A stretch of DNA of 64,000 nt from positions 1 through 64,000 of the forward strand of contig JARHVB010000005.1 in NCBI GenBank assembly GCA_029222685.1, in the 5' to 3' direction. The notes under the pieces are model-generated. The model made no database searches and was not told where the DNA came from. It worked only from the letters and a program-made list of their open reading frames with translations. Shown piece by piece: positions 1 through 64,000 of the stretch; positions within the stretch are counted from its first letter, which is position 1, and each line of letters begins with the position of its first letter. This stretch comes from Terripilifer ovatus. Its GTDB lineage: Bacteria > Pseudomonadota > Alphaproteobacteria > Rhizobiales > Beijerinckiaceae. The position numbers were made by a program, and so were the translations under genes.

Positions 1-110
1 GGGCCTAAAAATTGAGTACGGACTGGAATCGAACCGTGAACGGATAGGAATCAAAAAGTTTGAATTCCAAGGTTCAAAAACCTTTTTCAGCAGCCTGCTA
101 GAGCCTCGCT

Positions 111-554
111 TCACGCCTGCTCGACCAGCAGGACCATCGCATCCTCGACCGCCGTCACTTTGATCTTCGTGCCCGCGGGCATATCCGGCCCGCGCACGCG
201 CCATGGCGAATCGTCGACGTTGATCCGGCCCTCGCCCTGGCGAATGGCTTCAGTGAGGATGAACGTGCGCCCGACGAGCGCATCGGCGCGCCGGTTCAGG
301 AACGGCCGGTCGCCCTCGACATCGCGCGATCCGTAGAACTTGCGGCCAAGCAGCAGCGACACGATCGTCAATATGCCGAACAGCACCAGCGTCCACGGCA
401 GGCTGAAAGCGAAGACGGCGAGCACGAGCCCGGTGGCGAGGGCGGCGATGCCGATCCAGAGCAGAAACATGCCGGGCACCACCGCCTCGGCGGCACACAG
501 CAGAACGCCCGCCACCAGCCACAGCCACGAGACGTGAATGCCAAGATTATCCAT
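111..554 (-). CDS. nfeD: NfeD family membrane protein (short form)
   Basis: Small inner-membrane protein of 147 residues. Three hydrophobic segments fill residues about 9-67. A soluble beta-rich C-terminal domain beginning near LVGRTFILTEAI corresponds to the NfeD OB fold. No ClpP-like protease domain is present, so this is the short form. The ATG at 554 is preceded by GGGGGA; an in-frame TTG at 566 is less likely. It follows the SPFH gene by 74 bp on the same strand. This is the usual stomatin-NfeD pairing, in which the two proteins are thought to act together in membrane microdomain organisation or quality control. The specific role here is inferred from family only. Confidence 0.9.
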   Translation of the reverse strand: MDNLGIHVSWLWLVAGVLLCAAEAVVPGMFLLWIGIAALATGLVLAVFAFSLPWTLVLFGILTIVSLLLGRKFYGSRDVEGDRPFLNRRADALVGRTFILTEAIRQGEGRINVDDSPWRVRGPDMPAGTKIKVTAVEDAMVLLVEQA

Positions 555-628
555 ATGGTCCCCCAAAATCCCCTTGCCCGGTTCACCGGGTCCAGATGAC
601 TGGACCGGCTGGCCTGGCCCCGCTCCGG

Positions 629-1618
629 CTAGTTGGTTGCCGGCGGGAACGCCGAACCGCGCCGCGCCGGTGCGCTTGAGGAGCCACCGCCATCATGGCC
701 GCCGCCGGTGCCTTTGACCAGTTCGGCAATGCCCGCGACCGTGCCGGCGATGCCCGCCATATCCATCGGCATGATGAAGGTCTTCTGATTGTTCGAATGC
801 GCCAGCGCATCGATCGCCCGCACATATTTTTCGGCGATAAAATAGTTCAGCGCCGCCATGTCGCCCTTCTGGATGGCGTCCGAAACCATGCGCGTCGCCT
901 CGGCTTCAGCCTGGGCCTGGCGTTCGCGCGCTTCGGCATCGCGGAAGGCGGCCTCCTTGCGACCCTCGGCGTCCAGCACCACGGCCTGCTTGCGGCCTTC
1001 CGCGCGCAGGATTTCGGCCTGCCGCTGGCCTTCCGCTTCAAGCACACTGGCACGCTTCTCGCGTTCCGCCTTCATCTGCCGGCCCATCGAATCGACGAGA
1101 TCGCGCGGCGGCACGATATCCTTGATTTCGACGCGGTTGGTCTTGATGCCCCACGAGCCCGCCGCCATCTCGATCACCGAGAGCAGCCGCGTATTGATTT
1201 CGTCGCGATGCGACAGCAATTGGTCGAGGTCCATCGAGCCCATGACTGTGCGGATATTGGTCATGGTGAGATTGAGCAGGGCGACCTGCAGATTGGACAC
1301 TTCGTAGGAGGCCCGCGCCGCGTCCAGCACCTGGAAAAACAGCACGCCGTCGACCGAGACGCTGGCATTGTCCTTGGTGATGACCTCCTGCGTCGGAACG
1401 TCGAGCACCTGTTCCATGACGTTGATCTTGCGGCCGATCCGGTCGATCCACGGCATGATCAGCCCAAGACCCGGATAGAGCGTCTTGTAATACTTGCCGA
1501 ACCGCTCGACCGTATAAGCATAGCCTTGAGGAATCTGCCGCACGCCCATCAGCAAGGTGACGATGATGAACACGACGAAGGCGAGGGCGAAGATACCGAA
1601 TCCGGAAATCGTCAGCAT
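629..1618 (-). CDS. qmcA: SPFH/Band 7 (stomatin-like, QmcA-type) protein
   Basis: 329-residue stomatin/prohibitin-family protein. An N-terminal hydrophobic anchor (about residues 4-24) is followed by the band 7 domain, with VRQIPQGYAYTVERFGKYY and a typical NVMEQVLDVPTQEV stretch. Then comes a long charged coiled coil rich in A, E and R (about residues 190-260, with repeated AEGRKQA/DAEGRKEA units), and a Gly/Ser-rich tail. The start is the ATG at 1618 with AGGGG upstream; an upstream in-frame extension lacks such a site. It is the first gene of a two-gene unit with nfeD. Known family role: oligomeric inner-membrane scaffold. No protease partner is visible in the window. Confidence 0.93.
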   Translation of the reverse strand: MLTISGFGIFALAFVVFIIVTLLMGVRQIPQGYAYTVERFGKYYKTLYPGLGLIMPWIDRIGRKINVMEQVLDVPTQEVITKDNASVSVDGVLFFQVLDAARASYEVSNLQVALLNLTMTNIRTVMGSMDLDQLLSHRDEINTRLLSVIEMAAGSWGIKTNRVEIKDIVPPRDLVDSMGRQMKAEREKRASVLEAEGQRQAEILRAEGRKQAVVLDAEGRKEAAFRDAEARERQAQAEAEATRMVSDAIQKGDMAALNYFIAEKYVRAIDALAHSNNQKTFIMPMDMAGIAGTVAGIAELVKGTGGGHDGGGSSSAPARRGSAFPPATN

Positions 1619-1953
1619 GAAAGAACCCCTTCTGGTGAAAATGCTTTTTCTATCGCAGTGCCAACCACGGCGGCATGACAAATCGCACAGACAAGGTTTG
1701 CGGCAGCGAGATCATCTCCCAGTCGGACGCAAAGCTGGCGCCTAAAATCGCATTGCACCGGAAAGCGCCATGGTAAACAATTCCGAAATGACTTGCGCCT
1801 AGTTTTCCACGGGATCCGGCGGCGGCCGCATTCGCCATCGCCGTTTAGAATAGCCCGGAGCAGGACATGCCGACGATGCGCGGACGACCGCAGTTTTTTG
1901 AGACCGAGCCACCGCTAGGACGCCGGATTTCGATCGCGAATCGCGGTCAGATC
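1619..1953. other. Intergenic region between divergent qmcA and transglycosylase genes
   Basis: This 335 bp stretch separates two divergent genes and must hold both promoters. I see no convincing gene, no strong hairpin and no promoter match that I would defend. An in-frame extension of the transglycosylase reading frame (ATG at 1867) covers part of it, but the signal peptide begins at 1954. Confidence 0.4.
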
Positions 1954-3192
1954 ATGCGCGCGCTCATCCTGGTCGCCGGCTGCACAGCGCTGGCTTGCGG
2001 GCTTGGCTTTAACGCGACGGCGCGCGCCGCCCCTGCCAAACGCCCTGCCCCGGTCCAGGCAAAATCCGATGCGGCTTTCACGTCGTTCATTGCGGCGCTT
2101 TGGCCTGAGGCCCAGGCGCGCGGCGTGAGCAGGGATCTGTTCGATCAGGTTTTCCAGAACATGACGCCAGATGCCTCCCTGCTGAAACAGCACACGTCCC
2201 AGGCCGAATTCATCAAGCCGATCTGGAGCTATCTCTCCGGCGCCGTCACCCCCGCGCGCGTTGCCACGGGGCAGGAGATGCAGCGCCGCTATGGACAGGT
2301 GCTCGCCGACGCCGAGCGCCGCTATGGCGTCGATCCCTACGTCGTCCTGGCGATCTGGGGCATGGAGACCAGCTACGGCCAGTTCACCGGCGGCAAGAAT
2401 GTCGTTCGTTCGCTCGCGACGCTCGCCTACGGCAGCAGCCGCAGGGATTTCTTCCGCAACGAACTGCTGATCGCCCTGACGATCCTGCAGCAGGGCCATA
2501 TCTCCTATTCGGCCATGAACGGCTCCTGGGCCGGCGCCATGGGCCAGACCCAGTTCATGCCCTCGAGCTTCACGAAACACGCGGTCGACTATGACGGCGA
2601 CGGCCACAAGAACATCTGGACGAGCATTCCCGACGCCATTGCCTCGACCGCCAATTATCTGGCCGACTACGGCTGGCAGCGCGGCATGACCTGGGGTTAC
2701 GAGGTCATCCTGCCGGCGGGCTTCGATGTCGGCGCGCACGAGCCGCAGACGAGCCGGAGCTTCAGCCAATGGGCGTCGCTCGGCATCCGCCGGGCCGACG
2801 GCCAAGGCATGCCGACCGGCGGCGAGGGCTCGCTATTCCTCCCGGCCGGCCTGCGCGGCCCGGCATTTCTGATCACGCCGAATTTCAAGGTGATAAAATC
2901 CTACAACAACTCCCAGGCCTATGCGCTGGGCGTGGCGGTGCTGAGCGACCGGATCGCCGGCGCACCCTCCCTCGCAGGCAAATGGCCCACAGGCGACAAG
3001 CCGCTGTCGACCGCGCAAGCCATGGAAATCCAGCGCCATCTCAACCGGCTGGGCTTCGACGTCGGCAAAATCGACGGCAAGATCGGCGAGCAGGTGCAAA
3101 CCGCCATTCGGGCCTTCCAGAAGCGCCGCGGCCTGACCGCCGACGGCTACGCCACGGCCAGCCTGCTGGAGCAGGTGCGCGCGGCGCGCTGA
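1954..3192 (+). CDS. Lytic murein transglycosylase, MltB family, with C-terminal peptidoglycan-binding domain
   Basis: 412-residue exported enzyme that cleaves peptidoglycan glycan strands to 1,6-anhydromuropeptides. From the ATG at 1954 the protein starts with a cleavable signal peptide (MRALILVAGCTALACGLGF, processing near ATARA). The SLT_2/MltB catalytic domain follows. It contains the catalytic glutamate in WGMETSYG and the GAMGQTQFMPSSF motif typical of MltB. The last 65 residues form a PG_binding_1 repeat (QRHLNRLGFDVGKIDGKIG). An earlier in-frame ATG at 1867 would put 29 non-signal residues in front, so 1954 is preferred. The DUF459 gene follows 16 bp downstream and may be cotranscribed. 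Confidence 0.93.
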   Translation: MRALILVAGCTALACGLGFNATARAAPAKRPAPVQAKSDAAFTSFIAALWPEAQARGVSRDLFDQVFQNMTPDASLLKQHTSQAEFIKPIWSYLSGAVTPARVATGQEMQRRYGQVLADAERRYGVDPYVVLAIWGMETSYGQFTGGKNVVRSLATLAYGSSRRDFFRNELLIALTILQQGHISYSAMNGSWAGAMGQTQFMPSSFTKHAVDYDGDGHKNIWTSIPDAIASTANYLADYGWQRGMTWGYEVILPAGFDVGAHEPQTSRSFSQWASLGIRRADGQGMPTGGEGSLFLPAGLRGPAFLITPNFKVIKSYNNSQAYALGVAVLSDRIAGAPSLAGKWPTGDKPLSTAQAMEIQRHLNRLGFDVGKIDGKIGEQVQTAIRAFQKRRGLTADGYATASLLEQVRAAR

Positions 3193-3208
3193 TCTGCTAG
3201 AAAAGGCC

Positions 3209-4654
3209 ATGCAAAGGCGCATGCCCACATCGCCAAATTCGATCGTCCCGCCCCCGGCGAGCCGGCCGGCCAGACGCTGGCGGATCGTGAAGCTCGGCCT
3301 TGTAGGCGCGTTTCTGTTTTTGACCGGCGGTCCCGCCGTCATCGCCCAGTATGACGACTCGAACAGTTCGCTCTACTGGCAGCGCGAGCGCCAGCGCATG
3401 CAGGGCATGCAACCGCAGTTCCGGCGGCCGCCCATCGTCGTCCAGCGCCCGACCCAGTTAATCCGCCGCGCCGCGCCGCGCCGTGGTTTCGCCCGCGAAG
3501 TGCCGCACGAACTGCAACCCCATACAAACCCCGCCCTCGGCAGCGAAACGCCGCAAAACGCAGATGCCATGGGTGCTCCCAACGGCGCAACGCCGCCGCC
3601 CGCCGCGGCGACGCCGGCCCCTGCCCCTGCCCCTGCCGTTGCCGCCACGCAGGCGCCCCGCCCAATCGCCGCCAATACGGTGATCGCCGTCATCGGCGAC
3701 AACATCGGCCAGCTTCTGGCGCAAGGCCTGCAGGATGCGTTCGCCGAGCGGCCGGAGATTTCCGTATTGCGCAAAGTGAAGGAGAATTCCGGCCTTGTGC
3801 GCGACGATTACTACGACTGGAACAAGGCGACGCGGGAACTGCTTGCCGGCAATGAGAAGATTACCCTGGCGATCATGATGATCGGCAGCAACGACCGCCA
3901 GCAGATGCGCGACGGGAGCACAATGCTCGACCCGCGCACGCCGAAATGGAACGCCGCCTACGCCGCGCGCGTCGAGGCGATCGCGACGCAGTTCCGCGAC
4001 CGCAAGATTCCGCTGATCTGGGTCGGCATGCCGGTTATGAAGAACGAGCGCCTGTCGGCCGAGCTTGTGGCCTTCAATGAAATCTACCGCGATGTCGCAG
4101 CAAAAACCGGCGCCACCTATGTCGATGTATGGGAAGCGTTCGTCGACGACCGCAATCAGTTCTCGATCTTCGGCCCCGATCTGAACGGTCAGATTGTGCG
4201 GCTGCGAACCGGCGACGGCGTTCATTTCACCCGCGCCGGCGCCCGCAAGCTCGCCTATTTCGTCGAGGGCGACATTCGCCGCATTCTCGATGCGCAGTCG
4301 CCCGCCGCCCAGCCCGCAATTGCCAACGCCCCGGCCGCTGCGCCCGGTGCACAGCCGCAAGCCACCGTTCGCGTGGAATTGCCTCCGGAGATTCCTCAAA
4401 CCTATTCGCAGGGCGGCCTGCCGCTGCCCCTGCCGCCGCAGGCGCCGCTGATCGCCATTCCGGTCCGGCCCGCCGCCGGCCCCGTCCTCTCGCTGACGTC
4501 GCCGGCAACCTCGCCAGGCGGACAACTTGCAACGCGCGCCCGTAACGCGCGGGCAGACTCGAACGAATTGACGCAGCGCGCTCTGGTCATGGGCGCTCCC
4601 CTCGACGCGCGGCCCGGCCGTGCCGATGACTTTTCCTGGCCGAGAGCGAATTGA
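3209..4654 (+). CDS. DUF459 / SGNH-hydrolase-like envelope protein with altered nucleophile motif
   Basis: 481-residue protein with one N-terminal membrane or signal segment (about residues 30-50), a Pro/Ala-rich linker (about 120-150), an SGNH-type domain (about 155-355) and a Pro-rich tail. SGNH blocks are recognisable: GSND with Asn228, and DGVHF with Asp336 and His339. The expected GDS nucleophile block instead reads VIGDNIGQ, with Asn at residue 165. It is therefore probably not a classical Ser hydrolase. It sits 16 bp after an exported lytic transglycosylase, which suggests a cell-envelope role. An alternative start is the ATG at 3221. Family assignment is good; function is unknown. Confidence 0.8.
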   Translation: MQRRMPTSPNSIVPPPASRPARRWRIVKLGLVGAFLFLTGGPAVIAQYDDSNSSLYWQRERQRMQGMQPQFRRPPIVVQRPTQLIRRAAPRRGFAREVPHELQPHTNPALGSETPQNADAMGAPNGATPPPAAATPAPAPAPAVAATQAPRPIAANTVIAVIGDNIGQLLAQGLQDAFAERPEISVLRKVKENSGLVRDDYYDWNKATRELLAGNEKITLAIMMIGSNDRQQMRDGSTMLDPRTPKWNAAYAARVEAIATQFRDRKIPLIWVGMPVMKNERLSAELVAFNEIYRDVAAKTGATYVDVWEAFVDDRNQFSIFGPDLNGQIVRLRTGDGVHFTRAGARKLAYFVEGDIRRILDAQSPAAQPAIANAPAAAPGAQPQATVRVELPPEIPQTYSQGGLPLPLPPQAPLIAIPVRPAAGPVLSLTSPATSPGGQLATRARNARADSNELTQRALVMGAPLDARPGRADDFSWPRAN

Positions 4655-4709
4655 AAGGAAGGGGAGTCGGCAGTCGGCATTCGGGTAAGGATGCCTGCCG
4701 ACCGCCTTT

Positions 4710-5027
4710 TTACACCGTCACAGCCGAAATCCAGTTCAGATAATCAGCGCTGCCTTCCGCGATCGCGATCCTCACGATCTGCGGCACGTCGTAACTGTGC
4801 ACCGCACGGATCGCCTGTTCAACCGCGGCATAATCGGATGTCTTGATCTTCAGTTTGATTTCGATCTCGGCCTCGCTACGGCGCACGCCCTCCCAGACAT
4901 AATGGCTGGTGATGGCGGCGAGCTGCGCGCAGGCGGCGAGCCTGTCGTCGAGCACGCGCGCGACGATCCGCTGCGCGTTCGCTTCGGTGTCAACGGTCGT
5001 AATGACGATCGAATAGCCGCTGTCCAT
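4710..5027 (-). CDS. cutA: CutA1-like divalent-ion tolerance protein
   Basis: 105-residue protein of the CutA1 family, small trimeric ferredoxin-like proteins historically linked to copper tolerance. Recognisable family segments are the beta strand YSIVITTVDTEANAQRIV, the LAACAQL block, HYVWEGV and the C-terminal VPQIVRIAIAEGSADYLNW. The ATG at 5027 is preceded by GGAGG at a good distance. Residues encoded up to 5045 could be read in frame but add only a non-conserved MNIGGS. It lies 14 bp upstream of... the next gene in the genome is hemH, whose stop at 5042 is just before this start, so hemH and cutA form one minus-strand unit with hemH first. Confidence 0.93.
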   Translation of the reverse strand: MDSGYSIVITTVDTEANAQRIVARVLDDRLAACAQLAAITSHYVWEGVRRSEAEIEIKLKIKTSDYAAVEQAIRAVHSYDVPQIVRIAIAEGSADYLNWISAVTV

Positions 5028-5041
5028 GCTGCCTCCGATAT

Positions 5042-6100
5042 TCAAATCCAGCCCTGTAACTCGCGCCGCACGACATGCGAAATGACCTTCATTCCGTCCT
5101 CACTGTCGTTGAGACAATCGATCCGCGCGAATTTCTCGCCACCGGCGGCAAGAAAGAACTCACGGTTTTCGACACCGATTTCCTCGATCGTCTCCAGGCA
5201 ATCGGCGACGAAGCCCGGCGCGATCACCGCGACTCTCTTCACGCCTTTGCCCGGAAGCGCCTTCATCGTCGCGTCGAGATAGGGTTCGAGCCATTTCGCC
5301 GCGCCGAAGCGCGATTGGAACACCATGGGCATCTGTTCGGTTGAATAACCCAGCGCCTCACGCAAGAGTTTCGTCGTCGCTTCGCAATGACGGTCATAGG
5401 GATCGCCCTTGTCGCAATAGGCCTGCGGCAGGCCGTGATAGGAGGCGACCACTGCCTGCGGCCCGAAATCGAGCCCGGCCAGGCCATCACGAACGGACTT
5501 CGCCAGCGCTTCGATATAGATGGGATCGTCGAACCAGGGCGGCGCGATGCGCACGACCGGCTGCCAGCGCATGGTCTTGAGCTTGTCGAAGACCTTGTCG
5601 GCGACCGTCGCGCTCGAGGACGCCGCATATTGCGGATAGAGCGGCACGCAAAGAATGCGGTCGCATCCCTGCGCCTGCAGGGCGTCAAGCCGGGAGGCTA
5701 TCGACGGATTGCCGTAACGCATCGCCCAGTCGACGACGATCGGCCGCGCGCTTTTGCCGAACGCACCTGCCTTGATTGCAGCGTCAAGCTTTTCGGCTTG
5801 TGCGCGGGTATATGTTCTGAGCGGGCTCTCATTGCGCTCGCGATTCCAGACGGCCTCGTAATTGCGGCCGGAACGGCTTGGGCGGGTCGTCAGAATGATG
5901 AGATTGAGCACCGGCCACCAGATCCAGCGCGTCAGTTCAATGACGCGGCGGTCCGACAGGAACTCCTTCAGATAGCGCCGCATCGACCAGTAGTCGGTCG
6001 CATCGGGCGTCCCGAGATTAACCAGAAGCACGCCGACATGCCCCGCCTTGGCGGGGGGCTCATCTGGCCGGGTGCCGGTATCTGTCGTAGCTGTCGTCAT
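5042..6100 (-). CDS. hemH: Ferrochelatase
   Basis: 352-residue protoporphyrin ferrochelatase, inserting Fe2+ into protoporphyrin IX as the last step of heme synthesis. Family landmarks are VGVLLVNLGTPDATDYWSM near the N terminus, the conserved ASYHGLPQAYCDKGDPY block carrying the catalytic His, and FQSRFGAAKWLEPYLD. The C-terminal PGFVADCLETIEEIG carries the conserved Cys-Glu region. The reading frame stays open far upstream, but homology begins just after the ATG at 6100. The cytoplasmic N terminus is hydrophilic (MTTATTDTGTRPDEPPAK). cutA follows 14 bp downstream. Confidence 0.95.
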   Translation of the reverse strand: MTTATTDTGTRPDEPPAKAGHVGVLLVNLGTPDATDYWSMRRYLKEFLSDRRVIELTRWIWWPVLNLIILTTRPSRSGRNYEAVWNRERNESPLRTYTRAQAEKLDAAIKAGAFGKSARPIVVDWAMRYGNPSIASRLDALQAQGCDRILCVPLYPQYAASSSATVADKVFDKLKTMRWQPVVRIAPPWFDDPIYIEALAKSVRDGLAGLDFGPQAVVASYHGLPQAYCDKGDPYDRHCEATTKLLREALGYSTEQMPMVFQSRFGAAKWLEPYLDATMKALPGKGVKRVAVIAPGFVADCLETIEEIGVENREFFLAAGGEKFARIDCLNDSEDGMKVISHVVRRELQGWI

Positions 6101-6280
6101 GAAGCCGCCGTGATGAAAATACTCCCGCAGCTTTATGGCCGCGTGTCGCGAATGTCGATTCCGTGCTCTGCCGGTCGCGGCACCGGCAACTGGACAGGAT
6201 CGCATTCGCTCTCTACCCATATACGTCGGAAGCAGGCGGACGGATGAGGCAAAGAACCTCATCATCGCCCGGGGGGCCTT

Positions 6281-7615
6281 ATGGCAAAGTTCGAGCAGAC
6301 GCTGGAGCGCTGGCTGTCGCGTCTTGTCGACGTCCGTCCGGACGAAGTACGCGCCATGCTCTGGGCCTTCGCCTATTTCTTCTGCCTGCTGACGAGCTAC
6401 TACGTCCTGCGGCCGGTGCGTGACGAAATGGGGGTCGCAGGCGGCGTGCGCAACATGCAATGGCTGTTCACCGCCACGTTCATCACCATGCTGGTCGCCG
6501 TGCCGGTCTACGGCGCTATTGTCGCAAGGCTGCCGCGCTCGAAGTTCATTCCGCTCGTCTATCATTTCTTCGTGCTCAATCTCGTCATGTTCTGGGCCCT
6601 GCTGTGGTTCAGGATCGCGCCCGGCGAAGCGGCGCGCGCCTTCTTCGTCTGGGTCAATGTCTTCAACCTGTTCGTCGTCTCTATCTTCTGGTCGTTCCTG
6701 GCCGACCTGTTCCGCACCGACCAGGCCAAACGCCTGTTCGGCTTCATTGCCGCCGGCGGCACGGCGGGCGCACTGCTCGGCCCGATGCTCACCGTCTCGC
6801 TCGCCGGCCTGCTCGGCCCGACACTTCTGCTTCTGGTCGCGGCGGCCTTCCTGGAGGTCGCGGTGTTCTGCGCCGCCAGGCTGGAGAAGCGCGCGCTGCT
6901 TCAGCAGCCTGCCCAATCGCAAGAAAAGGCTGTGCCGCCTTCACCCGTTGGCGGCAATCCGTTCGCCGGATTCCTGCTGATCGCAAAATCACCCTACCTC
7001 GCCGGCATCGCGCTCTGGGTCATCTGCCTCTCACTGGCAGGCACCTTCCTTTATTTCACGCAGGCCGAACTGGTCGCCGCGGCTTCCGGCGATCCCGGCA
7101 CCCGCACGCGCATTTTCGCGACCATCGATCTGGTATCCAGCATCCTGACGCTCATCGTGCTCTTCCTGGCGACAGGGCGGCTCGTGCAGCGGTTCGGCAC
7201 CGGTCCGGCGGCGGCGTTTCTGCCGGCGATCTTTGCGATCGGCTTCGCCGTGCTGGCAGCCACGCCCGTTCTTGCCATTGCCATGGCGTTCCAGGCGCTG
7301 CAGCGCACAGCCAACTTCTCGATCTCCAATCCGGCGCGCGAAATGCTGTTCACCGCCGTCGACCGCGAGGAGAAATACAAGGCCAAGAACATCATCGACG
7401 GTGTGCTGTTTCGCGGCGCCGACGCCGTCTGGGCCTGGGCCTTCACTGCCTTACGCGGCATCGGCCTCGATGGCGCAGGCATTGCCCTGGCGACGATCCC
7501 GCTCGTGCTGGGCTGGCTGCTGCTCGCGCTCGGCCTCGGCCGCGCGCAGGAACGCCGCTCGGCGGCGATGGCGAAACCACAGGATCAAACCCAAACAGCA
7601 GGAGGTTCGACATGA
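6281..7615 (+). CDS. NTP/NDP exchange (ADP/ATP carrier, TLC)-like MFS transporter
   Basis: 444-residue polytopic membrane protein with about 12 hydrophobic helices. The N-terminal part (YYVLRPVRDEMGV, then NMQWLFTATF) is characteristic of bacterial proteins annotated as ATP/ADP translocase-like or Npt family, which belong to the MFS fold. Most free-living bacteria carry such homologues without proven nucleotide exchange, so the substrate is unknown. The ATG at 6281 is preceded by a G-rich Shine-Dalgarno-like run. The stop overlaps the start of the next gene in an ATGA arrangement, so it is translationally coupled to a Tat-exported aldo/keto reductase. Confidence 0.75.
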   Translation: MAKFEQTLERWLSRLVDVRPDEVRAMLWAFAYFFCLLTSYYVLRPVRDEMGVAGGVRNMQWLFTATFITMLVAVPVYGAIVARLPRSKFIPLVYHFFVLNLVMFWALLWFRIAPGEAARAFFVWVNVFNLFVVSIFWSFLADLFRTDQAKRLFGFIAAGGTAGALLGPMLTVSLAGLLGPTLLLLVAAAFLEVAVFCAARLEKRALLQQPAQSQEKAVPPSPVGGNPFAGFLLIAKSPYLAGIALWVICLSLAGTFLYFTQAELVAAASGDPGTRTRIFATIDLVSSILTLIVLFLATGRLVQRFGTGPAAAFLPAIFAIGFAVLAATPVLAIAMAFQALQRTANFSISNPAREMLFTAVDREEKYKAKNIIDGVLFRGADAVWAWAFTALRGIGLDGAGIALATIPLVLGWLLLALGLGRAQERRSAAMAKPQDQTQTAGGST

Positions 7616-8544
7616 ACGAGCACGACACCACGATCACGCGCCGCACCGCCATCTCGCTGGCCGCCGCTGCAAGCAGCGCGCTCCTGCCCTCCCTGCCCGC
7701 ATGGGCGCAAGCAGCGCCGATCTCGCGCAGGATTCCCTCGAGCGGCGAACTGCTGCCGGTCGTCGGCATCGGCACCGCGATCATCTTCGATTTCGAGAAT
7801 GACAAAGCGAAACTCGACGAGCGCGCCGAGGTCATCAAGGCGCTGGTTACCGGCGGCGGCAAACTCATCGACACCGCGCCCTCCTACGGCAAGGCGGAAG
7901 ACCGGCTTGGCGATCTCTTCGCCATCACCGGCCTGCGCGACAGGATATTTCTGGCCGCCAAGGTCCGCGTCGCCGGCCGCGACGAAACCATCGCCGAGAT
8001 GAAAGCCTCGTTCGCGAAGATGCACGTCTCGAAGGTCGATCTGATGCAATTGCACAATGTCCGCGACGCCAACCAGGATCTGGCCCTGCTGCGGGAATGG
8101 AAATCGCAAGGCTTGAGCAAATACATCGGCGTGACATCGTCGTTCGATCGCGATTACGCCGCCGTCGAAGCGACACTGAAGCGCGAGAAGCCTGATTTCT
8201 TCCAGATCGACTATTCGATGGTGGACCGCAATTCCGAGGAACGCCTGATCCCGGCGGCCGCCGATGCGGGCTGCGCCATCCTGACCAACCTGCCCTTCGG
8301 CCGCGGCAAGTTCTTCCAGAAAACCGCCGGCAAGCCGCTGCCGGAATGGGCGGTGAAAGAGATCGGTGTGACGAGCTGGGCGCAATACGGCCTGAAATGG
8401 CTGCTCGGCCACCCGGCGATCAATGCGGTGATTCCGGGCACCGACAAGCCGCAATACATGGTCGACAATCTCAAGGCCGGCACCGGCAATATGCCGGACG
8501 CCGCAATGCGCAAGCGCATGGCCGAGCATTTCGAGGCGCTGTGA
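7612..8544 (+). CDS. Tat-exported aldo/keto reductase
   Basis: 310-residue NAD(P)H-dependent oxidoreductase of the AKR family. The N terminus is a twin-arginine signal (TRRTAISLAAAASSALLPS, then AWAQAA), so the enzyme is predicted to be periplasmic. The AKR tetrad is visible: Asp and Tyr in IDTAPSYG, Lys in FLAAKV and His in LMQLHN. The start is the ATG at 7612, preceded by AGGAGG, and overlaps the stop of the transporter gene by 4 bp. Periplasmic localisation is unusual for an NADPH enzyme and implies cofactor loading before Tat export. The substrate is unknown. Confidence 0.85.
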   Translation: MNEHDTTITRRTAISLAAAASSALLPSLPAWAQAAPISRRIPSSGELLPVVGIGTAIIFDFENDKAKLDERAEVIKALVTGGGKLIDTAPSYGKAEDRLGDLFAITGLRDRIFLAAKVRVAGRDETIAEMKASFAKMHVSKVDLMQLHNVRDANQDLALLREWKSQGLSKYIGVTSSFDRDYAAVEATLKREKPDFFQIDYSMVDRNSEERLIPAAADAGCAILTNLPFGRGKFFQKTAGKPLPEWAVKEIGVTSWAQYGLKWLLGHPAINAVIPGTDKPQYMVDNLKAGTGNMPDAAMRKRMAEHFEAL

Positions 8545-8575
8545 ACGTTCAGAGCGAATAGAAAAACTAAACAAA

Positions 8576-8734
8576 AGCCCTCATCCTGAGGAGCAACGCT
8601 TTGCGTTGCGTCTCGAAGGACGGGGGCGTCATGCCGCCAACTCCCAACCGCGTCTTGCCCGCGGTTGGTTGGCTGCGGCGTTTCGCCCCCGTCCTTCGAG
8701 ACGCGCCTTTCAGGCGCTCCTCAGGATGAGGGCT
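8576..8734. repeat. Inverted-repeat element, copy A
   Basis: Two 50-odd bp arms (8576-8628 and 8684-8734) are inverted copies of one another. They share the outer block agccctcatcctgaggagc and the inner block gtctcgaaggacgggggcg. Between these constant blocks each arm has its own small hairpin of different sequence (8593-8609 and 8703-8717). The 55 bp centre also holds ccaaccgc/gcggttgg. The element sits between the convergent aldo/keto reductase and thiD genes. A second copy with the same arms lies at 48204-48409. I see no coding capacity. The arrangement could act as a bidirectional terminator or be a non-autonomous mobile palindrome. Confidence 0.85.
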
Positions 8735-8754
8735 TCTGGGTTCTTATTGCCGCT

Positions 8755-9561
8755 CTAACGCCACAACGCGTGGAAATGATGCACGGGGCCATGGCCTTTT
8801 CCCGATCCGACATGCAACTCGTCAGCAGCCCGCAAGGCGTCGGTGAGATAATCCTTGGCAAGCGCCACAGCTTCCGCCAGGGACTTTCCCTGCGCCAGAT
8901 AGGCGGCGATCGCCGATGACAGCGTGCAGCCAGTGCCGTGCGTGTTGCGGGTCGCCACGCGCTCGGCCTTGAACACCTGCACGCCGGCGCCATCGAACAG
9001 CACGTCTTCGGCGAAAGCGCCGCCCAGATGTCCGCCCTTGACCAGCACCGCCTGCGCTCCCTGCGCATGAAGCGCGCGCGCCAACGCCTCGAGGCCAGCC
9101 AAATCGCGCACAGCCGTGCCTCCCCCAAGCCGCACGGCCTCGGGCACGTTGGGCGTCACCACGCTCGCCAGGGGAAACAGATGGCGTTTCATCGCATCCA
9201 CCACATCGGGCGCGCCGAGCGAATCGCCGCTGGTCGCCACCAGCACGGGATCGAGCACGATGTTGCGCGCGCCATGCGCACGCAGGCGGTCTGCGACCAT
9301 CTCGACGATATCGCCCGAGGCGAGCATGCCGATCTTGACCGCGTGCACCTCGACATCCTCGAAAATGGCGTCGATCTGGGCGGCGACGAACGCCGCCGGC
9401 GGCACATGCACGCCGCTGACGCCGCGCGTGTTCTGCGCGGTCAAAGCCGTCAGCACCGCCATGCCGTAACAGCCCAGGGCTGAAAATGTTTTCAGGTCGG
9501 CCTGGATACCCGCGCCGCCGGACGGGTCCGAACCGGCGATCGACAACACATTCCCTATCAC
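8755..9561 (-). CDS. thiD: Hydroxymethylpyrimidine/phosphomethylpyrimidine kinase
   Basis: 268-residue ribokinase-fold kinase that phosphorylates HMP and HMP-P to HMP-PP for thiamine synthesis. The N-terminal signature SIAGSDPSGGAGIQADLKTF and the C-terminal NTHGTGCTLSSAIAAYLA anion-hole motif (catalytic Asp/Cys region) are intact, as is VLVKGGHL. The start is GTG at 9561, forming a GTGA overlap with the stop of the upstream DUF2937 gene. The two are therefore cotranscribed. A salvage partner, tenA, lies about 9 kb away. No thiC, thiE or TPP riboswitch was seen near it. Confidence 0.95.
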   Translation of the reverse strand: MIGNVLSIAGSDPSGGAGIQADLKTFSALGCYGMAVLTALTAQNTRGVSGVHVPPAAFVAAQIDAIFEDVEVHAVKIGMLASGDIVEMVADRLRAHGARNIVLDPVLVATSGDSLGAPDVVDAMKRHLFPLASVVTPNVPEAVRLGGGTAVRDLAGLEALARALHAQGAQAVLVKGGHLGGAFAEDVLFDGAGVQVFKAERVATRNTHGTGCTLSSAIAAYLAQGKSLAEAVALAKDYLTDALRAADELHVGSGKGHGPVHHFHALWR

Positions 9562-10064
9562 ACTGAAACCCTCGCAGGACGGCGCTTGCGTAACATGGCC
9601 GGAAGGAAAAGCAATCTGGCGAAAATCCAGCCGACGATGGCGCCGAGCACCATCGTCACCGCACCTTCCCCGGTCACCGGCACGCCCGGCTCGTAGGTGT
9701 CGACAGCGCGTCGCGCCACACCGGCATCGAAATCGCGCAGCAGAACGCCGATGCGCACGAGTGACCCCGCCGACGCAAAATCCTCGAGCTGCTGCTGCAG
9801 ATGCACCACGCGCGCGCTGTTTTCCTGGACCCGCTGACCTTGCCAGCGGACCAGTTCATCGGGGTTCGTCTTCATGCGCGCGATAGCCTGCTCGCGCGTC
9901 AGGTTGAGGCGGGCGGCGTCCGCGTCAAAATCGGCGAGCATCCGGTTGAGCTCGTCGATCGCCCCTCCGAGGCGCTGGCGATACTGCTGGGCGAACTCCG
10001 GCAATTGCGACGTGAACAGGCCCGTCACTAGGGCGACGACGAATGCGAGATAGCGAAAGATCAT
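9558..10064 (-). CDS. DUF2937 family membrane protein
   Basis: 168-residue protein with an N-terminal hydrophobic segment (residues 1-18), a helical charged region with coiled-coil character (about 25-115) and a second membrane helix near the C terminus (about 138-158, MVLGAIVGWIFARLLFLPAML). The layout fits a periplasmic helical domain between two transmembrane helices, as in DUF2937 proteins. Function is not known. It is translationally coupled to thiD by a 4 bp overlap, though no functional link to thiamine is established. Confidence 0.7.
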   Translation of the reverse strand: MIFRYLAFVVALVTGLFTSQLPEFAQQYRQRLGGAIDELNRMLADFDADAARLNLTREQAIARMKTNPDELVRWQGQRVQENSARVVHLQQQLEDFASAGSLVRIGVLLRDFDAGVARRAVDTYEPGVPVTGEGAVTMVLGAIVGWIFARLLFLPAMLRKRRPARVSV

Positions 10065-10100
10065 GTCGCAACCTCATGGCCTGATTGCCGCAGATCGACG

Positions 10101-10415
10101 TCAGCCGTGCTTGTGGCCGCCGGATTTCTCGGCGAACTGACGCAACTGGTCGGGGTTGGCCTCGCGCTGGAAGCGACCGCGCCATTCGTCATACGGCATG
10201 CCGTAGACATGCTCGCGCAACTCTTCCTTGCCGAGGCCGAGATGGCGCTCGTCGGCAGCGTCCTTCAGCCAGTTCGACAGGCAGTTGCGGCAGAATCCCG
10301 CCAGGTTCATCAGGTCGATGTTCTGCACGTCCGTCCGTTCGCGCAGATGTTCGACAAGCCGGCGGAACGCGGCGGCTTCAAGTTCGGTCTGGGTCTTCTC
10401 GTCGATTTTAAGCAT
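10101..10415 (-). CDS. DUF1244 family protein
   Basis: 104-residue soluble protein of the DUF1244 family, common in proteobacteria. The conserved core FRRLVEHLRERTDVQNIDL is followed by MNLAGFCRNCLSNWLKDAAD, with two conserved cysteines, then a tail ending in Gly/His residues. The start is the ATG at 10415; upstream in-frame sequence is not conserved in character. Function is unknown. It lies 36 bp upstream of the DUF2937-thiD pair on the same strand and may be the first gene of that unit. Two palindromic elements lie upstream. Confidence 0.85.
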   Translation of the reverse strand: MLKIDEKTQTELEAAAFRRLVEHLRERTDVQNIDLMNLAGFCRNCLSNWLKDAADERHLGLGKEELREHVYGMPYDEWRGRFQREANPDQLRQFAEKSGGHKHG

Positions 10416-10497
10416 CACAGGCTCCAGCGGCGCGCCGCCTGTACAGGCGACGATGCGACTCAATATAAGGTCGCATCCGCGCTGTGCCACCGCAATA

Positions 10498-10530
10498 GCG
10501 TCTTTCCGATCCGCTGGATCGGAAAGACGC
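10498..10530. repeat. Perfect 15-bp-stem hairpin
   Basis: A perfect inverted repeat with arms 10498-10512 and 10516-10530 and a 3-nt loop (gct). It lies between the end of the Bug-type gene and the start of the DUF1244 gene, both on the minus strand. There is no T-run after the stem on either strand, so an intrinsic terminator is not clearly supported. Confidence 0.8.
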
Positions 10531-10547
10531 GTCTAACTTTCTTGAAA

Positions 10548-10599
10548 GAGCGCATTTTCTTCACGCGAACCGGTGTCCACTTCGCTTGAAAATGCGCTC
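10548..10599. repeat. Palindromic intergenic repeat (Hyphomicrobiales type)
   Basis: Outer arms gagcgcattttc and its complement enclose an inner stem gcgaa/ttcgc around ccggtgtccac. From general knowledge this wording (gcattttc ... gcgaaccggtgtccacttcgc ... gaaaatgc) is a very common intergenic palindrome in rhizobia and relatives. It lies 18 bp from the 15-bp-stem hairpin, in the same 212 bp gap. Confidence 0.75.
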
Positions 10600-10627
10600 G
10601 CCAAAATCGACGAAATTTGTTTGAAAA

Positions 10628-11632
10628 TCAGCCTTTCGGCTCGATATTCGCGACTTTTACCCAACGGCCCCAATCCGCGATGTCATGGATCATCAGTTTC
10701 TGCGCCTCCTCGGCGCCGATGACGAAGGGATCGGAGCCGAATTCCGCGAGCCATTTATGCGTCGCCGGCAACTCCGCCATCTGGGTGAAGGCCTTGCCGA
10801 TCTTGTCCTTGATCGGCTGCGGGACGCCCTTGGGCACCGCGACGCCCCACCAGCCGACGACGTCGACACCGGGGACGCCGCTTTCATTCATGGTCGGAAT
10901 ATCGGGCGCCGTGATCATGCGCTCCTTCGAGCTCAACGCCAGCACCCGCATCTTGCCGTTGCGATGAAACGGCATGGCGAAGATCGGATCATACATCATG
11001 TAATCGATGTTGCCGGTCTCGAGATCGTTCACGGAATCAGCGGCCGTTCGATAGGGCACTTCGACGGCCTTAAGTTTGAGGATGTCTTTCATCAGGGCGC
11101 CGGCAACCTGGCCGGTGGGCGCCGTCGTGCCATAGCTCGCCTTGTCGCCCTTCGCCTGCACCGCCTTGATCAGATCCTGCAAGGTCTTGTGCGGACTGCT
11201 GGCGGCCACCGTGACGGTGAACGGCAGGCGGCAGACGCTGGCCAGAACATCGAACGCCTTGGCCGCGTCATAGCCCGGGTCCTTGAACAGCGACATATTG
11301 GCGGCGATGGCGCTCGGCGCATGGATCAACATCGTATAGCCGTCGGGCTTGGCCCGCGCGACATAGTTGATGGCGAGGTTGCCGCTCGCCCCGACCCTGT
11401 TCTCGACGATCACCGTGCCGCCGAGAAACTGCCGCATGCCTTCGGCGAAATAGCGCGTGAACACATCGGCGCCGCTGCCCGCCGGAAAGGCGGCGATCAC
11501 GTGGACTTCGCGGGCCGGAAATTTGGAAGCGTCTTGCGCGCCGGCGGGAAAGGACCCGAACGAGGCCGCGGCCAATCCTGCCGAACCGCTTTGAACGAGC
11601 GTGCGTCTCGTCACGCCGTTTTGCTGAGTCAT
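10628..11632 (-). CDS. Bug family (tripartite tricarboxylate transporter) solute-binding protein
   Basis: 334-residue periplasmic binding protein. The N terminus has a twin-arginine-like signal (VTRRTLVQSGSAGLAAASFG, cleavage near PAGAQ). The Bug signature follows: VHVIAAFPAGSGADVFTRY, then VIVENRVGASGNLAINYVA and AKPDGYTML. The C-terminal PTMNESGVPGVDVVGWWGV is also typical. No TctA or TctB membrane subunits are adjacent, so this is an orphan receptor, as in many bacteria with expanded Bug families. It is divergent from the HMG-CoA lyase/CoA-transferase pair, which may hint at a carboxylate ligand, but the ligand cannot be read from sequence. Confidence 0.92.
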   Translation of the reverse strand: MTQQNGVTRRTLVQSGSAGLAAASFGSFPAGAQDASKFPAREVHVIAAFPAGSGADVFTRYFAEGMRQFLGGTVIVENRVGASGNLAINYVARAKPDGYTMLIHAPSAIAANMSLFKDPGYDAAKAFDVLASVCRLPFTVTVAASSPHKTLQDLIKAVQAKGDKASYGTTAPTGQVAGALMKDILKLKAVEVPYRTAADSVNDLETGNIDYMMYDPIFAMPFHRNGKMRVLALSSKERMITAPDIPTMNESGVPGVDVVGWWGVAVPKGVPQPIKDKIGKAFTQMAELPATHKWLAEFGSDPFVIGAEEAQKLMIHDIADWGRWVKVANIEPKG

Positions 11633-11761
11633 ATTTCGATCTCCCTCTGTCTCGATTCCGGCGCGTTTGGCGCGCTTCCCCTCAAAATCAGGCCGCCTTC
11701 GTTGGTGCGCGGCCTTTCGGCGACATTGGCCTCAATCGCGCACAAGAGCAAGATCGCGTAT

Positions 11762-12721
11762 ATGTCTTCCATGAACGTCAAAACACCCGATATCCTCGTC
11801 AGCGAAGTTGGGCCCCGCGACGGCCTGCAGAGCATCAGCCAGGCCATGCCGACGGACGCGAAACTGCGCTGGATCGCGGCGCTGGCCGGCGCCGGCCTGC
11901 GCGAGATCGAAGTCGGCTCGTTCGTCTCGCCAAAACTGCTGCCGCAGATGGCCGATGCGGCGGAGGTTGTCGCCGGTGCAATTAAAATCTCCGATCTCAC
12001 CGTCCTGGCGCTTGTGCCCAATCTGAAGGGCGCCGAGCGCGCCATCGCGGCCGGTGTGCACAAACTCACCATGCCAGTTTCAGCGTCGCGCCAGCACAGC
12101 CTTGCCAACATCGGCAAGACGCCGGAGGAGGCTATCGCCGAAGTGGCCAAGGTCAGGACGCTCGTCGACACCTTGCCGCAAGACCAGCGCCCCGCGCTGG
12201 AAGTCGGCATTTCGACGGCCTTCGGCTGCACGATGGAGGGCCCCGTGCCGGAAGACCGCGTGATCGAAATGGCCGAGCTTCTGGCCAAGGCAGGCGCCGA
12301 CAGCGTCGGCCTCTCCGATACCACCGGCTACGCCAACCCGGCGCAGGTGAAGCGCCTGTTCAAACGCCTCTTCGCCGGGATCGGCGCAAAGGCCGGCGGC
12401 GCGCACCTGCACAATACCCGCGGCCAGGGCCTCGCCAATGTGGTTGCGGCGCTCGACGCCGGCGTGACGACATTCGATTCGTCGCAAGGCGGCCTCGGCG
12501 GCTGCCCTTATGCGCCCGGCGCAACCGGCAATATCGTCACCGAAGACCTGGTCTTCCTGCTCGAATCCATGGGGCTGAGCACCGGCATCGATATCGACAG
12601 ACTGATCGCCGCGCGCGCCATCATTCAAGCCGCCCTGCCCGGCGAACCGCTCTACGGACACGTGCCCGACGCAGGCCTGCCGAAAGGGTTTGTTCCTGCA
12701 GCTCTGAGGAGCGACGCATGA
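11762..12721 (+). CDS. Hydroxymethylglutaryl-CoA lyase
   Basis: 319-residue TIM-barrel lyase of the HMGL-like family, cleaving HMG-CoA to acetyl-CoA and acetoacetate. Key features are EVGPRDGLQSI with the metal-binding/catalytic Asp, HLHNTRGQGLANV with metal-ligand histidines, and the family signature GGLGGCPYAPGATGN containing the catalytic Cys. Either the ATG at 11762 or the one at 11771 could be the start. The stop overlaps the next gene (CaiB-type CoA-transferase) by 4 bp. The pair could activate and cleave free HMG, because mammalian SUGCT is a CaiB-family transferase acting on HMG. This pairing is inference. Confidence 0.92.
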   Translation: MSSMNVKTPDILVSEVGPRDGLQSISQAMPTDAKLRWIAALAGAGLREIEVGSFVSPKLLPQMADAAEVVAGAIKISDLTVLALVPNLKGAERAIAAGVHKLTMPVSASRQHSLANIGKTPEEAIAEVAKVRTLVDTLPQDQRPALEVGISTAFGCTMEGPVPEDRVIEMAELLAKAGADSVGLSDTTGYANPAQVKRLFKRLFAGIGAKAGGAHLHNTRGQGLANVVAALDAGVTTFDSSQGGLGGCPYAPGATGNIVTEDLVFLLESMGLSTGIDIDRLIAARAIIQAALPGEPLYGHVPDAGLPKGFVPAALRSDA

Positions 12722-13938
12722 GCGATGAGATGAGCGATTCCTTGCCCCTCGCGGGCATCCGCCTCGTCGAATTCTCTCACATGGTCATGGGACCAGCCTG
12801 CGGCCTCGTGCTTGCCGATCTCGGCGCCGACGTCATCAAGATCGAGCCGGTCGGCGCCGGCGACAACACCCGCCGCCTGCCCGGATCCGGCGCCGGCTTC
12901 TTTCCGGCATACAACCGCAACAAGCGCAGCCTGGCACTCGACCTCAAATCGCCTGACGGCATCGCCTTCGCGAAACGTCTCATCGGCACGTCGGACATCG
13001 TGACCGAGAACTTCCGACCCGGCGCGCTGGAAAAAATGGGCCTCGGCTATGACGCGCTGAAGCAGGACAATCCAGGCCTGATCTATTGTTCGCTGAAAGG
13101 CTTTCTCGCCGGCCCTTACGAAACCCGCACCGCGCTCGATGAAGTGGTGCAGATGATGGGCGGCCTCGCCTATATGACCGGCCCGCCAGGCAGGCCCTTG
13201 CGCGCGGGCGCTTCCGTCAACGACATCATGGGCGGCATGTTCGGCGCCATCGCCATCTTGGCGGCGCTGCAGGAGCGCAACCGCACCGGCAAGGGCCAGC
13301 TTGTCAAAAGCGCGCTCTTCGAAAACAACATCCTGCTCGTCGCCCAGCACATGCTGCAATATGCCGTCACCGGCCAGCCGGCAGCGCCGATGCCAAAGCG
13401 CGTTTCCGCCTGGGCCGTCTATGACGTATTCGAGACCGGCGATGCCGAACAGATCTTCGTCGGCGTCGTCACCGACACCCAGTGGCGCGCCTTCTGCGAA
13501 GCGTTCGGCCTCGCCGATTTCGGCTGCGACGAGACGCTGGCGACCAATACGCAAAGGGTGGCGGCGCGCGAGCGCACGATGCCGCGCCTGCGCACCGCAC
13601 TGGCGCAACTGACGCGCGCCGAGATCACCGCGATCTGCGAAAAGGTCGGCCTGCCGCACGCGCCGATCATGCGGCCGCAGGACCTCTTCGACGATCCGCA
13701 ACTCGCGGTTCCCGGCGCCATGCTCGACGTGACCTTGGCCGATGGCCGCACCACGCCGGTGCCGGCGCTGCCCGTGGAGATGAAAGGCAGACGGCTGGGA
13801 CTGCGGCTCGACATTCCGAAAGTGGGCGAACACAGCCTGGCGATCGCCGCCAGTCTCGGCTACACGCCGCAAGAAATCGAACGGCTTGTCAGGAACGGCG
13901 TGCTCGGTGCAAAAGACGAGGCAGCCGTCGCCGGCTGA
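12718..13938 (+). CDS. CaiB/BaiF family CoA-transferase
   Basis: 406-residue class III CoA-transferase. The N-terminal block LAGIRLVEFSHMVMGPACGLVLADLGADVIKIE and the NKRSLALDLK motif are classical. The predicted catalytic aspartate lies in GASVNDIMGG. The protein has the usual length and intact C-terminal domain. It overlaps the HMG-CoA lyase gene by 4 bp, which implies cotranslation. A likely role is transferring CoA to a dicarboxylic acid (3-hydroxy-3-methylglutarate or a close analogue) before lyase cleavage. The exact acid and donor cannot be read from sequence. Confidence 0.9.
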   Translation: MSDEMSDSLPLAGIRLVEFSHMVMGPACGLVLADLGADVIKIEPVGAGDNTRRLPGSGAGFFPAYNRNKRSLALDLKSPDGIAFAKRLIGTSDIVTENFRPGALEKMGLGYDALKQDNPGLIYCSLKGFLAGPYETRTALDEVVQMMGGLAYMTGPPGRPLRAGASVNDIMGGMFGAIAILAALQERNRTGKGQLVKSALFENNILLVAQHMLQYAVTGQPAAPMPKRVSAWAVYDVFETGDAEQIFVGVVTDTQWRAFCEAFGLADFGCDETLATNTQRVAARERTMPRLRTALAQLTRAEITAICEKVGLPHAPIMRPQDLFDDPQLAVPGAMLDVTLADGRTTPVPALPVEMKGRRLGLRLDIPKVGEHSLAIAASLGYTPQEIERLVRNGVLGAKDEAAVAG

Positions 13939-13952
13939 GGAACCGAAAACCC

Positions 13953-14492
13953 ATGCCACTCTATTCGCTCGACGAACATACGCCCACCGTCACCGACCCG
14001 GACCGCTATTGGGTCGCCCCGGGCGCCGTCGTCATCGGAAGGGTGCATCTGGGCGTCGACGTCAGCATCTGGTTCGGCACCGTGCTGCGCGGCGACAACG
14101 ACCTGATCGAGATCGGTGACGGCTCCAATGTCCAGGACGGCGCGGTGCTCCACACCGATCCGGGCCTGCAATTGCGCATCGGGCCGGGCTGCACCATCGG
14201 CCACCGCGCCACCATTCACGGCTGCACCATCGGCGCAAACACGCTGGTCGGCATGGGTGCTACCATCCTTAACGGCGCAAAAATCGGCGCCAACTGCCTG
14301 ATCGGCGCCAATGCGCTGGTCACTGAGGGCAAGGAATTTCCCGACAATTCGCTCATCGTCGGCGCCCCGGCCAAGGCCATCCGCACCTTCGACGAGGCCG
14401 CCATCGCCGGGCTTGGCAAGGCCGCCAAAGGCTATGTCGCCAACTGGAAACGGTTTGCCGAGGGCCTCAGGGAATGCACGCCGGGCCGATAA
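13953..14492 (+). CDS. Gamma-class carbonic anhydrase family protein
   Basis: 179-residue left-handed beta-helix protein with hexapeptide repeats (for example GVDVSIWFGTVLRGDNDLIEIG). The three metal-ligand histidines of the gamma-CA/PaaY/YrdA family are present: one in VLHTDPG and two in TIGHRATIHGC. Length and C-terminal helix match the family. It follows the CoA-transferase gene by 14 bp and is probably cotranscribed. Members range from active carbonic anhydrases to acyl-CoA-related proteins, so catalytic activity is likely but not certain. Confidence 0.9.
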   Translation: MPLYSLDEHTPTVTDPDRYWVAPGAVVIGRVHLGVDVSIWFGTVLRGDNDLIEIGDGSNVQDGAVLHTDPGLQLRIGPGCTIGHRATIHGCTIGANTLVGMGATILNGAKIGANCLIGANALVTEGKEFPDNSLIVGAPAKAIRTFDEAAIAGLGKAAKGYVANWKRFAEGLRECTPGR

Positions 14493-14613
14493 AACAGGGA
14501 TTCGTCCGCGACCGCGCCAATTCGCGCATTTGCTGACATCGCCCCTTTGCCATAAAGGACCGACATTCGCTCGCGCCCCGACGTTGCGAGCCCCGAAATT
14601 CCAGGAGCAAGCA

Positions 14614-15798
14614 TTGCCTCAACTTAAAATCATCATCGCGGGCGCAGGCCTTGGCGGACTTGCCGCCGCCGCCACCCTGATGAAGGCCGGGCACCAGGTC
14701 GAGGTCTACGAACAGGCCCCCGTGCTGGGCGAAATCGGCGCCGGCATCCAGATCAGCGCCAACCCCATGCATGTGCTGCGGCACATCGGCGCCGCCGAAA
14801 GGATCGCCCAGGTCGGCGTCAAGCCGGGCGGCTATGTCTTCCGCCTGCACGACACGGCGGAAATCATCCAGCAGTTCTCCCTGTCGGAAGAACACGAGCG
14901 CATGCACGGCGCGCCCTACACGCAGTTGCATCGCGCCGATCTGCACGAAATCCTCGCCGATTGCGTGCGGGCCCTGAACCCGGATGCCATCCGGCTGAAC
15001 AAGAGGGCCACCGGCTTCACCGAAACGGCCGATGGCGCGGAACTGCACTTTGCCGATGGAACCTCGGCGAAGGGCGATCTCCTGGTCGGCGCCGACGGCC
15101 TGAAATCGGTCGTGCGCAACCAGATGTTCGGCGATGCCACCGCGACCTATACCGGCGACGCCGCCTGGCGGCTTCTCATTCCGGTCGAGCGCCTGCCGGC
15201 GAATTTCCTCGAACAGGTCATGTCGGTCTTCATGGGACCGCGCGGTCATGCCGTCTGTTATTATCTGCGCTCCGGCAAATTGCTGAATTTCGTCGGCCTC
15301 ATCGAGGCGGACGAGATTTCGGAAGAATCCTGGACGGTGCGCTATCCGTGGGAAAACCTGAAAGCCGATTTCGAAGGCTGGCATCCGATCATTCAGACGA
15401 TCATCGATGCCGCCGACAAGGACCAGTGCTATCGCTGGTCCCTGTTCGGCCGGCCGCCGACAATGAACTGGAGCACGAAGCGCGTCACCCTGCTCGGCGA
15501 TTCCGTCCACCCGACGCTGCCCTATCTGGCGCAGGGCGCGGCCATGGCGATCGAGGACGGCGCCGTGCTCATGCGCGCGCTCGACATGAAGAGCGATATT
15601 GCGGAAGCCTTGCAGCTTTATCAGCGCAACCGCGTCGAGCGGACCGCCAAAATCGTCACGCAGTCGGCCGCCAATCGCGAGCTCTTCCACCTTCCCTCCC
15701 AGGCAGCCATGCGCGCGGCCTTCGCCAAGCGCGATGAAGGCGATGACCGCAACAAGTGGCTTTATTCCTACAATCCGCTGACCGTGCCGCTGGTTTAG
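14614..15798 (+). CDS. FAD-dependent aromatic monooxygenase (salicylate/3-hydroxybenzoate hydroxylase-like)
   Basis: 394-residue class A flavoprotein monooxygenase. It has the FAD dinucleotide fold IIIAGAGLGGLAAAATL at the N terminus with VEVYEQ, the DG motif LVGADGLKSVVRNQ, and the GD motif LLGDSVHPTLPYLAQGA. The start is TTG at 14614, supported by AGGAG at 14603-14607 and by homology beginning immediately after it; no ATG fits. It lies about 120 bp after the gamma carbonic anhydrase gene and so may have its own promoter. The substrate is probably a hydroxylated benzoate or pyridine, but the exact one is unresolved. Confidence 0.88.
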   Translation: MPQLKIIIAGAGLGGLAAAATLMKAGHQVEVYEQAPVLGEIGAGIQISANPMHVLRHIGAAERIAQVGVKPGGYVFRLHDTAEIIQQFSLSEEHERMHGAPYTQLHRADLHEILADCVRALNPDAIRLNKRATGFTETADGAELHFADGTSAKGDLLVGADGLKSVVRNQMFGDATATYTGDAAWRLLIPVERLPANFLEQVMSVFMGPRGHAVCYYLRSGKLLNFVGLIEADEISEESWTVRYPWENLKADFEGWHPIIQTIIDAADKDQCYRWSLFGRPPTMNWSTKRVTLLGDSVHPTLPYLAQGAAMAIEDGAVLMRALDMKSDIAEALQLYQRNRVERTAKIVTQSAANRELFHLPSQAAMRAAFAKRDEGDDRNKWLYSYNPLTVPLV

Positions 15799-15900
15799 CA
15801 TCGGCGGCGCGGAGAACGCGCCGCTGACTTTTGCGCGCAGAACACCTACACTGCCATGGAATGATCACGCGCGTTCTGCGCAATTCCATAGGCGGATATC

Positions 15901-16815
15901 ATGAGCTGGCATGCAGGAAACGACCCCGTAGCAGGCGACCCGCAGTCCTGCGACGCGCTTGAACTCGTCATCGTTCCGCGCGCCCGCGATATCGGCGGCT
16001 TTGAAGTGCATCGCGCCCTGCCGCACGGCAAGCGCCAGATGGTCGGCCCCTTCATCTTCTTCGACCAGATGGGGCCGGCGCAATTCCTCGCCGGCCATGG
16101 CATGGATGTGCGGCCGCATCCCCATATCGGACTTGCCACCGTCACCTATCTGTTCGACGGCGCGGTCATGCATCGCGACAGCGAAGGCAACCAGCTTGAG
16201 ATTACGCCTGGTGCGATGAACCTGATGACCGCCGGACGCGGCATCGCCCATTCCGAACGGACGCCCGATCACCTGCGCGCCCATACCCACAGCATGTCCG
16301 GCATCCAGAGCTGGATCGCGCTGCCCGAAGGACGGGAAGAAATCGCGCCCTCCTTCCAGCATTTCGCCGCCGATATTCTGCCGACAGTCTCCGATCGAGG
16401 AGTTGAGGCGAAAATCATCGCCGGGAAGGTTTACGGCAAGGCGTCGCCGGTCGAGACCAGTTCCGAGTGGTTCTACGCCGAAGTGGTCCTGGCCGAAGGC
16501 GCCACCGCGCCGCTCGACACCGACTATGAGGAACGCGCCGTTTACATCGCCATCGGCGAAGTCGAAATCGCCGGCGAGCGCTTCGAGGCGCCCCGCCTGC
16601 TGGTCTTCCGCCCGGGCGACCGCATCACCGTCAAAGCCACCAAGCCTTCGCGCATCATGCTGCTGGGCGGCGCGGCCATGAAGGGGCCGCGCTACATCTG
16701 GTGGAATTTCGTCTCGTCCAGCAAGGAGCGGATCGAGCAGGCCAAGGCCGACTGGAAGAGCGGCCGCTTCGATCCCGTGCCTGACGAAACCGAATTCATC
16801 CCGCTGCCGGAGTAA
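15901..16815 (+). CDS. Pirin family protein
   Basis: 304-residue bicupin of the pirin family. The N-terminal cupin carries the iron ligands in RPHPHIGLATVTYLFDG and GRGIAHSER (His, His, His and Glu positions present). The C-terminal pirin domain contains FRPGDRITVKA. Bacterial pirins such as YhhW have quercetinase activity or act as redox-sensing cofactors. Which applies here is unknown. It starts at the ATG at 15901 and is followed convergently by the OsmC gene. Confidence 0.92.
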   Translation: MSWHAGNDPVAGDPQSCDALELVIVPRARDIGGFEVHRALPHGKRQMVGPFIFFDQMGPAQFLAGHGMDVRPHPHIGLATVTYLFDGAVMHRDSEGNQLEITPGAMNLMTAGRGIAHSERTPDHLRAHTHSMSGIQSWIALPEGREEIAPSFQHFAADILPTVSDRGVEAKIIAGKVYGKASPVETSSEWFYAEVVLAEGATAPLDTDYEERAVYIAIGEVEIAGERFEAPRLLVFRPGDRITVKATKPSRIMLLGGAAMKGPRYIWWNFVSSSKERIEQAKADWKSGRFDPVPDETEFIPLPE

Positions 16816-16819
16816 ATGC

Positions 16820-17206
16820 TCAAGCGACAGTGGTGACGATCGTCAGGCCCTGCTTGAGCGTCTTCGTCACCGGCGTCTTCTCGGAGATTTCGGCAAGACG
16901 CGCGCGCTGCTCTTCCGACAGGGTTTCGCTGAAACTGACATGGCGCTCGACTTTCTCCGCCCCATGCGCATCGCGCAGGATGCGGACATCGACATTGATC
17001 TGCCCCAGCGGCCAGCCTTTGCGATCGGCGTACATGCGCAGGGTGATGGACGTGCAGGAAGCAAGCCCTGCGAGAATGAGTTCGTAAGGCGCCGGTCCGG
17101 TGTCGCCGCCGCCCGCGCTGACCGGCTCGTCGGAGTTCAACGCGTGGGTCCTCGCGGTCATGCTTACCGCATATCCTGCGGCGCTATGGGCTTCGAGTTT
17201 GGCCAT
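16820..17206 (-). CDS. OsmC family protein
   Basis: 128-residue OsmC/Ohr-superfamily protein. The peroxidatic cysteine region GLASCTSITLRMYADRKGW is intact. The second cysteine of true OsmC/Ohr peroxidases, usually in a CPV motif near the C terminus, is replaced by threonine (KTPVTKTL). That fits the YhfA-like subgroup better than a two-Cys peroxidase. The start is the ATG at 17206 with AGGGG upstream; the frame stays open further upstream but runs into an unrelated terminator and gene. It ends 5 bp from the convergent pirin stop. Confidence 0.88.
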   Translation of the reverse strand: MAKLEAHSAAGYAVSMTARTHALNSDEPVSAGGGDTGPAPYELILAGLASCTSITLRMYADRKGWPLGQINVDVRILRDAHGAEKVERHVSFSETLSEEQRARLAEISEKTPVTKTLKQGLTIVTTVA

Positions 17207-17293
17207 GCGGAATTCCCCTGCATTGATGACGATCAGGACGCCAAAATGGGGAGACGCGGCGGGAACGTCAATCGGCTCTTCAAGCCATAAAAA

Positions 17294-17315
17294 ATCCCGG
17301 CTGTGAAGCCGGGAT
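17294..17315 (-). terminator. Intrinsic terminator after the glycine-zipper lipoprotein gene
   Basis: A 9-bp perfect stem (atcccggct/agccgggat) with a 4-nt loop. On the minus strand it is followed by TTTTTTA (complement of 17288-17293). It lies 45 bp after the stop of the small lipoprotein gene and before the OsmC start. Confidence 0.85.
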
Positions 17316-17360
17316 GATGTGTGCGGGTTCCGCGCCGATGGCGGAACCGACCCTATGCCG

Positions 17361-17633
17361 TTAGCGGCAAACAGTCCGACCCCAGCGGTGGCTGTAATAG
17401 CACCCGCCACGATGATAATAGCGCGGGCGCGTTGCGTCCGCGACCACCGCGCCGCCGACTGCACCGATGGCCGCGCCAGCGAGCGCGCCGCCGCCAGTTC
17501 CGGTCGCCGCAGCGCCGATCAGACCGCCCGCTGCGCCGCCGAGTGCAGCGCCACCCAGCATCCGGTTTTCACGCTGCGTCGCACAAGCGCCGAGGCTCAG
17601 AGCCAAAGCCGATACAATCAAGATGCTTCTCAT
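17361..17633 (-). CDS. Small glycine-zipper lipoprotein
   Basis: 90-residue protein. A lipoprotein signal peptide (MRSILIVSALALSLGACA, lipobox LGAC) is followed by a glycine-zipper segment (LGGAALGGAAGGLIGAA, then GGALAGAAIGAVGGAVV) and a basic aromatic tail (RYYHRGGCYYSHRWG). Such small outer-membrane-anchored proteins resemble YMGG-like or SlyB-related domains, with unknown function. It has its own intrinsic terminator downstream. Confidence 0.85.
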   Translation of the reverse strand: MRSILIVSALALSLGACATQRENRMLGGAALGGAAGGLIGAAATGTGGGALAGAAIGAVGGAVVADATRPRYYHRGGCYYSHRWGRTVCR

Positions 17634-18034
17634 GTCACGTCCTCTTCCTCGTTGATGGACTCAAGGCAGATGTTCCATACCCGGCTAGCTTAATCAGCTC
17701 GTGATGAAAACACGCTCTGTCGTTTGGCGCTATGATCCGAAATACCTAGGCTTAACGAATTGTTCCTCCCAATGGTTCCCACAATTTCGCCGCAGATGCG
17801 ACTTTCTCTCGTAAGGATCAAAGCCTGGTGAGAATCTCCCGAGCAAGAGCAATAATACTTACCCCTTGCATTTTTGCCAATTACCTCTATATGTCGTTCA
17901 TCGAGTTTCGGCCGGCGATATTGGTCCCGCATCGTTCAGCGATGCAAACTGACTTCCTCTCATCAAAACTTCGATATACCTCGCGGGTACGCAGACGCGC
18001 GCCCGTTCTTATGCTTGTTACAAAGGATATTCCC
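17634..18034. other. Long leader region upstream of the cold-shock gene
   Basis: This 401 bp gap separates the divergent lipoprotein and csp genes. It is clearly more AT-rich than its neighbours, and I see no gene in it. It holds a possible sigma-70 promoter at 17866-17893 and a small hairpin at 17929-17945 (gcatcg, loop ttcag, cgatgc). If the promoter is right, the csp mRNA has a 5' leader of about 130 nt, as is usual for cold-shock genes. Confidence 0.5.
17866..17893 (+). promoter_or_regulatory. Candidate sigma-70 promoter for csp
   Basis: TTGCAT (17866-17871) and TATATG (17888-17893) are separated by 16 bp in AT-rich DNA. This resembles a housekeeping promoter, but alphaproteobacterial promoters are variable and the match is modest. 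Confidence 0.35.
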
Positions 18035-18244
18035 ATGACGACGGGAACAGTAAAGTGGTTTGACTCTCAAAAAGGCTACGGCTTCATTCAGCCGGAAGAT
18101 GGCAGCAAGGACGTGTTCGTTCACGTCAGCGCCGTCGAGCAGGCTGGTCTGCGTGGCCTCAACGAGGGTCAGAAGGTGTCTTTCGAAGTGGCGGCCGACC
18201 GCCGCACCGGGAAGTCATCTGCAACCAACCTCGCGGTTATCTAA
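18035..18244 (+). CDS. cspA: CspA family cold-shock protein
   Basis: 69-residue single cold-shock domain that binds single-stranded nucleic acid. RNP1 (KGYGFIQP) and RNP2 (VFVHVSAV) are both intact, and the N terminus [11 protein letters not shown] is typical. The start is the ATG at 18035, preceded by AAAGGA. The gene stands alone between a long AT-rich leader and an intrinsic terminator, the normal monocistronic arrangement. Confidence 0.95.
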
Positions 18245-18578
18245 TTAACCAAACACGATCGCAAAGACCGACCACGGATGTACTGGCGGTTTTTGTTGAT
18301 CTGGTTGCGCGTAAAACCCCGGGCCTCAGGTCCGGGGTTTTTCGTTATGTAGATCCGCCGCGCCTTCACACCTTCACAAGTCCTTACCCCGGCCGCCTGC
18401 CGCTCTGTCCGAAAGCGGGATCAAAAGCACAGGGCCGGTACAAAACCTGTCCGAATCAGGAGAACGTCGTGGCTTCCCTGTCTGTTCTCATCCACGCAGC
18501 TTTGGAGCATCGCGGTCCGCTTTTCATTCAGCATCGACTGGTTCAAACTTCCCATGCGACATGGAATGGGCGACAAGC
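18245..18578. other. Intergenic region between csp and tenA
   Basis: This 334 bp stretch contains the csp terminator (18313-18342). I found no gene in the rest. No TPP riboswitch core (CTGAGA and ACCTGATC-type elements) was found before tenA. Confidence 0.45.
18313..18342 (+). terminator. Intrinsic terminator of csp
   Basis: A 10-bp stem (aaaaccccgg/ccggggtttt) with a 9-nt loop is followed directly by further T residues on the plus strand. It lies about 70 bp after the csp stop. Confidence 0.9.
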
Positions 18579-19244
18579 ATGAGTTTCTTTCAACACCTGA
18601 AGGCATCAGCCGCATCCGAATGGCGCGATTACATCCATCACCCCTTCACCGATGCGATGGCCGATGGTTCGTTGCCGCAGGCTGCATTCAGGCACTATCT
18701 CGTCCAGGACTACCTGTTCCTCATCGAATTCGCCCGCGCCTATGCGCTCGCCGTCTACAAGTCCCATGATCTTGCCGACATGCGCGACGCGGCAGCCGGG
18801 ATGTCGGCCATTCTCGACGTCGAAATGAAACTGCACGTCACCCTGTGCGCAAGCTGGGGCCTGACGCCCGCCGAGCTCGAACAGAGCCAGGCCGCCCCGG
18901 AAACGCTGGCCTATACGCGCTATGTGCTCGACACCGGCATGCGCGGCGATCTTCTGGCGCTGCATGTGGCTTTGGCGCCCTGCATCATCGGCTATGCCGA
19001 AGTCGGCAAACGCCTGGCAGCAATCGCAAGCGAACCCGCCAATCCCTATTCGGTCTGGATCGACGAATATGCGGGCTCCGCCTATCAGGACCTCGCATCC
19101 AAGGCCTCCGCCCGCCTCGAAAATCTCCATGCACGCTATGCGACGCCGGCCCGCGACATGGAGCTTGTCCGCATATTCCGCGATGCAACCCGCCTCGAGA
19201 CCTCATTCTGGGAAATGGGCTGGCGCGCCTCACAGGTCCAATGA
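18579..19244 (+). CDS. tenA: TenA-type thiaminase II / aminopyrimidine aminohydrolase
   Basis: 221-residue all-helical TenA protein, which hydrolyses amino-HMP (and thiamine) to HMP in thiamine salvage. Family signs are FRHYLVQDYLFLIEFARAYA near the N terminus and the catalytic cysteine in LAPCIIGYAEVG. A C-terminal acidic helix (FWEMGW) is also present. The start MSFFQHLK at 18579 matches the family better than the in-frame ATG at 18561. It would feed ThiD, encoded about 9 kb away. Its 3' end overlaps the convergent putA stop by 15 bp. Confidence 0.93.
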   Translation: MSFFQHLKASAASEWRDYIHHPFTDAMADGSLPQAAFRHYLVQDYLFLIEFARAYALAVYKSHDLADMRDAAAGMSAILDVEMKLHVTLCASWGLTPAELEQSQAAPETLAYTRYVLDTGMRGDLLALHVALAPCIIGYAEVGKRLAAIASEPANPYSVWIDEYAGSAYQDLASKASARLENLHARYATPARDMELVRIFRDATRLETSFWEMGWRASQVQ

Positions 19245-22200
19245 CATCAGACTGGCATTGCCGCCCGCCGCTGACGTGTTCGTACTGATCACCCGCTCGC
19301 GCAACAGCCATTCGAGCGGATAGATTTCGCAGATGGACGACAGGTACGCGCTGGAAGCGGCATGGACACTGACGATGGGGCCCGGCCTCGCCGCCATCCG
19401 GCGATTGACGGCGCCCACAGCGTCGCCTTCCCCCTCCAGCAGGACAGACGCAAAACTTTCAGCTTCTGGATTTCGCGCGATCCTGATCCATGAGCGCAGC
19501 GAAGCCGGAAGTTTCATGATATCCGGCGCCAGCGGTGCAGCCTGCAACAGCGCCCGATTGCCGGTGGCCAGGGCAGCCAGAATCTGCATGTCGCGGCCCA
19601 AGGCCGTCTGCGGCATGCACAACACGGTTCCCGCCGGCTCGAGCTGATAGACATTGCGTTCCCCGACAGGCCCTGGCAGGACCAGTTGCAGACCCGCCAG
19701 TGAATTTGCGACGATCGCAGCGCCCTGCCCCGCAACAGGCGAACCTGAAGCGCCGAGCCATTCCAGCCAGGCGATGGCCGCCGGCTCCGGTTCGCTGCGC
19801 GTTTGCAACAGCGCCGGCGGTCGCGTTGAACGGACAAGGCGGCGCAGATACAGCGGGCCTCCGGCTTTTGGTCCCGTACCTGAAAGCCCATGGCCGCCGA
19901 AGGGCTGGACCCCGACAACGGCACCAATGAGATTGCGGTTCACATAGATATTGCCGGCCTCGATGCGCCGGGTGACATGCGCGATGGTTTCGTCGATGCG
20001 CGTATGCAAACCGAACGTCAGCGCATAACCGGTCGCGTTGATCTCATCGATCAGCCGGTCGAGCGCCTCGCGCTTGAAGCGCACCACATGCAGAACCGGC
20101 CCGAACACCTCCTGCCTGAGATCGCCGATCGTCTTCAACTCGATAAGCGTCGGCGCAACGAACGTGCCGTTCGCGCACTCCCCCGGCAGATCGTGTTGAT
20201 GGATATTGTGTCCGGCCGCGCGCATGGCCTCGATATGATCGAGGATCGTCTGCCGCGCCTCGGCGGTGATGACCGGCCCGACATCGGTTGACAGCCGGTC
20301 TGGATTGCCGACGCAGATTTCCGCCAGCCCGCCTTTCAGCATCGCCAACATGCGGTCGGCGATATCGTCCTGCAGGCATAGAACACGCAAGGCCGAGCAT
20401 CTTTGCCCGGCGGAATTGAAGGCGGATTGCAGCGCATCGGCGACCACCTGTTCGGCGAGCGCGGAGGAATCGACAATCAGCGCGTTCTGGCCGCCCGTCT
20501 CGGCGATGAACGGGATGGGCTTGCCGTTGCCATCGACACGCTGCGCCAACTGGCGTTGGATGAGCCGCGCCACTGCCGTCGATCCCGTAAAGACGACACC
20601 GCAGACACGCGGATCCGCCACCAGCGCCGCGCCGACATCGCCGAAGCCCGGCAGAAACTGCAGAACACCCTCGGGAATACCGGCCTCGCGCAGCAGTTCC
20701 ACGGCAACGCTGGCGATCAAGGGCGTCTCTTCGGCCGGCTTTGCCAGCACGGGATTGCCGGCGGCCAGCGCGCCCGCCACCTGTCCCGTGAAAATCGACA
20801 GCGGAAAATTCCACGGGCTGATGCACACCACCGGCCCCAGCGGCCTGTCGGTCTCTGCTGAAATCGTCCGCCGCGCCTGCGACGCGTAATAACGCAGAAA
20901 GTCGACCGCTTCCCTCACCTCGCCGACGGCATCCGGCAATGATTTGCCGGCTTCGCGTACGATCAGGCCGAGGAAATGCAGTTGGCGCTCCTCCATAAGA
21001 TCGGCCGCGCGGTCGAGACAGTCTGCACGTATCGAGGGCGACAGTGCCGCCCAGGCAGCCGCTGCGCCCGCCGCCAGATGCAGGGCACGGGCGATCGAGC
21101 CGGCGGCGGCATCCTCCACCTCACCGACAGTGTCGCGAAGATCGGCTGGATTGCGTATCTGCCGCACCTGCCCTTCAGCGGCGCCATCACCGAGCAAGGG
21201 AACGGCGCGATACTGCACGATCGCACTTTCAGTGAGCGCGTCGCCAAGACACTTCAATGCCTGCTCGTTCGAAAAATCGAAGCCGGCCGAGTTCTTTCGT
21301 TCGGGGCGATAGAGATCGGCCGGCAAGGCGATCGCTTCATGCGCCGCGCCCGGCGGCTGGACCGCCCGCGCCAGGTCGACCGGATCGGCCAAAAGCGCGT
21401 CGATCGAAATGTCCTCATCGGCAATCCGGTTGACGAAGGAGGAATTGGCGCCGTTCTCGAGCAGGCGGCGGACCAGATAGGCGAGCAGCGTCTCATGCGT
21501 TCCCACCGGCGCATAGATGCGGCAGGGCCGGTCGAGCCGGTCTGCGCCCACCACTTCCTCGTAGAGCGGCTCGCCCATGCCGTGCAGGCACTGGAATTCA
21601 TACTGGCCTTTGCGATAGCTCCCGGCGGTCAGAGCGTGGATCATCGCAGCCGTATAGGCATTGTGGGTGGCGAACTGCGGATAGATGGCAGCGGGGGCAG
21701 CCAGCATCTTGCGGGCGCAGGCGATGTAGCAGACGTCCGTGTGGATCTTGCGGGTGAAGACGGGAAACCCTTGCAGCCCGTCAACCTGGGCGCGCTTGAT
21801 CTCGCTGTCCCAATAGGCGCCCTTGACGAGCCGGACCATTAGCCGGCGACCGCTGCGGTGTGCGAGGTCGATGATGAAATCGAGCACGAAGGGCGCTCGC
21901 TTCTGATAGGCCTGCACGACGAAGCCCAGGCCGTTCCAGCCGCGCAACGCCGGGTCGAAACAGAGGGCCTCCAGAATATCGAGCGAGAGATCGAGACGAT
22001 CGGCCTCCTCGGCATCGATATTGAGGCCGATGTCATGGCTGCGGGCCAGCCCGGCCAGGGCTTTCACGCGCGGCAGCAATTCGCCGGCAACCCGCCCGCG
22101 CTGGGAGCGCGCATACCGCGGATGCAAGGCGGAGAGTTTGATGGACATGCCCGGTCCGTCATAGGGACCGGCTGCATTGGCGCTTGCACCGATCGCTTCG

Positions 22201-22910
22201 ATCGCCTGTTCGTAGGCGGCGAAATAACGCGCGGCATCTTCGGAGGTGACGGCGGCTTCGCCGAGCATGTCATAGGAATAGCGAAATCCCCGCGATTCCA
22301 TCTTTCGTGCCCGCACCAGCGACTCGTCGATCGTCTCGGCAAAGACGAACTGCTCGCCGATCATCCGCATGGCGACATCGACAGCCCTGCGGATCAGCGG
22401 TTCGCCGCCCCTGGCCAGCAGGCGCACCAGCGCTGCCGACAGACGGTCTTCCGCGCTCGTGGCGACGAGCCGGCGCGCCACTACAAGCCCCCAGGTCGCG
22501 GCATTGACGAACAGCGACGGACTGTGACCGAGATGGGACTTCCAATCGCCGCCGCCGATCTTGTCGCGGATCAGCGCGTCGCGGGTTGCAGCATCCGGTA
22601 TCCGCAGCAGCGCTTCGGCCAGACACATCAGGGCGACGCCTTCGTCGCTCGAAAGGCCATATTCCTGAATCAGGCCTTCGACGCCGTCTTCGCCCTGCTT
22701 CGACCGCAGCTCGGTGATCAGACGGCGCGCGGTTTTCTGCGCCAGGGATTTGACCGCCGCCGGCACCTCCGCAGCCGCGATCAGGGGCGGCACGCAATCT
22801 GGCTCCGGGCTGCGATAGGCAGCCGAAATCCGCGCCCGCAGGTCGCTTTCGACGCTTACATCGCCACAGAACACGCTGAACGGCCGGCGGAGTTCCGTCG
22901 GGTTGTCCAT
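19230..22910 (-). CDS. putA: Bifunctional proline dehydrogenase / L-glutamate-gamma-semialdehyde dehydrogenase
   Basis: 1226-residue PutA that oxidises proline to glutamate. From the N terminus: the PutA arm and domain region (AAYRSPEPDCVPPLI), the FAD-binding PRODH barrel (SIKLSALHPRYARSQRGRV, VRLVKGAYWDSEIKRAQVDG), then the ALDH domain with ETGGQNALIVD and the catalytic Cys in FNSAGQRCSALRVL. A C-terminal extension of roughly 150-200 residues completes it. There is no N-terminal ribbon-helix-helix domain, so it cannot autoregulate as E. coli PutA does. The start is the ATG at 22910, with GAGGAGA upstream; the ATG at 22928 and TTG at 22940 are weaker. It lies 45 bp after otsB on the same strand. 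Confidence 0.95.
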   Translation of the reverse strand: MDNPTELRRPFSVFCGDVSVESDLRARISAAYRSPEPDCVPPLIAAAEVPAAVKSLAQKTARRLITELRSKQGEDGVEGLIQEYGLSSDEGVALMCLAEALLRIPDAATRDALIRDKIGGGDWKSHLGHSPSLFVNAATWGLVVARRLVATSAEDRLSAALVRLLARGGEPLIRRAVDVAMRMIGEQFVFAETIDESLVRARKMESRGFRYSYDMLGEAAVTSEDAARYFAAYEQAIEAIGASANAAGPYDGPGMSIKLSALHPRYARSQRGRVAGELLPRVKALAGLARSHDIGLNIDAEEADRLDLSLDILEALCFDPALRGWNGLGFVVQAYQKRAPFVLDFIIDLAHRSGRRLMVRLVKGAYWDSEIKRAQVDGLQGFPVFTRKIHTDVCYIACARKMLAAPAAIYPQFATHNAYTAAMIHALTAGSYRKGQYEFQCLHGMGEPLYEEVVGADRLDRPCRIYAPVGTHETLLAYLVRRLLENGANSSFVNRIADEDISIDALLADPVDLARAVQPPGAAHEAIALPADLYRPERKNSAGFDFSNEQALKCLGDALTESAIVQYRAVPLLGDGAAEGQVRQIRNPADLRDTVGEVEDAAAGSIARALHLAAGAAAAWAALSPSIRADCLDRAADLMEERQLHFLGLIVREAGKSLPDAVGEVREAVDFLRYYASQARRTISAETDRPLGPVVCISPWNFPLSIFTGQVAGALAAGNPVLAKPAEETPLIASVAVELLREAGIPEGVLQFLPGFGDVGAALVADPRVCGVVFTGSTAVARLIQRQLAQRVDGNGKPIPFIAETGGQNALIVDSSALAEQVVADALQSAFNSAGQRCSALRVLCLQDDIADRMLAMLKGGLAEICVGNPDRLSTDVGPVITAEARQTILDHIEAMRAAGHNIHQHDLPGECANGTFVAPTLIELKTIGDLRQEVFGPVLHVVRFKREALDRLIDEINATGYALTFGLHTRIDETIAHVTRRIEAGNIYVNRNLIGAVVGVQPFGGHGLSGTGPKAGGPLYLRRLVRSTRPPALLQTRSEPEPAAIAWLEWLGASGSPVAGQGAAIVANSLAGLQLVLPGPVGERNVYQLEPAGTVLCMPQTALGRDMQILAALATGNRALLQAAPLAPDIMKLPASLRSWIRIARNPEAESFASVLLEGEGDAVGAVNRRMAARPGPIVSVHAASSAYLSSICEIYPLEWLLRERVISTNTSAAGGNASLMSLDL

Positions 22911-22955
22911 ATGCTCGTCTCTCCTCATAGCGACATCCAACGAGGCTTAAGTCTA

Positions 22956-23744
22956 TCACCGATTGTGATGGATTGCCGCTATGCCGGCCGTGTCGGCAAC
23001 CTCGGTTCCGGCTAGGTTTCCGATGTCTCCAAGGCGGATCCAGCTTTGCAGGAGATGGCGGACCGCTGTCGGCGATGGAATGCGATGCTGCGCTACGGTC
23101 TGCAGCTTGCCCACGTGGATTGAAACGCCTTCGACATCGTTGACCACGCGAAATCCGTCTTCATCGGTCAGATCGTCGCCGATAAAGATGGGCCGCCGGT
23201 CGCTGTATTTCGAATGCTTCAGGAACGCGGCGATGGCATGCCCCTTACTTGCCTCCATCGGGATGATCTCGCCGACACATTTCCCAAGCTGGAGCCGATA
23301 GTCGCCCCCCAGGACCTTCAGCACATCCGTCAGGGTTAGCAGCACGCCCTTCTCGGCCAGAGGCGCTTCACGCCAATGAACCGAAAAGGCACACCCCTTG
23401 TCTTCGATGAACACGCCACCGATCTCGCCGAGAGTCCGCGTTACCTTCTCCAGCGCGACGCCCAATTCCGGCCGCTTGGTTGGATCGCAGCGGAAGGTCC
23501 TGGTGGCCAGGCGCTGCTCGAGGCCATGCATGCCGGCGGCATCGAAGGCGAGCGGCGCGAGGAAGCGATCGAGCGTTGCGAGAGACCGCCCGCTGACCAT
23601 AGCCAGGCATCCATCAAGCTCTTCCTGCAGGACGCGAAGCATCGGGACGATCCCGGCATCGACCACGACAGCGTCTGGCTGCGGAGCAATATCGACCAGC
23701 GTTCCATCAAAATCGAGGAACAGCGACCATTTCTGCGCTGTCAA
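22956..23744 (-). CDS. otsB: Trehalose-6-phosphate phosphatase
   Basis: 262-residue HAD-superfamily phosphatase converting trehalose-6-phosphate to trehalose. HAD motif I is LFLDFDGTLVDIAPQPD (nucleophile and acid Asp). The cap segment has LEQRLATRTF, and motif IV is FIGDDLTDEDGF. The start is TTG at 23744, backed by GGAGG at a 6-nt distance. It overlaps the otsA stop by 4 bp (TTGA). It is the third gene of the GH15-otsA-otsB operon and therefore completes the OtsAB pathway. Confidence 0.93.
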   Translation of the reverse strand: MTAQKWSLFLDFDGTLVDIAPQPDAVVVDAGIVPMLRVLQEELDGCLAMVSGRSLATLDRFLAPLAFDAAGMHGLEQRLATRTFRCDPTKRPELGVALEKVTRTLGEIGGVFIEDKGCAFSVHWREAPLAEKGVLLTLTDVLKVLGGDYRLQLGKCVGEIIPMEASKGHAIAAFLKHSKYSDRRPIFIGDDLTDEDGFRVVNDVEGVSIHVGKLQTVAQHRIPSPTAVRHLLQSWIRLGDIGNLAGTEVADTAGIAAIHHNR

Positions 23745-26014
23745 TGGCTGCCTCCGGACCTGCTTTCCTGAGCCAGATCTAGGATACGCTGATGATTGCG
23801 TAACCGCGAAGCATCAACCAGCATCTGCGCCGCCCAGCGATAGACGTTTCTTTCCCGCACTTGCGCGCGCATGAGCTGCATGCGTTCGCGCTGCTGCTCC
23901 TCCGGCATCGTCAAGGCCTGCTGAAATATTTCCGCGGTTCCGTAGGAGTCGTAAGGATTGATCAGCAAGGCCGCGGCAAGCTCGCGCGAGGCGCCGGCGA
24001 ACTGCGACAGGATCAGCACGCCTTGATCGTCGTCACGCGCCGCAACGAATTCCTTGGCGACCAGATTCATGCCGTCGTGAAGACTGGAGACCACGCAGAT
24101 GTCCGCCCCCCGGAAAAGCTCGAAGACCTCCCGCGGTTCATGATGACGGATGATCAGCATGATCGGCTGGTAGGAGCCGTCTCCATGCTTCTCATTGATG
24201 AGACCCGCCAGTTCGATCGCCTCCTCCTGCAACCGGCGATAGGATTCGAGCTTCGTCCGCGTCGGCGCCGCAACCTGAACCAGCACGAACCGCCCGATCC
24301 ATTCGGGGTGGCGGGTGAGAAAATCGTCAACCGCGTGCATGCGGTCAAGAACGCCCTTGGTATAGTCGAACCGTTCGACGCCGATGGCAATCCGTGTGTT
24401 CTGGCCGATCCCAAGCCGCTCACGGACGATCCTTCGGCAATCCTCGACGGGCTTCTGACCCTTCATTGCCGCCGGCGGCCAATCGATCGAGATCGGATAA
24501 GGCCGGATGAGGGATTCGTGTTCTTCAAGGGTCACGGAAGCATTCTCGCGGTCGATCCTGCTTTCGATGAAGCGGTCGACGGTTTCCAGGAAATTGTTGC
24601 AATGGAACCTTGTATGAAAGCCGAGAATGGAACTGCCGAGAAGCCCGCGAATGATTTCCTCCCGCCACGGGCAGATGCCGAACGTTTCAGAATTCGGCCA
24701 GGGAATATGCCAGAACGTGATGATGGTGGCGCGCGGCAGACGCTTGCGGATCATCGCCGGCAAGGTCGCGAAATGATAATCCTGCACGAGCACGATCGGA
24801 TCCGGCGCCCTTGCCTCAGCCGCCACTGCATCGGCGAAGCGTTCGTTGACCTGCTGGTAGATCGACCAGTTGCTCTCGCGAAACGACGGCCGCACGAATG
24901 AGATGTGACACAGCGGCCACAACCCCTCGTTCGCCATGCCGTAATAATAGCCGTCCTGTTCTTCCTCGGTCAGCCAGACCCGACGCAGCGTATAGCTCGG
25001 CTCGTCCGGCGGCACCGGAATGCGGTCGTCGCTGTCGACCGTTTCCCTGTCAGCGGTTCCGCTGCCATGGGCGATCCAGGTTCCGCCGCAGGCGCGCATC
25101 ACCGGCTCCAGCGCCGTGACGAGGCCGCTGGCGGGGATCTGCAGGCTCGCGCCATCTTCCGTTTTGTTATGAATATAGGGCTCGCGGTTCGAGACGGCGA
25201 TAACCTGCGTCCCCGGCAATTCTTCCGCGATGAGTTTCTGCAGGGTTTCCGGCGACCAGTCGATCTGGATCGACGTATCGGACGACTGGCGATTGGCTTT
25301 CAGATCGCGGACGAGTTTCTGGATTTCGGCGCCGAGAATAGGCGGCGCGCCATTGCCGTCCGGCGGCAATGTGCCTTTGCGGGCGTCGAGAAGCGTCTGC
25401 CGGACGGAAGTCAGCCATTGCCGCAACAGCAGGAACATGAAGGCCGCCGCCAGAAGACTGATGCCGATGCCGACGACGAATATGGCGAGCACCCAATAGA
25501 AGCGGACTTCTCTTGCCCTTCTGTCGACGAAACTGAGATCGTGCAGGATGGCCAGATGACCTTTCCGGGCTTCGGTCGAAAGCGGAAACGCGGCGACATA
25601 AATCTGCCGGCCATCGTTCGTGATCGTCGAAAAATTCGGCCGGTCGCTGCGGGCGAGGTCGTTGCATGAAATGTTGCGCGGAAAGTTCTTCGATGGATAG
25701 CGCATCACGCCATTCTCGTCGCAATAGGTGACGGCAAGCAGGCGCTCATCTTCCGCGAGCCGGTTGAACAGGTTGGAAAGCGCCGTCTCGTCATCGTTCG
25801 CAAGCGCAGTCGTGACCTGGTCACGCATCGAACTGAACAGCAGGCGAGACCGCAATTCGACGTCCCTGCGGGACCATTGATCGATGACGACCGAAGTCAG
25901 CGGCATGAAACCGAAGACGAGCAAAACGATCACACCCAGAATCAAGGCGCCGTAGCGCATATAGGGGCTCACGATTCGATCACTCCTGATTTGGCTGGAT
26001 GAAATGCCAACCAT
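23741..26014 (-). CDS. otsA: Membrane-anchored trehalose-6-phosphate synthase with periplasmic sensor-like domain
   Basis: 757-residue protein, far longer than the roughly 470 residues of E. coli OtsA. The GT20 catalytic domain starts near residue 268 (VIAVSNREPY) and has ASGLVTALEPVM, the donor-site GVERFDYTKG and the SLHDGMNLVAKEFVA block. In front of it are transmembrane helix 1 (about 21-44), a periplasmic segment (about 45-172, with Cys98 and Cys117), transmembrane helix 2 (about 173-197) and a HAMP-like linker (198-245). The layout copies that of sensor kinases. The start is the ATG at 26014 with GGGAA. It is the middle gene of a trehalose operon. Direct membrane-signal control of synthesis is inference. 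Confidence 0.9.
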   Translation of the reverse strand: MVGISSSQIRSDRIVSPYMRYGALILGVIVLLVFGFMPLTSVVIDQWSRRDVELRSRLLFSSMRDQVTTALANDDETALSNLFNRLAEDERLLAVTYCDENGVMRYPSKNFPRNISCNDLARSDRPNFSTITNDGRQIYVAAFPLSTEARKGHLAILHDLSFVDRRAREVRFYWVLAIFVVGIGISLLAAAFMFLLLRQWLTSVRQTLLDARKGTLPPDGNGAPPILGAEIQKLVRDLKANRQSSDTSIQIDWSPETLQKLIAEELPGTQVIAVSNREPYIHNKTEDGASLQIPASGLVTALEPVMRACGGTWIAHGSGTADRETVDSDDRIPVPPDEPSYTLRRVWLTEEEQDGYYYGMANEGLWPLCHISFVRPSFRESNWSIYQQVNERFADAVAAEARAPDPIVLVQDYHFATLPAMIRKRLPRATIITFWHIPWPNSETFGICPWREEIIRGLLGSSILGFHTRFHCNNFLETVDRFIESRIDRENASVTLEEHESLIRPYPISIDWPPAAMKGQKPVEDCRRIVRERLGIGQNTRIAIGVERFDYTKGVLDRMHAVDDFLTRHPEWIGRFVLVQVAAPTRTKLESYRRLQEEAIELAGLINEKHGDGSYQPIMLIIRHHEPREVFELFRGADICVVSSLHDGMNLVAKEFVAARDDDQGVLILSQFAGASRELAAALLINPYDSYGTAEIFQQALTMPEEQQRERMQLMRAQVRERNVYRWAAQMLVDASRLRNHQRILDLAQESRSGGSH

Positions 26015-26029
26015 TTTATTCCCAATCTA

Positions 26030-27817
26030 TTATTCCCACGGGCGGCTGAGCCTGACCGCGGAATTGATCAAGCCCACCATCGAATAGGTCTGCGGAAAGT
26101 TTCCCCAAAGTTCTCCAGTCTTGGAATCCGCATCTTCCGACAGGAGACCGAACGAATTGCGCATGGCGAGCAATCGCTCGAAGCGGGCGATGGCCTGTTC
26201 CTTTCTGCCAATGGCGGCAAGAGCATCGACGTACCAGAAGCCACAGATCAGAAAGCCGTTCGTCATGTGTCCGAAATCGTCCCTGACCGCATAGCGCAAC
26301 AGCAGATCACCCAGACCCAAGGTCTTTCCAATGGCCTCGACGGTTGCGACATAACGGGGATCCTCAGGCGATACGAAGCCGATTTCGGCCAGCAAGAGCA
26401 AAGTCGCGTCGAGATCGCTCCCCTCGAACGTGGAGACGAAGACGCCGAGCTCGCGGTTGAATGCCCGCCGCTCGATCTCGGCGTGGATGGCATCGGCCTT
26501 TCTTTGCCAGTACTCACCGCGCTCATGGCGGCCGAGACGCCGGGCGATGCGTGCAAGCCTGTCGCAAGCGGCCCAGCACATGACGCTTGAGAAGGTATGG
26601 ACTTCCGCAATGGTTCTGAGTTCCCACGGTCCCGCATCCGGCTGGTCGAACACCTCGCTTGCGCGATTGCCGAGTTTCTCCAGGCTTTCGAACAGGGTTT
26701 CATTGCCGTGACGGACCAGTCGTTGATCGAAGAAGGCGTGCATGGATGCCAGGACGATGCTGCCGTAGACGTCGTTCTGGGTTTGGATATAGGCCCCGTT
26801 GCCCGTACGCACAGGGCCCATGCCGCGATATCCGGGCAGATGTTCGGCTATTCGCTCCTCCCGGTCGGCAAGGCGCGACACGCTGAAGAGCGGTGCGATG
26901 TCCTTGGCGCCGCGCGATCCTTCGTCGTCGACGATATCGGTAATATAACCGATATAGGTCTCCATCGTTTTCGTCGTTCCCAGCCGGTTGAGCGCCTGAA
27001 TGACGAAATAGGCGTCACGCATCCAGCAAAATCGATAGTCCCAGTTGCGGCCGCTCGACGGCGCTTCGGGGATCGATGTGGTGAGCGCCGCAACGATCGC
27101 TCCCGTCTCTTCGAAATGACAGAGTTTGAGAGTGATCGCCGAACGGATCACCGCATCCTGCCAATCGAAAGGAATGGAGAGGGAACGCACCCAATCCTGC
27201 CAATGGGCGACAGTCTTTTCCTGAAATTCCTGGCCCGTGGGCTCGATGCCGGAGCGAAGCGGCTCATCACTGCCGAAGAACAAGGCGATCGGACGATCCA
27301 CGACGAACGGCGTTGAGTCGAGAACATAAGCGACGGGCGCGTCCGTCGTCAGCCGCAGGCTTATGCTTGACCCAACGAAGCGCAGATGGCTGTTGCCGCG
27401 CGTGATCTCCGGATCTTCCGCACCCCAGTTGAATTTCGGCGTGACGCGGATTCTGATTCTCGGACGCCCCTTCAGCGGCCGAATGCGCCTGACGATCATG
27501 GGTGGACGGTAGATCCGATCGAACTGCACGAATCGTGGCGCGAAATCGCAGACTTCGACTGCATTGCCGTCGCCATCCGAAAGCACCGAAATCAGAACCG
27601 CCGTGTTGTCTATGTATTTCTGCTCGCAGGACTGAACATTCACCAGCTCGATCTCGAACGTGCCGCCGGCTTGCCCGGCATCCTCGCCCATCAGCAGATT
27701 GCAAAATACAGGATTGCCATCCAGGCGGGGAAAGCAGGACCACACCATTCGACATTGCCGGTCGATCAATGTTGCAATGGAACAATTGCCGATCACAGCA
27801 AGGTCGAGAGAGTGCAT
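26030..27817 (-). CDS. Glycoside hydrolase family 15 protein (trehalase/glucoamylase-like)
   Basis: 595-residue cytoplasmic GH15 protein. It has an N-terminal beta-sandwich (starting LDLAVIGNCSIATLID, with VWSCFPRLDGNPVF) and an alpha/alpha barrel containing NWDYRFCWMRDAYF, then GFWYVDALAAIGR and GNFPQTYSMVGLINSAV. GH15 members include bacterial trehalases and glucoamylases. It lies 15 bp upstream of otsA, so a role in breaking or remodelling trehalose-type sugars is plausible. No signal peptide is seen. The ATG at 27817 has AAAGGAG upstream. It is the first gene of the operon, so synthesis and possible degradation are co-expressed. Confidence 0.9.
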   Translation of the reverse strand: MHSLDLAVIGNCSIATLIDRQCRMVWSCFPRLDGNPVFCNLLMGEDAGQAGGTFEIELVNVQSCEQKYIDNTAVLISVLSDGDGNAVEVCDFAPRFVQFDRIYRPPMIVRRIRPLKGRPRIRIRVTPKFNWGAEDPEITRGNSHLRFVGSSISLRLTTDAPVAYVLDSTPFVVDRPIALFFGSDEPLRSGIEPTGQEFQEKTVAHWQDWVRSLSIPFDWQDAVIRSAITLKLCHFEETGAIVAALTTSIPEAPSSGRNWDYRFCWMRDAYFVIQALNRLGTTKTMETYIGYITDIVDDEGSRGAKDIAPLFSVSRLADREERIAEHLPGYRGMGPVRTGNGAYIQTQNDVYGSIVLASMHAFFDQRLVRHGNETLFESLEKLGNRASEVFDQPDAGPWELRTIAEVHTFSSVMCWAACDRLARIARRLGRHERGEYWQRKADAIHAEIERRAFNRELGVFVSTFEGSDLDATLLLLAEIGFVSPEDPRYVATVEAIGKTLGLGDLLLRYAVRDDFGHMTNGFLICGFWYVDALAAIGRKEQAIARFERLLAMRNSFGLLSEDADSKTGELWGNFPQTYSMVGLINSAVRLSRPWE

Positions 27818-28194
27818 AAATCAAATCTCCTTTCATCGTAGAGGTCGACGATATAGATAGCGCTCGTAAAGAGCGATATGGCGCGCCGATAATGTTGATT
27901 GCAGTCGAGGAGGGCGGCTGACGTTCAATTGCGTGTGACCTGGATTCAGACGGTCCCGACGCGGCAAGTCAAAATAATCAAACACAAGGATTGCCACGAC
28001 GGACCTGTTCACCGGCCATGGATTAAACATCTCAAAGTCGCAGAAGTTCCATCTGTGAGGAGAAATATGGCCGGCTGAAGACGATCCGGGCGGTCCCGAT
28101 AGCACAACGCGAAAGCACCTATAATGATGATTTTACAAGAATTAGAGGCGCCGAGGCCGCTCCAACGGCAGGAACATGCATACCTGCCTTGCCG
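27818..28194. other. Intergenic region upstream of the trehalose operon
   Basis: This 377 bp stretch contains the promoter region of the GH15-otsA-otsB operon and the 3' flank of the LysR gene. A candidate EcfG-type promoter is at 28026-28050 on the minus strand. An imperfect hairpin (ggcagg ... cctgcc) lies just after the LysR stop. No convincing gene is present. Confidence 0.45.
28026..28050 (-). promoter_or_regulatory. Candidate EcfG (general stress sigma factor) promoter of the trehalose operon
   Basis: Read on the minus strand, GGAAC (28050-28046) is followed after 16 nt by TGTT (28029-28026). The published alphaproteobacterial EcfG consensus is GGAAC-N16/17-CGTT, so three of the four -10 bases match. 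It lies about 200 bp upstream of the GH15 start. Trehalose synthesis genes are established members of EcfG/RpoE2 regulons in rhizobia. Confidence 0.45.
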
Positions 28195-29073
28195 TCATTT
28201 CGCGACGACGTCGTAGAAGGCGCGTTCCGCCTGGACGAGATTCCGCTCCCTATGTCGCAGGGCAAAGAATTTCCGCTTTGGCAGTGTGATATCGACCACG
28301 GCGAGTGTCCCGGCTCTGAGCGAATTCGCCACGACAAGCCTGGAGATCACCGCTACCCCCGCGCCCGCCTCGACGGCCGTCCGCACGGCCTCGTTCGACG
28401 GCAGTTCAAGCACGATATCCATGTCGCGCAAATCTATCCCTAAGGATTTAAGCGCAGCCTCGAAAATCGACCTTGTTCCGGATCCACGTTCGCGAAAGAC
28501 CCATTTCTGGCTCTTGAAATCGCGGATCGGGTTTGGCTTCGACCGCGTCCATGGATGTTGCGGCCCGACCACCAGGACAAGATCATCTTCAGCCACAGGC
28601 CGGATTGCGAGCGCCGGATTGTCGACCTCTCCCTCGACGAAACCGATATCGGCGACGCCCTCGTGCACGTGCGTCGCCACAGTCTCGGTATTGCCGATCT
28701 CCAGACTCACCTTGATGCCCGGATACAGCGATTGATAGCGGTGAATGATCTGCGGCAGCCAATAGTTGCCAACCGTCTGGCTGGCGGCTAGCGCCAGGGA
28801 GCCCCGTTTCATCCCGGCAAGGTCAGCCAACATTGATTCCGCCACCGAAGCACGCGCCAGCACCGCTCTTGCTTCGACAAGAAACAGCCGGCCGGCTTCG
28901 GTCAGGACAATGCCGCGCCCCACCCGATTGAACAGCTTTGTCGCATAGCGCGCCTCAAGCGCCGCGATGGCGGCGCTTGTCGCTGATTGCGTCAGGCTGA
29001 GCGCACGCGCAGCCTGCGTCACGTGCTCCCGTTCGGCAACAGCAACGAATATTCTCAACTGTTCAAGCGTCAT
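28195..29073 (-). CDS. LysR family transcriptional regulator (YeiE/CbbR-like)
   Basis: 292-residue LTTR. The N-terminal winged helix (MTLEQLRIFVAVAEREHVTQAARALSLTQSAT, cited in part) is followed by the linker helix and the periplasmic-binding-like effector domain (residues about 90-292). It lies 10 bp downstream of the YeiH-type exporter gene on the same strand. This YeiE/YeiH-like partnership suggests that it regulates its own operon. The effector may be a sulfur compound, but that is inference from family association. Confidence 0.92.
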   Translation of the reverse strand: MTLEQLRIFVAVAEREHVTQAARALSLTQSATSAAIAALEARYATKLFNRVGRGIVLTEAGRLFLVEARAVLARASVAESMLADLAGMKRGSLALAASQTVGNYWLPQIIHRYQSLYPGIKVSLEIGNTETVATHVHEGVADIGFVEGEVDNPALAIRPVAEDDLVLVVGPQHPWTRSKPNPIRDFKSQKWVFRERGSGTRSIFEAALKSLGIDLRDMDIVLELPSNEAVRTAVEAGAGVAVISRLVVANSLRAGTLAVVDITLPKRKFFALRHRERNLVQAERAFYDVVAK

Positions 29074-29083
29074 GCCACCTCGC

Positions 29084-30163
29084 TCATGCGATCATCTTCA
29101 CCAACGCCAGGCTGAAAGACGCGATGAAAAGAAAGGCCGCAAAGCCAAGCAGGAAAGGTCGAATGCCCTTGGCGCGCAATTTTGCCAGATCAGTTTCAAG
29201 CCCCATGGCAGCGAGCGCCATAGATAGGAGAAACGTCGTCGCGATAACGATCGTCGCCTTCACATCTGCAGGGATCGTTATCAGGCTGTTGACCACGATC
29301 ATCGCCAGAAAGCCAAAGACGAACCAGGGGATCGGCGCACTGGCCTGATTAGGCGCCGTGGCGTTGCCGCGGGCCCGCCGCGCTGCGATGAGACCAAGGA
29401 CAATCACCACCGGCGCAAGCATGGCGACTCTTGTCAGCTTCGAGACCGTGCCGAATTCTCCGGCGTCCTGGCCGCCCTGAAAGGCTGCCGCCACGACCTG
29501 CGCAATCTCGTGGATCGATGCGCCCGTCCACAATCCATAGGCATGAGCATTGAGATGCAGTAGGCCCGGCAACAATGGATAGATGAACATGGCCATCGAT
29601 CCGAAAATCGTCACGCACGCGACGGCATAAGCGACGTCTTCGTCCTTCGCGCCGGTAACCGTATTGGTCGCGATGACCGCGGAGGCGCCGCAAATCGACG
29701 TACCTGCGGCAATCAATTGGGTGAGCCTGCGGTCGACGCCAAGGACGCGCCCGAACCAGGTCGTGAACATAAACGTACAGACAAGGGTGAGCACGATTGC
29801 GCCAAGGCCCATAACGCCGACCGCCATCGCCTGCTGGACGGTCAACTGCAATCCCAGCAGAATGATTGCGAAACGAAGCACCCGGCGCAGCGCGAAGGTG
29901 ACGCCGGCTTTCGCGGCAACCGGCGTCCCGACGATATTCTGCATGCCGATCCCGACGGTGATCGCCAGAATCATCGGACTGAAAATGGAAAGACCCGGCG
30001 CGTAACGCAAACCAAAGCCGGCTGCGGCTATGGCGCCGGTCAGCATCAAACCCGACCAAATGCCGACCGCCCACCCACGGCGGCGGTTTTGCCCGAGATC
30101 GGGCTTCGGATATGCGATCGTTTGGGTGGCCGGCTCGGCATTCGTGCCTTCACATGAATTCAT
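29084..30163 (-). CDS. YeiH/UPF0324 family putative sulfate exporter
   Basis: 359-residue polytopic inner-membrane protein with about 10 hydrophobic helices. Conserved family segments include [33 protein letters not shown], and [18 protein letters not shown]. Family members are annotated as putative sulfate exporters (TauZ in taurine-degrading alphaproteobacteria). The ATG at 30163 has AGGAGG upstream. It is the first gene of a two-gene unit with the LysR gene. The transported ion has not been shown for most members. Confidence 0.88.
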
Positions 30164-30221
30164 TGACCGGGCCCTCCTGGCCCGGCCGTCAATTGCAGCG
30201 ATCGATCAATCATTCAAACAG

Positions 30222-30235
30222 ATAATTCTAATTAT
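30222..30235. promoter_or_regulatory. AT-rich palindrome upstream of the YeiH-type gene
   Basis: A perfect inverted repeat (ataatt, ct, aattat) lies in an AT-rich patch 60 bp upstream of the exporter start and within a 151 bp gap. It could be a LysR operator for the adjacent regulator or part of the promoter. Confidence 0.35.
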
Positions 30236-30314
30236 ATCGTTCGCTAATTTAGATTAATTTATTGTGAGCCCTGGAATAAGACCGCGAAACTTCAGGCCCA
30301 TTCTGATGGAAGGA

Positions 30315-31367
30315 TCACGCCGCCATACGATAGGAAGCAGTAGCCGCACGGCGCAGTTCCTTAAAGGAAATCAGCCGCTGACTGGATTCATCCCAAAGCG
30401 CCAGACGCACGCAGCCCAGGCTTTGCAACAGCGTCAGGCGGCCGCGCTTTCGCAGTTCCGGGAAATCGCGCAGAACTTCCTGCAATCGATAGTAAGGAAT
30501 GCGGCTCGACAGGTGATGCACATGGTGCACGCCGATATTTGCTGTGAACCAGTTCAGCACTTTCGGCAGATCGTAATAGGAGCTGCCGCGCAGCGCCATT
30601 TCATGCGCGTTCCAACCCTGGTTCCTCACCCAATGGGTGTCTTCGAACTGATGCTGGATGTAGAAAAGCCACACGCCGATAGCCGCGCCCACCAGCACGA
30701 TCGGCAGGTGGATCAGCAGAAACGGCACGAAGCCAATCGTCCAAATCATCAGTCCTGCAAAAGCGGCGACGGCGAGGTTAGTCGCCATCGTGCTCACCCA
30801 TGGCGTCCATCCCTTGCGCATGAAGCCGATCGGAAGCCGGCTCTGCAGCACAAAGAGATAGACCGGACCAAGGCCGAACATCACCGCCGGATGGCGATAA
30901 AGACGATACCGGAACCGGCCCCACGCTGAACGCGCAACATATTCGGCAACCGTCAGCGTATCGACATCGCCGACGCCGCGATTGTCGAGATTGCCGGCAG
31001 TTGCATGATGAATGGCGTGCCCCCGCCGCCAATGGTCGTAAGGCATCAAGGTCAGCACGCCGATGACGCGACCGACCCAGTCATTGCCGGTTCTGTTGGG
31101 GAAGAAAGAGCCGTGTCCGCAATCGTGCTGGATCATGAACAGGCGGACCAGAAGACCGGCCGCCGGTAAAACCAGCAAGGCGTAAAGCCAGAAATAGCCG
31201 AAGTGCAACGTCACGAACATCAGGAACCACGCCGATGCGAACGGCATCATCGTGATCGCCAGTTCAAGGACACCGCGCGTCGAATTGGGCTGGCGATAAG
31301 GGCCGAGCTTGCGCGCCCACGTCCCGACGTCGGCCATCGACGTCTGGCATGAATCTTTCATTGGCAT
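30315..31367 (-). CDS. Membrane fatty acid desaturase
   Basis: 350-residue integral-membrane di-iron desaturase. The three histidine boxes are present: HDCGHGSFF, HAIHHATAGN (preceded by WRRGH) and GVHHVHHLSS. Hydrophobic pairs of helices flank them. It probably introduces a double bond into membrane acyl chains (delta-12/omega-3-like family), though the position cannot be assigned. The start is the ATG at 31367, with AAGG upstream; the frame remains open further upstream but without family similarity. It is monocistronic. Confidence 0.9.
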   Translation of the reverse strand: MPMKDSCQTSMADVGTWARKLGPYRQPNSTRGVLELAITMMPFASAWFLMFVTLHFGYFWLYALLVLPAAGLLVRLFMIQHDCGHGSFFPNRTGNDWVGRVIGVLTLMPYDHWRRGHAIHHATAGNLDNRGVGDVDTLTVAEYVARSAWGRFRYRLYRHPAVMFGLGPVYLFVLQSRLPIGFMRKGWTPWVSTMATNLAVAAFAGLMIWTIGFVPFLLIHLPIVLVGAAIGVWLFYIQHQFEDTHWVRNQGWNAHEMALRGSSYYDLPKVLNWFTANIGVHHVHHLSSRIPYYRLQEVLRDFPELRKRGRLTLLQSLGCVRLALWDESSQRLISFKELRRAATASYRMAA

Positions 31368-31754
31368 CGTTCTACCTTCTCGCGCGGCTGCGTTCGCTTC
31401 GAGCGGCATACGGCCAGCGAACAATGTTGAGATCAGAGGGCATGCAAAAGAAAAGCGCCAAAAAGACGCTCCAAACAAGAACAAACTAAGTTTCCATCAG
31501 ATCCCTAGCCCATTGCAGCTTTATAAGAAAGGGCTCGGGGATGCGACGTACTGGCAGGCAGCCTGACCAAGAAGACGCGATAATCTGCCCCTGCACGTGC
31601 CGCGGCCTCTGTCTTGATCTTTCCTGGCTTTTCAACGCACGGCGACTATGCTGAACCTCCTTAAGCGATACCCTGAGCATGGCTGGGCCAGCTTGATGAT
31701 TTTCACTAAGCAGCAAAGGTGGCGAGAACGGCTACCGGGAAACGGAAAACCGTC
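31368..31754. other. Intergenic region between desaturase gene and DUF1488 remnant
   Basis: This 387 bp stretch should contain the desaturase promoter. Short open frames exist on both strands (for example 31486-31716 minus), but none shows a domain, a good ribosome site or plausible composition. I see no strong repeat here. Confidence 0.4.
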
Positions 31755-32068
31755 ATGGCTATCGCTTTCCCCAATGCCAGCCGCCCCTTCGACATCACCC
31801 GCGGAGCTGTATGCTTTTGGGGCTATGACTCGGCGTTCGAATTCACATTCTACGTCGACGCCGATGCCCTGCATCGTCTCGGCCCGCAAAGCACCAGCGA
31901 TGAAGCGTCGTTGTTGCGCACGTTCGATGCAAACGCACATGCATCGAATCCGTAGCAGGAGCGGTTTATGCTCGCGGGCCGCATCTGAGTTCCGATAGCG
32001 CCTCAACATTCGATGACGCAGGTCACACCGCTCCGTCGCGCCGGTCCATTCAAGGAACGGCGCAATGA
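31755..32068 (+). pseudogene. DUF1488 family gene disrupted by a -1 frameshift
   Basis: The first frame (ATG at 31755) encodes MAIAFPNASRPFDITRGAV, then FWGYDSAFEFTFYVD and DEASLLRTFDA, a clear DUF1488 N-terminal two thirds, and stops at about 31953. In another frame from about 31934 the sequence reads RTCIESVAGAVYARG, which is the DUF1488 C-terminal helix (compare the usual I..VA..VYARG). A single missing base near 31932 would join the two. The gene is therefore a recent pseudogene or contains a sequencing error. DUF1488 proteins are small and uncharacterised. Confidence 0.65.
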
Positions 32069-32096
32069 ATCCTTGGCAGCAGAACTTCCGCGGCTC

Positions 32097-32411
32097 TCAG
32101 TTATGCCGGCGGCGCATCACCATCTGGGCAACCGATGCACAGATGGCGGCGGCAACAACCGCCGCCGCCATGCCGATACCGAGATAGGGTTGATACGGTC
32201 CCGAGACCTGCAGGTAGTTCGTCACCATGATAATCGCCGCAATGCCCGCGATCACCAGGGCATAATTGCGAACCTGCTCGCAGTTGCCGCGCAGCGATTC
32301 GGTGGCCCGTTGCTGCGTCGACCTCTTGTCTGATATTTCCGCGAGCCGCTCCGCTTCCTGGTAGTTCTCACCGAGCAGTTGCTTCTTGTCAGCTTCGGAT
32401 AGTTGAGCCAT
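32097..32411 (-). CDS. Small two-helix membrane protein of unknown function
   Basis: 104-residue protein. A hydrophilic helical N terminus (MAQLSEADKKQLLGENYQEA) is followed by two predicted membrane helices (about residues 49-66 and 75-98) and a basic end (MRRRHN). I do not recognise a family. The ATG at 32411 follows GGAGGGAGGG, an unusually strong ribosome site, which makes the gene credible. It is divergent from the HpxZ/AtzH-like gene. Confidence 0.7.
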   Translation of the reverse strand: MAQLSEADKKQLLGENYQEAERLAEISDKRSTQQRATESLRGNCEQVRNYALVIAGIAAIIMVTNYLQVSGPYQPYLGIGMAAAVVAAAICASVAQMVMRRRHN

Positions 32412-32661
32412 CTGGCCCTCCCTCCCGCCATCCCCGTAGCGGGACATCGATCTTACGCCGAAGCCTTCGAATTGGCTCGATAATAATTGCGGGGCTCGAC
32501 GATGCTGATTTTGCCGCGATAAGTAGCTGCATATGCATAGAAAGAGCGGCAAGTAAGGCGCCCCTCGCATCGCGAGGATCGGGTGATGGCTTCCTGGGTC
32601 GGGCATGAAACTTGTATCGATCCCGAGCAAGCCGCCTTTGATGCCAATCCGAGAGCCGATC

Positions 32662-33042
32662 ATGATCGAGGAAACCAATCATCCCGATGTCGTCGCTGAA
32701 GTTAAGACTGCCTTCCAGCGCTACAACGAGGCCATTGAAACCGGCGATGTGGACACCCTGAACGCGCTGTTCTGGAACTCGCCGCTGACGGTTCGCTTCG
32801 GACCGACCGAACATCTCTTCGGTTATGGAGAAATTTCCACTTTCCGCGCCGGTACCTGGAAGCGGGGGCCGGCACGCGTGATCGAGCGTCTCGCCATCAC
32901 GGCGCTCGGCAAAGACGTCGCCACGACCAATGCTCTATTCCGTCTCGCCAACGGCAAGATCACCCGTCAATCGCAGACCTGGGCGCGCGTGCCGGAAGGC
33001 TGGCGCATCGTCGCGGCGCATGTCAGCCCGTTTCCGGGTTGA
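32662..33042 (+). CDS. HpxZ/AtzH-like (DUF3225) NTF2-fold protein
   Basis: 126-residue SnoaL/NTF2-like protein. Matching family segments are HPDVVAEVKTAFQRYNEAI, LFWNSPLTVRFG, and SQTWARVPEGWRIVAAHVS. Relatives include HpxZ, linked to oxalurate/purine catabolism, and AtzH of the cyanuric acid pathway. The ATG at 32662 is chosen because homology starts there. It lies 0.6 kb before the binding-protein and adenine-deaminase cluster, so a link to N-rich heterocycle or ureide breakdown is attractive but unproven. Confidence 0.85.
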   Translation: MIEETNHPDVVAEVKTAFQRYNEAIETGDVDTLNALFWNSPLTVRFGPTEHLFGYGEISTFRAGTWKRGPARVIERLAITALGKDVATTNALFRLANGKITRQSQTWARVPEGWRIVAAHVSPFPG

Positions 33043-33061
33043 AGGGCGTTCCCTAAGCTCG

Positions 33062-33433
33062 TCAAATTGCGATCCAGTAGGGAGAGGTCTGGTAATAGTC
33101 GTGGATGCTCTTTTCATAAGCGGGATCGCCCCATTTGGGCGTCTCGTCGCGCCCATAGGTTGGTGCCTTCTCGAGTTGCTCGATGGTCAGCCCAACGACA
33201 TAGCCGCCTTGCCGCGTGTCGTATTTCAGGCTCGCCCACGGCAGCGGATGGTAGCGTTCGCCGATCGATAGAAAGCCGCCAAACGACATGATCGCATAGG
33301 CTATCTTGCCGCTCTTCTTGTCGATCATGACATCGTAGATTTCGCCTAGCCGGTCGCCATTCGTATTATAGACATCCGTGCCTTTCACCTTGCCTGCAGA
33401 GATCAGCGCGGTGGTTTCATCAAGCGCTTCCAT
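33062..33433 (-). CDS. PRC-barrel domain protein
   Basis: 123-residue soluble protein with one PRC-barrel (about residues 12-90: GTDVYNTNGDRLGEIYDVMID, IMSFGGFLSIGERYHPLPW). The aromatic C-terminal tail includes YYQTSPYW. Stand-alone PRC-barrel proteins of this type are abundant in rhizobia and often stress-associated, without a defined function. It starts at the ATG at 33433 and ends convergently 20 bp from the HpxZ-like gene. Confidence 0.88.
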   Translation of the reverse strand: MEALDETTALISAGKVKGTDVYNTNGDRLGEIYDVMIDKKSGKIAYAIMSFGGFLSIGERYHPLPWASLKYDTRQGGYVVGLTIEQLEKAPTYGRDETPKWGDPAYEKSIHDYYQTSPYWIAI

Positions 33434-33650
33434 CGTCAACTCCTCAGGTTTACAGAGATAAGCAGGCCGTTTCCAGCTTGAAACGGCCGCAGTCGCGGAG
33501 TCAATGCAAGCACCGGGCGAATGGTTGCAGCCCGGCTGCCGCCCCCATTTGCGTCGCGGCAAACCGCGGACTAGTTTGCCCGCGACCCGCCCGAGAATCC
33601 GGCCCGTCCGTGCCGGAGCAGGGCGCATTTGCGTGAGCGAGGGAGAGCAT

Positions 33651-34628
33651 ATGTTTTACAGGATCATCGCCGTTGCAGCCGTGCTGGCCGCCGGCCTGTC
33701 GGCGCAGGAAGCCGGCGCCCAGGAGAAGTCTGGTGGGCAAGAAAAGCTTAGGCTGGCCATCGGCCAGCGTGGCAACTGGGACACATCAATACCGGAACTC
33801 GGCACCCAAAAGGGCATCTTCAAGAAGCATGGCCTTGAGCTTGAAATGCTGTATACGCAGGGCAGCGGCGAAACCATCCAGGCCGTCATTTCCGGCTCGG
33901 CCGATATCGGCCTCGCGGCCGGACATACCGGCGCAATGGCCGCCTTCGACAAGGGTGCACCGGTCCGCCCGATCAGCAATTCGATGACGGGCGCGGACGA
34001 TCTTTACTGGTACGTGCCGGCGAATTCGCCGATCAAGGCGATTCAGGATGCCGGCGGCAAGACCATCTCCTATTCGACCCGCGGATCCTCGACAAACATC
34101 GCCGTTCTCGGCTTCATCAATTACTTCAAGGTCGACATGAAGCCGACCCCGGTCGGCGGCCCGGCTTCTTCCTTCGCCCAGACCATGTCCGGCCAGGTTG
34201 ATATCGGCTGGTCCTCGGCGCCGCTCAACCTGCAGGACGTGAAGAGCGGGCGCATCCGCATTCTCGTCCGCCAGTCGCAGGTACCGAAATATGAGAACAT
34301 GACCGTCCGCGTCAACATCTCGAACCTGCAGACGATCCAGACCCGCAAGGCTGCGCTCGAGAAATTCTATGCCGCCTATGCCGAGACGCTCGACTGGATG
34401 TATTCCGATCCCGACGCCCTGAAGCGCTGGTCCGACTGGACGCAGACGCCGCTCGATGTGGCGACCGGCATGCGCGACGAATTCTTCCCCAAGAAGAACC
34501 TGCTGCTTGAGCGTCTTTCGGGGATCGACGACACCATGGCCGACGCCGTTGAAATGAAGTTCCTTCCAAAGCCCCTGGAAAAGGACAAGCTGACGGAATT
34601 CTACAAGGACTATTACAAGAAGCCTTGA
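33651..34628 (+). CDS. ABC transporter substrate-binding protein (SsuA/NMT1-like), orphan
   Basis: 325-residue periplasmic binding protein. A Sec signal peptide (MFYRIIAVAAVLAAGLSAQ, cleavage near AGA) precedes the NMT1/SsuA-type core: LRLAIGQRGNWDTSIPELG, GIFKKHGLELEMLYTQGSGE, and GSADIGLAAG. The fold and length fit receptors for sulfonates, nitrate-like ions, taurine or pyrimidines. The ATG at 33651 has GGGAG upstream. No permease adjoins; the nearest unpaired ABC machinery is at 39782-41430 on the same strand. Confidence 0.9.
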   Translation: MFYRIIAVAAVLAAGLSAQEAGAQEKSGGQEKLRLAIGQRGNWDTSIPELGTQKGIFKKHGLELEMLYTQGSGETIQAVISGSADIGLAAGHTGAMAAFDKGAPVRPISNSMTGADDLYWYVPANSPIKAIQDAGGKTISYSTRGSSTNIAVLGFINYFKVDMKPTPVGGPASSFAQTMSGQVDIGWSSAPLNLQDVKSGRIRILVRQSQVPKYENMTVRVNISNLQTIQTRKAALEKFYAAYAETLDWMYSDPDALKRWSDWTQTPLDVATGMRDEFFPKKNLLLERLSGIDDTMADAVEMKFLPKPLEKDKLTEFYKDYYKKP

Positions 34629-34646
34629 AAGACGGTCGCAGCGAAT

Positions 34647-34682
34647 GTCATTCCCGCTCGCGCTTCGCGCGTCGGGGATGAC
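34647..34682. repeat. Short gtcattcccg-type hairpin repeat
   Basis: Arms gtcattcccg and cggggatgac enclose a GC-rich centre (gctcgcgc/gcgcg). It lies just after the first binding-protein stop and may terminate transcription. A related degenerate copy is at 50753-50790. Confidence 0.7.
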
Positions 34683-34714
34683 AGCGCGCCGGCCCTAGTC
34701 TCCCTGTCACACTC

Positions 34715-34730
34715 TGGCACCCGACTTGCT
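34715..34730 (+). promoter_or_regulatory. Sigma-54 promoter of the second NMT1/THI5-like gene
   Basis: TGGCAC-ccgac-TTGCT matches the -24/-12 consensus TGGCAC-N5-TTGCW at every informative base with exact spacing. The predicted transcription start is near 34741, about 20 nt before the ATG at 34762 and just ahead of the ribosome site. This implies RpoN-dependent, probably nitrogen-responsive, expression. No enhancer-binding protein gene is in the window. Confidence 0.75.
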
Positions 34731-34732
34731 TT

Positions 34733-34755
34733 GCCTCCGCTAATGAAACGGAGGC
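34733..34755 (+). promoter_or_regulatory. Hairpin covering the Shine-Dalgarno sequence
   Basis: GCCTCCG (34733-34739) can pair with CGGAGGC (34749-34755), closing a 9-nt loop. The 3' arm contains the GGAGG ribosome site of the gene starting at 34762. A transcript from the sigma-54 promoter would start inside the loop and lack the 5' arm. A read-through transcript from upstream would contain the full hairpin. Confidence 0.55.
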
Positions 34756-34761
34756 TGATCA

Positions 34762-35766
34762 ATGAAAACTGGTGTTTTGTCGCGGCGCCGCATGCTCACC
34801 GGGGCCGCGAGCGCCGCGGTGGCAGCGCCGATCCTGCGGGCGCGGCCGGCGCGCGCGGCAACCAAGCTGCGCTTTCTGATGAACTGGTTCGCGGAAGCCG
34901 AACACGGTGGATTTTATCAGGCGAAAGCGACCGGTCTTTATAAAAAGGCCGGCTTCGACGTCGAGCTGATGCAGGGCGGCCCGCAGCTCAATGCCGTCCA
35001 GCTCCTGCTTGGCGGCGAAGCCGATGTCATTCTCGGCTACGACCTGCAGCTCCTCAGCGGCATCGAAAAGGCGCTGCCAATGCGCGCCATCGCGGCCTCG
35101 TTCCAGACCGATCTGCAAGGCCTGATGACACGCCCGAACGTGAAATCCTTCGCCGAGCTGAAGGGACGCAAGGTCTATATCGCCAACAGCGGCTACACCA
35201 CCTATTGGCCGTGGCTCAAAAAGAAATTCGGCTTCACCGATGAGATGGCGGCGCCCAAGGGCGTTGGCCTGCAGACGTTCTTCGCCGATCCGACATCGGC
35301 CGCGGCAGGCTATATCACTGCCGAGCCCTATTACGCCAAGCAGCGCAACGAGGACGTCAATTTTCTCCTGTTCTCGAATGACGGCTGGCCGACCTATACG
35401 AACCCGCTCGTCGCCAGCACCGACTATCTCGCCAAGCACAAGGATCTCATCCGTCCCTTCCTCAAGGCTTCGATGGAAGGCTGGAAGTCCTATATGGCCG
35501 ATCCGACGCCGGGCAATAATCTCATCAAGCAGATGAACCCGAAGATGGACGACGGCCAGATAGATTTCAGCCTGGCGCGTATGCGCGAGATCAAGACTCT
35601 GGAAAGCGGCGACGCCGCCAAATTGGGTCTCGGCTGCATGACCGAGGAGCGCTGGCGCAAGACGCGCGACTTCATGGTCGAGGTCAATCTGCTCAAGCCC
35701 GAGACGGATTGGAAACAGGCCTTCACCACCGAGTTCATCGACGACGTTCACGTCATGCCGTCGTGA
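34762..35766 (+). CDS. NMT1/THI5-like ABC substrate-binding protein
   Basis: 334-residue exported binding protein. A Tat signal (SRRRMLTGAASAAVAAPIL) precedes LRFLMNWFAEAEHGGFYQAK, GLYKKAGFDVELMQGGPQL, and IGYDLQLL-like core segments (residues about 32-330). The NWFAEAEHGGFYQA segment resembles ThiY/NMT1 receptors for pyrimidines and similar N-compounds. The Thi5 iron-type CCCFC motif is absent, so this is a receptor and not an HMP synthase. It has a sigma-54 promoter and a strong GGAGG site. No permease is adjacent, so it probably serves the ABC genes at 39782-41430. Confidence 0.9.
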   Translation: MKTGVLSRRRMLTGAASAAVAAPILRARPARAATKLRFLMNWFAEAEHGGFYQAKATGLYKKAGFDVELMQGGPQLNAVQLLLGGEADVILGYDLQLLSGIEKALPMRAIAASFQTDLQGLMTRPNVKSFAELKGRKVYIANSGYTTYWPWLKKKFGFTDEMAAPKGVGLQTFFADPTSAAAGYITAEPYYAKQRNEDVNFLLFSNDGWPTYTNPLVASTDYLAKHKDLIRPFLKASMEGWKSYMADPTPGNNLIKQMNPKMDDGQIDFSLARMREIKTLESGDAAKLGLGCMTEERWRKTRDFMVEVNLLKPETDWKQAFTTEFIDDVHVMPS

Positions 35767-35777
35767 CTCAACGCGGC

Positions 35778-35804
35778 CCTTCTCCCGCGCAGGGCGGGAG
35801 AAGG
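35778..35804. repeat. ccttctcccg/cgggagaagg hairpin repeat
   Basis: A perfect 10-bp stem with a 7-nt loop lies between the convergent binding-protein and dioxygenase genes. This is another repeat wording I know as common in Hyphomicrobiales. It is placed as a bidirectional terminator would be, but has no T-run. Confidence 0.75.
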
Positions 35805-35853
35805 TAAGCCCTTGCGCAGCAAGGATCGGACGAGGGTGGGATCAACCGCACGC

Positions 35854-36780
35854 TCACGTTCCCGTCGCAGCCATTTCCTTGCGATAGGTATAGAACTTGT
35901 TGAACTTCGACAGCAGGAACTGCCCGGCGCTCATGTCGGGCATGCCATCGAACACCGAATCGAAATCCGGATCGTAGAAGAACGGAATCGAATAACGTCC
36001 GATCCCCGCGCGGTTGATGACGCGATGCGGCGCCGAGCGAAACATACCTCCCGTCATCTTCTCCACCATGTCTCCAAGGTTGATGATGAAGGCATCAGCA
36101 CGCGGCGGGACGCCGACGATCGCATTGCCGGGCGTGCGCACTTCCAGGCCACCGGCCGAATCCTGCGCGAGAATGGTCAGAAACCCGTAGTCCTGATGTT
36201 CGGCCGCGCCATGTTCGCGCGCCTCGATGCGGCTGTTGGGCGGGTAGTGGAACAGCCGCATGAAGGCGATCGGCTTGCGGTAGCGCGCGCGCAGGTCGGC
36301 CGGCTGCATGCCAAGACACAGCGCCAGCGGCCCCAGCAGCCGGTTGCCCAGCTTCATCATCTCCGAAAAATACTGCTCCACGTCTTCGCGATAGCCCGGC
36401 AGATCGGGCCAGCGGTTGACGCCGTGCAACGGCTTGCCGGCCAGGATGTCCGGATCGTCAGGTGTCAGCGGCAGGCCGAGATTGAAGCTTTCCTTGAGGT
36501 CCGGCAGGTTGCCTTCGTAGACGGTCTGGTGCATCGGCGCATAGCCGCGATTGCTCTTGTCGATCTTCAGCGCCAAGCGCGCGTCCAGGGGCTGTTCGAA
36601 AAACCGCCGCGCCGCCGCAAAGGCCTTTTGCGTCGATGCCGCGGGAACGCCGTGGCCGATGAGCTCGAACGCCCCCCAGGTCCGCAGCACGCCGTCCAGC
36701 TCCTTCGCCACGACGCTGTCGCCATCCGCATCGCCCGCCACCACCGGCGTCAGATCAATCGTCGGAATCGTTTCGCTCAT
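35854..36780 (-). CDS. Isopenicillin N synthase-like 2-oxoglutarate/Fe(II) oxygenase
   Basis: 308-residue DIOX_N/2OG-FeII_Oxy protein. The N-terminal IPTIDLTPVVAGD and GAFELIGHGVPAA are family hallmarks. The iron triad is His and Asp in EHQDYGFLT and His in SAPHRVIN, and the 2-oxoglutarate-binding Arg lies in GRYSIPFFYDP. The ATG at 36780 has AGGAG upstream. It is divergent from the adenine deaminase/ABC operon and convergent with the sigma-54-controlled receptor gene, so it may process the imported compound. The substrate is unknown. Confidence 0.9.
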   Translation of the reverse strand: MSETIPTIDLTPVVAGDADGDSVVAKELDGVLRTWGAFELIGHGVPAASTQKAFAAARRFFEQPLDARLALKIDKSNRGYAPMHQTVYEGNLPDLKESFNLGLPLTPDDPDILAGKPLHGVNRWPDLPGYREDVEQYFSEMMKLGNRLLGPLALCLGMQPADLRARYRKPIAFMRLFHYPPNSRIEAREHGAAEHQDYGFLTILAQDSAGGLEVRTPGNAIVGVPPRADAFIINLGDMVEKMTGGMFRSAPHRVINRAGIGRYSIPFFYDPDFDSVFDGMPDMSAGQFLLSKFNKFYTYRKEMAATGT

Positions 36781-36985
36781 GCGCTGCTCCTGGCTCTCTG
36801 CCTGCCGGGACCGAGCAATGGACATGCCATGCAACCGCATTGATTTGTAACGGACTTTGACAGATCAATGAACAGAAACAATGCAGTACGCTCAAAATAA
36901 GGGCGATGCTGCTTTTTCTATCAGCTCGACAAGACAGGGCTGTGTACTATCCCTTGGACCACCTCCACCCAGCCGAAAACGCCCC

Positions 36986-37909
36986 ATGAAACTGGCCATT
37001 CCGGATTTTATTTCCAACTCCTATTTCCCCGCCATTGCCGCCGCCGAACTGGGTTTCTTTGCCCGCGAAGGACTTGATGTCACTGTTGAATTGATGGTTC
37101 CGATCGAGACCGCCATCGCCGGCATGCGCAACGGTACGGTGCATTTCGTCGGCGGCTCCGCACACCTCATGGTCGGCGGCTTCCCGGAATGGGATGGCGT
37201 CAAGCTCATCTGTGCCCAGTCGCAAGGCATGTACTGGTTTCTGGTTGTCCACGCCGATCTCGGCCTGCGCCCTGGCGATCTCGCCGGGCTGCGCGGCCTG
37301 CGCATCGGCGCCGCACCCTGGGTCGCCATGGGGCTGCGGCGGCTCCTGATCGAAGCCGGGCTCGACCCTTCCATGAACGACATTACGATCGAGCCCATCC
37401 CCGGCGCCCATGGGGCCGGCGTCAATTTCGGCGTCACCGCCGCCAGGGCCCTTGAAGAAAAGCGTGTCGACGGCTTCTGGGCCAACGGCATGGGCGCTGA
37501 AATCGCCATCCGCAACGGCATCGGCACCCTGCTACTCGACGCCCGGCGGGGCGACGGGCCAAAGCCCTGTTTCGACTATACGATGGCCTCGCTCGCCATC
37601 ACCGACGGTTTCCTGCAGCACCATGGCGATGCAGCCGCCGCTGCCGTGCGCGCCATGGCGCAAACCCACCGCGCCCTGAAAGCCGATGTCTCGCTCGCCG
37701 GCAAGGTCGGCCGCGCCCTGTTTCCGGCGATGGAAGCGGAGCTGATCGTCGATCTCGTGCGGCGCGATCTCCCCTACTATGATACGGTGATCAGGCCCGA
37801 ATTCGTGAGCGCGATGACGCAGTTCTCACGTGACGTCGGCATTCTGAAAGGCCGTCCCTCGTATACGGATGTCGTAGCGGACGGCATGAGCAAATTCTGG
37901 AGTTCATGA
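36986..37909 (+). CDS. Signal-less NMT1/SsuA-like binding-fold protein
   Basis: 307-residue protein with the same fold as ABC receptors: PDFISNSYFPAIAAAELGFF, AREGLDVTVELMVP, and NGTVHFVGGSAHLMVGGF. There is no signal peptide at the chosen ATG (36986) or in the short in-frame upstream sequence, so it is predicted to be cytoplasmic. Its stop overlaps the adenine deaminase start (ATGA). It could be a cytosolic ligand-binding or enzyme-like protein of the THI5 superfamily. A missed non-ATG start with a signal is not supported by the upstream sequence. Confidence 0.85.
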   Translation: MKLAIPDFISNSYFPAIAAAELGFFAREGLDVTVELMVPIETAIAGMRNGTVHFVGGSAHLMVGGFPEWDGVKLICAQSQGMYWFLVVHADLGLRPGDLAGLRGLRIGAAPWVAMGLRRLLIEAGLDPSMNDITIEPIPGAHGAGVNFGVTAARALEEKRVDGFWANGMGAEIAIRNGIGTLLLDARRGDGPKPCFDYTMASLAITDGFLQHHGDAAAAAVRAMAQTHRALKADVSLAGKVGRALFPAMEAELIVDLVRRDLPYYDTVIRPEFVSAMTQFSRDVGILKGRPSYTDVVADGMSKFWSS

Positions 37910-39738
37910 TGGTCACGCCGGTTCGCATCGCAAGCTGGGATGAATCCGCGGCAGCCCTGATCGATGTCGCCAGCGGCCGCAAGCCCGCCGATGTCGTGGT
38001 CCGCAGCGGCCGCTGGGTGAACGTCTATTCCGGTGAGATCATCGCGGAAACCGATATCGCGATCATCGCCGGCCGCTTCGCCTATGTCGGGCCTTCGGCC
38101 CAGCATGCCATCGGACCCGACACGAAGATCATCGAGGCGAACGGCCGTTATCTCATGCCCGGCCTCTGCGATGCGCACATGCATGTGGAAAGCGGCATGG
38201 TGACGGCGACCGAATTCGCCCGCGCCGTCATCCCGCATGGCACGACGAGCATGTTCGTCGACCCGCACGAGATCGCCAACGTGCTGGGGCTCGACGGCGT
38301 CCGACTGATGCATGACGAGGCGGCAGGCCTGCCGGTCAACATGTTCGTGCAGGTGCCGGGCTGCGTGCCGAGCGCGCCGGGCCTGGAAAACGCCGGCGCC
38401 AGCATCGGCCCCGCCGATGTCGCGGAAGCGATGCGCTGGCCCAATATCGTCGGCCTCGGCGAGATGATGAATTTTCCCGGTGTCGCAGCGTCCGATCCCA
38501 ATATGCTCGGCGAGATCGCCGCGACCCAGCGTGCCGGCAAGACCGTTGGCGGCCATTACGCCTCGCCTGATCTGGGACTGCCCTTTCACGCCTATGTGGC
38601 GGGCGGCCCCGCCGACGATCACGAAGGCACCCGCATCGAGGATGCCATCGCCCGCGTCCGCCAAGGCATGCGCGCCATGCTGCGCCTCGGCTCCGCCTGG
38701 TATGATGTCGCCTCGCAGATCAAGGCCGTCACCGAGCGCGGCCTCGACCCGCGCAATTTCATCCTCTGCACCGACGATTGCCACTCCGGCACTCTGGTCA
38801 ACGACGGCCATATGAACCGCGTCGTCCGCCACGCCATCGCACAAGGCCTGAAACCCATCATCGCCATCCAGATGGCGACCCTGAACACGGCGCAGCATTT
38901 CGGTATGGAGCGCGAACTCGGCGCCATCGCGCCGGGCCGCCGCGCCGATCTCATTCTGACGTCAGACCTCGCCACCCTGCCGATCGAACTGGTCATGGCG
39001 CGCGGCCAGGTGCTTGCCGAGAACGGTAAGCTTGCTGTCGACATTGCGCCTTACGCCTATCCGAAGAACAGCCGCGACACCGTGCATCTCGGGCGCGCGA
39101 CGACCGGTGACGATTTCGTTATTCCTGCGCCGGGAAACATGGCGAGCGTCGAGGCCAATGTCATCGGCGTCATCGAGAACCAGGCGCCGACCCAGGCCCT
39201 GGTCCGCCGCCTGCCCTGCGCCAACGGCAGGGTCGAAGCCGATGTCTCGCTCGACGTCTGCCATATCGCCGTCGTCGAGCGCCATCGCGCAACCGGCAGG
39301 ATCGCAAATGCCTTCGTCTCGGGCTTCGGCTACGAAAAGCCCTGCGCTATCGCCAGCACGGTGGCGCACGACAGCCATCACGTCATCGTCGTCGGCACCT
39401 CGCGCGCCGACATGGCCCAAGCCGTCAACCGGCTGGCGGAGGTCGGCGGCGGCATCTGCATGGTCAGCGAGGGCCGCGAACTGGCGCTCGTCGAACTGCC
39501 GATTGCCGGCCTGATGTCGGACGAGCGTGCCGAAATTGTCGCGGTCAAGGCGGAGCGCGTGATGCAGGCCATGCGGGCCTGCGGCTGCACGCTCAACAAC
39601 GCCTTCATGCAGCACTCGCTACTGGCGCTCGTCGTCATTCCCGAATTGCGTATTTCCGACATCGGCCTCGTCGATGTGCGCACATTTCAGCCAATTCCCG
39701 TGTTGCTGCCAGAAGCCACATCCAGCGAAGCGGTCTGA
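37906..39738 (+). CDS. ade: Adenine deaminase family amidohydrolase
   Basis: 610-residue metal-dependent amidohydrolase. It has the metal-binding CDAHMHVESGM motif, the PHEIANVLG segment, ILCTDDCHSGTLVNDGHMN with the catalytic Asp/His region, and the long C-terminal adenine deaminase domain (VAHDSHHVIVVGTS, and CTLNNAFMQHSLLALVVIPELR, cited in part). Family reaction: adenine to hypoxanthine plus ammonia. Some paralogues act on related N-heterocycles, and its placement inside an ABC uptake operon would fit such a role. Two ATGs are adjacent (37906 and 37909). It overlaps the upstream gene by 4 bp. Confidence 0.9.
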   Translation: MMVTPVRIASWDESAAALIDVASGRKPADVVVRSGRWVNVYSGEIIAETDIAIIAGRFAYVGPSAQHAIGPDTKIIEANGRYLMPGLCDAHMHVESGMVTATEFARAVIPHGTTSMFVDPHEIANVLGLDGVRLMHDEAAGLPVNMFVQVPGCVPSAPGLENAGASIGPADVAEAMRWPNIVGLGEMMNFPGVAASDPNMLGEIAATQRAGKTVGGHYASPDLGLPFHAYVAGGPADDHEGTRIEDAIARVRQGMRAMLRLGSAWYDVASQIKAVTERGLDPRNFILCTDDCHSGTLVNDGHMNRVVRHAIAQGLKPIIAIQMATLNTAQHFGMERELGAIAPGRRADLILTSDLATLPIELVMARGQVLAENGKLAVDIAPYAYPKNSRDTVHLGRATTGDDFVIPAPGNMASVEANVIGVIENQAPTQALVRRLPCANGRVEADVSLDVCHIAVVERHRATGRIANAFVSGFGYEKPCAIASTVAHDSHHVIVVGTSRADMAQAVNRLAEVGGGICMVSEGRELALVELPIAGLMSDERAEIVAVKAERVMQAMRACGCTLNNAFMQHSLLALVVIPELRISDIGLVDVRTFQPIPVLLPEATSSEAV

Positions 39739-39781
39739 ACCGGCCCAAGGCTTGCTTGGGGTTCGGGAACAGACGCGTTTG

Positions 39782-40636
39782 ATGGATAGTGGAATGACCC
39801 CCGCGCCTTTAACTTTCGACGAGCCGGAAGCGAAAGCCGCCGCGAGGCTGCAGCCTGCGCCGGTGATCGAAGTCCTTTCGGCGGAAAAAGTGTTTGCCGA
39901 CGGCACGCGCGCCCTGCAACCGGTCGATCTGACCTTGCGGGCCGGCGATTTCATGACCCTGATCGGGCCGTCGGGATGCGGCAAGAGCACCCTGCTCGGC
40001 ATGATGTCCAATCTCCTGCAACCCTCCGAGGGGCGCCTGAGCTGGTGGCGCGGTGGCCCCGAAAAGATCGGCGCCAAGGGACGCCAGATCGGCATCGTAT
40101 TTCAGGACCCGACGCTGATGCCGTGGGCGACTGTCGAGAGCAATGTGCGCCTGCTGTTCGATCTCGATCGCGTGCCGGCGTCGGAGTCCATGCCGCGCGT
40201 GCGCGACGCCCTGGCCAGGGTGGGCCTGTCCAAGTTCGCCAAACATTATCCCCGCCAGCTCTCCGGCGGCATGCGCATGCGCGTTGCCATCGCCAGAGCG
40301 CTCGCCACCGATCCCGATGTCCTGCTGATGGACGAGCCCTTCGGAGCGCTCGACGAATTCACCCGCCACAAGCTCGATGCCGACATTCTCGACATGTGGC
40401 AGGAGCGCTCGCTGACCGCGGTCTTCGTCACCCACTCCATCTACGAAGCCGTGTTTCTTTCAACCCGAATCGTCGTAATGGCGGCAAGTCCCGGACGGAT
40501 CATTCACGAAATCATCGTCGATGAGCCCTTTCCGCGCGACGAATCCTTTCGGGTCAGCACGCGCTTCGCCAACCTCTGTGCCGACGTGCTGAACGCGCTG
40601 TCGCTTGCACAGAAGCCAAATCATGGTGCGTCATGA
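39782..40636 (+). CDS. ABC transporter ATPase (SsuB/TauB/ThiZ-type)
   Basis: 284-residue ATP-binding subunit. It has Walker A GPSGCGKST, the Q-loop IGIVFQDPTLMPW, signature LSGGMRMRVAIARAL, Walker B VLLMDEPFGALD and an H-loop in VTHSIYEA. The start is taken at the ATG at 39782; an upstream in-frame ATG at 39674 overlaps ade and adds a non-conserved Cys-rich stretch. The stop overlaps the permease start by 4 bp. It belongs to the taurine/nitrate/pyrimidine importer subfamily. Confidence 0.93.
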   Translation: MDSGMTPAPLTFDEPEAKAAARLQPAPVIEVLSAEKVFADGTRALQPVDLTLRAGDFMTLIGPSGCGKSTLLGMMSNLLQPSEGRLSWWRGGPEKIGAKGRQIGIVFQDPTLMPWATVESNVRLLFDLDRVPASESMPRVRDALARVGLSKFAKHYPRQLSGGMRMRVAIARALATDPDVLLMDEPFGALDEFTRHKLDADILDMWQERSLTAVFVTHSIYEAVFLSTRIVVMAASPGRIIHEIIVDEPFPRDESFRVSTRFANLCADVLNALSLAQKPNHGAS

Positions 40637-41430
40637 ACAGCAACAAGGCCGAAAATGCCATGCGGATCGGCGCGCCGTTCGCCGTCGGGCTTGCCTTGCT
40701 GCTGGTCTGGCAGACCCTTTGCACCGCCTATGCAGTGCCCTCCTACCTGTTTCCCAAGCCGAGCGACATCTCCGACAGTTTCGGCCGCGAATGGCATACG
40801 CTGTTTGCAGCACTGGGAACCACGTTGAAGATCACCTTGTCCGGCTTCGCCGCAGCCTGCGTGATCGGCATCCTGATCGCTGTCATCTTCGTGCAAAGCA
40901 AGGTTATCGAACTGGCGTTCTTTCCCTACGCCGTCCTGCTGCAGGTCACGCCCATCGCCGCCGTCTCGCCGCTGATCGTTATCCTGGTCAAGAACACCAC
41001 CGGCGCGCTTATCGTCGTATCGACGATCGTCGCCCTGTTTCCGATCATTTCCAATACCACGCTCGGGCTGAGGAGCGTCGATCCGGGATTGTTGAACCTG
41101 TTTCGCGCGCGCCGGGCGTCACGGCTGCAGATCCTGTTGCGCCTGCGCGTCCCCAGCGCCCTGCCGTATATTTTCGCAGGCTTGAGGATTTCGATCGGCC
41201 TCGCCCTGATCGGCGCGGTGGTCGGTGAATTCGTCGCCGGCACCGGCGGTCGCGGCTCGGGCCTCGCCTATCAGATCCTGCAGGCCGGCTTTCAGCTCGA
41301 TATCCCGCTGATGTTCGCGGCGCTCGCGCTGATCAGCGTCGCCGGCATCGCCATGTTCACCGTGATGCTGGTACTCACCCGCTTGGCGTTGAGCCACTGG
41401 CATGAGAGCGAACTCGAAGCGCGCAGATGA
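40633..41430 (+). CDS. ABC transporter permease (SsuC/ThiX-type)
   Basis: 265-residue inner-membrane subunit with about six helices. The EAA-like loop is GLRSVDPGLLNLFRARRASR followed by LRVPSALPYIFAGLRI, as in SsuC/TauC proteins. It overlaps the ATPase gene by 4 bp. Together with that gene it forms the only unpaired translocator near the two exported receptors at 33651 and 34762. The operon thus reads binding-fold protein, ade, ATPase, permease. Confidence 0.93.
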   Translation: MNSNKAENAMRIGAPFAVGLALLLVWQTLCTAYAVPSYLFPKPSDISDSFGREWHTLFAALGTTLKITLSGFAAACVIGILIAVIFVQSKVIELAFFPYAVLLQVTPIAAVSPLIVILVKNTTGALIVVSTIVALFPIISNTTLGLRSVDPGLLNLFRARRASRLQILLRLRVPSALPYIFAGLRISIGLALIGAVVGEFVAGTGGRGSGLAYQILQAGFQLDIPLMFAALALISVAGIAMFTVMLVLTRLALSHWHESELEARR

Positions 41431-41451
41431 ACGCCGACCGGAAAGATGCGG

Positions 41452-42357
41452 TCAGGCGATCTTTTCGCTCCCGCGAGCGTTGCGTGTCTGGTCCTCGTAT
41501 TGCGCCGCATTCGCCAGAATAGCGCTGGTGCCGAGCAGCTTGTTCAACTGGTCAAAATCGAGCATGCGCGTCCGAAAGACCTCGTTGGTCCCGTGCTGCT
41601 GCAGGCTGGCGTAATAATCCTGCGCGATCCGCGCGAAGGCACGGACGATGCCGCCGGGAAAAATCACAAGGCGAAAACCGAGCTGCTCGAGATCCACGGC
41701 ACTCAAAGGCGGCGTGCGCCCACCCTCGACCATATTGGCCATGAGCGGCCGGTTGTCGCCGAACCGGTTGCGGATCGCGGCAAGATCGCTACGCGATTGC
41801 GGCGCCTCGATGAACAGCACATCGGCGCCAGCTTCCGCATAGCGGGCCGCGCGGTCCAGCGCAAAATCCAGACCCTCGACGGCAACCGCATCGGTGCGGG
41901 CGATGATCAGCGTGCGGTCGGATGCGCGCGCGTCGACAGCCGCCTTGATCTTGCCCACCATCTCTCCGGCTGGCACCACCGTCTTGTCGGACAAATGCCC
42001 GCAGCGCTTCGGAAACGTCTGATCCTCGAGCTGGATGGCCGAGGCCCCGGCCCGCTCGAACAGGCGCACCGTGCGCTGCGCGTTGAGCGCGTTGCCATGG
42101 CCCGTGTCGCCGTCGACGATGATCGGCGTCTGCACGCGCTCCGTGATCAGGGCCAGCGTGTCGGCCATTTCGGTCGCGGTGACAAGGCCGATATCGGGAC
42201 GTCCGAGCCGCGAATAGGCGACCGCCGCCCCCGACAGATAGAGGCTGGAGAAGCCTGCCTCCGTGGCCAGATATGCGGTCAGCGCGTCATAGACGCCGGG
42301 CGCCACAACGATCTTTGAACCTTGAAGCTGTTCCGGTAAACCGGGGATCGAATTCAT
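41452..42357 (-). CDS. Isocitrate lyase/PEP mutase family enzyme
   Basis: 301-residue TIM-barrel enzyme. Landmarks are VVAPGVYDALTAYLA, the metal-site DGDTGHGN, and the gating-loop motif KRCGH with the catalytic Cys typical of lyases such as 2-methylisocitrate lyase. LIIARTDAVAVEG and ADVLFIEAPQS follow. The intact KRCGH loop argues for C-C lyase activity rather than PEP mutase. The natural substrate may be a 2-alkylmalate or dialkylmalate. It lies 115 bp after the ABC permease gene in the cluster that also encodes a maleate isomerase-like enzyme, which would produce related C4 acids. Confidence 0.87.
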   Translation of the reverse strand: MNSIPGLPEQLQGSKIVVAPGVYDALTAYLATEAGFSSLYLSGAAVAYSRLGRPDIGLVTATEMADTLALITERVQTPIIVDGDTGHGNALNAQRTVRLFERAGASAIQLEDQTFPKRCGHLSDKTVVPAGEMVGKIKAAVDARASDRTLIIARTDAVAVEGLDFALDRAARYAEAGADVLFIEAPQSRSDLAAIRNRFGDNRPLMANMVEGGRTPPLSAVDLEQLGFRLVIFPGGIVRAFARIAQDYYASLQQHGTNEVFRTRMLDFDQLNKLLGTSAILANAAQYEDQTRNARGSEKIA

Positions 42358-42472
42358 AGTCGGCCTTTCAAGTGACCGTCTGCTACCAGCGGAGACGGGA
42401 AAGCCGCGGCCCGCTTGTCAGGCCGCGACAGAGTTCGTTCTGAAGATAGTGTCTGCAAGGACTCCTTGCGTT

Positions 42473-43279
42473 TCACATGTCCGCGGATTGATGCCAGGGA
42501 ATCAGGAACCGGCGCAACAGGCCTGTCGCGAAATAGAAGACGAAGCCGAGGATCGTCATATGGATGATCACGGCGAAAAGGCCATCGGTCTGATAGGAAT
42601 TCATCTCCGAAACCAGGACATAACCCAGACCGGCGCTGCCGCCGAGATATTCGCCGACGATCGTACCGATGATCGCCAGCACGATACCGACTTCCATGCC
42701 GGTGATGATATAGGGCAGCGCGTTGCGAAAATCGAGCTGAAAGAACGTTTGCAGCCGCGACGCATTGAGGCTGATCATCACGTCGCGATGGCCGGTTTCC
42801 ACGGACTTCACGCCAAGCACCGTATTGGTGAGAATCGGGAAGAACGACAGGATGGCGGCCACCAGGACCTTGCTGGTCATGCCGAAGCCGAACCAGACCA
42901 CGAAGAGCGGAATCAGCGCGACTTTGGGAATGACCTGCGTGGCGATGATGAAGGGATTGAGGGTCGCTTCAAGCCAGCGGATGCGGCCGATGACAAGGCC
43001 GAGACCGATGCCGACCACCGCCCCGAAGAAGAAGCCCAGCAAGGTCGAATAGACCGTGACCAGCGTATGGTCCCACGCGCGCGGCGAAGCCAGCATGCCC
43101 TTCCAGACATCCCACACCGCCCAGGGCGACGGCAGGATGAAGGCGGAGATACCGCTGATCTTGGTGTAATAATGCCAGGCGGCCAGGAAAATCAGGGCCA
43201 GTGCAGGCGTGGTCAGCCAGGGCAGATATTTTGTTTTGTCGGACCGTTCGGTGGTCGGGGTGACGACGTCGTCTGTCAT
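42473..43279 (-). CDS. ABC transporter permease (second system)
   Basis: 268-residue inner-membrane permease with about six helices. It has the EAA loop LGVKSVETGHRDVMISLNAS followed by FRNALPYIITGMEVG. It starts at the ATG at 43279, 10 bp after the ATPase gene. It pairs with the ATPase (43290-44120) and the Tat-exported receptor (45771-46796) to give a complete importer of the nitrate/sulfonate/aromatic-sulfonate class. Confidence 0.92.
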   Translation of the reverse strand: MTDDVVTPTTERSDKTKYLPWLTTPALALIFLAAWHYYTKISGISAFILPSPWAVWDVWKGMLASPRAWDHTLVTVYSTLLGFFFGAVVGIGLGLVIGRIRWLEATLNPFIIATQVIPKVALIPLFVVWFGFGMTSKVLVAAILSFFPILTNTVLGVKSVETGHRDVMISLNASRLQTFFQLDFRNALPYIITGMEVGIVLAIIGTIVGEYLGGSAGLGYVLVSEMNSYQTDGLFAVIIHMTILGFVFYFATGLLRRFLIPWHQSADM

Positions 43280-43289
43280 GATCGGCTTC

Positions 43290-44120
43290 CTATTCCACTT
43301 CCGAAAGTCTGTGCCGCAAGGTTTTCACCAGCGCCTGGAATTCGGGCGAGGACTGCACGTCCAATCCGCGCGGACGCGGAAAGTCGACGTTGTAGATCGA
43401 GTCGATACGTCCCGGCCGCGGCGAAAGCAGCACGATGCGATCGGCCAGGAACACCGCTTCGGAAATCGAATGGGTGACGACGATGATCGTCTTGCCGGTC
43501 TTCTGCCAGATCCGCTGCAATTCGACATTCATGCTGTCGCGCGTCATCGCGTCCAGCGCCCCGAAGGGCTCGTCCATCAGCAGGATGCTGGGATCGTAGG
43601 AGAGAGCCCGCGCGATGGCCGCGCGCTGGCGCATGCCGCCCGACAACTCCTTCGGCCAGCGTTTCTCGAACCCGGTGATCTTGACGAGGTCCATCAACTC
43701 CTGGGCCCGCTCACGGCGCTCTGTGCGAGAAACCCCGCGCAGCTTCAGCGGCAGAGCGATATTCTCCTCGATCGTGAACCACGGAAACAGATGCGCGTCC
43801 TGGAACACCATGCCGAGATCGGCGACGGCCGCGCCCTGCCGCTCGCCGTTGCGCCAAAGATCCTTGCCAGAGACTTCGATGCGCCCGCCCGTCGGATCGA
43901 GCAGGCCGCCGATCATGCGCAGCAACGTCGTCTTGCCGCAGCCCGACGGGCCGAGCAGAACCACAAGTTCGCCGGCGGCAATATTCAGATTGGTTGCCGC
44001 GAGCGCGTGGACCGGCTTGTCACGCGTTCCATACCATTTGGAGACATCCGTCAGTTGAATGATCGGAGCGGCTTCCTTTGCACTCGTCATGGGCGTCCGC
44101 TCCTTGACTGCGACATTCAT
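43290..44120 (-). CDS. ABC transporter ATPase (second system)
   Basis: 276-residue ATPase. Walker A GPSGCGKTT, Q-loop MVFQDAHLFPW, signature LSGGMRQRAAIARAL, Walker B ILLMDEPFGALD and the H-loop VTHSISEA are all intact. The ATG at 44120, with GGGAAG upstream, is preferred over the ATG at 44090, which lacks a ribosome site. It lies in the middle of a receptor-regulator-isomerase-ATPase-permease-lyase unit. Confidence 0.93.
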   Translation of the reverse strand: MNVAVKERTPMTSAKEAAPIIQLTDVSKWYGTRDKPVHALAATNLNIAAGELVVLLGPSGCGKTTLLRMIGGLLDPTGGRIEVSGKDLWRNGERQGAAVADLGMVFQDAHLFPWFTIEENIALPLKLRGVSRTERRERAQELMDLVKITGFEKRWPKELSGGMRQRAAIARALSYDPSILLMDEPFGALDAMTRDSMNVELQRIWQKTGKTIIVVTHSISEAVFLADRIVLLSPRPGRIDSIYNVDFPRPRGLDVQSSPEFQALVKTLRHRLSEVE

Positions 44121-44163
44121 TGTTCTTCCCATCCTGATCGCGATCGGGCCGGATTGCATGGGC

Positions 44164-44949
44164 TCATGACGCTGCCTTCCGCAGGCCCTGATGCGCTTCC
44201 AGCCGCGCCCGCCAATGCGTTCCGGCAATCCAGGACCGCAACGAATCGCCGCTCAACTCTTCGCCCATCACGGTCTGCGCCGCAGCCCAGCCGAGGCACT
44301 GCATGCATGACATCACCGGCGCACCGCGCACCTGCGGACGATCGAGGATCGGCTGCAGGGTCGGCATTCCGGTGCCGAGCATGACGACGGCATCGAACGG
44401 CTTGTCGTCGAGACTGTCGAGGCCTTCCAGCGCGCCGCCGGCGCGGATCGAATAGATCGGATGAAAGCTCGTATCGTTGGAGCCGACATGGACGACGTTC
44501 GTCACCTGGAACCCGAGCGCGTTCCAGTAGACGATGCTCGCCGACGTCAGCCCTGTCGGATAGGGCGAGACCAGGGCGATCTGCTTGGCGCCCAGCGCCT
44601 GCAGGGCAAGCTGCACGGAACGTCCGGCGGTGATGAACGGCGCACCGATCCGCTGCGAGAGGCGGTCGATCATCTGCTGTTCGCCGGACGCGCCGGCGAG
44701 ATAGGAAGCGCCGGTACAGGCCAGCGCGATGGCGCCCACTGGGGCATTGGCGAACTGGGCGAGCGAGTGGTCGAGCTGTTCGAAATAGTCGGTCAGACGG
44801 TCCTCCAGCCCTTCCTTGCTGCTCATCAGCCGCCCGTTGATCATGGCCACGCCCGCCGGCCAGAGAATGCCGAACTCCGGTTCCACCGTCGTATTGGCCT
44901 GGGGCGTGAGAACGCCGATTAGACCAAGGCGTGCATATTCGAGGCTCAT
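44164..44949 (-). CDS. Maleate isomerase / Asp-Glu racemase superfamily (AMDase-like) enzyme
   Basis: 261-residue enzyme of the maleate cis-trans isomerase and arylmalonate decarboxylase group. The two conserved cysteine regions are present: ALACTGASYLAG (first Cys) and SCMQCLGWAAAQ (second Cys). The N-terminal GLIGVLTPQANTTVEPE is also typical. Likely reaction: maleate to fumarate or a similar cofactor-independent step on a substituted diacid. It overlaps the GntR regulator gene by 4 bp (ATGA). Maleate isomerases often end nicotinate or gentisate-like pathways, but no ring-cleavage gene is seen here. Confidence 0.85.
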   Translation of the reverse strand: MSLEYARLGLIGVLTPQANTTVEPEFGILWPAGVAMINGRLMSSKEGLEDRLTDYFEQLDHSLAQFANAPVGAIALACTGASYLAGASGEQQMIDRLSQRIGAPFITAGRSVQLALQALGAKQIALVSPYPTGLTSASIVYWNALGFQVTNVVHVGSNDTSFHPIYSIRAGGALEGLDSLDDKPFDAVVMLGTGMPTLQPILDRPQVRGAPVMSCMQCLGWAAAQTVMGEELSGDSLRSWIAGTHWRARLEAHQGLRKAAS

Positions 44950-45761
44950 GTGTAGGCATTCCTTTTGGCCGCGCGATTAACCTCGCCGGAAGACGGCTTC
45001 CAGATGAATTCTTCCGCTTCCTTCGATCGCACCAGATGCATTTCGAACCGGTAACGGTCCGGCCGATAGAAACCCTGCAGATGCTGCACCCCGTTGCCCG
45101 CCTTGTCGAAGGTCACGCGGGTGATCGACAGCAACGGTCCGCCGATATCGATCTTCAGGGCCTCCGCCATTTCGGGCGTCGCCAGGGTCACCGTCACCGT
45201 CTGCTCAGCCCGATCGATTTCGACGCCGGAGCGTTCTAGCAGGCTCAGGAAGGAATGCGTCGCCAGATCCTGCTCGGAATAGGTGCCACTGATCGGCTGC
45301 GGCACATGGGTGATCAGATAGGAGAACGGTTCGTTGTTGGCCATGCGCACGCGTACGGACCGTTGCGTCAGCATGTCCGGCCCAAGCTGCAGGCTTTGCG
45401 CGACTGAGGCGGACGGCCGCACATAGGCGAACGACAGCAGCTTCACGCTGGTGACGCGGCCCATTTCATTCAGATTGGCCAGCGCGTTCGCAAGCTCCGC
45501 AACGATGGGGCGACTGACGCCGCGATCCTTCACGAAGGTGCCGGCGCCCGGCTGACGCGAGATGAGCCCCTCGTCTTCCAATTGCCCCAGCACGCGGCGC
45601 ACGGTGACGCGCGAGACGCCATGCAGGTTGCCGAGTTCAGCCTCGCTCGGCAGCTTCTCGCCAATGGCGATCTCGCCACTGACAATGCCGTGCCGCAGCA
45701 GCAGGTACAGCCGCTGGGTCTTGGAGGCATTGGCCTTGGTGGGAGGCATTGCGGCAGACAT
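44946..45761 (-). CDS. GntR family regulator, HutC/UTRA type
   Basis: 271-residue regulator. The N-terminal winged helix (LPSEAELGNLHGVSRVTVRR, then LEDEGLISRQPGAGTFV) is followed by a UTRA ligand-binding domain (about residues 95-260). It lies 9 bp after the receptor gene and overlaps the isomerase gene, so it is embedded in the operon it probably controls. A candidate operator is the perfect palindrome at 46901-46912. Confidence 0.93.
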   Translation of the reverse strand: MSAAMPPTKANASKTQRLYLLLRHGIVSGEIAIGEKLPSEAELGNLHGVSRVTVRRVLGQLEDEGLISRQPGAGTFVKDRGVSRPIVAELANALANLNEMGRVTSVKLLSFAYVRPSASVAQSLQLGPDMLTQRSVRVRMANNEPFSYLITHVPQPISGTYSEQDLATHSFLSLLERSGVEIDRAEQTVTVTLATPEMAEALKIDIGGPLLSITRVTFDKAGNGVQHLQGFYRPDRYRFEMHLVRSKEAEEFIWKPSSGEVNRAAKRNAYT

Positions 45762-45770
45762 GGCTGAGCC

Positions 45771-46796
45771 TCAGGCCTTCAAGGCCTTGTCGATATACTC
45801 ATTGGTGTAGAATTGCTTGGCGTCGGTCGGCTCGAGGTATCCGACCGAAGCCAGCACATCGGCGCCCTGCTGCCAGAGCGCGGGAACATTGCGAAGCAGA
45901 TTTTCACGGCCCTGCGACAGCAGCAGGTTCGGCCAGTTCCCCGATATGGCCAGGATATTGTCCATGTTGCGAATGCCCTGGATGTCGAATTCCTTGGCGG
46001 CCCGCTCGAAGATCGGCTGGCGCGGCTGCGTCAGGATTTCATCGACCGAGGTCTTGACCGCCCGCAGGAAGCCGACGGCCGCTTCCGGATTTTTCTCCAG
46101 GAACCCCTTGGTCGTCAGATAGCCCTGGTTCGGCATGGGGCTGTATTTGTCGGAGCTGAAATAGGTGATCTGTTCGCCGGCCCGCTCCAGCGGGATGGTG
46201 GCGACATGGGTTGCGATGAAACCGTCGATACGGCCCTGTTTCACCAGTTGGAAAGCGCCGGGGCCGTTGCCCGTCGTCTCACGCTTGACGTCGTCCTTCG
46301 ACAGTCCGGCCTTCTGCAGCATGATGTCCAGATAGATGGACGTGGTGCCGCCGACGGAGACGACGCCGATGGTCTTGCCCTTGAGGTCTTCGCCTTTCAG
46401 GATCGGCTTGCTCTTGGCGCTGATGAGATAGAAGTTCGAGGCCTGATAGAGGGTTGAAATGCAGGTCAGCGGAATCTTCTGCTGCTGCACGAGCCGCATC
46501 TGGTCGAGCTGGGCCGAGCGGATGATATGCGCCTCGCCGGTGATCAACTGCTGCATCACCTGCGCCGTGCCCTGGGCGCCGCGTACCGTGACGTCGAGCC
46601 CCTCGCGCGCGAAATAACCGGCCGCCTTGGCGTTCATGACCTCGATATAGTCCGGGCTGAAACCGAACGGCGTGAAAAAAGTCAGCGGCGTCGCCGCCTT
46701 CGCCGTGCGGATGGCCGGCATCGCCAGCGCCGCCGAGGCAACCGCCGTGGAACCAGCCTTGAGGAAGTCGCGCCGATGGATCACTGCAATCTCCAT
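45771..46796 (-). CDS. Tat-exported ABC substrate-binding protein (NMT1/SsuA-like)
   Basis: 341-residue receptor. The Tat signal HRRDFLKAGSTAVASAALAM is followed by the binding core (LTFFTPFGFSPDYIEVMNAK, GYFAREGLDVTVRGAQGTAQ, EDLKGKTIGVVSVGGTTSIY). It is the first gene of the second ABC cluster and reads away from the FAD monooxygenase gene. The ligand is unknown; an aromatic or dicarboxylic acid would fit the neighbours. Confidence 0.92.
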   Translation of the reverse strand: MEIAVIHRRDFLKAGSTAVASAALAMPAIRTAKAATPLTFFTPFGFSPDYIEVMNAKAAGYFAREGLDVTVRGAQGTAQVMQQLITGEAHIIRSAQLDQMRLVQQQKIPLTCISTLYQASNFYLISAKSKPILKGEDLKGKTIGVVSVGGTTSIYLDIMLQKAGLSKDDVKRETTGNGPGAFQLVKQGRIDGFIATHVATIPLERAGEQITYFSSDKYSPMPNQGYLTTKGFLEKNPEAAVGFLRAVKTSVDEILTQPRQPIFERAAKEFDIQGIRNMDNILAISGNWPNLLLSQGRENLLRNVPALWQQGADVLASVGYLEPTDAKQFYTNEYIDKALKA

Positions 46797-46900
46797 TTCC
46801 CATCACCCCGTCCGAAAGTATGTTTCTTGATCTGGCGCCTCAATTCATGTGCTGCGCGATTGATCGGTTCGGATAGCCAACTAAATGTCTTTTTATTAAT

Positions 46901-46912
46901 ACAGATATCTGT
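46901..46912. promoter_or_regulatory. Perfect 12-bp palindrome, candidate GntR/UTRA operator
   Basis: acagatatctgt is a perfect inverted repeat lying in the 164 bp AT-rich gap between the divergent receptor and FAD monooxygenase genes. HutC-subfamily GntR regulators bind short palindromes in such positions, and one is encoded in the same operon. Confidence 0.55.
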
Positions 46913-46960
46913 TACAAAAGAAAGTCAGAAATCGGCGCTATCCGGGAACAATCAAAAACC

Positions 46961-48169
46961 ATGCCTACTGCACTGGAAACAGACGACGTCATCATTGTCG
47001 GCGGCGGCCCGGTCGGCTTCTGCCTGGCTTTGCTCTTGGGTCAGCAAGGCCTTGCGGTTCGCGTCGTCGAAAAGGCCGGCTCCATCGACGAGGACCTCCG
47101 CGCCTCGACCTTTCATCCGCCGACGCTGGATATGTTGACGCCGAGCGGCGTCACCGATGAGCTGATCGCCTCCGGCCTCATCTGCCCGACCTGGCAGATC
47201 AGGCTCCACCCGAGCGGCGAACGCGCCGTTTTCGATCTGTCCGTCCTCTCCGACGTCACCGCCCATCCCTATCGGCTGCAATGCGAGCAATGGAAGCTCG
47301 CGCGGGCCTTGCACAAGCGTGCGGCGGCCCTGCCGAATGTGCAGGTGATGTTCGACAGCGAGGCCGAGACCATCGTTCAGGACGACACCGGCGTCACCGT
47401 CACGGCGCGGACGCCTGACGGCCTGAAGACGTTCCGTGCCGCCTATGTCGCCGGCTGCGACGGCGCGCGCAGCACCGTGCGCGCAAGCGCGAAGCTCGAT
47501 TTCGAGGGCGTCACCTATCCCGAGACCACCCTGCTCGCGACGACGGTCTTCCCGTTCGAGGATCATCTCGAGGGCCTGTCGAATGTCAGCTATTGCTGGA
47601 AGGAAGGCGGCAATTTCAGCCTGTTGAAAGTGCCGGGCCGCTGGCGCGTCTCGATCTATCCGGACGAGGGCATCCCGATCGATGACCAGATGACGCCCGA
47701 GGCGCTGAACGCCAGCCTGCAGGAGATCGTCGCCCGCCCTGAACCCTACCAGATCAACGAAAGCCGGCCCTACCGGGTTCATATGCGCATCGTTCCCAGC
47801 TATCGCGCCGGGCGCGTCGTGCTCGCGGGCGACGCCGCGCATGTCAACAGCCCGTCCGGCGGCATGGGCTTGAACGGCGGCATTCACGATGCCTTCGAGC
47901 TCAGCAGGGTTCTGATCGACATCATCAGGAACGGCGCCGACGACCGCCTGCTCGACCTCTACGACCGCCGGCGCAGGCCGATCGCGCAGAACGAAATCCT
48001 CATCCAGGCCGACCGCAACCGCGCGCGCATGCGCGAACGCGATCCCGCCCGCCGCCGTGAACTGCTGAGTGAACTGCAGGCCATCACCGGCGACCGCGCG
48101 CGTATGAAGACCTATCTGTTCAAAAGCTCGATGCTCGAAGGACTGCGGCTCGCCGCGGCGATCTCTTGA
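46961..48169 (+). CDS. FAD-dependent monooxygenase (MhpA/UbiH-like)
   Basis: 402-residue class A flavin monooxygenase. It has the FAD fold VIIVGGGPVGFCLALLLGQ, the DG motif VAGCDGARSTVRAS and the GD motif VVLAGDAAHVNSPSGGMGLN. Residues GMGLNGGIHDA are characteristic of phenol and hydroxyphenylpropionate hydroxylases. It is divergent from the ABC/maleate isomerase operon and shares its control region, suggesting that it hydroxylates the imported compound or a product. Confidence 0.9.
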   Translation: MPTALETDDVIIVGGGPVGFCLALLLGQQGLAVRVVEKAGSIDEDLRASTFHPPTLDMLTPSGVTDELIASGLICPTWQIRLHPSGERAVFDLSVLSDVTAHPYRLQCEQWKLARALHKRAAALPNVQVMFDSEAETIVQDDTGVTVTARTPDGLKTFRAAYVAGCDGARSTVRASAKLDFEGVTYPETTLLATTVFPFEDHLEGLSNVSYCWKEGGNFSLLKVPGRWRVSIYPDEGIPIDDQMTPEALNASLQEIVARPEPYQINESRPYRVHMRIVPSYRAGRVVLAGDAAHVNSPSGGMGLNGGIHDAFELSRVLIDIIRNGADDRLLDLYDRRRRPIAQNEILIQADRNRARMRERDPARRRELLSELQAITGDRARMKTYLFKSSMLEGLRLAAAIS

Positions 48170-48203
48170 AGACAATCGACAGAAAAACGATACAGGCGAC
48201 GAT

Positions 48204-48409
48204 AGCTACCAGAAGCCCTCATCCTGAGGAGCGCCTGAAGGGCGCGTCTCGAAGGACGGGGGCGTGTGAGAAAAACATGGCGCGCGGCATAGCATCAAGT
48301 GCTTTTCGCAGCGAGGCGAGAGCTGCTGCCTCGGAGGCTGCGGCTTGTCGCCCCCGTCCTTCGAGACGCACGCTGCGCGTGCTCCTCAGGATGAGGGCTT
48401 CTGGTAGCT
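48204..48409. repeat. Inverted-repeat element, copy B
   Basis: Second copy of the element at 8576-8734. Arms 48204-48264 and 48349-48409 begin with agctaccagaagccctcatc and share the gtctcgaaggacgggggcg block. The arm-specific hairpins are at 48231-48245 and 48368-48382. The 84 bp centre is unrelated to that of copy A. It lies 35 bp after the FAD monooxygenase stop and before the ThDP-enzyme gene, both on the plus strand, so here it does not sit between convergent genes. Confidence 0.88.
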
Positions 48410-48464
48410 TCTGTGATCCGACTATCCGATAAATTAAGATCGATTCAATATCAGGGGAAGGACG

Positions 48465-50192
48465 ATGGCATCCGCATCGGATCTGAAAGGCGGCGAGATC
48501 ATCGCCCAAAGCCTGCACAAGCACGGCGTCGCAGCCGTTTTCTCGCTGGCAGGCACAGCACATACCTATCTGCTGCAGGCGCTGGCTCCGCTCGGCATCG
48601 ACGTCGTCAGCACGCGCCATGAAACGGCGACCGTGCTGGCGGCCGACGGCTATGCGCGCACCAGCGGCAGGACCGGCGTCGCGCTCATCAAGAACGATCA
48701 GGGCCTGCCCAATGCCATGACCGGCATCTGCACCGCCAATGCCGCCTGCTCGCCTGTCGTGGTTCTCTCGTCTCTCAGCCCGGCCTCCTCCATCGAATCC
48801 GGCGGCGATCATTACGAGCTCGATATCGTCAAGCCCGTCGCCAAATGGGTGCGCATCGTGCCGTCGCCCGACCGCATGGCCGAATATCTCGCCATGGCCT
48901 TTCATCAGGCCTCGAGCGGCCGCCAGGGCGTTGCCGTGCTCGGCATCCCGCAGGAGTTCCAGGGCTTCACGTTAGCTGCCGTCGACATCCCGGTGCATCC
49001 GGTGGCGCGCCCGCCCGCGATTGCGGCGCAAGACGCCACCGCACTCGTCGACCTGGCGCTGAAAGCCAAACGGCCGATGATTGTTGTCGGCGGCGGCGCG
49101 CTGGCCTCTGGCGCAGGCCCGATCCTTCAGCATCTCGCCAAGACCTACGACATTCCCGTCGTCGGCAATTCGCACGGCCGCGGCCTTGTGCCGGAGGACA
49201 ATCGCCACGGATTCTCCTGGCCGCTGGCGCAGGTGGCGGCGCGGCACGCCGATCTCGTGATCGCCGTCGGCATCCGCATGACCCAGCGCATGGGCTACGG
49301 CCTGCCGCCGCGTTTTTCGAAGACAGCGACCTTCGTCCAGATCGACATCCAGCCCGAGGCCATCGGCCGCAACCGGCCGGTCGATGTTCCCATCGTTGCC
49401 GACGCTACCTCGGCGCTCGAGGCTTTGAGCAGCGGCCTAACTGCTCAAAGCTTCAAGGGTTTTGGCGGCACCAAATGGGTCAACGACGCCATGGCGGCGC
49501 GCCTGCAGCGGATCGCCGAACTCGGCCGCGATCCGCAGGCCGAGATCCATCCCTATCAAATCGGCCGCACTCTGCAGGACCTTCTGCCGCCGGACGCTGT
49601 CGTCGTCGGCGATGGTGCCGACATTCTCAACTGGCTGCACGGGGTCTACTTCGTCAAACATCCGCGCTGCTACATGGATCACTATCCCTTCGGCTCCATG
49701 GGCGTCGGCACCGGCCTTGCCGTCGGCGCGGCTGTGGCCTTGCGCGAGGAAGCGCGCACGAGCGGCAAGCCGGCGCGGCCGCTGGTTCTGCTGACCGGCG
49801 ACGGCGCCTTCGGCTTCTACTGCGCCGAACTGCACAGCCTCGCCCACGCGGATCTGCCGATCACCATCCTCATCGCCAATGACGGCGCCTGGGGCACCGA
49901 ACACCACGGCCAGCTGCGCGCGCTCGGCACCAGCTTCAACTGCCTGCTCGGCAAGAGCGACTATCAGTATATCGGCGAAGCCTTTGGTTTTGCGACACGC
50001 AAGATCTCGGCTGGCGGCGAGGTTCACGACACGGTAAAATGGGCGCTGGGCACGGGTGGCCGAACGCTCGTCAATATCCTCACAGACACCGAGGCAGGCA
50101 AGGTCCGCAAGAGCGATCCGCGCGTGCAGACCATCGCCTTCGAGGACCTGGCCTCCAGCCTGAAAGTGCTCAGCACGCCAGATGTGGCGTGA
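48465..50192 (+). CDS. Thiamine-diphosphate-dependent enzyme (acetolactate synthase-like)
   Basis: 575-residue ThDP enzyme with the three usual domains. The N-terminal domain has the cofactor-activating Glu in STRHETATVLAADGYAR. A central Rossmann domain follows (about 190-330). The C-terminal domain carries the ThDP/Mg motif GDGAFGFYCAEL ending in ILIANDGAWG. This subgroup includes acetolactate synthase-like decarboxylases, benzaldehyde lyase and oxalyl-CoA decarboxylase relatives, so the reaction is open. The ATG at 48465 has GGGGAAGG upstream. Confidence 0.9.
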   Translation: MASASDLKGGEIIAQSLHKHGVAAVFSLAGTAHTYLLQALAPLGIDVVSTRHETATVLAADGYARTSGRTGVALIKNDQGLPNAMTGICTANAACSPVVVLSSLSPASSIESGGDHYELDIVKPVAKWVRIVPSPDRMAEYLAMAFHQASSGRQGVAVLGIPQEFQGFTLAAVDIPVHPVARPPAIAAQDATALVDLALKAKRPMIVVGGGALASGAGPILQHLAKTYDIPVVGNSHGRGLVPEDNRHGFSWPLAQVAARHADLVIAVGIRMTQRMGYGLPPRFSKTATFVQIDIQPEAIGRNRPVDVPIVADATSALEALSSGLTAQSFKGFGGTKWVNDAMAARLQRIAELGRDPQAEIHPYQIGRTLQDLLPPDAVVVGDGADILNWLHGVYFVKHPRCYMDHYPFGSMGVGTGLAVGAAVALREEARTSGKPARPLVLLTGDGAFGFYCAELHSLAHADLPITILIANDGAWGTEHHGQLRALGTSFNCLLGKSDYQYIGEAFGFATRKISAGGEVHDTVKWALGTGGRTLVNILTDTEAGKVRKSDPRVQTIAFEDLASSLKVLSTPDVA

Positions 50193-50195
50193 GCT

Positions 50196-50651
50196 TTATT
50201 CGAGGGCAAGCTGGATCGTTTCGGCAACCAGCGCCGGCCGCTGGCTGCCCTCCAGCTCCAGCGTGTTCTCCATGACCAGCTTGGTGCCGGCGGGTGTCGC
50301 CTCGACCTGCTTGATCGTCTGGCGCAATCTCACCCGCGAGCCGCTGGCGACCGTCGCCGTATAGCGTACCCGGTCCGACCCGTAATTGAGCGTTCGCGTC
50401 TTGGCGCGGATCTGAAGCAGCGGAACGGCCAGGCGCGGCAGGCACGACAGCAGCAGATAGCCATGGGCAATCGTCTTGCCGTCCGGCATTTCGGCGGCGG
50501 CGCGTTTCACATCGACGTGGATCCACTGATGATCACCGGTGGCCTCCGCGAATTGATCAATCATCGCCTGCGTGATCGTCAGCCATTCGCTGGGGCCAAG
50601 TTCTTCGCCGATATGGGAGACGAGCTCGGCGGCGGTCGCGACAGCAAGCAT
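50196..50651 (-). CDS. MaoC/NodN-like hot-dog fold dehydratase
   Basis: 151-residue single hot-dog protein of the MaoC family. The hydratase motif FAEATGDHQWIHVD supplies the catalytic Asp and His, and HGYLLLSCLPRL is the conserved helix region. The sequence is close to the NodN-type subgroup. Likely function is hydration of a trans-2-enoyl thioester. It is convergent with the ThDP-enzyme gene (3 bp between stops). It could share an operon with glutaryl-CoA dehydrogenase, but a 148 bp gap with a hairpin repeat separates them. Confidence 0.9.
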   Translation of the reverse strand: MLAVATAAELVSHIGEELGPSEWLTITQAMIDQFAEATGDHQWIHVDVKRAAAEMPDGKTIAHGYLLLSCLPRLAVPLLQIRAKTRTLNYGSDRVRYTATVASGSRVRLRQTIKQVEATPAGTKLVMENTLELEGSQRPALVAETIQLALE

Positions 50652-50752
50652 GGAGATTCCGTTCCCGATGTTCAGGAGCTGGCTACAAAGGGCCGGCTCG
50701 GCAAGTACTTGCGGCGATGTCTAGCACATAGACGTGTGACCAGCACAAGGGT

Positions 50753-50790
50753 GTCATTCCTGACGCGCGGCCGGCGCGAGCGGGAACGAC
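50753..50790. repeat. Degenerate gtcattcccg-type hairpin repeat
   Basis: Arms gtcattcctg and cgggaacgac pair at 8 of 10 positions around a GC-rich centre. It lies between the glutaryl-CoA dehydrogenase stop and the MaoC-like gene and is related to the repeat at 34647-34682. Confidence 0.55.
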
Positions 50791-50799
50791 AGCAGCCCC

Positions 50800-52005
50800 C
50801 TAGAAGAACGCCTGCAGCCCCGTCTGCGCCCGCCCGAGGATCAGCGCATGCACATCATGCGTGCCCTCATAGGTGTTGACGGTCTCAAGATTCTGCGCGT
50901 GGCGCATGACGTGATAGCCGATCTGGATGCCGTTGCCGCCGTGCATGTCGCGGGCCTGGCGAGCGATGTCGAGCGCCTTGCCGCAATTGTTGCGCTTGAC
51001 GATCGAGATCATCTCCGGCGCCATGCGCCCCTCATCCATCAGGCGGCCGATCCGCAAGGAGCCCTGCAGGCCGAGCGCGATCTCGGTCTGCATGTCTGCG
51101 AGCTTTTTCTGGAACAACTGCATGCCGGCAAGCGGCTTGCCGAACTGCTTGCGGTCGAGGCCGTATTGCCGGGCGCGATGCCAGCAGTCTTCCGCGGCGC
51201 CCATCGCGCCCCAGGAAATGCCAAAGCGCGCGCGGTTGAGACAACCGAACGGCCCCTTCAGGCCAGAAGCATTGGGCAGCAGCGCATCCTCGCCGACCTC
51301 GACATTCTCCATCACCACTTCGCCAGTGATGGACGCGCGAAGACTAAGCTTGCCGCCGATCTTCGGCGCTGAAAGTCCCTTCATCCCCTTCTCGAGAATG
51401 AACCCTCTGATCTGATTGTCGTGCGCGGCCGACTTGGCCCAGATGACGAAGACATCGGCGATCGGCGCATTCGATATCCACATCTTCGAGCCCGAGAGGC
51501 GGTAGCCGCCGGCGATCTTCTCGGCCCGCGTCTTCATGCCACCGGGGTCGGAGCCGGCATCCGGCTCGGTCAATCCAAAGCAGCCGATCCACTCGCCGGC
51601 CGCAAGCTTCGGCAGATATTTTCTGCGCTGCTCCTCTGAGCCGTACGCGTGGATCGGATACATCACCAGCGAGGACTGCACGCTCATCATCGAGCGGTAG
51701 CCGCTGTCGATGCGCTCCACTTCGCGCGCGACGAGACCGTAGGCGACATAGCCGGCACCGGCGCCCCCGTATTCCTCCGGCACCGTCACGCCGAGCAGCC
51801 CCGCCTCACCCATCTCACGGAAGATGGACGGGTCGCTCTTCTCTTCCAGATAGGCTTCCTCGACCCTCGGCGCGAGCTTGTCGGCGGCAAAGGCCGCCGC
51901 CGTGTCGCGGATCATCCGCTCGTCTTCGGTCAGTTGATCGTCCAGCAGGAACGGATCCTGCCATTGGAAACCGGCCGACGAGCGATGGGTTTGGGGTGCC
52001 GACAT
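50800..52005 (-). CDS. gcdH: Glutaryl-CoA dehydrogenase
   Basis: 401-residue acyl-CoA dehydrogenase. Features are the FAD/substrate block [38 protein letters not shown] and the C-terminal [16 protein letters not shown] with the catalytic glutamate. The [16 protein letters not shown] region is also typical of GcdH. It oxidises and decarboxylates glutaryl-CoA to crotonyl-CoA in lysine, tryptophan and aromatic degradation. A LysR gene is divergent from it, as in GcdR-GcdH pairs. Confidence 0.94.
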
Positions 52006-52086
52006 ATGAATGACCTTTGGAGTGCGCAGAAGGCGCGCACCCTAGACGGGCGGCGGCATTGACGATAACAACAAATATCGCTCACT

Positions 52087-52105
52087 TTATGCGCAAATTC
52101 GATAA
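52087..52105. promoter_or_regulatory. LysR-type T-N11-A operator between gcdH and the LysR gene
   Basis: TTAT-N11-ATAA, an inverted repeat with the classical LysR box spacing, lies in the 121 bp divergent promoter region, 22 bp upstream of the LysR start. Confidence 0.5.
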
Positions 52106-52126
52106 ACTTTCATCCAGAGCCAATCC

Positions 52127-53029
52127 ATGCGGCGGTCCTATACCCCCACAATTGCGGAGCTGGAGGCATTTTGCGCCTGCGCGCGCTACGGAACGACAAT
52201 TCGCGCTGCTCATCATCTGGGGTTGACGCAGAGCTCCGTCAGCCGCTCCATCGGCCTCCTCGAAGACCGCCTGGGCGTCACCTTGTTCCAGCGCATCCGC
52301 CAGCGCCTGGCGCTGTCGGACGCCGGCCGGTTGTTCGAGCGCGACGCCCAGGAGATTCTGGCCGACATCGAGGAAGCCTCACTGAAAGTGATGGCCTTCG
52401 GCGGCCAGAGCGAAGTGCTGAGCCTTGCCGTGCTGCCGACCTTCGCCAATCGCTGGCTGATCCCGCGGCTCGGCCGCTTCCGCGCCGTTGCGCCGGGCGT
52501 GACGGTCGACATCACCTCCCGTCTCGATACGGTCGATCTGGAGGCGGAGCCATTCGACGCCGTCCTTCAACGCGGCCCCGTCGAGCAGGACACGCCCGGC
52601 GTTCTGCATCTCATGGACGAACGACTGATCGTCGTCGCATCGCCCGAACTGCTCGGCGGCAGCCGCAGTCTTGACGACCGGCAGCTTGCCGCCTTGCCCT
52701 TGCTGCAGCAGGCCACCCGCCCGACCCTGTGGCTGGAGTGGTTCGAGGCTGCCGGTCTCGATCCGCGCACGACATTGCGCGGCGCGCGGTTCGAGCAATT
52801 CTCCATGGTTCTTGAGGCCGCGGTCGCTGGGCTTGGCGTGGCGCTCGTGCCGGGGTTCTCCGCCGCGCGGGAGATCGCCTCCGGCGCTCTGGTCAACGCC
52901 TCGACCAATACGATTGTCGGCGAATTTCCCTATCGGCTGTCCTATCGCCCCGGCAGTGAGACTCACGCCGGCCTGCGCGACTTCCTGGCCTGGATAAAGA
53001 CCGAAGCCGCGTCCGCGTCAGGCGGCTAG
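52127..53029 (+). CDS. LysR family regulator (GcdR-like)
   Basis: 300-residue LTTR. The winged helix lies in residues about 8-68 (AAHHLGLTQSSVSRSIGLLE, then LGVTLFQRIRQRLALSDAG). The effector domain (about 92-295) is of the GcvA-like class. The divergent position relative to gcdH and a T-N11-A box between them suggest that it activates glutaryl-CoA dehydrogenase, probably in response to glutarate or glutaryl-CoA (inferred). Confidence 0.92.
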   Translation: MRRSYTPTIAELEAFCACARYGTTIRAAHHLGLTQSSVSRSIGLLEDRLGVTLFQRIRQRLALSDAGRLFERDAQEILADIEEASLKVMAFGGQSEVLSLAVLPTFANRWLIPRLGRFRAVAPGVTVDITSRLDTVDLEAEPFDAVLQRGPVEQDTPGVLHLMDERLIVVASPELLGGSRSLDDRQLAALPLLQQATRPTLWLEWFEAAGLDPRTTLRGARFEQFSMVLEAAVAGLGVALVPGFSAAREIASGALVNASTNTIVGEFPYRLSYRPGSETHAGLRDFLAWIKTEAASASGG

Positions 53030-53030
53030 C

Positions 53031-53897
53031 TCACTTGCCCAACATTCGCGCCAGCGCCGCGTACCAGGGATGGTCTGGATCTGCGAGCGCCAGATGGGTC
53101 TGGAAATGATCCGCCCCTTCGAAGCGGAAGACCTCGAAGGGCGCACTGGCCTTCTCGAGCAGCCAGGCCATCAGCTCATTCGACCGCAGTACGCGTTCCG
53201 TATCAGCACTGCCCCAGCCCAGCACGATCGGCATTTCCGAGAGCGCGGCAAAACTCACGGGACTTGATGAAACATCATCCTGTGGATGTTGCAGCACTTT
53301 GAGATAAGCAAGCTCTTCAAGACTCCCCGGCTGCGGGTCGTCATGATGAAGATCAAGAATTCCGCTGATCGGCAGGATGCCTCGCAACTCCGAGCCAAGC
53401 CGGCCCTTCCAAAGATCGTTCCGAAGCGCCACCATCATCGCAAGATGCCCGCCGGCCGAATGGCCGCTCAGATAGAACCGGCTCGCATCGCCGCCGAATT
53501 CCGCAACCCGCGCACGCACCGCTGCCACCGCCTCTATGCAATCGTCGATGATCGTCGGCAGGCGATGCGCCGGTGCGAGCCTGTAAGTGGTTGCCACCAA
53601 AATGGCGCCTGATGCGATCACCCCCGGCGCCATAAAGCCGGTCCATTCCTTGTAGCCACTCATCCAGCCGCCGCCATGGATGAATATAAGCACAGGCAAC
53701 GAACCTTTGCTTTGCGCTGGTGCGAAAACATCGAAGCGCTGCCAGGGCTCGTCGCCCCATACAACATCGCGATGTGCGACAATGCCCGGCTGCGGCCGGG
53801 CCGAGAGTTCGAGCGCGAGGTCCGAGTAGGCAGCGGCTGCTGGATGAGGAGCCGCCGGCCGTTCGTCGAGCAGGAATCCGTGGATGAGCTTTTTCAT
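53031..53897 (-). CDS. Alpha/beta hydrolase (esterase/kynurenine formamidase-like)
   Basis: 288-residue cytoplasmic hydrolase. It has the oxyanion-hole motif IFIHGGGWMSGYK, the nucleophile elbow SGHSAGGHLAMM with catalytic Ser, and a late His in GADHFQTHLAL. The HGGGW/GHSAGG combination is shared by hormone-sensitive-lipase-like esterases and bacterial arylformamidases. It is the last gene of the TRAP operon, 11 bp after the large permease gene. It probably hydrolyses the transported ester or amide. Confidence 0.88.
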   Translation of the reverse strand: MKKLIHGFLLDERPAAPHPAAAAYSDLALELSARPQPGIVAHRDVVWGDEPWQRFDVFAPAQSKGSLPVLIFIHGGGWMSGYKEWTGFMAPGVIASGAILVATTYRLAPAHRLPTIIDDCIEAVAAVRARVAEFGGDASRFYLSGHSAGGHLAMMVALRNDLWKGRLGSELRGILPISGILDLHHDDPQPGSLEELAYLKVLQHPQDDVSSSPVSFAALSEMPIVLGWGSADTERVLRSNELMAWLLEKASAPFEVFRFEGADHFQTHLALADPDHPWYAALARMLGK

Positions 53898-53908
53898 GAT
53901 GCGCCGCG

Positions 53909-55204
53909 TCAGACCGCGAAGTTGAACAGTCGCGGCAGCCAGAGCACCAGGCCTGGCACAAGGGTCGCGATCAGCATCACCGCGATCAGTGTGAGGATGA
54001 ACGGCGGCGTTTCGCGGAAGATGGCGCCGATCGGCGTTCCGGTCAGGCCGCTGATGACGAACAGCAGCAGGCCATGGGGCGGCAGCGCCAGCCCCACCAT
54101 CATGTTCATCATGATGATGACGCCGAAATGGACGAGATTGATGCCGAGCCCTTCGGCGACGGGAACCAGCAGCGGCACGATGACGAGCAGGATGGTGATC
54201 TCATCGATGGCGACAGCGAGCAGCAGCAGCAGCACATTGACGCTGAGCAGGAAGGCCACCGGCGGCAGGTTCCAGGCAACGAGCGTGTTGCGCAGGAGTT
54301 GAGGCACGTTTTCATTGGCGACCGCATAGTTGAAGACGAAGGCGCCGGACATGATGAGGCCGATGGACGCCGTCTGCCGCACGGTGTCGGAGATCACATC
54401 GTAAACCTGCGCCAGACCGACAGACCGATAGAACACCAGCGCCAGGACCAGCGCATAGGCGGCGGCGATGGCAGCCGCTTCCGTCGGCGTCGCAATGCCT
54501 GAATAGATGATGCCCAGCAGGATGCCCGGCAGGGCCAGCGGCGGCAGCGCACGCAGAAAAATCGGCCCGATCGCCCTCCACGTCGGCGGCTTCTCCGCCG
54601 GAAAATCGCGCCGCCGCGCGATGATGGCGATGGCCAGCATCATCGCGCCGGCGCTGGCGACGGCAGGCACGACACCGGCCAGAAACATGGCGCCGACCGA
54701 GACATTGGCGATCAGCGCATAGAAGATCATCGGAATGGACGGCGGCACCAGCGGTCCGAGCGTCGCCGCCACCGCCGATGTCGCGGCGGCAAAGCCCGCC
54801 GGATAACGCCCGTTGCGCGTCATCATCCGCGCGACGATGAGGCCCGGCCCCGCGGCATCCGCCACAGCGCTGCCGCTCATGCCGGAGAAGACAAGGTTCG
54901 AGACGACGTTGACATGGGCAAGCCCGCCGCGAAATCGCCCGACCAGCGCCTGCGCCAGCAGCAGAAGCCGCTCCAGCACGCCGCTCGCATTCATCAGGTT
55001 GGCAACGAAAATGAACAGCGGAATGGCGAGCAGCAGATAGTTGTTGTAAAGCCCGTTCATCGTCTGGTCGACGACGAGGCCGGGGTCCTGATGGGTCACC
55101 GCCAGATAGGCGAAACCGGCCGCGAGCATGGCGAGCCCCATCGGCGCGCCCAGCACGGCGCCGGTCAGAAACACTGCCGCCAGAACCCATAATCCTAAAG
55201 TCAT
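53909..55204 (-). CDS. TRAP transporter large permease (DctM)
   Basis: 431-residue inner-membrane subunit with about 12 hydrophobic helices. Family segments include LLAIPLFIFVANLMNASGVLE (cited in part), SNLVFSGMSGSAVADAAGPG and GYPAGFAAATSAVAATLGP-like text near residues 95-160. The ATG at 55204 begins the first helix; the open frame upstream overlaps the small permease gene and is not conserved. It catalyses Na+-driven uptake with DctQ and DctP partners encoded just upstream. Confidence 0.94.
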   Translation of the reverse strand: MTLGLWVLAAVFLTGAVLGAPMGLAMLAAGFAYLAVTHQDPGLVVDQTMNGLYNNYLLLAIPLFIFVANLMNASGVLERLLLLAQALVGRFRGGLAHVNVVSNLVFSGMSGSAVADAAGPGLIVARMMTRNGRYPAGFAAATSAVAATLGPLVPPSIPMIFYALIANVSVGAMFLAGVVPAVASAGAMMLAIAIIARRRDFPAEKPPTWRAIGPIFLRALPPLALPGILLGIIYSGIATPTEAAAIAAAYALVLALVFYRSVGLAQVYDVISDTVRQTASIGLIMSGAFVFNYAVANENVPQLLRNTLVAWNLPPVAFLLSVNVLLLLLAVAIDEITILLVIVPLLVPVAEGLGINLVHFGVIIMMNMMVGLALPPHGLLLFVISGLTGTPIGAIFRETPPFILTLIAVMLIATLVPGLVLWLPRLFNFAV

Positions 55205-55218
55205 TACGGGCCCCGTGC

Positions 55219-55743
55219 CTAAAGACGATTGCGCCAATCGCTGCGGCTGAGTTCGAAGAGACGCAGCGCCCAGCGCACCAATGTCGCGGCAAGGAAAATG
55301 CCGAAGCAGAAATAGACGACATCGAGCCGCCATAGCATCACCGGCGTCCGCTCGCGCCAGAGAAACAGGATGTAGTCGAACGCCGCCGGCAGCGACCATG
55401 CGATGATGCCGCCGAGCAGGAGAATGCGCAGCACCGCGACGATGCGGCGGCCCTGCGGCGGCAGGTTGCGGTCCACCAGGTCGAAGCAGATCTGCCGCCG
55501 GTCCTCAACGAGGAAGCCATTGGCGAGAAAGATGATCCAGATGAAAAGCACAACGGTCACTTCATCGGCCCATGCAACCGCATCGCCGGCCGTATGACGC
55601 ACGGCGACCTTGTAGAGAAACACCACAAAGACGATGACGAACAGCAGATTGCAGAGGATTTCCACGCCGCGCTGAGCGCGGCGGATGGCTTTCTGCCAGG
55701 CGCCGCGATCGGCGGAAGCGGTCATCGCGTTTTCAGATTGCAT
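55219..55743 (-). CDS. TRAP transporter small permease (DctQ)
   Basis: 174-residue membrane protein with four predicted helices. The DctQ motif region WADEVTVVLFIWIIFLANGF is clear. The ATG at 55743 is used; a GTG just before it and an ATG at 55722 are alternatives. It lies 11 bp after the receptor gene and 14 bp before the large permease gene, the standard P-Q-M gene order. Confidence 0.92.
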   Translation of the reverse strand: MQSENAMTASADRGAWQKAIRRAQRGVEILCNLLFVIVFVVFLYKVAVRHTAGDAVAWADEVTVVLFIWIIFLANGFLVEDRRQICFDLVDRNLPPQGRRIVAVLRILLLGGIIAWSLPAAFDYILFLWRERTPVMLWRLDVVYFCFGIFLAATLVRWALRLFELSRSDWRNRL

Positions 55744-55754
55744 CACGGCAGGTC

Positions 55755-56744
55755 TTACTGCGTTTCAACCACGCGCTTCAGCAATCCGGCATTCCAGTCC
55801 TTGGCGAGATCGGAGCCGGCATAGGATTTGTCCGCCAGGGTGCGGAATGGCGCGAGATCGATTGCATCGACCGACAGGCCCTTGGCCTTCAGCGCGTTGA
55901 CGATCTCGGCTTCGTCCTTCAGGCGGCCTTCATCGTTTTCACGCGCGGCAGTGACGGCCGCCTCGCTGACGGCCTTCTTCTGCTCCGGGCTCAGCTTGTC
56001 CCAGAACGGCTTGGCGATGGCGAAGAACACCGGCTGCACCAGATGCGACGTCAGCACCACCTGCTGCGTGACTTCATAGAGTTTGGCGGCATTGAGAATC
56101 GACAAAGGATTTTCCTGGCCGTCGATGGTGCCGGTCTTCAGGGCCAGATAGACCTCCGGCATGCCGAGCGGTACCGGGCTGACGCCAAGCGTGCGGCCGA
56201 GCACCAGCCATTCGGGGCCGGCCGGCATGCGCATCTTCACGCCGGCGAGATCGGCCGGCGTCTTGACGTCGCGCTTCTGGCGCAGGTTGACCTGTCGCGT
56301 GCCGAGATAGGCGGTGGCGAGAATCTCGATGCCCATCTTGTCCGACACCGCCTTGCGGTATTCGGCGCCGATCGGCCCGTCGAAGACATGGCGCATATGG
56401 GTGTAATCGCGAAAAATATAGGCGCGATTGAACAGGCCCCATTCGGGAAGCTGCTGCGCCACCTCGAACGTCGTCATCGTGCTCATTTCAAGATTGCCGC
56501 GCTGCAGGGCCGGCACTTCCGTCCCCTGCCGGAACAGGCTGGAAGCGGGATAGGCTTCCGCCACAACGCCGACTTTGGCCGAGGCGATCGACGCCTTGAA
56601 GGTCTCCAGCGACCTGGCCAGGAAATCGGACGGCGGCGCAGCGCAGGAGATCCGCAACGCGATGTCGGCGGCAGCAGCCTGATTAAGCGATACAAATCCG
56701 GCAACGAGACCCATCGCCAGGATACCCAAAGACTTTCCAACCAT
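55755..56744 (-). CDS. TRAP transporter solute-binding protein (DctP)
   Basis: 329-residue periplasmic receptor. The Sec signal peptide (MVGKSLGILAMGLVAGFVSL, cleavage near QAAAA) precedes the DctP core. The ligand-clamp Arg region is LAGVKMRMPAGPEW, followed by GMPEVYLALKTGTIDGQENP. These are hallmarks of carboxylate-binding DctP proteins. The ribosome site is GGAGGAGG. The operon has a candidate sigma-54 promoter and is divergent from a GntR/FCD regulator. Confidence 0.94.
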   Translation of the reverse strand: MVGKSLGILAMGLVAGFVSLNQAAAADIALRISCAAPPSDFLARSLETFKASIASAKVGVVAEAYPASSLFRQGTEVPALQRGNLEMSTMTTFEVAQQLPEWGLFNRAYIFRDYTHMRHVFDGPIGAEYRKAVSDKMGIEILATAYLGTRQVNLRQKRDVKTPADLAGVKMRMPAGPEWLVLGRTLGVSPVPLGMPEVYLALKTGTIDGQENPLSILNAAKLYEVTQQVVLTSHLVQPVFFAIAKPFWDKLSPEQKKAVSEAAVTAARENDEGRLKDEAEIVNALKAKGLSVDAIDLAPFRTLADKSYAGSDLAKDWNAGLLKRVVETQ

Positions 56745-56780
56745 GCTGCGCCTCCTCCGCGAAATGCGGCCGTTCGGGCA

Positions 56781-56796
56781 AGCAAAGGGCTTGCCA
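56781..56796 (-). promoter_or_regulatory. Candidate sigma-54 promoter of the TRAP operon
   Basis: On the minus strand TGGCAA-gccct-TTGCT matches TGGCAC-N5-TTGCW except for one base. The implied start is near 56770, about 26 nt before the DctP ATG and just before its ribosome site. Confidence 0.55.
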
Positions 56797-56810
56797 TAAA
56801 TGGAGGCTAG

Positions 56811-56820
56811 TTTTATAAAA
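56811..56820. promoter_or_regulatory. AT palindrome in the TRAP/GntR divergent region
   Basis: ttttataaaa is a perfect palindrome within an AT-rich stretch 31 bp before the GntR start. It could be a GntR/FCD operator or simply the -10 region of the regulator gene. Confidence 0.3.
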
Positions 56821-56851
56821 TCTGTAAATCAATATAAAATTATGGACTCCC

Positions 56852-57577
56852 ATGAACTTTTCCGGCGATCTCGAACCGGCCGATGAAACGCTCTCGCTGA
56901 TGGAACGGGCCTATCTGCGTCTGCGCCTGGGCATTCTCAGCGGGGATCTGCCGCCGGGAACGCGTCTGCGCGCCGCCGACCTCCAGGATCGGTTCGGCCT
57001 GGGGCTGACGCCGATCCGCGAGGCGTTGATGCGCCTGACCAGCGAAGGCCTGGTCGACGCGGAGACGCATCGCGGCTCGCGGGTCAGCAGCGCATCGCTC
57101 AAGGCCTTTGCCGACCTCATGGACGCACGCCAGGAGATCGAGGCGACCTGCCTGCGGCGGGCGATCGCACGCGGCGATGCCGCATGGGAAGCCGAGATCG
57201 TCGCCTCCATGCATCTCCTGATCAGGACACCCCTGCCTGGCGATGCCGACAATCGCGCTGCGACGGCCGACTGGGAGAAATATCATCGCCGCTTTCACTT
57301 CGCCTTGGTTTCCGCCTGCGGCTCGGAATGGCTGTTGCGCTTCTGGAATACGCTGGCCGACCAGTCGGAGCGCTATCGGGCCATCCGCCTCCTCCGGCGC
57401 AGCGAGACGGCCGCCGAGGTGCGCGACATGAATGGCGAACACACTGCCATCATGAATGCGGTCGTCGGTCGCGACACGGAGTTGGCGATCAGCCTGATGA
57501 GCACGCATCTGAAGGCAACCGAACGAGCAATCGCCCGTCTGCTGGGCAACGACTCACAAACCGTGAAGAAGACGTGA
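56852..57577 (+). CDS. GntR family regulator, FadR/FCD type
   Basis: 241-residue regulator. Winged helix in residues about 12-75 (PPGTRLRAADLQDRFGLGLT, PIREALMRLTSEGLVD) and an all-helical FCD domain (about 85-225) with metal-ligand-type His residues (EHTAIMNAVVGRD). FCD regulators usually sense organic acids. It is divergent from the TRAP operon, which is its probable target, and 3 bp before the RidA gene. Confidence 0.93.
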   Translation: MNFSGDLEPADETLSLMERAYLRLRLGILSGDLPPGTRLRAADLQDRFGLGLTPIREALMRLTSEGLVDAETHRGSRVSSASLKAFADLMDARQEIEATCLRRAIARGDAAWEAEIVASMHLLIRTPLPGDADNRAATADWEKYHRRFHFALVSACGSEWLLRFWNTLADQSERYRAIRLLRRSETAAEVRDMNGEHTAIMNAVVGRDTELAISLMSTHLKATERAIARLLGNDSQTVKKT

Positions 57578-57580
57578 TCC

Positions 57581-57958
57581 ATGCGTGAAACCATCGAGAC
57601 CGGCCTGCCGCAGCCCAACCAGCCGTTCGCCTGGGCGACACGCGCCGGCGGCTTCATCTTCACGACGCACGGCCCCGTTCAGGCCGACGGCACCATTTTG
57701 CAGGCGCCGATCGAAGCGCAGACGCGCCTCACCCTCGACAATCTCAAGACTGCTCTCGAGAAGGCGGGCGCCGGCCTTGGCGATGTGGCGCAGGTGCAGA
57801 TTTTCCTGATCGATATGGCCGACATGGCGCCGGTCGATCGCATCTACCGGGAATATTTCTCGGCGCCTTATCCGACGCGGGCCAGCCTGGTCGTGGCCGG
57901 CCTCGTCGCGCCCGGCATGCGCATCGAGCTTTGCGCCGTCGCCATGAGTAAAATGTGA
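57581..57958 (+). CDS. ridA: RidA family protein
   Basis: 125-residue RidA/YjgF-family trimer-forming protein, which hydrolyses reactive enamines and imines. The signature Arg is in YPTRASLVVAGL, and IEAQTRLTLDNLKTALEKAG is the conserved helix. The N terminus is slightly unusual (RETIETGLPQPNQPFAWATR). It is cotranscribed with the GntR gene (3 bp gap). A RidA-like protein beside a transporter and hydrolase suggests that an imine-forming amino or 2-keto compound is catabolised. Confidence 0.9.
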   Translation: MRETIETGLPQPNQPFAWATRAGGFIFTTHGPVQADGTILQAPIEAQTRLTLDNLKTALEKAGAGLGDVAQVQIFLIDMADMAPVDRIYREYFSAPYPTRASLVVAGLVAPGMRIELCAVAMSKM

Positions 57959-57992
57959 CGGGCTGAACCAACGCACTCACGGCCAGCCGCTG

Positions 57993-58805
57993 TTACACCG
58001 ATTCCAGTGACGGTTCGTCCCCAACGGCACGCCAGATGGCGTCGTCCCAGAGGCGGATGCCTCCCGTAATCCCCGCATCGTTCGAGGCAAGCCGCACATT
58101 GACAGGGAGGTCCACCACGACCTTCTCGGAATTTCCGCCGCCGAGATAGAGCACATCGTAATGCAGCAGCGAGCGGACGGTTTCGACCACCTTGAGGACA
58201 CGTCGGTTCCACGCCTTCTTGCCGATAGAGCGACGCGCCTTGTCACCGATATAGCCGTTGTAGGTCTTGCCCTTGTGGACAGGATGATGCGCAAGCTCGA
58301 GATGGGGCGCCAGGATGCCGTTGCTGAACACCGCACTGCCGACACCTGTTCCCAGTGTCAGCACCACTTCCAGCCCGTGCCCGGCGACAATGCCGAGGCC
58401 CTGCACCTCCGCATCATTGAGCAAACGGGCAGACTTGCCGAGGCGATGCGCGACCGCATCCTCCAACGCAAAATAACGCCAGATCTTGGTGCCGAAGTGC
58501 GGAGCGGTGATGACGCACCCGTTCCGTATCACCCCGGGAAAGCCGATCGAGATACGGTCGAAAGGCGCCAGCGGCGCGGTGAGATCGGCGATGGCGCGCA
58601 ACAGGGTTTCCGGCGGGCATGGATAGGGCGTCGGGATCCGAACGCGTTTATGGAGCATCTGGCCGGCACCATCGAGCACCGACGCCTTGAGCGCCGTGCC
58701 GCCGACATCGATCGCGAGCGTTCGCGGCAAGGTTTTCAGACTGGTGCCGATCTCCGCCTGCGGAGTGCCCCACCAGTCCGCACGCTCGATCGAACTCATC
58801 GTCAT
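57993..58805 (-). CDS. ROK family kinase, polyphosphate glucokinase-like
   Basis: 270-residue ROK-fold sugar kinase. The phosphate-1 motif is LAIDVGGTALKASVLD, with SIGFPGVIRNG and the nucleotide-binding LTLGTGVGSAVF. ELAHHPVHKGKTYNGYIGD replaces the usual ROK zinc-finger region, as in short PpgK-type enzymes that lack the Cys-rich zinc motif. Polyphosphate- or ATP-dependent glucose phosphorylation is therefore likely. It is the last gene of the sugar-phosphate operon and overlaps pgl by 4 bp. It would supply glucose-6-phosphate to Zwf. Confidence 0.8.
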   Translation of the reverse strand: MTMSSIERADWWGTPQAEIGTSLKTLPRTLAIDVGGTALKASVLDGAGQMLHKRVRIPTPYPCPPETLLRAIADLTAPLAPFDRISIGFPGVIRNGCVITAPHFGTKIWRYFALEDAVAHRLGKSARLLNDAEVQGLGIVAGHGLEVVLTLGTGVGSAVFSNGILAPHLELAHHPVHKGKTYNGYIGDKARRSIGKKAWNRRVLKVVETVRSLLHYDVLYLGGGNSEKVVVDLPVNVRLASNDAGITGGIRLWDDAIWRAVGDEPSLESV

Positions 58806-59533
58806 TCCAACCCCGTCGCCGCCACATCGGCAAAGACATGCAGCGAACCTTTAGGATGAAGATGGACCGAAGGCAAAGCCTCGTCACCGTCGCGAAACCT
58901 GCGAAGAATCTCTCGCTTATCTCGCCCTGCGACCAGAAACGCGGCCTGCGCGCTGCTTTCCAGCGCCGGATAGGTCAGCGTGATGCGCATATCCGATTTG
59001 GGACCGGGCGCGGCCACAACCCACCGGTCGCGTTCGCCGAGCGCCGGACTGCCCGGAAACAGGGAGGCCGTATGCCCGTCCTCGCCAAGCCCCAGGAGGT
59101 TGACATCGAACAACGGCCGCGCCGGATCGAAACGGTCCGCGCCATAGAACGATCTCAGCTCGCGATCATAGGCGGCGGCGGACGCTTCCGGGCTGACACC
59201 TTCGGTCGGAACCGGATGGATGTTGCCCGCAGGCACCGGCACATGCGCGAATAGCGCTTCCTGCACCATGCGATAATTGCTCTGCGCGTCGTCGTGCGGC
59301 ACGAACCGCTCATCGCCCCAGAACCAATGCATGCGCGGCCAGGGAAAACGGTCGCGATAGCCTGGCTGCGCCAAATATTGATACAGCCGCCGCGGCGTCG
59401 AGCCCCCCGAGAGGGCGACACTGAAAATTCCATCCTTACGCATGGCGGCTGCAAGCAGCCAATCCGCCACGCGCCGCGCCAGTGCCTCAGGATCGGCAAA
59501 GGTCTCCAGATGAATCTGAGCAGCGCGCGTCAT
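58802..59533 (-). CDS. pgl: 6-phosphogluconolactonase
   Basis: 243-residue DevB/SOL-type lactonase converting 6-phosphogluconolactone to 6-phosphogluconate. Motifs are SVALSGGSTPRRLYQYLA (phosphate site), HWFWGDERFVPHDDAQSN and LGLGEDGHTASLFPGSPAL with the catalytic His. Both ends overlap neighbouring genes by 4 bp, so it is translated in step with the aldolase and the ROK kinase. Confidence 0.95.
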   Translation of the reverse strand: MTRAAQIHLETFADPEALARRVADWLLAAAMRKDGIFSVALSGGSTPRRLYQYLAQPGYRDRFPWPRMHWFWGDERFVPHDDAQSNYRMVQEALFAHVPVPAGNIHPVPTEGVSPEASAAAYDRELRSFYGADRFDPARPLFDVNLLGLGEDGHTASLFPGSPALGERDRWVVAAPGPKSDMRITLTYPALESSAQAAFLVAGRDKREILRRFRDGDEALPSVHLHPKGSLHVFADVAATGLE

Positions 59534-60459
59534 CGGACTGTCTTCCCGGCATAGATGTCCATGACCTTGCCGAGCAATTGCAGCGCCTCGGCCTTGCTAC
59601 GCTGGAACGAGTTGCGGCCGATGATCGAGCCGAACCCGCCGCCGTCATGGATGGCGCGAAACTCGTCGAGCAGCTTTTCATTGTCCATGACCGCGGCACC
59701 GCCGGAGAAAATGACGATGCGCCGGCCGGCAAAAGCGCAATCGACGACGTGACGGACACGCTCCGCCTGCGTCGCGATGGGAATATGCCGCTCTTCGTAA
59801 ATCTTGCGGGCCGCCGCCTGTTCCAGATGCGCCGTGGGCAATTTGACCTTGATGATATGCGCGCCGAGCTGAGCTGCGATCTGCACCGCATAACCGATCA
59901 CATCCACCGCTGTCTCGCCCTCTTTCGACAAGGCCGAGCCGCGCGGATAGGACCAGAGGACAACCGCCAGTCCATGGCGCTTTGCCTCTTGCGCACAGAC
60001 GCGGAATTTTTCGTACATATCGAATTCATGCGCCGATCCCGGATAGATCGTGAAGCCGATCGCGCAACAGCCGAGCCGCAGGGCATCCTCGACGCTGGCG
60101 GTCAAAGCCTGGTCCGGGTCCTTGTCGTCACGCAGAGAGTCGGCGTTGTTGGCCTTGAGGATTAGAGGGATCTCGCCGGCGAACGCGCGGGCGCCGGCTT
60201 CGAGAAAGCCGAGCGGCGCCGCATAGGCATTGCAGCCGGCCTCGATCGCCAGTTCGAAATGATAATACGGATTGTAGGCCAGCGGATTGGGCGCAAAGGA
60301 GCGTGCCGGCCCATGTTCAAAGCCCTGGTCAACCGGCAGGATAACCAGTTTCCCCGTGCCGGCCAGCCGGCCATGGTTCAACAATCGCGCCAGATTGGTC
60401 AGCGTGCCCGCATTGTCGGCTTCGTACCAGCTCAGAATTTCCTTCACGCGCGGCGTCAT
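59530..60459 (-). CDS. Class I fructose-bisphosphate aldolase (DhnA/FbaB type)
   Basis: 309-residue Schiff-base aldolase of the archaeal/DhnA family. Features are LVILPVDQGFEHGPARSF, the core segment HIIKVKLPTAHLE, and a C-terminal phosphate site IFSGGAAVMDNEK with GSIIGRNSFQR. Lys in IIKVKLP is a candidate for the Schiff base. The ATG at 60459 has AGGAGAG upstream. It cleaves fructose-1,6-bisphosphate and overlaps pgl by 4 bp. Its presence links the oxidative pentose phosphate genes to triose-phosphate metabolism. Confidence 0.92.
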   Translation of the reverse strand: MTPRVKEILSWYEADNAGTLTNLARLLNHGRLAGTGKLVILPVDQGFEHGPARSFAPNPLAYNPYYHFELAIEAGCNAYAAPLGFLEAGARAFAGEIPLILKANNADSLRDDKDPDQALTASVEDALRLGCCAIGFTIYPGSAHEFDMYEKFRVCAQEAKRHGLAVVLWSYPRGSALSKEGETAVDVIGYAVQIAAQLGAHIIKVKLPTAHLEQAAARKIYEERHIPIATQAERVRHVVDCAFAGRRIVIFSGGAAVMDNEKLLDEFRAIHDGGGFGSIIGRNSFQRSKAEALQLLGKVMDIYAGKTVR

Positions 60460-60511
60460 CGTCGTTCTCTCCTGAAGCTGGAAAACCTTTGCTCTCGTCG
60501 TCCGTTTTCGC

Positions 60512-61336
60512 TCAGGCAACCGGCAAGGGCAAAACGAATTTCCGCATCGCCTTGGCGAAGCCTTCGTTGTCATTGCTGTCTGCCACCGCGCTTGCCTGCG
60601 CCTTCACCGCTTCGCTGGCATTGCCCATGGCGATGGAAAATCCGCTCTTGTTGAACATCAGGATATCGTTCGGCATATCGCCGATCGTCGCGATCTGTTG
60701 CGGCGAAATATTCGACAGCCTGGCCAGCGTGGTGACGACCATGCCCTTGTTGGCCTGGGGATGCGTCACATCGAGATAATAGGGCTGCGAACGCGCGGCG
60801 CTTGCCTTGCCTCCCAGCTCCATCTGCGCGGCCTTCTCGCAAGCAGCGACAAGGTCGTGATCATCAGACACACCCACGATCTTGCTCGCCCGTGCCAGAT
60901 GCGCCTCGGTAAACGACGGCACGACTTCAGCATCGAACTTCACCGTCCACGCCTCATGCGCCACATGCGGCGCCGTCTTGTTGCGGACCAGCCACGCTGT
61001 TTCGGTATAGACCCAGATATCCAGCCCCCGGGAGACAAGCAGGTCGTGCACCTTCCTGGCAATCGCCGGATCAAGCGCATGGCTCTCGATGACCGACAGA
61101 TCCGAATTGACGATCACACCACCGTTGAAGCCGGCAATGAACCCCTGAAGATCCAGCGGTTCGATCAGCATGCTCATTCCGCGTGGCGGGCGGCCACTGG
61201 TCAGCGCTAGCCTGATGCCGGCCTGGCCCAATTCCCGGACAGCATCTCTCGCCTCCTCGGTCAGTTCCTTCTTCGTCGTGACCAGCGTGCCGTCCACGTC
61301 GGCCACCACCAGGCGGATGTCGCGCTGGCCGCTCAC
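60512..61336 (-). CDS. HAD-IIB (Cof-type) phosphatase
   Basis: 274-residue HAD hydrolase with a type IIB cap. Motif I is VVADVDGTLVTTKKEL, motif II LALTSGRPP, and motif III/IV IATIGDMPNDILMF. The substrate is probably a sugar phosphate, judged from its position between zwf and fba. The start is GTG at 61336, overlapping the zwf stop (GTGA). Such enzymes are promiscuous, so no single substrate is assigned. Confidence 0.9.
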   Translation of the reverse strand: MSGQRDIRLVVADVDGTLVTTKKELTEEARDAVRELGQAGIRLALTSGRPPRGMSMLIEPLDLQGFIAGFNGGVIVNSDLSVIESHALDPAIARKVHDLLVSRGLDIWVYTETAWLVRNKTAPHVAHEAWTVKFDAEVVPSFTEAHLARASKIVGVSDDHDLVAACEKAAQMELGGKASAARSQPYYLDVTHPQANKGMVVTTLARLSNISPQQIATIGDMPNDILMFNKSGFSIAMGNASEAVKAQASAVADSNDNEGFAKAMRKFVLPLPVA

Positions 61337-62937
61337 CGGGCTTCTTCCGATGGCAGCCCGACCGGCCGCCAGGCGCGCGGACCATCCCGCCTGATCAGTT
61401 CGTCGGCCGCCTTCGGGCCATCCGTGCCAGACCTATAGACAGGAACATCCGCCTTTCCCGCCCCCCAGTCGTCGATGATCGGCTGGACGATGCGCCACGC
61501 CTGCTCCACCATGTCCGCGCGCATGAACAGAGTCAGATCTCCGGTCATCACGTCATAGAGCAAGGTTTCATAGCCAACGTTGCGCTCCTTGGGAAACCAG
61601 TCGGCATAGCGGAAGTCCATCCTGACCGCGGCGAGATCGACCACCGGACCGCGGCGCTTGACCTCGAACTGCAAGGAGATTCCTTCGTTCGGCTGGATGT
61701 CCAGCACCAGCCAATTGGGCCGCAGAGTATCGACGGGCGTATCGAGAAACGCCGCATAGGGCGCCTGCTTGAAGCAGATGGCGATCTCGGTCTTGCGCTG
61801 CGACATGTGCTTGCCGGTGCGCACGTAGAACGGCACGCCGGCCCAGCGCCAGTTGTCGATCTCGATCTGCATTGCGACATAGGTCTCGACATCGGAATTC
61901 GCCGCGATTTCGGGCTCCTGCCGGTAGGCCTTGACCGTCTTTCCAAGCACGGTCCCCGACCCATATTGGCCGCGCACGGCAGCACTCGGTTTGATGGCCG
62001 GCATGGCGGCGAAAACCTCGGCTTTCTTGTTGCGGATCGAAGCCGCATCGAAGCCCACCGGCGGCTCCATCGCCACCATCGACAGCAACGAGAAGACATG
62101 GTTGGGCACCATGTCGCGCAGGGCCCCGGTCACTTCGTAGAACTCGCCGCGCTGTTCGACGCCGACGGTCTCGGCCACGGTAATCTGGACATGATCGATG
62201 CGGTCACGGTTCCAGATCGGCTCGAAGAGGCCGTTGGCGAAGCGGAACGCCATGATGCTCTGCACCGGATCCTTGCCCAGGAAATGATCGATCCGGAAAA
62301 TCTGGTCCTCCTGCAGCGTCCGCAGGATATGAGTGTTCAATTCCCGCGCCGAAGCCAGGTCGTGTCCGAACGGCTTTTCGATCACCACACGACGCCAGAA
62401 CCGCCGCACGCCGTGCCTGTCTTCCTTCTGGTCGGTGAGTTCCGCCCGGCCGAGCAATTCCACCACGGTGCCGAAAAGCCGATCGGCCAGCGCGAGATAG
62501 AAGATGACATTGCCGCCGGTCTGATGCTCCGCTTCGGCATGCTCGAGCACGCCGCGCAGCTCCTCGTAGAGATCCGGCTTCGTCACATCGCCCCGGACAT
62601 AGTACATCCGGTCGGCGAGCCGCTTCCATGCCCTCTCGTCGATGCGATCAAGATCCGACTCGCTGGCGGCGTTGCCGACGAAATGTTTCAATTCTCCATA
62701 GAGATAATCGCGCCAGCCTTCGGCCGTCTCATCGGTGCGTCCCACGCCGATCAGGGCAAAATTCTCCGGCAGGACACGGGTGCGCACGAGATTGTAGAGA
62801 GCCGGCATCACCAGCCGCTTGGTCAGATCGCCAGTGGCGCCGAAGATCACCATCACGCAGGGATCGGCTGGCTTCGCCGCACGTTGCGGCGGACACTCTA
62901 TCAATTGCGTGGTGTGTGGCGTTTCTTCATCCAGCAT
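61333..62937 (-). CDS. zwf: Glucose-6-phosphate 1-dehydrogenase
   Basis: 534-residue G6PDH. The coenzyme fold is MVIFGATGDLTKRLVMPALY, the signature active-site peptide is FRIDHFLGKDP (catalytic His region), and FEVKRRGPVVDLA-type strands follow. A preceding Lys-containing VVIEKPFGHDL is present. The ATG at 62937 with GGAG upstream is chosen; upstream in-frame sequence overlaps the end of gnd and is not conserved. The N terminus carries about 25 extra hydrophilic residues before the Rossmann fold. It catalyses the first step of the oxidative pentose phosphate and Entner-Doudoroff routes. Confidence 0.95.
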   Translation of the reverse strand: MLDEETPHTTQLIECPPQRAAKPADPCVMVIFGATGDLTKRLVMPALYNLVRTRVLPENFALIGVGRTDETAEGWRDYLYGELKHFVGNAASESDLDRIDERAWKRLADRMYYVRGDVTKPDLYEELRGVLEHAEAEHQTGGNVIFYLALADRLFGTVVELLGRAELTDQKEDRHGVRRFWRRVVIEKPFGHDLASARELNTHILRTLQEDQIFRIDHFLGKDPVQSIMAFRFANGLFEPIWNRDRIDHVQITVAETVGVEQRGEFYEVTGALRDMVPNHVFSLLSMVAMEPPVGFDAASIRNKKAEVFAAMPAIKPSAAVRGQYGSGTVLGKTVKAYRQEPEIAANSDVETYVAMQIEIDNWRWAGVPFYVRTGKHMSQRKTEIAICFKQAPYAAFLDTPVDTLRPNWLVLDIQPNEGISLQFEVKRRGPVVDLAAVRMDFRYADWFPKERNVGYETLLYDVMTGDLTLFMRADMVEQAWRIVQPIIDDWGAGKADVPVYRSGTDGPKAADELIRRDGPRAWRPVGLPSEEAR

Positions 62938-62987
62938 TCTGCTACTCCGCCAGGTTCTGTTTTGGCCCATTCCCGGATTGTGGCAAG

Positions 62988-63998
62988 CTATGGCTTGTCG
63001 TTGGGCTTCGCAGCCGCGGGCCTGTGCGCCTCGACATGCCCACCGAAGCCGAAGCGCATAGCAGACAGTATTTTTTCGCCGAAAGTATGATCTTGCCGGG
63101 AGCGGAAGCGGGCATAGAGCGCCGACGAGAGCACCTCGGCCGGCACGGCCTCCTCGATCGCAGCCTCGATGGTCCAGCGGCCCTCGCCCGAATCTTCGAC
63201 AAAGCCCGAGAACTGTTCCAGCTGCGGATCCTTGACCAGCGCCGCGGCGCTGAGATCGAGCAGCCACGACGAGATGACGCTGCCGCGCCGCCAGACCTCA
63301 GCGATATCGGGCAGGTTCAGTTCAAACCGCTCATCCTCAGGGAGCGACTTCGAGTCCTTGTTGCGCAGGATGTCGAAGCCTTCGGCGTAGGCCTGCATCA
63401 GTCCATATTCGATGCCGTTGTGCACCATCTTGACGAAATGGCCGGCGCCGCTTGGACCGGCATGAATATAACCGCGTTCGGCGCGCGGATCCTCGCCTTC
63501 ACGCCCGGGCGTACGCGGAATGGTGCCAAGGCCCGGCGCCAGCGCCGCGAAGATCGGGTCGAGATGGTTCACGGCTTCCTTTGTGCCGCCGATCATCATG
63601 CAATAACCGCGCTCAAGACCCCATACACCACCGGAAGTGCCGCAATCGACATAACGGATTTTCTTTTCTGCCAATGTTCTGGCGCGGCGCACATCATCCT
63701 TGTAATAGGAATTGCCACCATCGATGATGATGTCGCCGGGTTCCAGCAGGCCGCCCAGGCCTTCGACGGTCTCCTCGGTGATCCGGCCGGCCGGCAACAT
63801 CACCCACAACACCCGCGGCTTCTCGCCAAGCGACTTCACCATCTCAGCAAGCGACGTCGTACCGGTTGCCCCTTCCTTCGCCAGCGCCTCGCGGGGGGCG
63901 GCATTGGCGTCGAAGACAACGCAGCTATGTCCCGCCTTCATGAGCCGCCGGGAGATATTGCTGCCCATGCGACCCAGTCCGATGATGCCGATCTGCAT
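62988..63998 (-). CDS. gnd: 6-phosphogluconate dehydrogenase, decarboxylating (short form)
   Basis: 336-residue NAD(P)-dependent enzyme of the shorter YqeC/GntZ-type lineage (the long E. coli type has about 470 residues). The Rossmann motif is [17 protein letters not shown], with [12 protein letters not shown] and [20 protein letters not shown], and the substrate segment [21 protein letters not shown]. The ATG at 63998 sits 2 bp inside the window end; the gene appears complete, but its upstream region is outside. It is the first visible gene of the sugar-phosphate operon. Confidence 0.94.
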
Positions 63999-64000
63999 TT

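Follow-up and report, generated by a model that had tools for sequence, protein, structure and literature searches.

According to two reports on phage T4 (PMC3014915, PMC2988022), the late promoter of the genes e (lysozyme), soc, 49 and I-TevI lies within, or next to, the 5′ arm of a hairpin by which the ribosome site is masked; in genes such as e and I-TevI the site is masked in the long early RNA and free in the late RNA, which is made without the 5′ strand. For gene e the same reports (PMC3014915, PMC2988022) describe a long RNA, together with mapped 5′ ends and an effect of 100-fold. The receptor gene considered here resembles the T4 late genes, as they are portrayed there, in that its ribosome site is predicted to be paired in a long RNA and free in an RNA started near the promoter; it differs from them in having a promoter of the RpoN/activator type, in being located on a bacterial chromosome and in that the upstream RNA is presumed. 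No RpoN version of the T4-type device was found in the accessible part of the literature searched; subscription papers are mostly outside its coverage and absence of such a version is unproven.

Hairpins closing the Shine-Dalgarno site are also known from RNA thermometers and from leaders opened by sRNAs. In the gene found in the window (the whole stretch of 64 000 nt of DNA that was analysed) it would, in contrast, be the choice of promoter that decides, and the predicted RpoN RNA does not contain the 5′ arm. Nitrogen-scavenging transporter genes controlled by RpoN and NtrC make up another known class. With these genes the window gene shares a full −24/−12 element, its nature as an ABC receptor gene, and the presence of rpoN and of an ntrBC-like pair; it differs in that no NtrC-like dyad (TGCAC-N7-GTGCA with up to three mismatches) was seen from 33628 to 35634 among the 200 matches listed out of 234, which extend past this stretch, and in that NtrC is a putative activator.

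The locus

The features of the locus, numbered from the first letter of the window, are as follows.

33504-34628, plus strand: gene of an NMT1/SsuA-type periplasmic receptor (open reading frame; PF09084, E 5e-19)
34646-34684, plus strand: strong palindrome (TGTCATTCCCG..CGGGGATGACA), without a T run, between the two receptor genes
34715-34730, plus strand: sigma-54 (RpoN) −24/−12 element TGGCACCCGACTTGCT, i.e. TGGCAC-CCGAC-TTGCT
34733-34739, plus strand: 5′ arm of the hairpin, GCCTCCG, upstream of the predicted RpoN start
34741, plus strand: predicted RpoN transcription start, 12 nt past C34729 (± 2-3 nt)
34749-34755, plus strand: 3′ arm of the hairpin, CGGAGGC, holding the Shine-Dalgarno site
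34750-34754, plus strand: Shine-Dalgarno sequence GGAGG, 7 nt ahead of the ATG at 34762
34762-35766, plus strand: gene of an NMT1/THI5-like ABC-transporter receptor, 334 aa (PF09084, E 2.1e-29)
35775-35810, plus strand: stem-loop (CTTCTCCCGC..GCGGGAGAAG) just 3′ of the 334-aa receptor gene
39674-41430, plus strand: ABC ATPase and permease, ∼4 kb downstream of the 334-aa receptor gene

The upstream receptor gene, for which a signal-peptide-like start at 33651 appears more likely, lies on the same strand as the promoter and ends 86 nt ahead of the −24/−12 element. The palindrome that follows it (−40.9 kcal/mol, z −4.1, for the fold of 34630-34700) may already serve as the end, or for the stabilisation, of the upstream RNA. 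It is reminiscent of a REP-type repeat; its first 11 letters (TGTCATTCCCG) are present in five forward and three reverse copies, itself counted, on the 333-kb contig C45.

The best solved relative of the 334-aa receptor is 4nmy (E 5.4e-15), and the stem-loop past its gene (−26.1 kcal/mol for 35770-35810) is a possible 3′ end of the transcription unit. Genes for another NMT1 protein and for an adenine deaminase sit between the 334-aa receptor gene and the ATPase and permease; the latter two are 59-65% identical to their counterparts in the whole-genome orthologous loci examined and 47-57% identical to those of L001, in which they are divergent. In several orthologous loci the order is receptor, then ATPase, then permease; beyond the permease there follow what look like Rieske-type, FAD-type and creatininase-like proteins. 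The 334-aa receptor fits a role as part of a transporter scavenging nitrogen compounds, its presumable class of ligands. An Rfam scan of 33000-41500 (E up to 1) gave no match in the leader; the sole match, SCARNA20 at 35782-35876, was under its gathering score.

The −24/−12 element

The sigma-54 consensus is TGGCAC-N5-TTGCW, with GG and GC at a fixed spacing. All 11 specified bases are matched by TGGCACCCGACTTGCT, so that the earlier note was right in calling 34715-34730 a full match; the receptor ATG at 34762 is 47 nt past the first base of the element. With C34729 counted as −12, which is the convention we assume, +1 would fall on 34741, directly past the 5′ arm of the hairpin.

The 7.2-Mb genome has 24 copies of the pattern TGGCAC-N5-TTGC (reversed pattern: 8), and TGGCAC-N5-TTGCW occurs 281 times across 51 genomes of the genus versus 94 for the reversed pattern. 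Judged by eye, several further exact sites in the genome lead transporter receptor genes. An element with at least 10 of 11 matching bases was present within 150 nt upstream of 16 out of 886 script-picked ORFs (1.18 Mb) and, on the opposite strand, of 9, a count that also takes in elements of divergent genes; single matches are therefore unsafe if they have no other support.

For the window promoter such support came from homologues. Of the 35 receptor loci, 34 (one of them the window) had enough upstream DNA; in each of these we scored the 200 nt ahead of the script-chosen gene start by its best site and derived the expectation from dinucleotide shuffles. An element with at least 10 of 11 matches was observed in 20 of the 34 loci (19 of 33 if the window is set aside), with 0.145 expected, and in none of the 34 regions when the reverse strand was read. 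Nine of the 14 loci with at least 45% protein identity, window excluded, reached this level; no element of at least 10/11 was found in the other five (L005, L008, L013, L014 and the paralogue L060). As gene starts were chosen by script, some of the missing elements may be due to wrong starts.

A single rpoN match was obtained in the genome, along with five matches to the sigma-54 activator domain PF00158, three of them strong. By reading, the strong ones would be NtrC and NtrX, in a row resembling ntrB-ntrC-ntrY-ntrX, and one more response regulator. The NtrX-like protein is without the GAFTGA loop; therefore, NtrC would be the likeliest activator of the window promoter. With strong support from conservation in homologues, from rpoN and from the ntrBC-like pair, the earlier note's view of the promoter as real is upheld, and 34715-34730 is almost certainly a genuine RpoN promoter.

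Two more RpoN-type elements, each with 10 of 11 matches, were seen on the minus strand: TGGCATGTCCATTGCT (36814-36829), before a 2OG-Fe(II) oxygenase gene at 35854-36840 with a predicted leader of 23 nt, and TGGCAAGCCCTTTGCT (56781-56796), directly before a gene at 55755-56744 (minus strand) whose product has a start resembling that of an exported protein. The window has three RpoN-type elements ahead of genes within 22 kb (34715, 36814, 56781).

The hairpin over the ribosome site

The arms GCCTCCG and CGGAGGC are perfectly complementary and enclose a loop of 9 nt (−11.6 kcal/mol for the hairpin alone); they are located, as had been proposed, at 34733-34739 and 34749-34755. Predicted opening of GGAGG costs 3.8 kcal/mol in an RNA with its 5′ end at 34741 (21-nt leader) and 11.4-12.9 kcal/mol in long RNAs with 5′ ends at 34600-34690. 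With 12.3 kcal/mol for the long versus 3.8 kcal/mol for the short RNA, i.e. ∼8.5 kcal/mol extra, the claim that the site is masked in the long and free in the RpoN RNA holds by predicted folding. For 5′ ends tried from 34736 to 34746 the cost was 3.5-4.2 kcal/mol; since the change of cost falls between 34734 and 34736, an error of a few bases in the predicted start is harmless. By the folding model, any long RNA running across the locus would quite probably have a masked ribosome site.

The locus might then work as follows. The RpoN promoter at 34715-34730, activated most likely by NtrC under nitrogen limitation, would make a short receptor message with a leader of ∼21 nt; because this message would begin past the 5′ arm, its ribosome site would be free. 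RNA entering from the co-directional upstream receptor gene would carry both arms and would be translated poorly. The arrangement would thus act as a passive read-through filter.

How unusual such a hairpin is can be judged from other genes. With 21-nt mock leaders, a difference of 8 kcal/mol was reached in 6 of 823 genes, window gene counted. Watson-Crick stems of at least 7 bp over the Shine-Dalgarno site were present in 3 of 534 genes (window gene counted) versus 2.1 expected from shuffles; therefore the hairpin, taken alone, is at chance level. The inverted repeat has one exact copy in the genome and, with up to two mismatches, 159 copies versus 139 for controls. A repeated operator was ruled out as the exact repeat is unique and near copies are close to the control level.

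Masking could be scored in 23 of the 35 receptor loci (the window being one of the 23), namely those having an element with at least 9 of 11 matches, a start and a Shine-Dalgarno site. None of the 22 homologues with an element showed comparable masking; their maximum extra cost was 3.4 kcal/mol, and the median across all 23 scored loci, window included, was 0.2 kcal/mol. Conservation of the pairing, as for a T4-type device, was thus not observed among 22 receptor homologues; pairing was kept in near orthologues of three other genes. When orthologous loci were compared, as the earlier note had suggested, the pairing appeared, on the face of it, to be lost in relatives that keep the gene, these relatives being only 38-57% identical to the window receptor at the protein level. 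Of the switch proposed in that note, the promoter and the folding difference stood; its selected nature is tentative, with the hairpin at chance level, no comparable masking in the 22 scored homologues and a read-through RNA that is presumed.

We also examined nine neighbourhoods besides that of the genome's own paralogue. In seven, including that of L001, the closest relative, the upstream gene is divergent, so that it would send no read-through RNA into the receptor gene; in L094 and L096 there is an upstream ORF on the same strand, which is of uncertain coding status. Of the nine neighbourhoods, eight belong to the 22 scored homologues, and seven of these eight are divergent.

Similar layouts at other genes

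A sample of the genus comprised 69 distinct exact sites in other genomes (29 loci from a search and 40 hand-picked among the matches listed), of which 59 had a usable downstream gene. Extra masking of at least 4 kcal/mol was predicted in 9 of these 59 sites, versus a background of ∼5% (binomial P 0.0025), and of at least 8 kcal/mol in 2 of 59, versus 0.7% (binomial P 0.06); some sites are orthologues and so are not fully independent. In the two strongest cases the stem measures 12-13 and 9 bp, and its 5′ arm falls in the stretch from the −12 element to about +4.

A search through 397 genomes of the family for an element followed by CCTCC within 13 nt and by GGAGG 3-22 nt further gave nine sites (reversed pattern: 0). 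Seven of the nine can be extended by Watson-Crick pairs and the remaining two by G-U pairs only; the genes behind them code for receptors, a glmS-like protein, a Rieske protein, a chlorite-dismutase-like protein and one protein without a Pfam match. A control with scrambled arms gave 11 rows (reversed pattern: one match); it is a weak control, with two rows representing the same site, four being sites of the family search itself and G248 pairing too.

A different layout was seen ahead of another receptor-like gene, L043, which has an exact RpoN-type element at G000:C45:144375-144390: CCTCC..GGAG of its leader lies entirely within the predicted RNA, the opposite of what is present in the window.

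Three sets of orthologues could be compared. The TctC gene was found in 8 of the 51 genomes searched. Its four nearest orthologues (77-100%) have the element at the same position, and in three of them the site is covered by Watson-Crick stems of 13, 9 and 9 bp; L219, the remaining one, has no Watson-Crick stem and folds only imperfectly, using G-U pairs, at an extra cost of 4.6 kcal/mol. Among the four distant orthologues (46-68%) three are without such a stem, and L221 retains a 10/11 element further up; L222 was left out of the stem verdict as its match begins inside the gene. The chlorite-dismutase-like case, labelled so from a domain scan of one of its three proteins, is common to three genomes; the letters of the arms differ and the extra costs are 5.5, 3.6 and 4.8 kcal/mol.

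The gene of an M48 peptidase is present in 3 of 11 genomes (L225, L226, L229). All three orthologues retain the −24/−12 element, with much of the leader changed, and directly behind it a helix covers the ribosome site; in two of the three the hairpin measures 17-18 bp. In a 9-pair helix drawn from the folds 27 of 27 cells pair, two pairs being changed on both sides, and 32-68% pair if the partners are slid by 1-3 columns; a shuffle control, which with three sequences tells nothing, gave 119/500. For two of the three orthologues, opening the site in the predicted short RNA would still cost 6.9 and 7.8 kcal/mol, with a gain of 2.7 kcal/mol each; the gain of the predicted short RNA in the glmS-like case is 1.1 kcal/mol.

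The glmS-like genes L211 (1501-1552) and L192, from two genera, have RpoN-type elements in front, with only L211 scanned; in L211 a hairpin covers the ribosome site, and an ORF on the same strand ends 30 nt further up. The glmS gene of enteric bacteria is opened by sRNAs, which can be under sigma-54 control.

For a baseline we searched for an element and then GGAGG, which gave sites in 146 of the 397 genomes; 121 rows were kept among the matches listed, and 32 genus sites, including four of the nine sites of the family search, are absent from them. Watson-Crick stems of at least 6 bp were observed in 6 of the 121 rows, with 2.12 expected (3 of 200 shuffles), and stems of at least 5 bp in 9, with 7.38 expected. 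With the window set aside and the 5′ arm required to begin no more than 6 nt from the element, the count was 5 of 120 versus 1.21 (7 of 1000). A stricter control kept positional composition by re-dealing the 3′ ends among 101 rows, with orthologues thinned by eye. Here, stems of at least 5 bp numbered 6/101 versus 6.01, those of at least 6 bp 4/101 versus 1.66 (52 of 1000 permutations) and those of at least 7 bp 2/101 versus 0.48 (77/1000); with G-U pairs allowed, there were 12/101 stems of at least 7 bp versus 7.37 (38/1000). The family-wide excess of masked RpoN-type sites is borderline.

Insulators would be expected beside co-directional upstream genes. Among 40 promoters, three of them without an assignable neighbour, masking of at least 4 kcal/mol was present in 5 of 20 with a co-directional and in 2 of 17 with a divergent neighbour, i.e. 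the link was not significant (P 0.42). A class of hairpin-nested RpoN promoters in the family is thus suggestive, not established. One could speculate that a subset of the family's RpoN promoters has been nested by selection in hairpins masking the Shine-Dalgarno site, so that only activator-dependent RNA would be translated, that the nesting would be gained and lost fast, gene by gene, and that the window receptor would be a recent instance; we regard this as rather unlikely, its odds being lowered by the small gains of the short RNAs in the M48 and glmS cases.

Competing explanations

An RpoN promoter placed inside a masking inverted repeat and working as a filter against presumed read-through RNA is the best explanation we can offer, with a probability of roughly 0.45; that the hairpin was selected as the filter is a tentative proposal, at odds below even. 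For the window gene an accident is equally likely: the promoter would be real, and, the genome being GC-rich, CCTCC would stand near GGAGG by chance, the hairpin having no function under selection. The chance-level number of long stems, the 22 of 22 scored homologues with no comparable masking, the uniqueness of the exact repeat and the weak statistics across the family all agree with such an accident. It does not account as easily for similar layouts retained, with partly changed sequences, among orthologues of three other genes, nor for nine masked promoters among the other genus sites, in a sample that holds orthologues and for which 40 of 69 loci were hand-picked among the matches listed. 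What keeps the filter idea alive is that the layout recurs at other genes.

Two further explanations do without a filter. The inverted repeat, a perfect dyad spanning +1, might be an operator, i.e. a DNA site for a protein over the transcription start; given that the genome has no second exact copy, that near copies are close to the control level and that no such dyad was evident by eye upstream of the homologues, we consider this very improbable. The other cases also speak against an operator in sharing the complement of the ribosome site with paired letters varying by gene, a feature for which the searches selected. The least probable reading takes the hairpins for RNA thermometers or other leader switches, transcribed from a start further upstream, with the −24/−12 match there incidental. 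M48 peptidases are stress-type genes in which thermometers would be unsurprising, and the costly opening of two of the three short M48 RNAs points that way; the window gene, too, could in principle have another promoter. However, all three M48 orthologues retain the element despite many changes in the leader, the element of the window gene is conserved without the hairpin, and the only sigma-70-type match found from 33000 to 36000 lies at 34288-34315 of the minus strand.

Significance

RpoN promoters are valued because they hardly leak. If some of them also lay within a hairpin silencing the RNA that comes in from neighbouring genes, RpoN control would be doubled at no protein cost, bacterial chromosomes would have the trick of the T4 late genes, and 5′-end maps and ribosome-profiling data of RpoN bacteria would make it checkable at once. 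The recurrence across the family is the part that deserves follow-up.
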